Positions 1 to 32,095 of a stretch of DNA of 32,095 nucleotides are shown here, piece after piece. Numbering within the stretch: the first letter of the stretch is position 1; every line of letters starts with the position of its first letter. Below the pieces are notes generated by a model that saw only the letters and a list, made by a program, of their open reading frames with translations, did not search any database and was not told the DNA's origin. Source of the DNA: Nitrosomonas sp. (GTDB taxonomy: Bacteria > Pseudomonadota > Gammaproteobacteria > Burkholderiales > Nitrosomonadaceae); NCBI GenBank assembly GCA_024282035.1, contig JAMWZR010000026.1:1-32095 (forward strand), in the 5' to 3' direction. The position numbers and the translations under genes were made by a program.

Positions 1-2190
1 AATGTGCTGACCATTACCGGCACTGGTCTCTTGCAGAAAAGTGGCGCCAGCAACGACATCGACTTATCCAAACTGACTCTTACCGGCGAAGGCGGTGCAA
101 CCTACACGCTGGCCAGCGCGACAAACATCGAAATTACATCGGGCACTTCGTTCTCGGTGACACTGACCGGAACAGACCTGATCAATGTTGAAGCATTGCT
201 CGACAAAAACGGCATCTCCGCAGTCAGCGGCACGACGTACAACCTGGCTGCCGCCGAGGATTGGGCAGCTGGCGCGGATAGTGCCGTTGCAGTCGCCGAC
301 TTGACTGGCAATGGCATTACCGTCAGCAACTACGCAGCACCCGCCATTACTTCCGCCACGTTTGACGCCAGCACCAATATTCTGACCGTCACCGGCACGA
401 ACTTCATTGCCAACAGCGGCGCCAGCAACGACGTAACCGTCTCGCTGTTGACATTGACCGGGGAAAGCGGCAGCTACACATTGACTTCTTCTGCCGTCGA
501 CGTCACTTCAGCCACCGCCTTCAGTGTCACGCTCAACGCAGCCGATCAATTAGCAGTGCGCGGATTGCTGAACAAAAACGGTACCACTTCTTCCGGTGCA
601 ACGACTTACAATGTCTCCGCAGCGGAAGACTGGATGGCTGGCAGCGCAACCTCGATCGCGGTGGCCGATCTGGCCGGCAACGGCATTACCGTCAGCAACG
701 TGCAGACACCGACGATCACGTCGGCCACGTATGATTCCAATACCGGCATATTGGTTGTCACTGGCAGCGATCTCTTCAAAAAAATCGGCACCAACAACGA
801 CATCGACATTTCCACACTCACGCTGACCGGCGGCACAGCCAATGCCACCTATACCATCACCAGCGCCTCGGACGTCGAAATCACATCAGCTACGTCGTTC
901 AGCATCACGCTAACCGGCGCAGACAAAACCGCTGTCGATGCTTTGCTGGACCAAACGGGCACGACCTCATCCGGCGGCTCGACATACAATCTGGCAGCGG
1001 CAGATAACTGGCTGAGTGCTGCCGATGCTGCTTCCGACATCAGCGACACAATCAACGCGGTCACGGTTTCTATCAATCCGCGTATTACTTCGGCCACATA
1101 TGATGCTTCATCTGGAGCATTAGTTGTTACCGGAACCAACCTGCAAGCCAAGGCGGGTGCCAGCAACGATATCGACGCCTCGCTGTTCACATTCACCGGC
1201 GAAGGCGGCAGCACCTATACACTGACCGATTCCACCGATGTCGAAATCACCTCCAGCACAGCATTCACGATCAGCTTGAGCGCAACCGACAAAGTCGCGG
1301 TCAACCAGATCGTCAACAAAGACGGCACCAGTGCCACCAGTACGACCACATACAATCTGGCTGCTGCGGATGACTGGAACACCAATGTCACCAGCGGCGA
1401 CACTGCCGATGCCACCAGCAATGGCATCACCGCCTCGAATGTCGCGATACCGGCAATCACCTCTGCCACCTATAACGCCAGCACCGGTGCACTGATCGTA
1501 ACCGGCACCAGTTTTCTGAAAAGCAACGGTGCCGCTAATGATATCGATGTATCCAAGCTCACTTTCACCGGCGAAGGCAGCGCAACTTACACATTGACCA
1601 ATTCCACCGATGTCGAGATCACTTCCGGCACGGCATTTACCGTGACTTTGAGCAGCACCGACAAAGCGGCAGTCAACCTGATCGTCAATAAGAATGGCAC
1701 TGCCTCTACCGGCGGCACAACCTACAACCTGGCGGCAGCCGATGACTGGGCAGAAGGCGCTGATGCAACGATCGACGTGGTCGATGCAACTGGCAACAGC
1801 ATCACGACTTCCAATGTGGCTGTACCAGCAATTACATCAACTACTTACAATACCAGCACGGGTGTATTGGTCGTAACCGGGTCGGGATTCTTGAAATCCA
1901 GTGGTGCAGCAAACGATATCGATGCTTCCCAATTCACGTTTACCGGCGAAGGCGGTGCAACCTACACGTTGACCGATACCGCCGATGCCGACATCACTTC
2001 CGGCACGACATTCACGCTCACACTGAGCGCAACCGACAAGGCCGCGGTCAAATTACTGCTAAACAAGGCAGGCACGACATCTACCGATGCAACCACCTAT
2101 AACCTGGCTGCTGCCGAAGATTGGGCACCAGGTGCAGATGCAGCTGTCACACTTGCCGACTTGACCGGAAATGGCATTACCGTATCGATC
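1..2190 (+). repeat. Six tandem ~123-codon Ig-like protein repeats
   Basis: Repeat units begin near 1, 379, 748, 1117, 1489 and 1864, giving unit lengths of 126, 123, 123, 124 and 125 codons and a shorter last unit. Each starts with a strand like ILVVTG, followed by GASNDID, then LTFTGEGGATYTLT, EITSGTAF, a DKAAV..L.NK.GT segment and TTYNLAAADDW, and ends near GNGITVSN. The units are clearly diverged at the DNA level but keep these motifs, so this is a protein-level repeat and not a CRISPR or satellite array. Confidence 0.93.
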
Positions 2191-3993
2191 CCTTCCTCTG
2201 GTGGAGGAAGCGGTGCCGGAGGAGGAAACGGTAACACCACGACCACGATAGTAGATGGCACACCCATCACAACCACCACACAGCCCAATGGCACTGTCGT
2301 CCTCGATGTTCCGGCCATCCAGTCTTCCCGACAGGACGAACCAGACTCGCTACTTGGTGATTATGCAGATATTCCCGTGACATTGGATGTGCAGAACAGT
2401 CCTCTGTTGATGGTAAGTTTGCCAATTGGTGTTGGATTGACTACCACTGACAGGATAGCAACATCCAATCCGGTGCAAGCCGAAACAGACATATTGGCCA
2501 CACTGGCACAAATCAGTGGATTGCATGCTGACATTGCTAGCAATCTAGTCAAAAAAGCACAACAATTTCTGACGCAATCACCAAACATCGATCAGATCAG
2601 CGTCCATTCCGTTACACCTCGCATTGTCGGTACACAGGCACCAGCACTCTCAATTATCATCAGCCAACCCACTACCAGCACGATCAGCAACATGGTAGTG
2701 ATCGATGCTCGCGAATTGCCCCTTGGTACCGTCATCCAGTTGGATAACATCGCTTTCGCATTGATCATCGGCGCAGCCCGGATCGTCGGTGGCAGCGGGC
2801 AAAATTTTGTCGCAGCAGACGATCAGAATCAATTCATCGTTCTTGGTGCAGACGACGACATCTTATCTGGTGGCGGTGGCGATGACGCCATTGGCAGTCT
2901 GGGCGGAGACGATCAAACCTCCGGCGATGCCGGAAACGATACGGTATACGGTGGCACCGGCAACGATGTGTTGAACGGCGGCGTTGGAAATGACCGGCTC
3001 AATGGTGGCTTGGGATTCGATAGCGCCATTCAGTCAGGGCAGTTATCCGGCTACCAAATTGCAATACAAGGCAGCACCGTCACGTTGACGCAAGATAATG
3101 GTGAAGCCGATGCACTGACCGATGTCGAACTGGTCCAGTTTGACAGCGGACCTACTCTGGTGATCGCGTACTCGGAAGTTGAAGCAGTTGCGCATCATCT
3201 CGCCAGAACCTGGTTGGAACGAGATTTGACGACTACAGAAGGTAGCGCGGTGCAGAGCTGGATTGGCGCAACGACACAGGATATTCTGGCTGCCTTTCGG
3301 AGTTTGCCGGAAGCCGCACCATTCCAGAACAAAACCGATAGTGAACTGTTGACCGGCTGGGATACCGATCCAACAATCGTCCGGATCGAAGCCGGACACA
3401 ATTTCACCGGCGGCGATGAAAACGATCAGGGTTATCTGCCGCTTGGACTCGCCATGAATGCTGACGGTGGCGCGGGTCATGATGTCTTGCGCATGCCGGG
3501 AGGACGAAACGATTTGCATCTGGAATTTTCCAATGACCGACTGGAATTGACACAACTCAGTGACGGCGCGATGCTGAGTTTGAAAAATGCCGAAATGATC
3601 GCATTCGACAACGGCGACACCGTGGTGATCGCCCACGATGAAACAGAAGCGGTTCTGGCACGTCTGGTACACAGCTTGCTGAATCGCGATGTCACTCTGG
3701 AAGAATGGCAATCAGGCCGGGAAGCACTGGCATCACAGATAAGTCAGAGCACGATAGTGGCATGGCTACAGCAACAGGCCAGCCTGCAATGCCTCTCGGA
3801 TACGGATTTCACCCAGACAATTTACATGCAGACATTGGGACGCTCTGCTACCGATGAGGAACTCGACAACCTGTTATCCCGATTGCAAAACCATACTTTG
3901 AACCGCGACGATCTGGCTGTCGAAGTTGCACAGAGTGCCGAAGCAGCAGCCCATCTGGTTGGCAGTGTCCTGCTGCAACATGAATGGGTGTAA
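1..3993 (+). CDS. Giant RTX/DUF4214 repeat protein, 5' truncated by window edge
   Basis: Probable secreted, calcium-binding surface or adhesin-type protein. The frame is open from base 1 and a repeat is already under way there, so the true start lies outside the window; the GTG at 4 is not a convincing start. Visible order: six ~123-residue Ig-like repeats (bases 1 to ~2190), a Gly/Thr-rich linker (GGGSGAGGGNGNTTTT), a ~200-residue unassigned region, RTX nonapeptides such as GNDVLNGGVGNDRLNGG (2842-3015), two copies of a strand-plus-helix module (~3052-3270 and ~3511-3735), and a C-terminal DUF4214-like segment containing YMQTLGRSATDEEL (~3810-3960). RTX plus DUF4214 proteins are normally exported by type I secretion; no secretion genes lie in the window. 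The substrate or ligand is unknown. An inverted repeat just after the stop may end transcription. Confidence 0.88.
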   Translation, partial: NVLTITGTGLLQKSGASNDIDLSKLTLTGEGGATYTLASATNIEITSGTSFSVTLTGTDLINVEALLDKNGISAVSGTTYNLAAAEDWAAGADSAVAVADLTGNGITVSNYAAPAITSATFDASTNILTVTGTNFIANSGASNDVTVSLLTLTGESGSYTLTSSAVDVTSATAFSVTLNAADQLAVRGLLNKNGTTSSGATTYNVSAAEDWMAGSATSIAVADLAGNGITVSNVQTPTITSATYDSNTGILVVTGSDLFKKIGTNNDIDISTLTLTGGTANATYTITSASDVEITSATSFSITLTGADKTAVDALLDQTGTTSSGGSTYNLAAADNWLSAADAASDISDTINAVTVSINPRITSATYDASSGALVVTGTNLQAKAGASNDIDASLFTFTGEGGSTYTLTDSTDVEITSSTAFTISLSATDKVAVNQIVNKDGTSATSTTTYNLAAADDWNTNVTSGDTADATSNGITASNVAIPAITSATYNASTGALIVTGTSFLKSNGAANDIDVSKLTFTGEGSATYTLTNSTDVEITSGTAFTVTLSSTDKAAVNLIVNKNGTASTGGTTYNLAAADDWAEGADATIDVVDATGNSITTSNVAVPAITSTTYNTSTGVLVVTGSGFLKSSGAANDIDASQFTFTGEGGATYTLTDTADADITSGTTFTLTLSATDKAAVKLLLNKAGTTSTDATTYNLAAAEDWAPGADAAVTLADLTGNGITVSIPSSGGGSGAGGGNGNTTTTIVDGTPITTTTQPNGTVVLDVPAIQSSRQDEPDSLLGDYADIPVTLDVQNSPLLMVSLPIGVGLTTTDRIATSNPVQAETDILATLAQISGLHADIASNLVKKAQQFLTQSPNIDQISVHSVTPRIVGTQAPALSIIISQPTTSTISNMVVIDARELPLGTVIQLDNIAFALIIGAARIVGGSGQNFVAADDQNQFIVLGADDDILSGGGGDDAIGSLGGDDQTSGDAGNDTVYGGTGNDVLNGGVGNDRLNGGLGFDSAIQSGQLSGYQIAIQGSTVTLTQDNGEADALTDVELVQFDSGPTLVIAYSEVEAVAHHLARTWLERDLTTTEGSAVQSWIGATTQDILAAFRSLPEAAPFQNKTDSELLTGWDTDPTIVRIEAGHNFTGGDENDQGYLPLGLAMNADGGAGHDVLRMPGGRNDLHLEFSNDRLELTQLSDGAMLSLKNAEMIAFDNGDTVVIAHDETEAVLARLVHSLLNRDVTLEEWQSGREALASQISQSTIVAWLQQQASLQCLSDTDFTQTIYMQTLGRSATDEELDNLLSRLQNHTLNRDDLAVEVAQSAEAAAHLVGSVLLQHEWV
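2842..3015 (+). repeat. RTX (hemolysin-type) nonapeptide repeats
   Basis: A run of GGxGxDxxx-type nonapeptides, several degenerate at the start (LGADDDILSGGGGDDAIG) and regular at the end (GGTGNDVLNGGVGNDRLNGG). In this family each pair of repeats forms a parallel beta roll that binds Ca2+ outside the cell. Confidence 0.88.
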
Positions 3994-4011
3994 CTATTTT
4001 CTCAATAATAG

Positions 4012-4036
4012 AACCATTCCGCATCAAGGAATGGTT
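4012..4036. terminator. Candidate bidirectional terminator hairpin
   Basis: Perfect 9-bp stem AACCATTCC / GGAATGGTT around a 7-base loop, 19 bases after the stop of the giant repeat gene and just before the convergent stop at 4042. On the plus strand it is followed by a short TTTAC tract, so the U-run is weak. Its position between two convergent genes fits a shared terminator. Confidence 0.6.
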
Positions 4037-4041
4037 TTACT

Positions 4042-5712
4042 TTAAAACGAAGCTCGGGTTATTGCTATGGCAAGCGTAATGATGACTGGAAATAATAATT
4101 TGCGAGTCTGACCATAATTATGAATGTTGATCTTCATGACCAGCAAGAATGGAATGGACAATAAAAAAGCATATTGCACGGCTTCGAGTACAAACGGAGA
4201 TACAGGTAAATCTTCCACCACGATAAAAGCAATAAATCCCGAGAACAGAAGAATCAGTAATTCAAAATCGGCTGCGAAAATAATTTGGCTATATTTAGTA
4301 AAAAACAATTTCAGGGCAACCCAAGACAAAGCAACAGCGGACAATAAATTGATATATTCGCCTAGCCAGGATGGATGAATCAACGAAGAAAGTTTATACA
4401 TGAATATCAACGAGAATATGCATAAAAACAGAATACCATGCAATATACTCAGATCAGCCGCACGTCGAATGCGCAAACTAAGGAATATAAACACGATTAC
4501 AGCGACATACAGCACCAAAATTCCATCACCGCTCAGTGACAATAATGGAGCAAACAACGCCGGCAGCAGTAACGCCGCCAGTAATATCGCCCCAATCGGT
4601 TGAGCAGTCACTTTGAACCAGTAGGCAATGTATTTTAAAGCATCGAGCTGCCTGATCGAGTCAAAATCATTTCTCTTTAGATAGTTATAATGCATGCCAG
4701 CACTCTGCGCCAACCAGATACTCGAAAAAATAAAGATACCGACACCGATCAAGCTCAAGAAAATTACCCAGTCTGGTTCATTTTTAATGGTAATAGCCAG
4801 TAACCCGAAGCAAAACATCATGAGATAGATCAGTGCAACAGCCTCGGGATGGGGCAATCCCAAATCGATCAGGCAATGATGCAAATGTGTCCGATCAGAA
4901 TGAAAAGGACTCTGCCTTCTCAACATACGACGCGCCATGACAATCAGCGTATCCATCAATGGCAATGCAACCACCATGGCAAGTGAGGACAATGGTTGGT
5001 GCGCGCTATGACTCAGACTAACCAGCATGACTGCCAATACATAACCCAGCATCATGCTACCGTTGTCGCCCATGAAAGCTCTGGTCGGGTAACTATTGAA
5101 CCGTAAAAAACCCAGAATCCCACCCAATAACGATACTGCGATCACCAGCAACCAGATTTGACCCGCACTCCATGCAAAATAACCCAAAAATATCAATGCT
5201 ATTGCTGAAATTCCACCAGCCAAGCTATCCAGGCCATCTGCAAAATTGAGTGCATTAATCATGCCGACAGAAAAAAACACCGTGACAAGAAACGCCATTG
5301 GCCCCAAATTGATCTCGCCCAAACCAAAAATATCGCCAACCTGCTCTACTTGCATACCACTCAGATACACAAAAACCAAAGCCGCCAAAATCTGACCGAA
5401 AAATTTCCAATAGGGTGAAATTTGTTTTATGTCGTCCACAATGCCCGTCACTGCTATGACAAAGAAGCCGGACATAAAAGCAATAGTAGTGGTATCAAAC
5501 GGAAGAAAAAACAGACAGATGATTGCCAGACTAACGGATATGGCCAAACCACCCAATCGCGGCTTAGGCTCACTGTGCATGCTGCGATGCTTGGGGATAT
5601 CCATCGCACCAACCCTTTTCGCTATTTTAATGGCAACTGGAATGAGCAATGCAGACAGAAAAAGTGTCATCCAGAATATTAACCCGAGCAATTCGACTGA
5701 TATTTCATTCAT
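4042..5712 (-). CDS. WecA/MraY-family undecaprenyl-phosphate GlcNAc-1-P transferase with long C-terminal membrane extension
   Basis: Polytopic inner-membrane enzyme of glycosyltransferase family 4, predicted to start a glycan by moving a sugar-1-phosphate from a UDP-sugar to undecaprenyl phosphate. Family motifs in order: PRLGGLAI near residue 50, DDIKQISP near 92, NALNFADGLDSLAGG near 155, FMGDNGSMMLGY near 214 and the HLHH loop (DRTHLHHCLIDLG) near 275. Relatives are usually about 340-360 residues; this one is 556, and the extra ~200 residues are mainly hydrophobic helices with no motif I recognise. No clear ribosome binding site precedes the ATG. It is preceded on the same strand by a polysaccharide deacetylase, suggesting an exopolysaccharide role. 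Base composition is clearly richer in A+T than the rest of the window. The sugar specificity cannot be told from sequence. Confidence 0.85.
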   Translation of the reverse strand: MNEISVELLGLIFWMTLFLSALLIPVAIKIAKRVGAMDIPKHRSMHSEPKPRLGGLAISVSLAIICLFFLPFDTTTIAFMSGFFVIAVTGIVDDIKQISPYWKFFGQILAALVFVYLSGMQVEQVGDIFGLGEINLGPMAFLVTVFFSVGMINALNFADGLDSLAGGISAIALIFLGYFAWSAGQIWLLVIAVSLLGGILGFLRFNSYPTRAFMGDNGSMMLGYVLAVMLVSLSHSAHQPLSSLAMVVALPLMDTLIVMARRMLRRQSPFHSDRTHLHHCLIDLGLPHPEAVALIYLMMFCFGLLAITIKNEPDWVIFLSLIGVGIFIFSSIWLAQSAGMHYNYLKRNDFDSIRQLDALKYIAYWFKVTAQPIGAILLAALLLPALFAPLLSLSGDGILVLYVAVIVFIFLSLRIRRAADLSILHGILFLCIFSLIFMYKLSSLIHPSWLGEYINLLSAVALSWVALKLFFTKYSQIIFAADFELLILLFSGFIAFIVVEDLPVSPFVLEAVQYAFLLSIPFLLVMKINIHNYGQTRKLLFPVIITLAIAITRASF

Positions 5713-5754
5713 AACGAGTTTCGACTAGTAAAGAGCCTTGTAAAGAGTAAAAAA

Positions 5755-5771
5755 TTGAAAATTGCTTTCAA
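5755..5771. promoter_or_regulatory. Inverted repeat upstream of the WecA-like gene
   Basis: TTGAAA-N5-TTTCAA, a perfect 6-bp inverted repeat about 43 bases upstream of the start codon at 5712, within an A+T-rich 214-base intergenic region. It could be an operator, but in such A+T-rich DNA a chance repeat is plausible. Confidence 0.25.
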
Positions 5772-5926
5772 AACAAAGTCTAGTTAAAAGTGTACGTGCA
5801 GCTTCCGGTCTAATTTCCCTAATTCTGCATTTTCCAGCAGATTCAAAAAAATAAAAGCAGAGCTAAGCTGATTTTTATTCAATGAGAAAATTCAAAACAA
5901 ACAAGAAAAGCTAAATTGTTTCCATG

Positions 5927-6781
5927 TCAGTGAGATGACATTTCAACACGTTGAGCTTTATCCCAGTTTACAAGCTGATCCGCAGTCGCGATGTCGATAA
6001 ACTTATTTTGTCCTAACCATTGATCCAGTTTTTTATATGCGCCTTTCAAACCGACATATGACTTAAATTTCCGAGAAATTGGCAGATCCAGAACCGGTTG
6101 TTCAGAATCAAAATCTCTCGGATGGAAATACGTCATCACATAATCGGCGCGTTCCGTCAAACTTTGAATGACCGAGAATGGCATTAGCCTAAAATAACCT
6201 CCACCAGAGAAAACGAATGTTTTCCCCATGAATTTCCCAAGATTGATCGGAAATTCCTTGATCTTTCCCGTCGAGCAGTTTAGTAAGGAGGGTTCCGCTC
6301 TTCCGAAATTGTCATAGCCACCATGCCCTCTTTCCGCAGGAAAAATTGAGCTGTCTCTTTCTATTCCACATTCCAACAGTGCTTCAATGGCCCAAGCATT
6401 CCCTCTCATGATCGAGAAACCCGGAGCGCGATAGGTTTTAATCTTTTTACCGGTTATATCTTCGAGGGTATAAATCGAACGTTTGAGATCTTCAAGAAAT
6501 TGCTGGGGTGTTTGCTGATAAACCAATTGATGCATATGAGAGTGCGATGCCACTTCAAAACCCAACTCATCGATTCGCCGGATAATTTCTGGATAGTGTT
6601 GAGCCACCCAGCCCAGACAAAAGAAAGTTGCAGGATGTTGATGACGCAAAGTCAGTTCCAGCAATCGCTCTACATTGGCATGAATCCGGGGTTTAAAATT
6701 CCCCCACTCAGCTTCTGTAGCGGTTGAATCAATATCAAGCAAATGAAACCAATCTTCAATATCGTAAGTGAGAATATTCAT
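5927..6781 (-). CDS. Polysaccharide deacetylase, DUF3473 type (XrtA/PEP-CTERM-locus style)
   Basis: NodB-fold carbohydrate esterase, 284 residues, predicted to remove acetyl groups from an exopolysaccharide or lipid-linked glycan. Catalytic signature is intact: TYDIEDWFH at the N-terminus (D7, D10), the metal-binding SHSHMH (H80 and H84), TYRAPGFS (R118) and the late MTYFHPRDFD (H220). The C-terminal block after FHPRDFD matches the DUF3473 extension seen in deacetylases of exosortase-associated polysaccharide loci. No signal peptide is visible, so it probably acts in the cytoplasm or at the inner face of the membrane. It precedes the WecA-like gene by 214 bases; the rest of a polysaccharide operon is not here. 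No clear ribosome binding site is visible upstream of the ATG. Confidence 0.85.
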   Translation of the reverse strand: MNILTYDIEDWFHLLDIDSTATEAEWGNFKPRIHANVERLLELTLRHQHPATFFCLGWVAQHYPEIIRRIDELGFEVASHSHMHQLVYQQTPQQFLEDLKRSIYTLEDITGKKIKTYRAPGFSIMRGNAWAIEALLECGIERDSSIFPAERGHGGYDNFGRAEPSLLNCSTGKIKEFPINLGKFMGKTFVFSGGGYFRLMPFSVIQSLTERADYVMTYFHPRDFDSEQPVLDLPISRKFKSYVGLKGAYKKLDQWLGQNKFIDIATADQLVNWDKAQRVEMSSH

Positions 6782-6908
6782 AAAAAATAATTAAGATATT
6801 TAGAAAGACATAACAATCAAATGATGGACACGAAAAATCTGCAAAACCTCCCGATCCTCGTACAGTTTGTCCACAGAAAAGCCACAGGAACAATGTACGA
6901 CACGACCC

Positions 6909-8210
6909 TTAATCACTAAAAAACCGCTTCAATACCCTGATCATATACTCATGGTCCAATACACCGGCACTTTCGCGAACACTATGCATTGCCCACATCG
7001 GACAACCCACATCGACACCACGAATACCAAGCTTTGCCGATGCTATGGGCCCGATCGTACTGCCACACGGCAAATCACTGCGGTGCGAGTAGCGCTGGTG
7101 AGGAACACCTACTTCTTCGCACCATTGGATAAAACGCGCAATGGACACGCTTTCTGAACTATAACGTCGATTAGCATTAGATTTGATCACCGGCCCCTGG
7201 TTGACGTATACCCGGTGATCCGCGTCATATGCCGCAGGAAAATTCGGTTGATAGGCATGTGCCATATCGGCACTGATCAAGAAACTTTGAGCCAATGCAC
7301 GCGCATGATCTTCACGCTCTGTAGCTGTCGCCATATCGATACGCTGCAGAACATCAGTCAGAAAACTGCCGCCCGCACCAATATGGCTCTCACTGCCGAT
7401 TTCCTCATGATCGAAAAACGCGCAAACGAGCGTACGCTGTGCTGACTCCAGCACAGTCTTATCTAGCAAGGCTTGCAATGCGGCATGACAGGAAGCCAGA
7501 TTATCGATCTGGCTATCGGCATAAAACTCCTGATTTGCTCCCCAGAATGCGCCTTTTTGAGTATCGTAAACTGCTAAGTCCCAGGATAATAGTTGTGCTG
7601 CGTCTATCCCAGCAACCTGCGCTAGCAGTTCGAGAAAATAGGGTTTTGGCAATTGTTCGCTAGCCAACTGCGCAAACAGCAATGGCAGTTCATTCTGTTT
7701 ATGCAGCTTCAAGCCATCTTCGTTGACACCGCGATTCATGTGAATCGCCAGATTGGGCAACCGCAGTATTGGCTTATCGAAACGCACCAGTCTATGTGAT
7801 AATTTTTTGCCGGAATCGAAAAAACTGATGCGCCCGGCCAAACTTAAATCACGATCGGTAAACGTCGCGAGGATCGGTCCACCGTAAATCTCGACACCCA
7901 GTCGGGCCATGCCGTCACTGACGGTAGCTCCATTGGGCCGAATGCGAAACCCCGGCGAATCAGTATGTGCCCCCACAATTCTGAATCCGGATTCAGCAGG
8001 GACTCTGTTACCGATCACAAATAATATAATCGAGGAATCGTCACGAACTACATAGTACCGGCCACCGGCCTGCAGCTGCCATTTTGAAGATTCGTCAAGC
8101 TGGGTAAATCCGAAGGTCTGAATTGCTTTTTCAATCGAATCCACTGTATGCCAAGGACTTGGACTCTTATCGATGAAATCGAGCAGATGTTGCACATACT
8201 GTTGAGTCAT
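6909..8210 (-). CDS. apeB: M18 family aminopeptidase
   Basis: Cytosolic dinuclear zinc aminopeptidase (aspartyl aminopeptidase family) of 433 residues, a usual length for the family, releasing N-terminal residues from peptides. Metal and catalytic signature: GAHTDSPGFRIRP (H82, D84), QIDNLASCHAAL (D236), FFDHEEIGSESHIGAG (E269, E270), ISADMAHAYQPN (D315) and the terminal MWAMHSVRESAG (H409). A Shine-Dalgarno AGGTG lies at 8218-8222, seven bases before the ATG, supporting this start. It is divergent from the L,D-transpeptidase gene, with ~230-260 bases between. Housekeeping peptide turnover is the likely job. Confidence 0.95.
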   Translation of the reverse strand: MTQQYVQHLLDFIDKSPSPWHTVDSIEKAIQTFGFTQLDESSKWQLQAGGRYYVVRDDSSIILFVIGNRVPAESGFRIVGAHTDSPGFRIRPNGATVSDGMARLGVEIYGGPILATFTDRDLSLAGRISFFDSGKKLSHRLVRFDKPILRLPNLAIHMNRGVNEDGLKLHKQNELPLLFAQLASEQLPKPYFLELLAQVAGIDAAQLLSWDLAVYDTQKGAFWGANQEFYADSQIDNLASCHAALQALLDKTVLESAQRTLVCAFFDHEEIGSESHIGAGGSFLTDVLQRIDMATATEREDHARALAQSFLISADMAHAYQPNFPAAYDADHRVYVNQGPVIKSNANRRYSSESVSIARFIQWCEEVGVPHQRYSHRSDLPCGSTIGPIASAKLGIRGVDVGCPMWAMHSVRESAGVLDHEYMIRVLKRFFSD

Positions 8211-8470
8211 CGTTATTCACCTATTCGATTCAGCGGACTAATTGAATGCCACTACCAAACTCGCGTGAAATATACGGAAACTCAGGCCGCTAGTCAAATA
8301 TCCCGACGTAACACCCAGCAATTTTTTACCCCGAATCCAAACAAAAGTAATACGTAAATGAAGAATTGGCTGGTAAATATGGATTTTAGTCAGTTTAAGC
8401 AGGGTAACACATTGATGTTAGAATCCGCTACTTTCCGATGAAACTGGTTACAGCAAGGATCCACGCCACG

Positions 8471-10102
8471 ATGAATCGTCAACCCATTCATTTTGTACTG
8501 ATTATGCAGTTGCTTGGTTGCCTGCATTTAATGAGCATAACCACTCTATCCCTTGCTTCGAAACTGGATTCCGACGAAATCAAGCGACTGTTATCCAATC
8601 CCTCTTCGCTCGCCCTCAAAAAATCTGCCGAGGAAGATTTACAGCGTCTGTATGCTGCTCGGAATGATCAACCCATTTGGCTAACCGCCGAATCTGATTC
8701 ACCCCGGATCGAACTGGCGCTCGGCTTCATTGCGAATGCCGAAACCGAAGGCCTAGACAGTCAAGATTATCAATTGCCACGACTGCGACAACTTCAACAG
8801 TCATCCCAACAGTCGATCTCAGCTGCTGCCGAACTGGAGCTACGCACCACGCATGCGTTGATGACGCTGGCTGGGGATCTTGCGCATGGACGATTTGTGG
8901 CTGCCGCCGCCGATCCTGACTGGCATATCCAGCAACCAGCATTTGACGCCGTATCATTTCTTGACGAAGCCATCAAAAATAACAGGCTGGAACAGGCATT
9001 CTCGGCCTTGCCACCGCAGTCGGCAAGTTATCAGCGACTCAAACAAACATTGCGCCGATACCGAAATTTGAGTGACAAACAATCAGACTGGGTGCGTATT
9101 CCCGACACCCCTCTGATACGTCCCAATTCCACCCACGCCGCCATACCACTGATTCGTCAGCGCATGGCACAAGTCCATGCTGTCGAAGACATTGCCGCAT
9201 ACAAGCTACCACGCAGCAATAGTCAACAGTACGACACACCGCTGGTAAATGCCATCAAGGCTTTTCAGATTCAACATGGACTCAATCCTGACGGCGTCAT
9301 CGGCGAACATACCCTGAATGCCTTGAATACACCGTTCGCATGGAAAATTCGCCAATTGCGCATCAACATGGAGCGGCTACGCTGGCTTCCACGCAACCTG
9401 GGAACACGCTACCTGCTCGTCAACACCGCCGGTTTCCGTCTCACAGCCATGCAGGAGAATGAACCCGTACTCAGCATGCGCATCATTGTGGGTCGCGATT
9501 ACCGCTCGACACCGAGTTTCAACAGTGCCTTGACGCATCTGATCATGAATCCCTACTGGAATGTTCCTGCGAGTATTGCCCGCAAGGATCTGCTACCCAA
9601 GCAGCAAAGGGATCCAAGCTTCTTCAGCTCCTCGAACATCAAAGTCTACCCTGCACAACGCCATGACGCCAAGCCACTGGATCCCGCCACCATCAACTGG
9701 AATGCCATCAAGCAGGGCTTCCCTTATGTGCTGAGGCAAGACCCCGGTGACCACAACGCCTTGGGCAAAATCAAATTCATGCTACCCAATCCTTTCAACA
9801 TCTATTTACACGACACGCCGTCCAAGTCATTGTTCCAAAAAGATGTCCGGACTTTCAGCTCAGGCTGCATCCGTCTGGAAAAACCACTCGACCTAGCTGC
9901 TTTCACGCTGGGTGAAACCAGCCTGTCGACAGAATTCGTCACGCAGCTGGACAGCGGCAAAACCATCACCAAGCATTTACCTAGACAACTCCCGGTTTAC
10001 TTGGTGTATATTACGGCCTGGGCTGATGAGCAGGAGACAGTCCATTTCTCAACCGATATCTATGGCCGCGATTCTCGCGCCTTACGCTACGCCGGCTGGT
10101 AG
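8471..10102 (+). CDS. ldtD: L,D-transpeptidase, YcbB/LdtD-like
   Basis: Periplasmic enzyme forming 3-3 (DAP-DAP) peptidoglycan cross-links. I chose the ATG at 8471 because AAGGA stands 11 bases upstream; an in-frame ATG at 8438 adds 11 residues but has no ribosome binding site. An N-terminal signal peptide is visible (FVLIMQLLGCLHLMSITTLSLAS). It is followed by a helical scaffold domain, a peptidoglycan-binding domain (FQIQHGLNPDGVIGEHTLNAL, about residues 230-290) and a YkuD catalytic domain with MNPYWNVP, HDTPS (H447) and SSGCIRL, whose Cys466 is the expected nucleophile. Length (~543) fits LdtD-type enzymes. The following gene is a mepK/ycbK homologue, the same neighbour as in E. coli. Confidence 0.92.
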   Translation: MNRQPIHFVLIMQLLGCLHLMSITTLSLASKLDSDEIKRLLSNPSSLALKKSAEEDLQRLYAARNDQPIWLTAESDSPRIELALGFIANAETEGLDSQDYQLPRLRQLQQSSQQSISAAAELELRTTHALMTLAGDLAHGRFVAAAADPDWHIQQPAFDAVSFLDEAIKNNRLEQAFSALPPQSASYQRLKQTLRRYRNLSDKQSDWVRIPDTPLIRPNSTHAAIPLIRQRMAQVHAVEDIAAYKLPRSNSQQYDTPLVNAIKAFQIQHGLNPDGVIGEHTLNALNTPFAWKIRQLRINMERLRWLPRNLGTRYLLVNTAGFRLTAMQENEPVLSMRIIVGRDYRSTPSFNSALTHLIMNPYWNVPASIARKDLLPKQQRDPSFFSSSNIKVYPAQRHDAKPLDPATINWNAIKQGFPYVLRQDPGDHNALGKIKFMLPNPFNIYLHDTPSKSLFQKDVRTFSSGCIRLEKPLDLAAFTLGETSLSTEFVTQLDSGKTITKHLPRQLPVYLVYITAWADEQETVHFSTDIYGRDSRALRYAGW

Positions 10103-10144
10103 AAAGCCGCAAACGATACACAACTTACCGGAGAATCACAGACG

Positions 10145-10753
10145 ATGCTGATAAACAATCACTCGGATCAAAATCAATCTTCGCCATCACACCCTCATAC
10201 CCTTCATAGTCGTCGCCATTTTTTAAAAGCTGGAATCAGTGCATGCAGCCTGCTGGCATTGCCCATGGTTGCGCCGTCCGTTCATGCAGCGATCAAGCAG
10301 TCCTATGAAAAGAAACTCGGATTCCTGAATCTGCACACCGGCGAACGCACGCAAGCCACATACTGGGCCAACGGACGCTATGTTCCGGAAGGATTGCGCG
10401 CCATCAATCATGTGCTACGCGATCATCGAACCGGAGACCGTTTCACCATCGATCCTGAATTGTTCGATCTGCTGCATTTGCTACAACGCCGCCTCGGTAC
10501 ACGCCAGGAATTTCATGTCATCTCGGCCTACCGCTCACCGGCGTCCAACGAAATGCTTGCTGCACGCAGTAACGGCGTAGCCAAGGCCAGCCTGCACACC
10601 ATTGGCAAGGCCATCGATGTGCGTCTGCCAGGTCGTCGCCTGTTTGATTTACGTGCTGCGGCTCTATCCATGCAAATGGGAGGAGTAGGTTATTACCCGG
10701 GTTCGGATTTTGTACATCTGGATACCGGACGCGTCCGCTTCTGGGGCGGTTAA
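10145..10753 (+). CDS. mepK: DUF882 / MepK (YcbK)-like peptidoglycan endopeptidase
   Basis: Zinc-dependent M15A-type peptidase, 202 residues. E. coli MepK cleaves 3-3 cross-links, the product of LdtD, so the two neighbours probably make and trim the same bond. Tat-type signal: SRRHFLKAG (residues 22-30) followed by a hydrophobic stretch ending near VHA (46-48), implying export of a folded protein. Zinc and catalytic residues: SLHTIGKAIDVR (H151, D158) and FVHLDTG (H191), plus SAYRSPASN. A GGAG lies 11 bases before the ATG, and the gap from the L,D-transpeptidase is 42 bases, so the two are likely co-transcribed. The stop codon overlaps the stop of a small minus-strand ORF. Confidence 0.9.
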   Translation: MLINNHSDQNQSSPSHPHTLHSRRHFLKAGISACSLLALPMVAPSVHAAIKQSYEKKLGFLNLHTGERTQATYWANGRYVPEGLRAINHVLRDHRTGDRFTIDPELFDLLHLLQRRLGTRQEFHVISAYRSPASNEMLAARSNGVAKASLHTIGKAIDVRLPGRRLFDLRAAALSMQMGGVGYYPGSDFVHLDTGRVRFWGG

Positions 10754-10899
10754 TCCGACATGCAACATTCTTCCTGTTTGATTCGCTCTGCGGCAAGGAC
10801 AATTGTCCCGTCACCGTCATTTAATATTTGCTTATCTTGCAGGTAGTCACTGTAGTGACAACGGGCCACTCGCCGCAGTAACAACTTTAACTCATGCAT
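10750..10899 (-). CDS. Small 49-residue hypothetical protein
   Basis: Minus-strand ORF starting MHELKLLLRRVARCHYSDYL and ending ERIKQEECCMSD. The ATG at 10897-10899 is preceded by AGGA with an 8-base spacer, a good ribosome binding site. The product has an amphipathic basic N-terminus, an acidic middle (NDGDG) and a Cys-Cys near the end. It resembles nothing I recognise. It converges on mepK, the two stop codons overlapping by two bases. The frame and the well-placed Shine-Dalgarno argue for a real gene; the short length means chance cannot be excluded. Confidence 0.45.
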   Translation of the reverse strand: MHELKLLLRRVARCHYSDYLQDKQILNDGDGTIVLAAERIKQEECCMSD

Positions 10900-11360
10900 G
10901 GGCTGTTTCCTGACTACTTTGTCGAATAGCTCAACAATGATTCAACTCTTGTCGATCCGTCGATTGTGTGGTTAACTCAACTCGTTGCCTGTGAAGCATT
11001 CCCCCTAAGAGCGAAAAATGGACAAACGACATGACCGGATACCTCTACCTGCCGATCGCCAGTCACTCGCTACGCCTATTTGGACTTCACTGAAGGTCAT
11101 CCTGTCCGAGTTAAGAAATTCTTCGCCGATAGCGGCAATGGGATTGCACATATGTATCGAGACATGTGACAACCCAATCGGGTAACCTGATTCCTGCCGA
11201 TGCTCTGGCACAGTTACCACCGGAGAAGCGGGAAAGACTGGAACAAGCTATGCAGGTGCCCACTGGGCAATCAAAGGTTGTTGGCTTGTGCGGCACAGTG
11301 CAAAAAACGAGTTGATGCGAAGAAGTCCTTTTACTTGAAACCAACCGGATACCAACACCA
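10754..11360. other. 607-base stretch without a full-length gene
   Basis: Holds most of the 49-residue minus-strand ORF (to 10899), a perfect inverted repeat GTCACT-GT-AGTGAC at 10846-10859 inside that ORF, an unremarkable 55-codon plus-strand ORF at 11018-11185, and a DUF3617-like fragment at 11133-11315. Open frames shift repeatedly, consistent with a decayed coding region upstream of the methyltransferase gene. Confidence 0.5.
11133..11315 (+). pseudogene. Decayed DUF3617-family fragment
   Basis: A 60-codon open stretch bounded by an in-frame TAG (11130-11132) and TGA (11313-11315). Its translation includes TTQSGNLIPADALAQLPPEK followed by RERLEQAM, closely resembling the central segment of DUF3617 proteins, small periplasmic proteins of unknown function in which a 'lPPE.laqlpPEqRa.leaam' block is followed by a Cys-containing strand (here VVGLCGTVQ). 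The usual N-terminal signal peptide and C-terminal part are missing; another frame continues after the TGA (VDAKKSFYLKP), which suggests a frameshift. A GTG at 11166 could start a very short product, but no ribosome binding site is visible. Family assignment is from memory of the motif. Confidence 0.4.
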
Positions 11361-12413
11361 ATGATGAGAAACCTGTTTAACCGAGTATTCCAGTTGATGA
11401 CTGGAAAGTCGCAACGACATCAATTCGTCGCATCGAATCCGAATACAACCATCCCATCCGGCAACAGCCGACAAAGCTGGTTTGAACTGGATCGCCTGCA
11501 TCTGCCGGTAGTCCTGATCAAACCCAATGGAACCACACACAGTGCAGTCCCGCGAGTCACGGAAACCTCACCCAATTATCACTTCGAACTGGAACGACTC
11601 GATCCCCCGCTGGCACCACCCAATGCTCAGCAAGCCGAGGAACCACGCCTGAGTTTTTGCTGCAATATTTGCGGTGGGTCCAACACCAATATCGCACTTA
11701 ATCTCGTCACCGATCGCGAAGCCAGCTCCTGCATCCATTGTGGATCGAGCTTGCGCATGCGTTCAGTGATACAAGCCCTGACATCGGAGATTTATGGTCA
11801 AAGCCTGTCATTACCTTCGGCCCCGGCTAACCGGTCGATCCGAGGTGCCGGCATGAGCGACTGGAAAGGTTATGCCAAGCCACTGTCCAAGCTATTTGAT
11901 TACCAGAACACTTTTTATCATCAGAAACCCAGACTCGACATTCTCAATGTAGCCGAATCCGAATTCGGACAATACGATTTCCTGATCTCCAGCGATGTCA
12001 TGGAACATGTACCGACGGACATCGACAAGGCTTTTGCCAACATGGCCAGAATGCTCAAGCCAGGTGGATTTCTAGTATTGACCGTACCCTACAAACCAGA
12101 CGGTGAGCACGAAGAATTCTACCCCGATCTGCACGAGTACCGATTCATCAACACCGGGGGCAAAACGTTTTTATACAATCGCACAAAGAATGGCACGGAA
12201 CAGATCTACGATAATCTGGTCTTTCATGGTGGCGATGGATTCACCCTGTTCATGCGCATGTTTTCTGAAGCCAGCCTGATCGGCATGCTCGAATCCAGCG
12301 GTTTTGATGGCGGCATCAAGATATATCGTGAAAACGACCCCGAGCATGGAGTCGTCTGGCCCATTTCCTGGTGCCTTGCCATCGTTGCACGCAAAGCTGG
12401 CAAAACTGACTGA
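11361..12413 (+). CDS. Class I SAM-dependent methyltransferase with N-terminal Zn-ribbon
   Basis: Cytoplasmic protein of 350 residues; the substrate is unknown. Residues ~1-95 are Pro/Asn-rich and unassigned. Next comes a four-cysteine zinc-ribbon-like motif, CNICGG then CIHCGSSLRMRS (~100-135), as seen in several putative surface-glycan methyltransferases. The methyltransferase core follows: DFLISSDVMEHVPTDIDKAF, MLKPGGFLVLTVPY. The classical glycine-rich motif I is replaced by IRGAGMSDWKGYAKPL, so cofactor binding may be non-standard. Two adjacent ATGs (11361, 11364) could serve as start and neither has a good ribosome binding site. It is convergent with pyrE, 30 bases apart. Confidence 0.8.
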   Translation: MMRNLFNRVFQLMTGKSQRHQFVASNPNTTIPSGNSRQSWFELDRLHLPVVLIKPNGTTHSAVPRVTETSPNYHFELERLDPPLAPPNAQQAEEPRLSFCCNICGGSNTNIALNLVTDREASSCIHCGSSLRMRSVIQALTSEIYGQSLSLPSAPANRSIRGAGMSDWKGYAKPLSKLFDYQNTFYHQKPRLDILNVAESEFGQYDFLISSDVMEHVPTDIDKAFANMARMLKPGGFLVLTVPYKPDGEHEEFYPDLHEYRFINTGGKTFLYNRTKNGTEQIYDNLVFHGGDGFTLFMRMFSEASLIGMLESSGFDGGIKIYRENDPEHGVVWPISWCLAIVARKAGKTD

Positions 12414-12443
12414 GACCCGGCTGCTGCACTGTCGATCGTTATC

Positions 12444-13085
12444 TCAGCTCACCCCATACTGCTCCCGATACCGTTGCACTGCATGCAGATATTGAGCGAG
12501 TTCCTGGTGATTATGCAAATACTCGACCAGATCATTCAAATTGATGATCGACGTTACCGTCATGCCGTGAACCTGTTGTACTTCTTGCACAGCCGATAAC
12601 TGACCGCTGCCACGCTCCATCCGGTCTAACGCAATGACAACACCCGCAGGCATCGCACCGGCAGATTGGATCAGTGTCACGGATTCGCGTACCGAAGTGC
12701 CCGCAGAAATGACATCATCGACGATCAGCACACGCCCCTGCATGGGCGCTCCCACCAGTACGCCCCCTTCGCCGTGATCCTTGACTTCCTTGCGATTGAA
12801 ACTGAAAGGATAGTTATGTCCCGATTCGGCCAATGCGATGGCAATCGTGCTGACCAGGGGGATACCCTTGTAGGCAGGACCGAACAGCATATCGAACGGA
12901 AGCGCTGCATCCAGCATCGCTTTGGCGTAAAATTGCCCGAGTTTGCGTAGTGCATCGCCATCGTTGAACAAACCTGCGTTGAAAAAATAGGGTGACATGC
13001 GCCCTGCCTTGGTCTTGAATTCACCAAAGCACAATACTTTGCGCTCGATGGCGAACTGGATGAATGCTTGCCGGTAGTCGGACAT
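12444..13085 (-). CDS. pyrE: Orotate phosphoribosyltransferase
   Basis: Joins orotate and PRPP to give orotidine 5'-monophosphate, the fifth step of pyrimidine synthesis, in the cytosol. The 213-residue length is normal. Signature: [15 protein letters not shown] near residue 30, [10 protein letters not shown] near 70, [13 protein letters not shown] near 97 with the active-site lysine, and the PRPP-binding loop [13 protein letters not shown] at 119-131. The start codon is only 20 bases from the divergent xthA start, so its promoter must run into xthA coding DNA or be very compact. Confidence 0.96.
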
Positions 13086-13105
13086 TTCTGAAAACGATCG
13101 AAAAA

Positions 13106-13879
13106 ATGCAAATTATAACCCTGAACCTGAATGGCATACGTGCAGCTGCAAAAAAAGGCTTTTTTGAATGGCTGGACAAGCAAACTGCGGATGTCGTTTG
13201 CGTGCAGGAACTCAAGGCGCAGCTACCCGATTTTTCCCAGACTATGCTGACCCCCGATGGATATCGCGGATACTTTCACTGTGCAGTCCAGAAAGGCTAT
13301 AGCGGCGTTGGGATCTATTGCCGCAAGCAACCGGACAAGGTCATCGAAGGCGTAGGTATTACCGAAATTGATGCCGAAGGCCGTTTCATCCAGATCGACT
13401 TCGACGAACTGAGCATCATCTCCCTGTATCTCCCTTCCGGTTCCAGTGGTGAACATCGTCAGGCAGCAAAATTCTTTTTCATGGAAAAATTCTTCCCTGT
13501 CCTGCAAATGTTGATAGCCAGCGGCCGAGAAATCATTTTGTGCGGGGACTGGAATATTGCGCACAAAGAAATCGACCTGAAGAACTGGCGTTCCAATCAG
13601 AAAAACTCCGGTTTCCTCCCCGAGGAACGAGCCTGGTTGAGCCAGGTTCTCGATGAAATCGGTTTTGTCGATGTATTCCGTCGCCTCAACCCCGATCCCG
13701 AACAATACACCTGGTGGTCGAACCGTGGCCAGGCCTGGGCCAAGAATGTGGGATGGCGCATCGATTACCAGATTGCCACACCTACCATGGCACAAAAAGC
13801 GCAACACGCCTCCATCTACAAAACCGAACGTTTTTCCGATCATGCGCCACTCCTGATCGACTACGACCATACCCTATGA
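13106..13879 (+). CDS. xthA: Exodeoxyribonuclease III / AP endonuclease
   Basis: Mg2+-dependent base-excision-repair enzyme cutting at abasic sites and degrading DNA 3' to 5'. The product begins [14 protein letters not shown], the normal N-terminus of the family, so the ATG at 13106 is preferred over the in-frame ATG at 13064, which would overlap pyrE. Key residues: N7, E35 (VQELKAQ), the catalytic [11 protein letters not shown], and [11 protein letters not shown] near the C-terminus. The 257-residue length is typical. Its stop overlaps the ampG start by 4 bases (ATGA), indicating translational coupling. Confidence 0.95.
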
Positions 13880-15264
13880 CATCTTCCCTGCCATCCAGCT
13901 GGCTGCAAGCCCTGCGGGTCTACACACATCCGCGTGTACTGGGGATGCTGACGCTCGGTTTTTCCGCAGGGTTGCCCCTATTGCTGATCATGGGCACATT
14001 ATCTTTCTGGCTACGCGAGGCCGGTATCGATCGGACAACGATCGGACACCTGAGTTGGATCGGTCTGGCATATAGCGTCAAGTGGATGTGGTCCCCACTG
14101 GTGGACCGCCTGCCGCTACCGCTGCTCACGCGGTTGTTGGGACGGCGGCGCGCCTGGCTACTGTTGTCGCAAATAGTCATCACCATCGCTTTGATCGGTA
14201 TGGCTATGACCGATCCGCAGCTGAATTTGGCACAGCTGGTTTTTTTTGCACTTGCGGTAGCATTTGCTTCAGCCACTCAGGACATTGCACTGGATGCCTA
14301 TCGTATCGAAGCCGTGGCAGTCGAACTGCAGGGGGCCATGGCTGCAACCTATCAGGCCGGGTACCGCATGGCCATGATTCTCGCTTCGGCAGGTGTGCTG
14401 TGGATAGCGGCTGCAATGGATGTCTCGGATATCACCTATGAACATGCGCCGTGGCGCGTGGCCTATCTGATCATGGCATTGAGCATGAGCATTGGCATCG
14501 TCACGACTGTACTGATAAGCGAACCGGACGTGGCCTACGATCGATTGTCATCCGAAAACGAGCAGATCGCTCAAACGGCGATTGCGCAATGGCCGCTGCA
14601 TCCGCTACTCCGGCGCTTTCTGGTCTGGCTGTACGGTGCATTGATTGCACCCTTTCGCGACTTCATCATCCGGCATGGGCGGCAAGCCTTGCTGATTCTG
14701 GGACTGATCGCCATTTATCGCATTTCAGACGTAGTCATGGGAGTTATGAGCAATCCGTTCTATGTCGACATGGGGTACAGCAAAGACGAAGTCGCCGCCA
14801 TTTCCAAAGTCTATGGCGTACTGATGACCATTGCCGGCGCGGCCATCGGTGGTATTCTGACACTGAAAATCGGCATCATGCGCACCCTGTTTCTTGGCGC
14901 GGTGCTGTCGGCCATTACCAATCTATTATTTGTCTGGCTGGCGGGACAAGGTCACGATGTCGATGCTTTGATTTTCACCATTTCGGCCGACAACCTTTCC
15001 GCCGGAATTGCCTCCAGTGCCTTCATCGCCTATTTATCCGGTCTGACCAACTCCGCCTATTCAGCCACTCAGTATGCGCTGTTCAGCTCGGTCATGCTGT
15101 TGTTACCCAAATTTATAGCCGGCTTCAGCGGCCAGTTTGTCGATGCCTATGGTTACGAGCCCTTTTTTATCGCTACGGCACTCTTGGGAATGCCGGTCCT
15201 GATTCTGGTCTGGCTCGCCGGTCAGGCACGATTCGACCAGCGTACCGAAACCCCAGCGCCATGA
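13876..15264 (+). CDS. ampG: AmpG-type muropeptide permease (MFS)
   Basis: Inner-membrane importer of anhydro-muropeptides for cell-wall recycling, a major facilitator with 12 or more membrane helices. I place the start at the ATG overlapping the xthA stop, giving [20 protein letters not shown]; the longer open frame from 13714 would run inside xthA. Family features: FSAGLPLLLIMGTLSFWLRE, GIDRTTIGHLSWIGLAYSVK, the loop ending RLLGRRRAWLL, ATQDIALDAYRIE, and a second-half helix pair GVMSNPFYVDMGYSKDEVAA. The 462-residue length is close to the family norm. It sits between xthA and zapE on the same strand, with 12 bases to zapE. Confidence 0.9.
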   Translation: MTSSLPSSWLQALRVYTHPRVLGMLTLGFSAGLPLLLIMGTLSFWLREAGIDRTTIGHLSWIGLAYSVKWMWSPLVDRLPLPLLTRLLGRRRAWLLLSQIVITIALIGMAMTDPQLNLAQLVFFALAVAFASATQDIALDAYRIEAVAVELQGAMAATYQAGYRMAMILASAGVLWIAAAMDVSDITYEHAPWRVAYLIMALSMSIGIVTTVLISEPDVAYDRLSSENEQIAQTAIAQWPLHPLLRRFLVWLYGALIAPFRDFIIRHGRQALLILGLIAIYRISDVVMGVMSNPFYVDMGYSKDEVAAISKVYGVLMTIAGAAIGGILTLKIGIMRTLFLGAVLSAITNLLFVWLAGQGHDVDALIFTISADNLSAGIASSAFIAYLSGLTNSAYSATQYALFSSVMLLLPKFIAGFSGQFVDAYGYEPFFIATALLGMPVLILVWLAGQARFDQRTETPAP

Positions 15265-15276
15265 TTTCTGGTTACC

Positions 15277-16500
15277 ATGTCTTTTCAACCCGGCCCTGAA
15301 GCAACTTACCAGTCGCTCATCGAAGCCGGCGAGATCAAGCCTGACCCGGATCAGGTGCATGCCGTAGCGGCATTGCAACGCCTGTATCAGGAATTGATCG
15401 ACTATCCGGTCATTACCGGCAATGAGTACGGTTGGTTCACCCGTATGACCTCCGGTTTGTTGCAAAAACTGGGACGTAACCAGCCGCCAGCTCCTAGAGG
15501 GATTTATCTTTATGGTGGTGTGGGTCGGGGCAAATCAATGCTGATGGATCTATTTTTCTCCCTCGCCCCCATTGCTTCCAAACGGCGGGTACATTTCCAT
15601 GAATTCATGCTGGATGTCCATGCACGATTGCGATGGCAGCACGATCAGGCCGCACGAAAACGACAGCAGAACCATAAATCCGACAGCGAGGATCCAATAC
15701 CGGCTATTGCACTGCAGATCGCTACCGAAGCAACATTATTGTGTTTTGACGAGCTTGAAGTTACCGACATCGCCGATGCCATGGTACTGACACGATTGTT
15801 TGACGACCTGTTGTCACGTGGTGTCGTGGTCGTCGCAACTTCCAACCGCCCTCCCGAGGAGCTATACAAGAATGGGTTGAATCGTCAGCGCTTTTTGCCT
15901 TTTATTGCGTTGCTCATGGAAAAACTTGAAGCAATCCCGCTGATGGGCCCCACAGATTACCGTTACAACCGGCTGCGAGGCGCCGAAACGTATTATCACC
16001 CAGTTGACGAGGAAACCACGGCGCAACTGTCCGCAACATTTTTCCGTTTGACGGACCGCAGAATCGAAGACCGTGCCAAGGTACCCACTGCCGAATTACG
16101 GGTGCAGGGGCGCATGCTGTTTGTACCTAAATCGGCACGAGGCGTTGCCGTATTCTCGTTCAAGCGATTATGCGAAAACCCGCTGGGAGCCGCAGAATAT
16201 CTGGCCATCGCCCGCAATTACCATACCATCATTGTCGTGGCGATTCCACAATTGATAGATGAAAAACGGGACGCAGCCAGACGCTTCATGACCCTGATCG
16301 ACGCACTGTATGATTATGGCGTCAAATTCCTGTGTTCAGCCGCGGTACCCTTGCAACAATTGTATGCCGGTCACAGCCTGGAATTTGAATTTGAACGAAC
16401 GTTATCTCGCCTGATGGAAATGCAGTCGGTAGACTATTTGATTCGGGGTCACGGTAAAACAGGCAATGCAGAACACAACAACAACGGGGACAGCCACTAA
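15277..16500 (+). CDS. zapE: Cell division protein ZapE (AFG1-like ATPase)
   Basis: Cytoplasmic AAA-type ATPase which in E. coli joins the Z-ring late in constriction and affects FtsZ bundling. The P-loop is GGVGRGKS (residues 80-87), Walker B is [11 protein letters not shown] (D158, E159), sensor-like [17 protein letters not shown] follows, and the family-typical [18 protein letters not shown] lies in the C-terminal half. The 407-residue length is slightly above the usual ~375, with a His/Asn-rich tail. The ATG at 15277 lies 12 bases after the ampG stop, so it is likely the last gene of the xthA-ampG-zapE unit. Confidence 0.94.
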
Positions 16501-16555
16501 CACCACAACCACAAAAACGGTCCGGCGTTAGCAACTACCTCTGATACAAATTAAG

Positions 16556-16576
16556 CGGATTAAAACCTACAATCCG
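16556..16576. terminator. Weak candidate terminator hairpin
   Basis: CGGATT / AATCCG, 6-bp stem with a 9-base loop, between the convergent zapE and small RTX genes. On the minus strand it comes right after the RTX stop and is followed by CTTAATTTG, a poor U-tract. Position fits; strength is low. Confidence 0.3.
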
Positions 16577-16577
16577 A

Positions 16578-17186
16578 TCAACCCAGACTGAATACGACCA
16601 TTTCCGCAGTGATACTGTCCAGATTGGTCATACCGACTAATTCAATGGAGGCAATACCTCCACCAAAAATGACATTCACTCCATTCACTGTTGTAGCCAC
16701 ATCAGTAATTGCACCAACGAGATCCACAACATTATCGACACCAATCTTTTCGGCATCGAAAAAGAAACGGTCTTCACCAATTGTGAAATCGTTGACGTGA
16801 TAAATACCAACGCCGTAAAAACCGAAGGTGTCACTACCCGCACCACCCGTCATCAGATCGTGACCATCACCTGCTCTCAAAATATCGTTGCCGTCACCAC
16901 CACGGAGGATATCTGTACCCGCTTGTCCATCCAGATCATCATCACCGGCATCGCCTTCCAAGGTGTCATTACCATCTCCACCTAATAATCTATCGTTGCC
17001 GGCTTCGCCTTCGATTTCGTCGTGGCCGATCTCGCCGATCAAATCAAAATTATCGGCATCATCGCCAACAATCAAAAAATCATTGGGCCCAAATCCTCCT
17101 GAACCGAGACCTGGAAAAGAAATTCCATCAATACTATCGAATGTTGAAGATCCCTGACTTGGGCGCGTTACTTTTGTTGTAGCCAT
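16578..17186 (-). CDS. Small secreted RTX calcium-binding protein
   Basis: 202-residue protein with seven full RTX nonapeptides (residues 54-121). A GSDTFGF segment follows, then a beta-rich tail with VNDFTIGEDRFFFD, like the C-terminal domain of serralysin-type RTX proteins, ending EMVVFSLG. There is no N-terminal signal peptide, as expected for type I secretion. No enzymatic domain is present, so it may be a structural, binding or carrier protein. A strong Shine-Dalgarno (AGGAGGAG, 17192-17200) precedes the ATG. A promoter with TATAAT and an overlapping Fur-type palindrome lie upstream, so iron repression is likely. It is divergent from the LicD/cytidylyltransferase fusion gene. Confidence 0.88.
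   Translation of the reverse strand: MATTKVTRPSQGSSTFDSIDGISFPGLGSGGFGPNDFLIVGDDADNFDLIGEIGHDEIEGEAGNDRLLGGDGNDTLEGDAGDDDLDGQAGTDILRGGDGNDILRAGDGHDLMTGGAGSDTFGFYGVGIYHVNDFTIGEDRFFFDAEKIGVDNVVDLVGAITDVATTVNGVNVIFGGGIASIELVGMTNLDSITAEMVVFSLG
16824..17027 (-). repeat. RTX nonapeptide repeats of the small protein
   Basis: Seven consecutive nonapeptides plus a partial one: GHDEIEGEA, GNDRLLGGD, GNDTLEGDA, GDDDLDGQA, GTDILRGGD, GNDILRAGD, GHDLMTGGA, then GSDTF. This is a compact calcium-binding beta roll making up a third of the protein. Confidence 0.92.
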
Positions 17187-17257
17187 CTAAATCTCCTCCT
17201 AAAAATACTAAATTGATAAACAAATCGATCAAACTAACTGACACCCCATTCACATCA

Positions 17258-17276
17258 AATGAGAATTATTCCCATT
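17258..17276. promoter_or_regulatory. Fur-box-like operator
   Basis: AATGAGAATTATTCCCATT is a 9-1-9 inverted repeat with a single mismatch, and closely resembles the classical Fur-binding palindrome built on GAGAAT/ATTCTC. It covers the -10 to about +12 region of the promoter reading toward the small RTX gene, a typical position for iron-dependent repression, and also lies 54-72 bases upstream of the divergent fusion gene. Confidence 0.7.
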
Positions 17277-17302
17277 ATAGGCAACAATGAGTAAAATACC
17301 AA
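17274..17302 (-). promoter_or_regulatory. Sigma-70 promoter for the small RTX gene
   Basis: Read on the minus strand: TTGGTA (-35, 17297-17302), a 17-base spacer, then a perfect TATAAT (-10, 17274-17279). Transcription would start near 17267, inside the Fur-box-like palindrome, giving an ~80-base leader before the strong ribosome binding site. Confidence 0.6.
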
Positions 17303-17329
17303 GCAAAATTATTTTCGACTTGAATCATC

Positions 17330-18874
17330 ATGACAGAAGAACTGGATTTACTACTGGAGCAAGTACAAGCCTTGATTACAAAGGGACAATATACAAAGGC
17401 AAACGAGATTCTGAAGCCACTCAGAAATCAGCATCCTCTATCCCATCAGGTGGCAAAGCTGTGGTGTTCCGTGGCATTACGAACCAACCAAGCCAATGCA
17501 GTTTTAACCGATGCAGAGAAATTCTATCAACATGCATCGGATGATTTTCGCAAGGCTTACTGGGCGCACACTTGGGGAATGGCCTGTTCGATAACATTGG
17601 ATCTACCTAGTGCCTACATTCATTACATGACAGCCTTGGAACATCTCTTGGCACTGGCCAAATCCGGCAAAATCCCACCTCAGCGCAAACTGCCGGAATT
17701 CGAGCCCATCGACAACAACCTGTTTGTCTCGGGTAAAGCAGAAGAACTGCTCTGGGCAACCTGTGCTGCGCTGGAGCAAGCTGGCGTCCAAGCTTTTCCG
17801 TTTGCCGGTACCTTGCTGGGTCTGGTGCGTCACGAGCGATTGCTGGATTTCGACAAGGATCTAGACATTGCGGTGTGGACAACTTCCCTGCCTACCTGTT
17901 ACGCCGAACTGGAAAAGCTAGGCTGGGTCAGAACAACCATGCACATCGATTACAGCAATTTCCGCGATTACATTCATTCGGAGTTGGGAATCACACTCGA
18001 TGTCTGTGGTTTGCAGGCTAAGGACAAGCAAATACTGGGCGGCTTCTGGTTACCGGATCATCCCGACGAATATCAGCGCGTATCCATTTTTCCACAATTC
18101 GATCTGATCCGGAAACAAACAGCCCATGGCGATGTCTGGTTTCCAAAACAACCCGAGAGAATCCTGACTGCATTCTATGGTGACTGGCGCACGCCAAATC
18201 CGCACTGGGATACCGTGGTCTCGGCATTGAACCAGCAGAAATTCACCTTGTTGATACGCTGCTATGCCTATCACCGGTTGATTCAACGCTGGTTAACCGG
18301 CGACCTGCCCAAGGCCTGGTGCTATGCCCATCAGATCGCATTGAAAGATCCCGACGATGTCCTGGCGCTACGCAGCCGCCAATGGCTCGAACGCGCAATC
18401 ACCCGTCTCAACCGGGACATGCCCGTATGGCCGCGCAATCAGCGGCAGAAACGCGTATATACGCGCATGGTGGCCGATCTGTTTCACGAAGGGCATGTCA
18501 ACTTCCTGCGAGAGGCCCGTGCGCTTGGCACACACTTGACGGTTTGCGTGGTATCGGATGAACGCGTGGTGGAAAACAAGGGAAAACTACCGGTCATGAC
18601 TCAGATGGAGCGTGCTGCCGTGGTTTCGGCTTGCCAGCATGTCGATGCCGTACTCACCGAAACCCCATCGCAAGTAACGCGCACGTATATGCAGCAACAT
18701 GGCTTCGACATTTATACCTTCGCCAGTGCCAGTGATCAGGAACGACAGGACAAACTTGCCTTATGCGCGGATTTGCCGGCGACCATGATTCACGAACTGG
18801 ATTACACACCGGGTATTTCTACATCAGACCTGGTGCAGCGCATTCTTGCCGGTGCGGGTTATAAACCATCATAA
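17330..18874 (+). CDS. Fusion protein: helical repeat + LicD phosphotransferase + cytidylyltransferase
   Basis: 514-residue cytoplasmic protein. Residues ~1-115 are helical and TPR-like. Residues ~157-290 match the LicD/fukutin family: GTLLGLVRHERLLDFDKDLD with acidic D175, D177 and D179, then GITLDVCGLQ (D224) and YGDWRTPNP. Residues ~375-510 match CCT-type cytidylyltransferases: FHEGHVNFLREA carrying the HxGH motif (H386, H389), KLPVMTQMERAA, and the late GISTSDLV. LicD enzymes move phosphocholine or similar groups from CDP-alcohols to glycans or proteins, and the C-terminal domain would make the CDP-alcohol, so one polypeptide may activate and transfer. The true alcohol is unknown (choline, ethanolamine, glycerol). 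An in-frame stop at 17321 fixes the ATG at 17330 as the earliest start; no ribosome binding site is obvious. The end overlaps the convergent RND gene by 6 bases. Confidence 0.82.
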   Translation: MTEELDLLLEQVQALITKGQYTKANEILKPLRNQHPLSHQVAKLWCSVALRTNQANAVLTDAEKFYQHASDDFRKAYWAHTWGMACSITLDLPSAYIHYMTALEHLLALAKSGKIPPQRKLPEFEPIDNNLFVSGKAEELLWATCAALEQAGVQAFPFAGTLLGLVRHERLLDFDKDLDIAVWTTSLPTCYAELEKLGWVRTTMHIDYSNFRDYIHSELGITLDVCGLQAKDKQILGGFWLPDHPDEYQRVSIFPQFDLIRKQTAHGDVWFPKQPERILTAFYGDWRTPNPHWDTVVSALNQQKFTLLIRCYAYHRLIQRWLTGDLPKAWCYAHQIALKDPDDVLALRSRQWLERAITRLNRDMPVWPRNQRQKRVYTRMVADLFHEGHVNFLREARALGTHLTVCVVSDERVVENKGKLPVMTQMERAAVVSACQHVDAVLTETPSQVTRTYMQQHGFDIYTFASASDQERQDKLALCADLPATMIHELDYTPGISTSDLVQRILAGAGYKPS

Positions 18875-21800
18875 TTTCAGCGGCGGCGTAGGATCATCAT
18901 TTTTTGTCGTTGTTTCAGTTACAGCAGGCTCTGGTTGCGGAGAATGCGGCGAATCCTTGCCGCGCTGCGCGATCTTGCCAATTAAAACAAAGAAATACGG
19001 CACGAAGAAGATCGCCAAAAAAGTCGCCGCCAGCATGCCCCCAAAAACGCCCGTTCCGATGGAATGACGGCTGGCTGCACCGGCACCAGACGCCATCACC
19101 AACGGCAACGTTCCCAATATGAACGCCATCGAGGTCATGATGATTGGCCTGAAACGCAAGCGTGCCGCAGTCAGCGCCGCATCCACCAGCGGCATGCCGG
19201 CAGCATGGCGCTGATTGGCGAATTCAACGATCAGGATCGCGTTCTTGGCTGCCAGACCGATCAGCGTCACCAGTCCAATCTGGAAATAAATGTCGTTGGT
19301 CAGTTCGCGCAGCCAGATCGCTACAAAAGCCCCCAGAATGCCGAATGGAATCGCCAAAATCACCGCAAACGGAATAGCCCAGCTCTCGTACAAAGCCGCC
19401 AGCACCAGAAACACCATCAGCAACGCAAACGCAAACACAAAAGCCGACTGCCCGCTGGCCTTGCGCTCCTGCAGTGAAATGCCGCTCCAGTCGATGCTGT
19501 AGCCCTTCGGCACCAACACTTCATTGGCAACCTGCTCCAACGCTGCCAGTGCCTGCCCGGAACTGTACCCAGGCGCCGCGCTGCCCAGAATCAGCGCAGA
19601 ATTGAAACCGTTGAAATGCGTCACCGGGTCCGGACCACTGTTGAACTCCGTTCTCACCACCGCATCCAGCGGTATCATGGCTTGCGACGAACCGCTGCGG
19701 GCACGCACATAAATCTTGCTGATGTCATCCGGATTGGACCGGTATTCTGGTAGCGCCTCGGTCTGCACACGGTAAATCCGTCCGTATTTGACGAAATCAT
19801 TGACGTACAGATTGCCGAAATATGCCTGCATGGTGTCAAACACTTCGGAAATCGGTATGCCGAGCGCCTTGGCACGCTCACGATCAACCGTTGCATACAC
19901 CCGAGGTGCGCTCACGCGAAAATTGGTATTGGCCACCGCGATCGCCGGATGCTCCATTGCCTTCGCCGAGAATTCCTGTGCTACTGCAGCAAACTGGGAA
20001 AAATCCCCGCCACCGGGATCCTGCAGTTGTGCCGAAAAACCACCCGTCGACCCCAGACCACTGATAGACGGCGCGTTGAAAGCCAGAATCAAGGCTTCCG
20101 GAATCTTGGCAAATTCCTGAAAAGCGGCGCCGATCATGGCCTGCACCCGCTCGGCAGGATGCTGACGCTCATCCCAATGATGCAGTGGAATGAACATCGT
20201 CGCCTGATTCGTACCACGCGTGCCGAAAACGAAATTCTGTCCCGCCAGCGTATCCGTGGAATGTACCGAAGACAAAGACTGAAAGTACCCCTCCACCTGC
20301 TCCAGCACTTTGATGGTACGCGCCATCGAAGCACCATCGGGCAATTGAATGACGGTAATGAAATAGCCCTGATCTTCTTCCGGCAAGAAACTGTCGGGTA
20401 TTATCGTGAACAATCCCCACACCATGATCAGCAGGGAGACAAATAAAATGAACACCATTCTGGATCGCTGGATCAAGCCCCCGACCATGCCGACATAGCG
20501 TGCCTGCGTCCAGTCAAAAAATCGGTTGAACACCTGCCAATGACGCTTGGGAGCACCATGTCCAGGTTTCAGCACCAATGCACACAATGCCGGACTCAGA
20601 GTGAGCGCCACGAATCCGGAAATGGCCACCGACAAAGCAATGGTAATGGCAAACTGCTTGTAGAGCTCGCCTGTGATGCCTCCCAGAAACGCAACCGGCA
20701 CAAATACCGCTGCCAATACCAACACGATGGCAATCACCGGCCCGGTCACCTCATCCATGGCCTTTTTGGCTGCATCCTTGGGTGACAAACCATCCTGCGT
20801 CATATGCCGTTCTACATTTTCCACCACGACAATGGCATCATCGACGACGATACCGATGGCCAGCACCATACCGAACAAGGTCAGCGTATTGATCGAAAAC
20901 CCCAGCGCTTCCATACCCGCCAGTGTACCAATCAGCGAAATGGGCACGGCAATGGCCGGAATCAATGTTGCCCGCCAGCTCTGCAAAAAAACGAACACCA
21001 CCAAAATGACCAGTAGCATGGCCTCGGCCAACGTCTTCACCACCTCCCGGATCGACACATCGATGAACTTGGTGGTGTCATACGGAATATCATACGAAAC
21101 ACCGGCCGGGAAGGCCTTGCTCAACTTGTCCATTTCATTGCGCACCAGTCGAACGGTATCCAGCGCATTGGCGCCCGGTGCCAGAAATGTCAGCAGGAAA
21201 GTATTGGGCTTACCATTCCAGCGTCCCTGCAGATCATACGATTGCGCGCCCAGTTCGACTTTCGCCACATCGCGCATGCGCACCATGGAGCCATCCGGAT
21301 AGGCACGGATGATCATGTCCTCGAATTCCTTGACCTCGCTCATGCGACCGTGCGTAATCACCGGTATGGTCAGCTCGGTGCCGTGCGGTGTCGGTTCACG
21401 GCCTATTCGTCCCGCTGGAAAATCGCGGTTCTGTTCGCGAACCACCGCGGCAATTTCGGTTGGTGTCAAGTTCAGTTGCGCCATGCGCACCGGGTCCAGA
21501 ATCAACCGCATGGAATAATTCTGCCCGCCAAAAATGATGGCATCACCCACTCCGGGAAGGCGTTTGACATTATCGAGTATGCGCAGCAAGGCGTAATTCG
21601 ACAGAAATACGTTGTCATGCTTCGGGTCGGTCGAACTGAGCGCCACCACCGCCAGCAAATCCGGTGAAGTCTTTTTCACCGTGATGCCCTGACGCACCAC
21701 TTCCGTCGGCAATTGCGGTTCCGCAAGACGCTGGCGATTCTGTGTCTGCACCTGCGCAATATCGATGTCGGTACCAATCTCGAACGTCAGCTTCATCGTC

Positions 21801-22066
21801 ATGTGGCCATCGTTGGTACTGGTCGATTCGTAATACAACAGGTTATCGATACCCGGCAACTGCACCTCGATCGGACGTGCGACGGCTTCCGCAACTACCT
21901 CGGCACTGGCACCGGGATAATCGGCGTCGATCTGCACCATCGGCGGCGTGATTTGCGGAAATTGCGCAATGGGCAGTTTGTTCAGCGCTACCAGACCGAT
22001 CACGACGATCATGATCGACAGGACCGAAGCAAAAATGGGGCGATCGATGAAAAAATGCGATTTCAT
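18869..22066 (-). CDS. RND multidrug efflux permease (HAE1, AcrB/MexF-like)
   Basis: Inner-membrane proton antiporter of 1065 residues, the pump of a tripartite efflux system. Family features: FFIDRPIFASVLSIMIVV at the N-terminus, the porter-domain segment YPGASAEVVAEAVARPIE, and the TM4 proton-relay aspartates D409/D410 in GIVVDDAIVVVENVE. The C-terminal half repeats the architecture (SWAIPFAVILAIPFGILGAF, ASRHSIGTGVFGGM). Hydrophobic, drug-type substrates are likely rather than metals. Its ATG overlaps the stop of the membrane-fusion gene by 4 bases. The 3' end overlaps the convergent fusion gene by 6 bases, leaving no room for an intergenic terminator. Confidence 0.95.
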   Translation of the reverse strand: MKSHFFIDRPIFASVLSIMIVVIGLVALNKLPIAQFPQITPPMVQIDADYPGASAEVVAEAVARPIEVQLPGIDNLLYYESTSTNDGHMTMKLTFEIGTDIDIAQVQTQNRQRLAEPQLPTEVVRQGITVKKTSPDLLAVVALSSTDPKHDNVFLSNYALLRILDNVKRLPGVGDAIIFGGQNYSMRLILDPVRMAQLNLTPTEIAAVVREQNRDFPAGRIGREPTPHGTELTIPVITHGRMSEVKEFEDMIIRAYPDGSMVRMRDVAKVELGAQSYDLQGRWNGKPNTFLLTFLAPGANALDTVRLVRNEMDKLSKAFPAGVSYDIPYDTTKFIDVSIREVVKTLAEAMLLVILVVFVFLQSWRATLIPAIAVPISLIGTLAGMEALGFSINTLTLFGMVLAIGIVVDDAIVVVENVERHMTQDGLSPKDAAKKAMDEVTGPVIAIVLVLAAVFVPVAFLGGITGELYKQFAITIALSVAISGFVALTLSPALCALVLKPGHGAPKRHWQVFNRFFDWTQARYVGMVGGLIQRSRMVFILFVSLLIMVWGLFTIIPDSFLPEEDQGYFITVIQLPDGASMARTIKVLEQVEGYFQSLSSVHSTDTLAGQNFVFGTRGTNQATMFIPLHHWDERQHPAERVQAMIGAAFQEFAKIPEALILAFNAPSISGLGSTGGFSAQLQDPGGGDFSQFAAVAQEFSAKAMEHPAIAVANTNFRVSAPRVYATVDRERAKALGIPISEVFDTMQAYFGNLYVNDFVKYGRIYRVQTEALPEYRSNPDDISKIYVRARSGSSQAMIPLDAVVRTEFNSGPDPVTHFNGFNSALILGSAAPGYSSGQALAALEQVANEVLVPKGYSIDWSGISLQERKASGQSAFVFAFALLMVFLVLAALYESWAIPFAVILAIPFGILGAFVAIWLRELTNDIYFQIGLVTLIGLAAKNAILIVEFANQRHAAGMPLVDAALTAARLRFRPIIMTSMAFILGTLPLVMASGAGAASRHSIGTGVFGGMLAATFLAIFFVPYFFVLIGKIAQRGKDSPHSPQPEPAVTETTTKNDDPTPPLKL

Positions 22067-23286
22067 GGCGCACCCTGCATATCGGCTTGCTCGGCAGCAG
22101 GAGGCTGCGCAACTTTTTCAGCCTGCGATGGAATGGCCGTCACCTGAACACCGGGCAGAATACGGAAAAATCCCTCGACTACGACCCGTTCCCCGGCCTG
22201 TAAGCCTTCCTCGATGAGCCATTCCTTGCCCCGCCACATACTCGCACGGATCGCGCGCAATTCCGCCTTGTTGTCCTGACCGATGACGAACACGAACGAG
22301 CCGCTGGGTCCCTGCTGCACCGCACGCTGCGGTATCAGAATGGCATCATTGCGGATATAGCCCCGGATGCGAACCTTGACGAACTGCCCGGGGTAAAAAT
22401 ACGATTGTCCCGGTGAAAAACTGCCTTCGGGATTCGGAAACACAAACCGTCCCTGCAATGTACCGGTTTCCGGGCGTAGCGCCACGTCGGCAAAATCCAG
22501 CACGCCTTCCTGCGGATACACACTGCCATCCGTAAATGTCATCACGCCGCGCAACTGAAAAATGTCGGGGCGTTGCACCTTGTGCTCTGCCAGCTCACGG
22601 CGACGCCGCAATAAATAGCTTTCGGGAACGCTGACATTGACATACATCGGATCCAGTTGATCGATGGTCGCCAGCAATGTGGTCTGCGCTGTGATCAGCC
22701 GCCCTTCGTAATACAGGCTGCGACCAATGCGTCCGTTGACCGGTGCGGTAATAACGGTATTGTCCAGATCGAACTTGGCTTTCACCTGCTCGTTCTGCGC
22801 AGCCTCCAGGGCCGCCTTGGCTGCCAGCACTTCGGCTTGCGCATCGTCGACATTCTTTTTACTGACCGCCTGTTGTGCCAGGAGCGGCTTGACGCGCGCC
22901 AGATCCTGCTTGGCCTGGTCCAGCTTGGCCTGCGCCTGTGCCACCTTGGCCTTGCTGCTCAGATAAATCGCCTTGAAAGGTACAGGATCGATCAGATACA
23001 GCCGGTCGCCCTTTTTGATGTTACGTCCCTCGGTAAAATACACTTTCTTGATGATGCCGCTCACCTGGGCGCGAATTTCCACCGGACGGAAAGCCTCGGT
23101 CTGACCGATAAATTCCGGCTCATCCTGTATGGTTTGCAGCGCCACCGTAATGACCTCAACCTGTGGCGCTTGCGGCGCCGGAGGAGGAGTCGACGAACCG
23201 GAACAACCGGCAAGCCACAACACCATTCCCAAACATCCCCCTGTCAGACCTATCCAATTAAGTGGGATTCGTAATATCGAATTCAT
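22063..23286 (-). CDS. RND efflux periplasmic adaptor (membrane fusion protein)
   Basis: 407-residue lipoprotein linking the RND pump to the outer-membrane channel. The N-terminus is a lipoprotein signal with lipobox LAGC (C28), followed by a Pro-rich linker. The lipoyl halves are visible as RAQVSGIIKKVYFTEGRNIK and VITAPVNGRIGRSLYYEG around an alpha-helical hairpin (~residues 110-175, rich in AQAKLDQAKQDL). The beta-barrel and membrane-proximal domains follow. GAGGT is found 10 bases before the ATG. It is translationally coupled to the pump gene downstream. Confidence 0.93.
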   Translation of the reverse strand: MNSILRIPLNWIGLTGGCLGMVLWLAGCSGSSTPPPAPQAPQVEVITVALQTIQDEPEFIGQTEAFRPVEIRAQVSGIIKKVYFTEGRNIKKGDRLYLIDPVPFKAIYLSSKAKVAQAQAKLDQAKQDLARVKPLLAQQAVSKKNVDDAQAEVLAAKAALEAAQNEQVKAKFDLDNTVITAPVNGRIGRSLYYEGRLITAQTTLLATIDQLDPMYVNVSVPESYLLRRRRELAEHKVQRPDIFQLRGVMTFTDGSVYPQEGVLDFADVALRPETGTLQGRFVFPNPEGSFSPGQSYFYPGQFVKVRIRGYIRNDAILIPQRAVQQGPSGSFVFVIGQDNKAELRAIRASMWRGKEWLIEEGLQAGERVVVEGFFRILPGVQVTAIPSQAEKVAQPPAAEQADMQGAP

Positions 23287-23348
23287 CAGACCCTATACCT
23301 CTTTTCTATTGAATCAGCACACAGCTTTCCTGCTCGTCCATGTACGGA

Positions 23349-23900
23349 TCAGCAGGCATGCTTGCTCACCCAGGCTACATAGCGCCCCATCCAGTTCTGC
23401 AGAAAATTGCGACTGGTCTCACCGATATTCCCTTCGGCATCAAACAATCCATCCCGCATCTGGATGAAAGCTTCGGGCTGCCCCAGTGTCGGCACATCGA
23501 GATAAGCCAGAATATTGCGCAGATGTTGCTGCGCCATGGCCGTGCCCATCGCACCGATCGACACCCCCAGTACGCCCGCAGGCTTACCAGCCCAGACGCT
23601 TTGCCCATAGGGCCGGGAAGCATGATCGATGGCGTTCTTCAATAGACCCGGTATGGAGCGATTGTATTCCGGTGTCACAAACAGCAAACCTTGCGCAGAA
23701 ACGATGTCCTGCTTGAGTCGTTTGACCGATTCGATTTGTGCATTGTCGTCATCCTGATCGTACAGCGGCAAGTCATCGATGCGCACAGGATGAAATGAAA
23801 ATTCGGCTGGAGCGAGTTTGGCCAGCGCCGTAGCCAACTTGCGATTCAACGAATCCTTGCGCAAGCTGCCCACCACTACTGCGATTCGATACTGATTCAA
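23349..23900 (-). CDS. NAD(P)H-dependent FMN reductase (ChrR/YieF-like flavodoxin fold)
   Basis: Soluble flavoprotein of about 183 residues, predicted to reduce FMN, quinones, nitroaromatics or chromate with NAD(P)H. Signature: VVVGSLRKDSLNRKLA (phosphate-binding loop), LLFVTPEYNRSIPGLLKNAI and KPAGVLGVSIGAMGTAMAQQ. I favour the TTG at 23898-23900 because GGAGG sits 5 bases before it; the ATG at 23912 (4 residues longer) contains that same GGAGG inside its coding sequence and has no site of its own. It stands between the outer-membrane factor and the adaptor of the efflux operon, 62 bases before the latter. This suggests a link to redox-active substrates of the pump. Confidence 0.87.
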   Translation of the reverse strand: MNQYRIAVVVGSLRKDSLNRKLATALAKLAPAEFSFHPVRIDDLPLYDQDDDNAQIESVKRLKQDIVSAQGLLFVTPEYNRSIPGLLKNAIDHASRPYGQSVWAGKPAGVLGVSIGAMGTAMAQQHLRNILAYLDVPTLGQPEAFIQMRDGLFDAEGNIGETSRNFLQNWMGRYVAWVSKHAC

Positions 23901-23947
23901 AGTAACCTCCAATAAATTAATGGGTCATTGACATCCGGAGAAAGGCC

Positions 23948-23976
23948 ATTCCAGTTGACAGTCATTGCGTAGTCAA
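23948..23976 (-). promoter_or_regulatory. Candidate internal promoter before the FMN reductase
   Basis: On the minus strand TTGACT (23971-23976), a 17-base spacer and TGGAAT (23948-23953). The interval also carries inverted hexamers GTTGAC and GTCAAC (23954-23959, 23972-23977). It would let the reductase, adaptor and pump be expressed apart from the outer-membrane factor. The -10 matches only four of six bases. Confidence 0.35.
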
Positions 23977-24018
23977 CCTACCCGATACCCAACTTTCGCA
24001 CCGATCGTGATACGAGGC

Positions 24019-25452
24019 TTAGAGTGCCCATCCGCCCCCCAGCGCCTTGTAGAGCTGCACGACCGACACCAGATGTAAACGGTGTGTAGCGCTCAGCGCC
24101 GATTCCGCATCGAACAGGGTGCGTTTGGCCAGCAATACGTCAACATAACTGGTAACACCCCCTTCATAACGCAGATTGGCCACCTGCAGCGCCGATTGCA
24201 ATGCAGCAACCTGCTGTTGTTGCGCCTTGAACTGATCGTCTGCTGTGCGAATGGCAATCAGCGCATCCTCGACTTCCCTGAAAGCCTGCAGGATGATCTG
24301 TTCATATTGCGCCAGTGCCTGCCTGGCCTGAGCTTCTGCTGCGCGCTGCTCGAAACCAAGGCTTTTGGCATTCAGCAACGGTCCGGCCAATCCCAGTCCA
24401 CCCACACCGAACTCGCTACCCGAAGTCAACAAATTGGACAAGGCCGGGCTGGCCACACCGAGAAAACCAGTCAGCGTCAGCTTGGGAAAACGCGACGCCT
24501 TGGCCACACCGATCCGGGCTGTCGCTGCAGCCAGATTTTGTTCTGCCTGCAGGATATCCGGACGGCGTTGCAGTAACTCGGATGGCAATCCTGCCGGCAC
24601 TTCCAGCAACGTCAATTGCCCCGTCAGCGCATGTCCACGTGCAATTGGCAAAGGTTTCCTTCCCAGCAGCACACTGATTTCATTTTCCTTCTGCACTACC
24701 CTGCGCTCCAACTCAGCCACACGGGCAGAAGCATTGGCACGCTCGGCTGCGAACTGATCAAAGTCCAGTCTGGAGATCATGCCACCCTGGAGCTGGGCCT
24801 GTGCAATGTTGACCGATTCCTGCCAGGATGCCAGGGCGCGATGCGCAATATCCCGCTGACTATCCAGTTGCAGCAAATCGAAATAGGCTTGCGCGACCGC
24901 ACTGATCAAGGTCAGGACTATCGCGCGGCGATTTTCCTCACGCGCCAGCAAATCCGCACGTGCTGCTTCATTGGAGCGGCGTATCCTGCCCCAGATATCG
25001 ATTTCCCAGTTCAGGGTAGTCTGCCCGTAATAATTGAATGGCGTGGCAAACCCGGGACGCAGGAACCCACCCAGCGTTCCCATCGCCGGTGCATTGGCAT
25101 TGACATCCATGTTGGGCAGAAAATCCATCAGGGTGACATTCAGCCTCGCCTGCAGCTCTTCCACACTGGCCACGGCCTGCTGCAAATCCTTGTTTTCTTT
25201 CAGGGCTAGATGAATCAACTGCTGCAGCGTTTCATCGCGAAGCAATTGCCACCAGGGCAGATTGGCTATCGATTGTCCCTCGGTATCCGCCATGCGAAAA
25301 CGCTCGGCCATGTCGATTTCTGGCCGCCGGTAATCAGGTCCCAGAGCACAGCCCGTAAGCAGCAAGCCCACCAGACACCAGCCTGCTAGACGCCATGCGC
25401 TGTTCGTCACGGCGATCGGTTCCCGATCTGAAAAATGACTCAATCCTTTCAT
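24019..25452 (-). CDS. Outer-membrane efflux factor (NodT/OprM family lipoprotein)
   Basis: TolC-type channel subunit exporting substrates from the RND pump. It has a lipoprotein signal with LLLTGC, then the family hallmark ALGPDYRRPEIDMAERF, followed by two outer-membrane-efflux repeats with long helices (NKDLQQAVASVEELQARLNV; LRYEGGVTSYVDVLLAKRTL). The open frame reaches 25590, but the first 46 residues do not look like family sequence. I prefer the ATG at 25450-25452 (~477 residues), and a GTG at 25408-25410 would give a cleaner 20-residue signal. It appears to be the first gene of the efflux operon; OprM-family genes more often come last. An inverted repeat lies 33 bases upstream. Confidence 0.9.
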   Translation of the reverse strand: MKGLSHFSDREPIAVTNSAWRLAGWCLVGLLLTGCALGPDYRRPEIDMAERFRMADTEGQSIANLPWWQLLRDETLQQLIHLALKENKDLQQAVASVEELQARLNVTLMDFLPNMDVNANAPAMGTLGGFLRPGFATPFNYYGQTTLNWEIDIWGRIRRSNEAARADLLAREENRRAIVLTLISAVAQAYFDLLQLDSQRDIAHRALASWQESVNIAQAQLQGGMISRLDFDQFAAERANASARVAELERRVVQKENEISVLLGRKPLPIARGHALTGQLTLLEVPAGLPSELLQRRPDILQAEQNLAAATARIGVAKASRFPKLTLTGFLGVASPALSNLLTSGSEFGVGGLGLAGPLLNAKSLGFEQRAAEAQARQALAQYEQIILQAFREVEDALIAIRTADDQFKAQQQQVAALQSALQVANLRYEGGVTSYVDVLLAKRTLFDAESALSATHRLHLVSVVQLYKALGGGWAL

Positions 25453-25832
25453 CACAAACTTGGCAGTTACATTAAACACAAACAGATCAATAAGATTGAT
25501 CGACCCCTTACACTCGTTCCCAAGACAACCGGCAAGACATGAATATCTCAACGACACGTCTTGCAACACTACCCGGCAAATTTTACCCATCTGAACTATA
25601 CCTTTGTCTGTAGGACATTGCTGATGTTAATTGTTTCCCCTTTCATGATAGCGTTGCCACTCGGCTGATTCCTTTCACATTACTACCTGACATGTCGAGC
25701 GCAACGATGAATGAAGTGAATTGTTATCTGACAGTTGAATACCCCGACACGGGATTTCGGCGTGCTGTCTCTTCGCAAAACCCGGATTCCGGCATCAACA
25801 GATTGCTTTCCGTTGCCCGATAATCGAACGGA
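25453..25832. other. Divergent regulatory region between efflux operon and signalling genes
   Basis: About 380 bases without a convincing gene. It contains the palindrome at 25485-25501 and must hold promoters for both the efflux operon (minus) and the response regulator (plus). No clear sigma-70 pair was found on either strand. Confidence 0.5.
25485..25501. promoter_or_regulatory. Palindromic operator candidate upstream of efflux operon
   Basis: GATCAAT-AAG-ATTGATC, a perfect 7-bp inverted repeat with a 3-base centre, 33-49 bases before the ATG of the outer-membrane factor. It also fits a T-N11-A pattern. The position is right for a repressor or activator site controlling the efflux genes; no TetR, MarR or LysR gene is in the window. 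Confidence 0.42.
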
Positions 25833-28283
25833 ATGATCATCATGAGCAAGTGCATGAAGATATTGATCGTCGAAGATGAACGCATCGTTGCGGCCGATCT
25901 GAAGAATCGCCTGATGAAGCTCGGTTATCAGATCACTGGACTAGCAGCCGACAGTGACAAGGCATTGGCACTCATCAATCAGGATCCTCCCGATATCATT
26001 CTCATGGATATCCGCATCCAAGGCGGTCTGGACGGTATCGAAACAGCCGCATTGTTGCAACGAACCCACAGCATTCCGGTCATTTATTTGACCGCTTATT
26101 CGGAACAGCAGACCCTGAACCGGGCTATCGCAACCAAACCGTATGGTTATCTGCTGAAGCCTTTTTCGGATCGGGAGCTGCACATCGCGATCCAGGTGAG
26201 TCTGGAGCGCTTTGCCAGCGACACGCAGTTCCGCAAGAACGAACAGCATTTTCGTCTGGCACTGGAAGCAGCCCACTTGGGCACATGGGAAATTACCAGC
26301 GATACTCAGGAAGTCAATCTCGGCAAAAGCCCGGATGGACACCTTTACCCCCTGCTCAGCTGGAAACATTTCTTCGCCGTAATCGACAAAAATGATCAAT
26401 CACGGGTCAACGATTTCATCGACAGTCTGCGCAAAAACGAAGTCAGCACAGCTGAAATCGAGTTTCGCGTTGCCACGGAATCAGCACAGGACTACTGGTT
26501 CAAACTGTATGGCAAATCGTTTCACAACAACGCGCTCAGCCATCATCAAACGGTAGGCATACTGCAGGAAATCACTGAAAGCCGGCATATCCAGGACGAG
26601 CTGGCGCAAGCCGCTGCCGTTTTCAAATACGCAGTAGAAGGCATCATCATCCTCGACAAGTACAGACATTTCACCTGCGCCAACGATGCTTTCTTCAGTA
26701 TCACCGGTTTCCAGGCAGCCGATCTGCTGGAAAAGGAACTTCCCTTCCTGACCGAACACAATTTGGGCAAGAATGATTACGACAGAATCTGGCAGGTCGT
26801 CGACCGCTCCGGTTACTGGTTGGGTGAAGTCGAAGCCGTCAAGCAGGATAGTGAACCTATCTTTATCTGGTTAAGCATTGGTTTGATTCCCATAGAAGGC
26901 GCCAGAGATCAGCGGTTCGTGGTCATGATTTCGGACATCACCGGTATTCGGGAAACCGAAAAACAACTCTCGCAGATCGCCTACTACGACAGCCTGACTA
27001 ACCTGCCCAACCGCATGCTGATCATGGATCGCCTGAAGCAATCCATCGCGCAGGCTGCGCGCGACTCATCGCTGCTGGGTGTGCTGTTCATCGATCTGGA
27101 TAATTTCAAGCGCATCAATGACACCCTCGGGCACAACAACGGTGATACCTTGCTATTTTTCGTATCGCAGAAAATGCAGGCCGTACTGCGGCAGAGTGAC
27201 ACGCTGGGACGCTTGGGCGGAGACGAGTTCATTGTCATCGTTACCCATGTAGAGTCATACGAGGGATTGATTCGGGTCGCTGAAAAAATACGCGAAAGCC
27301 TCGCCAGTCCCATCATCATCGACAGCATCGAAATCGTACCTTCATGCAGTATTGGTATCAGTCTGTACCCGGATCATTCGATTCACCCCGACGAATTGGT
27401 GCAGATGGCCGATACGGCCATGTATGAAGCGAAAAACAAAGGCCGGAACAGCTTTGCCTTTTATCATCGTTCGCTGACACAAAAAGCGGCGCATCATCTG
27501 ACGCGCGAGCGTGAGCTGTATCATGCACTGACGCAACGCCAGTTTCGCCTGCATTATCAACCGCAATTCTCGCCCTCGAAACAGAAAATCACCGGAGTTG
27601 AAGCCCTGATCCGCTGGCAGCATCCGGATAAGGGTCTGCTCTCACCTGCTGAAATCATCCCGGTAGCGGAAACCAGTCGGTTGATCATCGAGATCGGCAA
27701 CTGGATCCTCACTGAAGCCTGTCATCAGTTGCGTCAATGGCGCGATCTGGGCTTCGACGATTTGCGCATTGCAGTCAATCTGTCGATCCGGCAACTCGCC
27801 GACAAAAACTTGATGAAATTCATTGCCGACTTGCTGCAGCAATATGCCTTGCCGGCGCACCTGCTTGAACTCGAGGTCACGGAATCGTGCCTGCAGGACG
27901 AACTGCTGTACATCAATAGTCTGGAACAACTGGACAAACAGGGTATCCCGATCTCGATCGACGACTTCGGAACCGGTTATTCCTGTCTGAGTTCGTTAAA
28001 AAACCTGCCGATACGGCGACTCAAGATCGACCAGAGTTTTGTCCGGGGCATCCCCAATGACAACAATGATTGTGCGATCGCCTCGGCAATCCAGGTATTG
28101 GCGCAAAAACTGGGTTTACAGGTCGTCGCCGAAGGGATCGAAACGATGGAACAAATCCATTTTCTGACGAAACTGGGATGCGATGAACTGCAAGGTTACC
28201 TGTTAAGCAAACCGGTCGCACCCGAACTGATTCCAGAGATCATCAGGACGCTGCCCGCTGATCTGCAAGTGATGACATCGTAG
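25833..28283 (+). CDS. Response regulator with PAS-PAS-GGDEF-EAL output (c-di-GMP enzyme)
   Basis: 816-residue cytoplasmic regulator. The receiver domain (1-125) has acidic pocket E14/D15, phospho-acceptor D59 (ILMDIRI), T87 and K109 (LLKPFSD). Two PAS-type domains span ~135-260 and ~265-390. The GGDEF domain is intact (LGGDEFIV near 461) and keeps an inhibitory RxxD site, RQSD, five residues before GGDEF. The EAL domain is also intact (GVEALIRWQHP near 588, DDFGTGYSCL near 710). The protein may therefore both make and break c-di-GMP, with phosphorylation choosing the balance. ATGs at 25833 and 25842 are both possible starts, and GGA nine bases before the latter favours it slightly. The kinase gene follows 42 bases later. 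Confidence 0.92.
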   Translation: MIIMSKCMKILIVEDERIVAADLKNRLMKLGYQITGLAADSDKALALINQDPPDIILMDIRIQGGLDGIETAALLQRTHSIPVIYLTAYSEQQTLNRAIATKPYGYLLKPFSDRELHIAIQVSLERFASDTQFRKNEQHFRLALEAAHLGTWEITSDTQEVNLGKSPDGHLYPLLSWKHFFAVIDKNDQSRVNDFIDSLRKNEVSTAEIEFRVATESAQDYWFKLYGKSFHNNALSHHQTVGILQEITESRHIQDELAQAAAVFKYAVEGIIILDKYRHFTCANDAFFSITGFQAADLLEKELPFLTEHNLGKNDYDRIWQVVDRSGYWLGEVEAVKQDSEPIFIWLSIGLIPIEGARDQRFVVMISDITGIRETEKQLSQIAYYDSLTNLPNRMLIMDRLKQSIAQAARDSSLLGVLFIDLDNFKRINDTLGHNNGDTLLFFVSQKMQAVLRQSDTLGRLGGDEFIVIVTHVESYEGLIRVAEKIRESLASPIIIDSIEIVPSCSIGISLYPDHSIHPDELVQMADTAMYEAKNKGRNSFAFYHRSLTQKAAHHLTRERELYHALTQRQFRLHYQPQFSPSKQKITGVEALIRWQHPDKGLLSPAEIIPVAETSRLIIEIGNWILTEACHQLRQWRDLGFDDLRIAVNLSIRQLADKNLMKFIADLLQQYALPAHLLELEVTESCLQDELLYINSLEQLDKQGIPISIDDFGTGYSCLSSLKNLPIRRLKIDQSFVRGIPNDNNDCAIASAIQVLAQKLGLQVVAEGIETMEQIHFLTKLGCDELQGYLLSKPVAPELIPEIIRTLPADLQVMTS

Positions 28284-28325
28284 TCTTCATATCCAGACAC
28301 CAACCTCCCGGTAGGACACTTTTGT

Positions 28326-29372
28326 ATGGCACATACCAAACAGCGCGCCACCAGCACGGCGGACGCCATGCTCAGTCTGGTCGTTGAAGCCTCGCCCAGC
28401 GGCATGATCATGACCGATCAAGCCGGCACCATCGTCATGGTCAATAGCGCCACTGAAGCCTTGTTCGGATTTACCCGCAGCGAACTGATCGGCCAGCCCG
28501 TACACATGCTGATTCCGCATGTCCAGCGCGCTCATCATCCCCAGCTGCTGCAACACTATGTCGAAAACCCGGGTGCGCGTCCAATGGGGCATGGTCGGGA
28601 TCTCAGAGGGTTGCGCAAGAGCGGTGAGGAATTTGCTGTCGAGGTCGGCTTGAATCCCATTCATACCCCGCAAGGCCTGATGGTGCTGGCATCGATCATC
28701 GACATCACTGCCCGCAAGCAGCAGGAACAACAGCTTCAATCGGCACTGAAAGAAAAAAACCTGCTACTGTCGGAAATCCATCATCGGGTAAAAAACAATC
28801 TGCAGATCATCGATAGCCTGCTGGGCATGCAGGTCGACAATCTGCACCACGAAGCAACGGTTTCCGTATTGAAGGATTGTCAAAACCGCATCAAGTCGAT
28901 GGCCATGATTCATCAGGTCCTGTACGAATCGGCTGATTTCTCGCAGGTCGATTTTGCTGCTGTCGCCCATCGCCTGGTCAACAGCCTGTCCGTTTCCTAT
29001 GCCCTGAATCTGTCGAATATCGCGATAGCCATGGATATCGAGGATGTGCAGCTCCCCATCGACATCAGCATTCCGCTGGGACTGATACTAAACGAATTGT
29101 GCACCAACGCCATGAAGTATGCTTTTATCGATCGAACCCGAGGTGAAATGGCCATCGGCCTGAAACAGCGCCCCGAAAACAGGATCGAACTAACGGTTAC
29201 CGATGATGGCCCAGGATTGCCGGCTGAAATCGACCTTGAAAACGCGTCGACACTTGGATTGCAACTCTTACAACTGTTATGTGAACAAATCTCGGCACAA
29301 CTCGACATTCATCGCAGCAACCCCACACGCTTTACTCTGCTGATTCCGATCCCAAGCAATACGCACTCTTGA
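28326..29372 (+). CDS. PAS domain histidine kinase, HisKA_2 type
   Basis: 348-residue sensor kinase without membrane helices, hence cytosolic. A single PAS domain (~15-130) is followed by the HisKA_2 phospho-acceptor SEIHHRVKNNLQIIDSLL (probably H153) and an HATPase domain with N-box LNELCTNAMKYAF, G1 DDGPGLP and a late STLGLQLLQLL. The PAS F-helix region (RAHHPQLLQHYVENPG, then GRDLRGLRKSGEEF) resembles FixL-type sequences, and His71 lines up with the FixL haem ligand, but many non-haem PAS domains share this His. It is likely the partner of the preceding REC-GGDEF-EAL protein: same strand, 42-base gap. It ends 14 bases from the convergent DUF418 gene. Confidence 0.9.
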   Translation: MAHTKQRATSTADAMLSLVVEASPSGMIMTDQAGTIVMVNSATEALFGFTRSELIGQPVHMLIPHVQRAHHPQLLQHYVENPGARPMGHGRDLRGLRKSGEEFAVEVGLNPIHTPQGLMVLASIIDITARKQQEQQLQSALKEKNLLLSEIHHRVKNNLQIIDSLLGMQVDNLHHEATVSVLKDCQNRIKSMAMIHQVLYESADFSQVDFAAVAHRLVNSLSVSYALNLSNIAIAMDIEDVQLPIDISIPLGLILNELCTNAMKYAFIDRTRGEMAIGLKQRPENRIELTVTDDGPGLPAEIDLENASTLGLQLLQLLCEQISAQLDIHRSNPTRFTLLIPIPSNTHS

Positions 29373-29386
29373 CCAGCGTACCGCAG

Positions 29387-30565
29387 TCAATTCCGCTTCA
29401 TGGATTGCAGTTTTCCGTAAGTCAGGGTGCGCCATAGCCATTCTAGGGGTCCAAAGCGGAAATACCGCAGCCACCAGGCGCTGAATGCCCCTTGCAACCC
29501 ATACACCAGCACCCCCAGTAGAAATACCGGGGTAATTCCAAGCTGCCCAAACTGCCCCAGTCCATAACCATAAAAAATAAAGGTAAAAATGACCGACTGC
29601 ATGATGTAGTTGGTAAAAGCCATGCGGCCAATCGGTGCAAAAACGTGCAACCAGGCCCCCGCCCGCGTGAACTCGACCAGGGCAATCACCGCAGCAGCAT
29701 AGCCGCCAGCCAGTATCACGACCGTGATATTTTGTATGGCGGTCCGCAAGGGATTGATGGCATCCCAGTCATCGTAGGCTTCCGTCGTAGTTACAATCAT
29801 CAAACTCGCCCCCAGTACCAAACCCGTTCTTGCCAGATTGATCAACAGACTTCGATGCGCTGCCGGATGCTGCAGGAAACCACTGCGCCACAGATACGCA
29901 CCGAGCAGCATCAGCGCCAGCGTGCGCGGAAAAATATAAAGATGCAAAGGCAACAGGCTGGGTATCTCGGAGAGACTGAGTTGCAGAATCTGTCCATAAC
30001 TGCCAGTCGCATAGACGGCGTTGGCAATCGGAAGATGTTGCATGATCCATGCTTTTTCATAGGCCGCAATAGGCAACGGTATGATGGAAATGACAATATA
30101 AATAGCAAACAGGCACAGCGACGACAGCGCCAACACCCAGCCCGGTGCCGCCAACAGTGGCAGCAAAAGCAACGCCGCCAAAGCATACTCGGCGAGAATG
30201 TCGCCATTCCATATCAGCAGCAGGTGCAGCAATCCGAGTACGAGCAGCACCAGCATGCGGCGCCGCAACCAGTACAGAGGGGAATCCATTTTCTGAAAGC
30301 GCTCGTACTGCACGGCCAGGCCGACTCCGAACAAAAAGGAAAATACCAATACTGCCTTGGATTCCAGTCCGTAGTACACCAGTCGCTCGATGACACGATC
30401 GATCCACCAGGGCGATGCGAAGGGCTCGACGACAAATTGCTCGAAAATCGAGATGCGGAACTGAAAAATCAGGTTGACGATCAGCACACCGAACAGCGCC
30501 ATTCCGCGCAGGATATCGATGGAATTGATGCGTTTCTTGGGTTCAAGCGCCTGTAACTTATGCAT
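29387..30565 (-). CDS. DUF418 / YeiB-family membrane protein
   Basis: 392-residue polytopic inner-membrane protein with about ten hydrophobic helices. It has the family opening RINSIDILRGMALFGVLIVN, the conserved FSFLFGVGLAVQYER, and the DUF418 C-terminal block GRMAFTNYIMQSVIFTFIFY ending in FRFGPLEWLWRTLTYGK. The function of the family is not firmly known; acyltransferase-like or transport roles have been suggested. The ATG is followed by a short Lys-rich leader (MHKLQALEPKKR). Neighbours give no further clue. Confidence 0.9.
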   Translation of the reverse strand: MHKLQALEPKKRINSIDILRGMALFGVLIVNLIFQFRISIFEQFVVEPFASPWWIDRVIERLVYYGLESKAVLVFSFLFGVGLAVQYERFQKMDSPLYWLRRRMLVLLVLGLLHLLLIWNGDILAEYALAALLLLPLLAAPGWVLALSSLCLFAIYIVISIIPLPIAAYEKAWIMQHLPIANAVYATGSYGQILQLSLSEIPSLLPLHLYIFPRTLALMLLGAYLWRSGFLQHPAAHRSLLINLARTGLVLGASLMIVTTTEAYDDWDAINPLRTAIQNITVVILAGGYAAAVIALVEFTRAGAWLHVFAPIGRMAFTNYIMQSVIFTFIFYGYGLGQFGQLGITPVFLLGVLVYGLQGAFSAWWLRYFRFGPLEWLWRTLTYGKLQSMKRN

Positions 30566-30908
30566 CTGGATAGTGAATCTCGCTCCTGCAGATAAACGAC
30601 ATGAACATCAACAACGCGCTGTGAACCTGCCGGATCAGCTACGAATAGACGTATCATTTCCAGATTGGGTCCGCTGTTGTGGCACTCGCCAGTTCGATCG
30701 GCATACTAGCACGTCCAGCAAAGGTGCCTTCGCGATAAAAAGCCCCGCTTTCCTGCCACTATTCACCCAATCGATTCGACTGCGGCTTCCTATAATGATC
30801 GACAAGCTGCTGGTGGATCGTCATGCATGAATGTGAGCCAGCAATGGCGTCGGCAGCAGCGATAACAGCAACATTTGAACACCCGGAAATCACTGAGGAA
30901 TCGACAAC
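30566..30908. other. 343-base intergenic region with a possible -10 element
   Basis: No gene of credible length. TATAAT at 30791-30796 reads toward the HDOD gene and would give a leader of about 100 bases, but no good -35 is found 16-18 bases upstream. Divergent promoters for the DUF418 and HDOD genes are expected here. Confidence 0.35.
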
Positions 30909-31736
30909 ATGTCTCATCATATCGACCTGAAACAATCACTCGAACATATCGATGCTTTACCGGCCATGCCGGTTATCGCCAAAGAAATGCTGACACTGGC
31001 CCTGGATACGGACGAAGGCGAAGCGCGATTGCTGAAACTGATTGCACAGGATCCCCAGATTTCCGCAAGAATCATCGGCCTGGCGAACAGTTCGCTATTT
31101 GGCGCGCCAGGACATATCACGTCGGTCAGCGATGCAGCAATGCGCCTGGGACTATCACAAGTCAAGTCGGTAGCCATCGGCATGGCAGCCATCTCTGCTT
31201 TGACCAAGCACCCTGAAGCCAAACTCAAATCCACGGATCTCTGGACCCACAGCATTGCCATTGCATCGACCATGCGTACCATCGCCAAACACATGCCGAG
31301 CAAAATCCGTCCGCTCGACGATCAGATTTTCCTCGCCGGCCTGCTGCACGACATCGGTTTCAGTGTCATCAACTATATTGCCAAGGATCTGGGCAATTCC
31401 CTCTACGACAGCATGCATAGCACGCCGGATGCCTCGCTATGGGATGTAGAGTCGGACGTACTCGGCACACATCATGGTGATGTAGGTGCGCAGCTGGGGT
31501 TATCCTGGAGTCTTCCCGAAGATATCATTACGGTAATTCGCCATCATCACGATCCGGATCACCCTGATGCCAGCGCCACCCCTTTGGTTCGATTGGTTAA
31601 TATTGCGGAGAAATTGCTGCCGGATTTCGCCGTAACCGAACATACCACGGTTACAGTAACGGATGCAGAATGGCTTGGTTTGGGTATCGATCCTGAAGTA
31701 GCCAAAACCATCGCGCTCGACCAGCCCTGGTATTAA
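30909..31736 (+). CDS. HDOD domain protein
   Basis: 275-residue cytoplasmic signalling protein made of one HDOD domain. The opening LPAMPVIAKEMLTLALD, then LIAQDPQISARIIGLANSS and RLGLSQVKSVAI are family hallmarks. Histidine/aspartate positions typical of HD folds remain (LWTHSIAIAS, AGLLHDIGF, GTHHGDVGAQLGLSW, VIRHHHDPD), but no GYP motif is present, so c-di-GMP hydrolysis is not predicted. HDOD proteins often act as scaffolds in c-di-GMP or motility control, and a GGDEF-EAL protein is encoded 3 kb upstream. GAGGA lies 9 bases before the ATG, supporting this start. Confidence 0.92.
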   Translation: MSHHIDLKQSLEHIDALPAMPVIAKEMLTLALDTDEGEARLLKLIAQDPQISARIIGLANSSLFGAPGHITSVSDAAMRLGLSQVKSVAIGMAAISALTKHPEAKLKSTDLWTHSIAIASTMRTIAKHMPSKIRPLDDQIFLAGLLHDIGFSVINYIAKDLGNSLYDSMHSTPDASLWDVESDVLGTHHGDVGAQLGLSWSLPEDIITVIRHHHDPDHPDASATPLVRLVNIAEKLLPDFAVTEHTTVTVTDAEWLGLGIDPEVAKTIALDQPWY

Positions 31737-31817
31737 GACCCAGCCCGCATTACGACATCGCCCATCGGGCCGGATCATCGGCTGATTAAGGCACAGCCTG
31801 ATCGCACCAGGTCGATC

Positions 31818-32095
31818 TCATCTTTCCATGGCAGAATCCACGGATTTCTGTCTCGATGCATAAGCATAACCCGCCAGTGCACCCACAATGACGCCCAGAG
31901 GCGTCGCAATGAAGATTCCGACCAGCGGCCCCTGACTGGTATCCTTGCCGATCGCCATCGGACCCAGGAAACCGATGATAAAACAGAGTCCACCAAGAAT
32001 CAGCGCTCCACTTGTGATGGCCATGACCGGATGGATGACATCCCCGGACACCAGCTTCCAGGCAGCCCACCCCGCCAGCATGGCACTTACCAAAG
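31818..32095 (-). CDS. Small hypothetical membrane protein, 5' truncated by window edge
   Basis: At least 92 residues, with two clear hydrophobic segments (ITSGALILGGLCFIIGFLG and VGIFIATPLGVIVGALAG) and a possible third at the N-terminus. The short C-terminal tail is polar (SRQKSVDSAMER). The frame stays open to the right edge of the window, so the start may lie beyond it; a TTG at 32091-32093 is not a persuasive start. I do not recognise the family. Confidence 0.6.
   Translation of the reverse strand, partial: LVSAMLAGWAAWKLVSGDVIHPVMAITSGALILGGLCFIIGFLGPMAIGKDTSQGPLVGIFIATPLGVIVGALAGYAYASRQKSVDSAMER

What the first reader, a model, noticed from the sequence alone, without database searches (positions are those of the whole stretch)
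17330..18874. LicD-type transferase fused to a CCT-type cytidylyltransferase on one polypeptide
Sequence shows LicD motifs (GTLLGLVRHE, DFDKDLDIAV) followed by cytidylyltransferase motifs (HEGH, GISTSD) in one 514-residue frame, with a helical-repeat N-terminus. In known phosphocholine pathways (Haemophilus, Streptococcus lic) the activating and transferring enzymes are separate, and LicC belongs to a different fold. A one-protein activate-and-transfer enzyme for phosphocholine, phosphoethanolamine or glycerol phosphate would be notable. The substrate is inference, and I cannot tell how common the fusion is.
Basis: partly seen in the sequence, partly recalled or inferred. Interest (0 to 1): 0.72.

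Follow-up and report, generated by a model that had tools for sequence, protein, structure and literature searches.

The report
LicD–cytidylyltransferase fusion paired with RTX protein
A protein of the ammonia-oxidising bacterium Nitrosomonas looks able both to activate a small phosphate-bearing alcohol and to attach it to a target; its gene is regularly paired with a gene for a small calcium-binding, probably exported protein under a shared iron-type switch, which suggests that it decorates that protein or the surface that holds it.

Summary
ORF 17330-18874 (+) encodes 514 aa: TPR-like helices, a divergent LicD domain, more helices and a PF01467 cytidylyltransferase domain. Key residues of both domains are invariant in 61 of 61 aligned sequences; one usual Arg is Tyr. 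It is a Nitrosomonas protein (24 of 31 same-genus genomes) and recurs in one other genus (12 of 48).

A divergent ~200-aa RTX gene lies upstream in 61 of 65 loci, the other four being cut by contig ends. Their shared promoter holds a Fur-box-like palindrome in 55 of 58 cases against 33 of 288 other promoters. The RTX family is absent from 7 of 7 genomes without the fusion. Unfused LicD relatives often have a cytidylyltransferase gene alongside (8 of 10) and flagellar or large secreted-protein genes near (6 of 10).

Best reading: an iron-responsive enzyme that makes a CDP-alcohol and transfers the phospho-alcohol to the RTX partner before type I export. Activities, substrate and acceptor are inferred; phosphocholine is not favoured. 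ISPD-LicD fusions are already in print: a new variant of a known kind.

The parts
17330..18874 (+). TPR-like / LicD / helical / CTP_transf_like fusion protein, 514 aa
17336..17662 (+). TPR-like helices, residues 3-111
   Evidence: model helices; Pfam TPR families in up to 9 of 14 homologues, none over E 0.01 in the window protein; TPR part of OGT is the best PDB profile match
17720..18229 (+). LicD/fukutin-type domain, residues 131-300; Asp 175/177/179 at 17852-17866, Asp224 at 17999-18001
18242..18412 (+). second helical segment, residues 305-361, between the two catalytic domains
18443..18853 (+). PF01467 cytidylyltransferase-type domain, residues 372-508; HEGH at 18485-18496, GISTSD at 18812-18829
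16578..17186 (-). divergent partner: 202-aa RTX (HemolysinCabind) calcium-binding repeat protein
   Evidence: Pfam 1.4e-15; model pLDDT 92.4, RTX-type beta-roll proteins as best fold matches; adjacent in 61 of 65 loci, the other 4 cut by a contig end
17187..17329 (.). shared divergent promoter region, 143 bp
17260..17274 (.). Fur-box-like 7-1-7 palindrome TGAGAATTATTCCCA, 13 of 14 to TGAKAATNATTMTCA; only site with 12 or more of 14 in the window
   Evidence: pattern recalled and set after the window was seen

Best explanation
A cytoplasmic bifunctional enzyme in an iron-responsive two-gene module. Its C-terminal domain condenses CTP with a small phosphorylated alcohol (glycerol phosphate or another polyol phosphate is likeliest) to give a CDP-alcohol; its LicD domain passes the phospho-alcohol from the CDP donor to an acceptor, as FKTN and FKRP do with CDP-ribitol. 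The N-terminal TPR-like helices bind the acceptor, most likely the still unfolded RTX protein encoded next door (or a sugar on it), before it leaves by a PrtD-type type I secretion system. Shown here: domain architecture, fold of the C-terminal domain, conserved residues, RTX pairing, Fur-box-like promoter, co-occurrence with PrtD in the genomes tested. Inferred: both activities, substrate, acceptor, timing, secretion of the RTX protein and Fur control.
For: Motif residues of both domains kept in 61 of 61. Divergent RTX gene in 61 of 65 loci, the other four cut by contig ends; next-out neighbours are 30 kinds in 58 and 29 kinds in 63 cases. RTX family in 23 of 24 same-genus genomes with the fusion (the miss, G015, has the fusion at a contig end) and in 0 of 7 without. 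PrtD over cut-off in 13 of 13 with and 0 of 3 without, 16 of the 31 same-genus genomes being searched. Fur-box-like site in 55 of 58 module promoters against 33 of 288 others of the same loci; 18 of those 33 lie between a TonB-dependent receptor cluster and a cluster with a weak FEA1-related match. Of ten non-module LicD loci followed up, 8 have a cytidylyltransferase gene next to LicD and 6 lie beside or among flagellin, flagellar or large secreted-protein genes, several of these named by reading only.
Against: No activity shown. Tyr492 replaces the Arg of RTEGIST in 61 of 61, though the Fom1 domain 5x3d reads the same YTPGIS. In the second genus no RTX-like neighbour was seen, by a simple repeat pattern, in 12 of 13 loci. 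RTX homologues without a fusion beside them exist (L204; halves L205 and L207). Absence of module and RTX may reflect one or two losses in one clade. The Fur pattern was chosen after the window was seen, and the loci are related by descent. Four of the ten unfused loci have no exported-protein gene near. Contact between the helices and the RTX protein was not modelled.
Confidence: 0.4

Rival explanations
1. Same two-step enzyme, but the acceptor is a surface polysaccharide or LPS; the phosphodiester groups give the secreted RTX protein an anchoring site, and the two genes are paired because their products work together outside the cell.
For: LicD genes with PF01467 genes sit in polysaccharide-type clusters (G377 L182; G997 L195; Paracoccus plasmid with LicD-like gene and tagD about 5 kb apart among capsule genes). 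Bacterial relatives of FKTN/FKRP are described as acting in teichoic acid and capsule synthesis (PMC4873967, passages).
Against: Apart from the RTX gene no neighbour cluster is in more than 25 of 65 loci, and none of the 18 clusters named by one representative each is a glycan gene (the many single neighbours were not named). The TPR-like part and the flagellin settings fit a protein acceptor better.
Confidence: 0.3
2. The C-terminal domain makes a nucleotide-activated compound other than a CDP-alcohol (for example an ADP-activated sugar, as HldE does), and the LicD domain uses that.
For: The best NCBIfam score of the window protein is rfaE_dom_II, 58-62 bits, above g3p_cytidyltrns, 40-43 bits; both far below cut-off.
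Against: The best PDB match by sequence is ECT (86 bits); PF01467 genes beside unfused LicD genes read as TagD-like.
Confidence: 0.12
3. Phosphocholine or phosphoethanolamine activation and transfer.
For: Best PDB matches are ECT and CCT; Mf1-type LicD match below its cut-off.
Against: The position of the recalled choline-cage Trp varies; neighbours of unfused relatives read as TagD-like or CDP-ribitol-synthase-like.
Confidence: 0.1
4. One domain is catalytically dead and serves only to bind nucleotide or CDP-alcohol.
For: Arg-to-Tyr change, and absence in Nitrosomonas of the GxxWxGS-like stretch that the second genus and TagD-like proteins keep.
Against: HxGH, Lys417, Arg428, Ser497 and four Asp of the LicD part are invariant in 61 sequences; Fom1 has the same Tyr.
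Confidence: 0.08

Closest known systems
FKTN/FKRP with ISPD (CDP-ribitol synthase), and bacterial ISPD-LicD fusions mentioned in PMC4873967 (passages)
   Same: LicD-type transferase coupled to a cytidylyltransferase that makes its donor; clustered acidic residues; in animals the acceptor is a glycan on a surface protein
   Different: ISPD belongs to the IspD-type family (family recalled), here the cytidylyltransferase is PF01467; TPR-like part; RTX partner; bacterial setting
LicC/LicD of the lic pathways
   Same: CDP-alcohol donor made, then used by LicD
   Different: separate proteins; LicC is PF12804; the substrate is phosphocholine
Fom1 (cytidylyltransferase domain on one chain with PEP mutase)
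   Same: PF01467 domain on a bifunctional chain; same M-x-A-D-L-x-H and YTPGIS stretches
   Different: other partner domain; phosphonate substrate; PEP mutase over cut-off in 0 of 25 genomes searched here
HlyC-HlyA type activation of RTX toxins (recalled, from no call)
   Same: cytoplasmic enzyme paired with an RTX protein that leaves by type I secretion
   Different: HlyC attaches acyl chains; relation not tested
Neisseria FrpA/FrpC iron-regulated RTX proteins (recalled, from no call)
   Same: RTX proteins under iron control
   Different: larger proteins; no LicD partner recalled

Membership tests
LicD family (PF04991) | score over the curated Pfam cut-off | tested here: inconclusive
   this protein 13.9 of 22.6 bits; 3 of 20 fusion-bearing genomes over cut-off when stretches of the frame are summed, 17 without a match; 3 of 14 homologues match at E 0.01
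LicD family (PF04991) | hG-type motif plus clustered Asp and a further Asp, as Asp360/362/364 and Asp416 of FKRP | tested here: met
   G160 T161, D175, D177, D179, D224 in 61 of 61; FKRP residues from PMC6965139 passages; pairing of D224 with Asp416 is by reading
LicD family (PF04991) | profile similarity over the whole domain to accepted LicDs | tested here: met
   hhalign probability 99.1, 153 columns, against 4 LicDs of which 3 pass the Pfam cut-off
LicD family (PF04991) | NTase-type fold of FKRP | tested here: inconclusive
   the fold lists were filled by the C-terminal domain; no model of the LicD part alone
LicD family (PF04991) | transfer of a phospho-alcohol from a CDP donor | not testable with these tools
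   needs an assay
CCT/ECT/GCT cytidylyltransferases (PF01467) | fold and HxGH | tested here: met
CCT/ECT/GCT cytidylyltransferases (PF01467) | Arg-Thr of RTEGIST | tested here: not met
   Tyr492 in 61 of 61; Lys or Arg in 10 of 11 second-genus sequences that reach this point; Fom1 also has Tyr
glycerol-3-phosphate cytidylyltransferase (TIGR01518) | curated score | tested here: not met
   40-43 bits against 165.4
HldE adenylyltransferase domain (TIGR02199) | curated score | tested here: not met
   58-62 bits against 181.5
LicC (PF12804) | MobA-like NTP transferase domain | tested here: not met
   no such match at E 0.1; PF01467 found
Fur regulon | Fur box in the promoter, bound by Fur | tested here: inconclusive
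   site in 55 of 58 against 33 of 288; binding not tested
type I secreted RTX proteins | RTX repeats, exporter present in the genome, secretion | tested here: inconclusive
   repeats found; PrtD over cut-off in 13 of 13 fusion-bearing genomes searched; secretion not testable here

The most novel reading that the evidence does not exclude
A new class of protein modification: bacteria attach phospho-alcohols (glycerol, ribitol or similar) to proteins that leave the cell unfolded, RTX proteins by type I secretion and flagellins by the flagellar route, using helix-guided LicD enzymes with a private CDP-alcohol synthase; Nitrosomonas has fused both steps and put them under iron control.
Probability: 0.3. 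Interest if true: 0.82.

Novelty: new variant of a known kind. Interest (0 to 1): 0.58.

Why it matters
If true, it gives a compact one-protein version of the ISPD/fukutin kind of chemistry, whose failure causes muscular dystrophy in people (PMC4873967, PMC6965139, passages), in an environmental bacterium where it can be tested. It would also tie LicD enzymes to exported proteins (RTX, flagellin) rather than only to glycans, and point to an iron-linked secretion module of ammonia oxidisers for which I found no paper in the held library.

Tried and rejected
Phosphonate substrate: suggested by the Fom1-like motifs. PEP mutase over cut-off in 0 of 25 genomes, 16 of them same-genus; 9 of 25 have weaker matches below cut-off. 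Put aside, not excluded.

Operon with the AcrAB-type efflux genes downstream: rejected; that gene is convergent and overlaps the last 6 bases, and downstream neighbours differ between loci.

Glycan cluster around the gene: none of the 18 neighbour clusters that I named by one representative each is a glycan gene; single neighbours were not named.

RTX partner in the second genus: not seen in 12 of 13 loci by a simple repeat pattern. A SapC-like gene follows in 4 of 13, one of them checked by Pfam.

Wider sampling: profile A1 over 398 phylum and 369 class genomes gave full-length matches only in Nitrosomonas and G181 (the match table was cut at its weak end, and more divergent fusions could be missed). 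A4 over 262 class genomes at 1e-12 matched only the window's genome. The two patterns reach close relatives only. Phage and plasmid records hold no match over 80% of the protein.

LicD loci outside the ten: weaker A4 hits in G385, G305, G139 and a second one in G221 were fetched too; no PF01467 gene showed beside them in an ORF list that drops overlapping frames, and that list also missed the one in L120, found later. Other weaker hits were not fetched.

Papers: no paper held LicD with tetratricopeptide and flagellin, LicD family with flagellin, or LicD with RTX. The one with Nitrosomonas and LicD concerns sphingolipids. Searches for LicD with cytidylyltransferase listed 5 papers in two calls, of which I opened PMC6697681 and PMC4873967. 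The library holds open-licence papers only.

Full report

CONSERVATION. In 61 aligned sequences, 55-90% identical to this one, G160, T161, D175, D177, D179, D224, D383, H386, H389, K417, K419, R428, Y492, I496, S497 and R504 never vary. In FKRP, Asp360, 362, 364 and 416 matter for activity (PMC6965139, passages); D175/177/179 match the first three by motif and D224 the last by reading. One departure from the recalled cytidylyltransferase motifs is Tyr492 for Arg. The Fom1 domain, whose entry title says HEP-CMP-bound (5x3d), has the same YTPGIS and the same M-x-A-D-L-x-H. A second departure is the loss of the GxxWxGS-like stretch that the second genus keeps.

WHO HAS IT. The 63 loci are labelled Nitrosomonas, Nitrosomonadaceae, or proteobacterial, beta- or gammaproteobacterial bins. 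In whole genomes, 19 of 24 other same-genus genomes have it; of six more, four have it and two do not; with the window's own genome that is 24 of 31. Two of the 24 (G004, G015) show only a fragment at a contig end. The own genome has two copies, 67% identical. A second genus of the same class (g65, unnamed) has a match at E 1e-20 in 13 of 48 genomes; 11 of those 13 carry a whole cytidylyltransferase domain, one (L146) a shortened one, and one (L150) none. Samples of 398 phylum and 369 class genomes gave no other full-length match.

THE PARTNER. Clustering of neighbours in 65 loci (window, L021, L036-L098) shows one constant neighbour: a ~200-aa RTX protein, here 16578-17186 (-), in 61 of 65. 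In the four others (L062, L076, L082, L095) the fusion starts within 232 bases of the contig end. All 62 pairs are divergent, median gap 170 bp; one (L084) has an ORF between and a gap of 1040 bp. Next-out neighbours are 30 kinds among 58 and 29 kinds among 63 cases, so the pair keeps together while the rest changes; L071 holds two copies of it. These loci overlap with the G genomes and are related by descent, so they are not independent events. RTX-family members were found in 18 of the 19 fusion-bearing genomes (the miss is G015), in 4 of 4 additional ones, where they are adjacent and divergent, and in the own genome; and in none of the 7 without the fusion. Of these seven, G012 shows only generic RTX repeats at 2e-10, and G866 and G907 were searched down to 1e-12. 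Against a strict bond: RTX copies without the fusion beside them in G004 (L204) and, split over two contigs, in G010 (L205, L207), genomes that also have the module. A PrtD-type exporter over the NCBIfam cut-off is in 13 of 13 same-genus genomes with the fusion and 0 of 3 without, 16 of 31 being searched; G012 has a match below cut-off. In the own genome the exporter gene is followed by HlyD-like and TolC-like genes, by reading (L209).

THE PROMOTER. The 143-bp gap holds TGAGAATTATTCCCA at 17260. Matches of at least 12 of 14 to TGAKAATNATTMTCA occur in 56 of 61 module gaps with margins, against 1.2% of dinucleotide shuffles. For gaps of 40-450 bp they occur in 55 of 58 against 33 of 288 other promoter-bearing gaps of the same loci. 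Of those 33, 18 lie between clusters 4 and 2; the representative of cluster 4 is a TonB-dependent siderophore receptor, and that of cluster 2 has a weak match to FEA1-related lipoprotein (36.5 bits, cut-off 250). It is the only such site in the 32-kb window. The pattern was set from a recalled Fur box after the window was seen, and homologous gaps share descent. In Nitrosomonas europaea a Fur box that works in an E. coli titration test is reported (PMC3050691, passages).

RELATIVES THAT ARE NOT FUSED. I followed all A4 hits at E 1e-12 outside Nitrosomonas and g65 (G121, G137, G269, G377, G425, G997, G1027, G1068), plus G797 of g65 and an Octadecabacter arcticus plasmid: ten loci. A cytidylyltransferase gene is next to LicD in eight: IspD type by Pfam in G121, G137, G269 and G425 and by reading in G1068; PF01467 type in G377 and G997 by profile and in Octadecabacter by Pfam. 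None was seen in G1027 and G797. In G269 and G425 it is IspD joined to a short-chain dehydrogenase, the layout that I recall for the CDP-ribitol synthase Acs1/Bcs1. Six of ten have exported structural proteins or flagellar genes near: G269 (flagellins next to it, by reading), G425 (among flagellar genes, by reading), G1027 (divergent from a fliC-like gene, by reading), Octadecabacter (flagellin, then PF01467, then LicD overlapping it by 4 bp; flagellin by Pfam), G137 (after the IspD-type gene, a protein over 2373 aa with DUF4347 and Calx-beta), and G797 (near two homologous proteins of 1193 and 1915 aa, the longer with RTX-like repeats). Two are in polysaccharide-type surroundings (G377, G997) and two in neither (G121, G1068). 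Pfam TPR matches were found in G121 and G137 and not in G269, G425 and Octadecabacter; the others were not scanned on their own, except G797, which was one of the 14 members. In G221, a weaker hit, a PF01467-like gene and LicD overlap by 4 bp.

MECHANISM. The layout fits make-and-use: CTP plus an alcohol phosphate at the C-terminal domain, transfer by the LicD domain, guidance by the helices. The partner data favour the RTX protein, or a glycan on it, as acceptor; flagellin and RTX proteins both leave the cytoplasm unfolded (recalled), which would suit a cytoplasmic enzyme. Ser13, Ser29 and Tyr124 of the RTX protein never vary in 55 sequences, but conservation alone does not mark an attachment site, and the orphan copies were not compared residue by residue. 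The alcohol is open. Choline is not favoured (position 447 varies; cage residue recalled), a phosphonate is not favoured, and a polyol phosphate is favoured only from the neighbours of relatives.

KNOWN OR NEW. PMC4873967 (passages) already says that some bacterial genomes code for fusions of ISPD with LicD-domain proteins. This one uses another cytidylyltransferase family, has TPR-like helices, and comes with an RTX partner and an iron-type promoter. I found no paper in the held library that joins LicD with RTX or flagellin. New variant of a known kind; the protein-modification reading would be more than that if shown.

Noticed in passing
L191:8749-10374: In same-genus genome G007 another LicD-containing protein (541 aa, Pfam LicD over cut-off) seems, by reading, to be joined to a methyltransferase in a glycan-type cluster.
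   Followed up: partly
L204:2398-2997; L205:1-390 and L207:3721-4068: RTX-family copies without the fusion beside them; in L204 and L207 the next gene encodes similar proteins starting with a signal-like stretch.
   Followed up: partly
L150 (G797): TPR-LicD protein without cytidylyltransferase, in a run with a glycosyltransferase-like gene and an epimerase-family gene, between two large homologous proteins; a 2OG-Fe(II) oxygenase-family gene lies near.
   Followed up: partly
L036-L098, clusters 2 and 4: TonB-receptor-like and weakly FEA1-like genes occur in 23 and 25 of 65 loci, with their own Fur-box-like site between them in 18 gaps.
   Followed up: partly
L119:10545-11291: SapC-family gene directly after the fusion; SapC-like cluster in 4 of 13 loci of the second genus.
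   Followed up: no
window 18869-25590: AcrB-type permease, MexA/AcrA-type adaptor and NodT-type outer-membrane genes on the minus strand: an RND efflux set beside the module.
   Followed up: no
G231:C33:27980-28393: A PF01467-like match lies in a 973-residue open frame, possibly another fusion of this domain.
   Followed up: no
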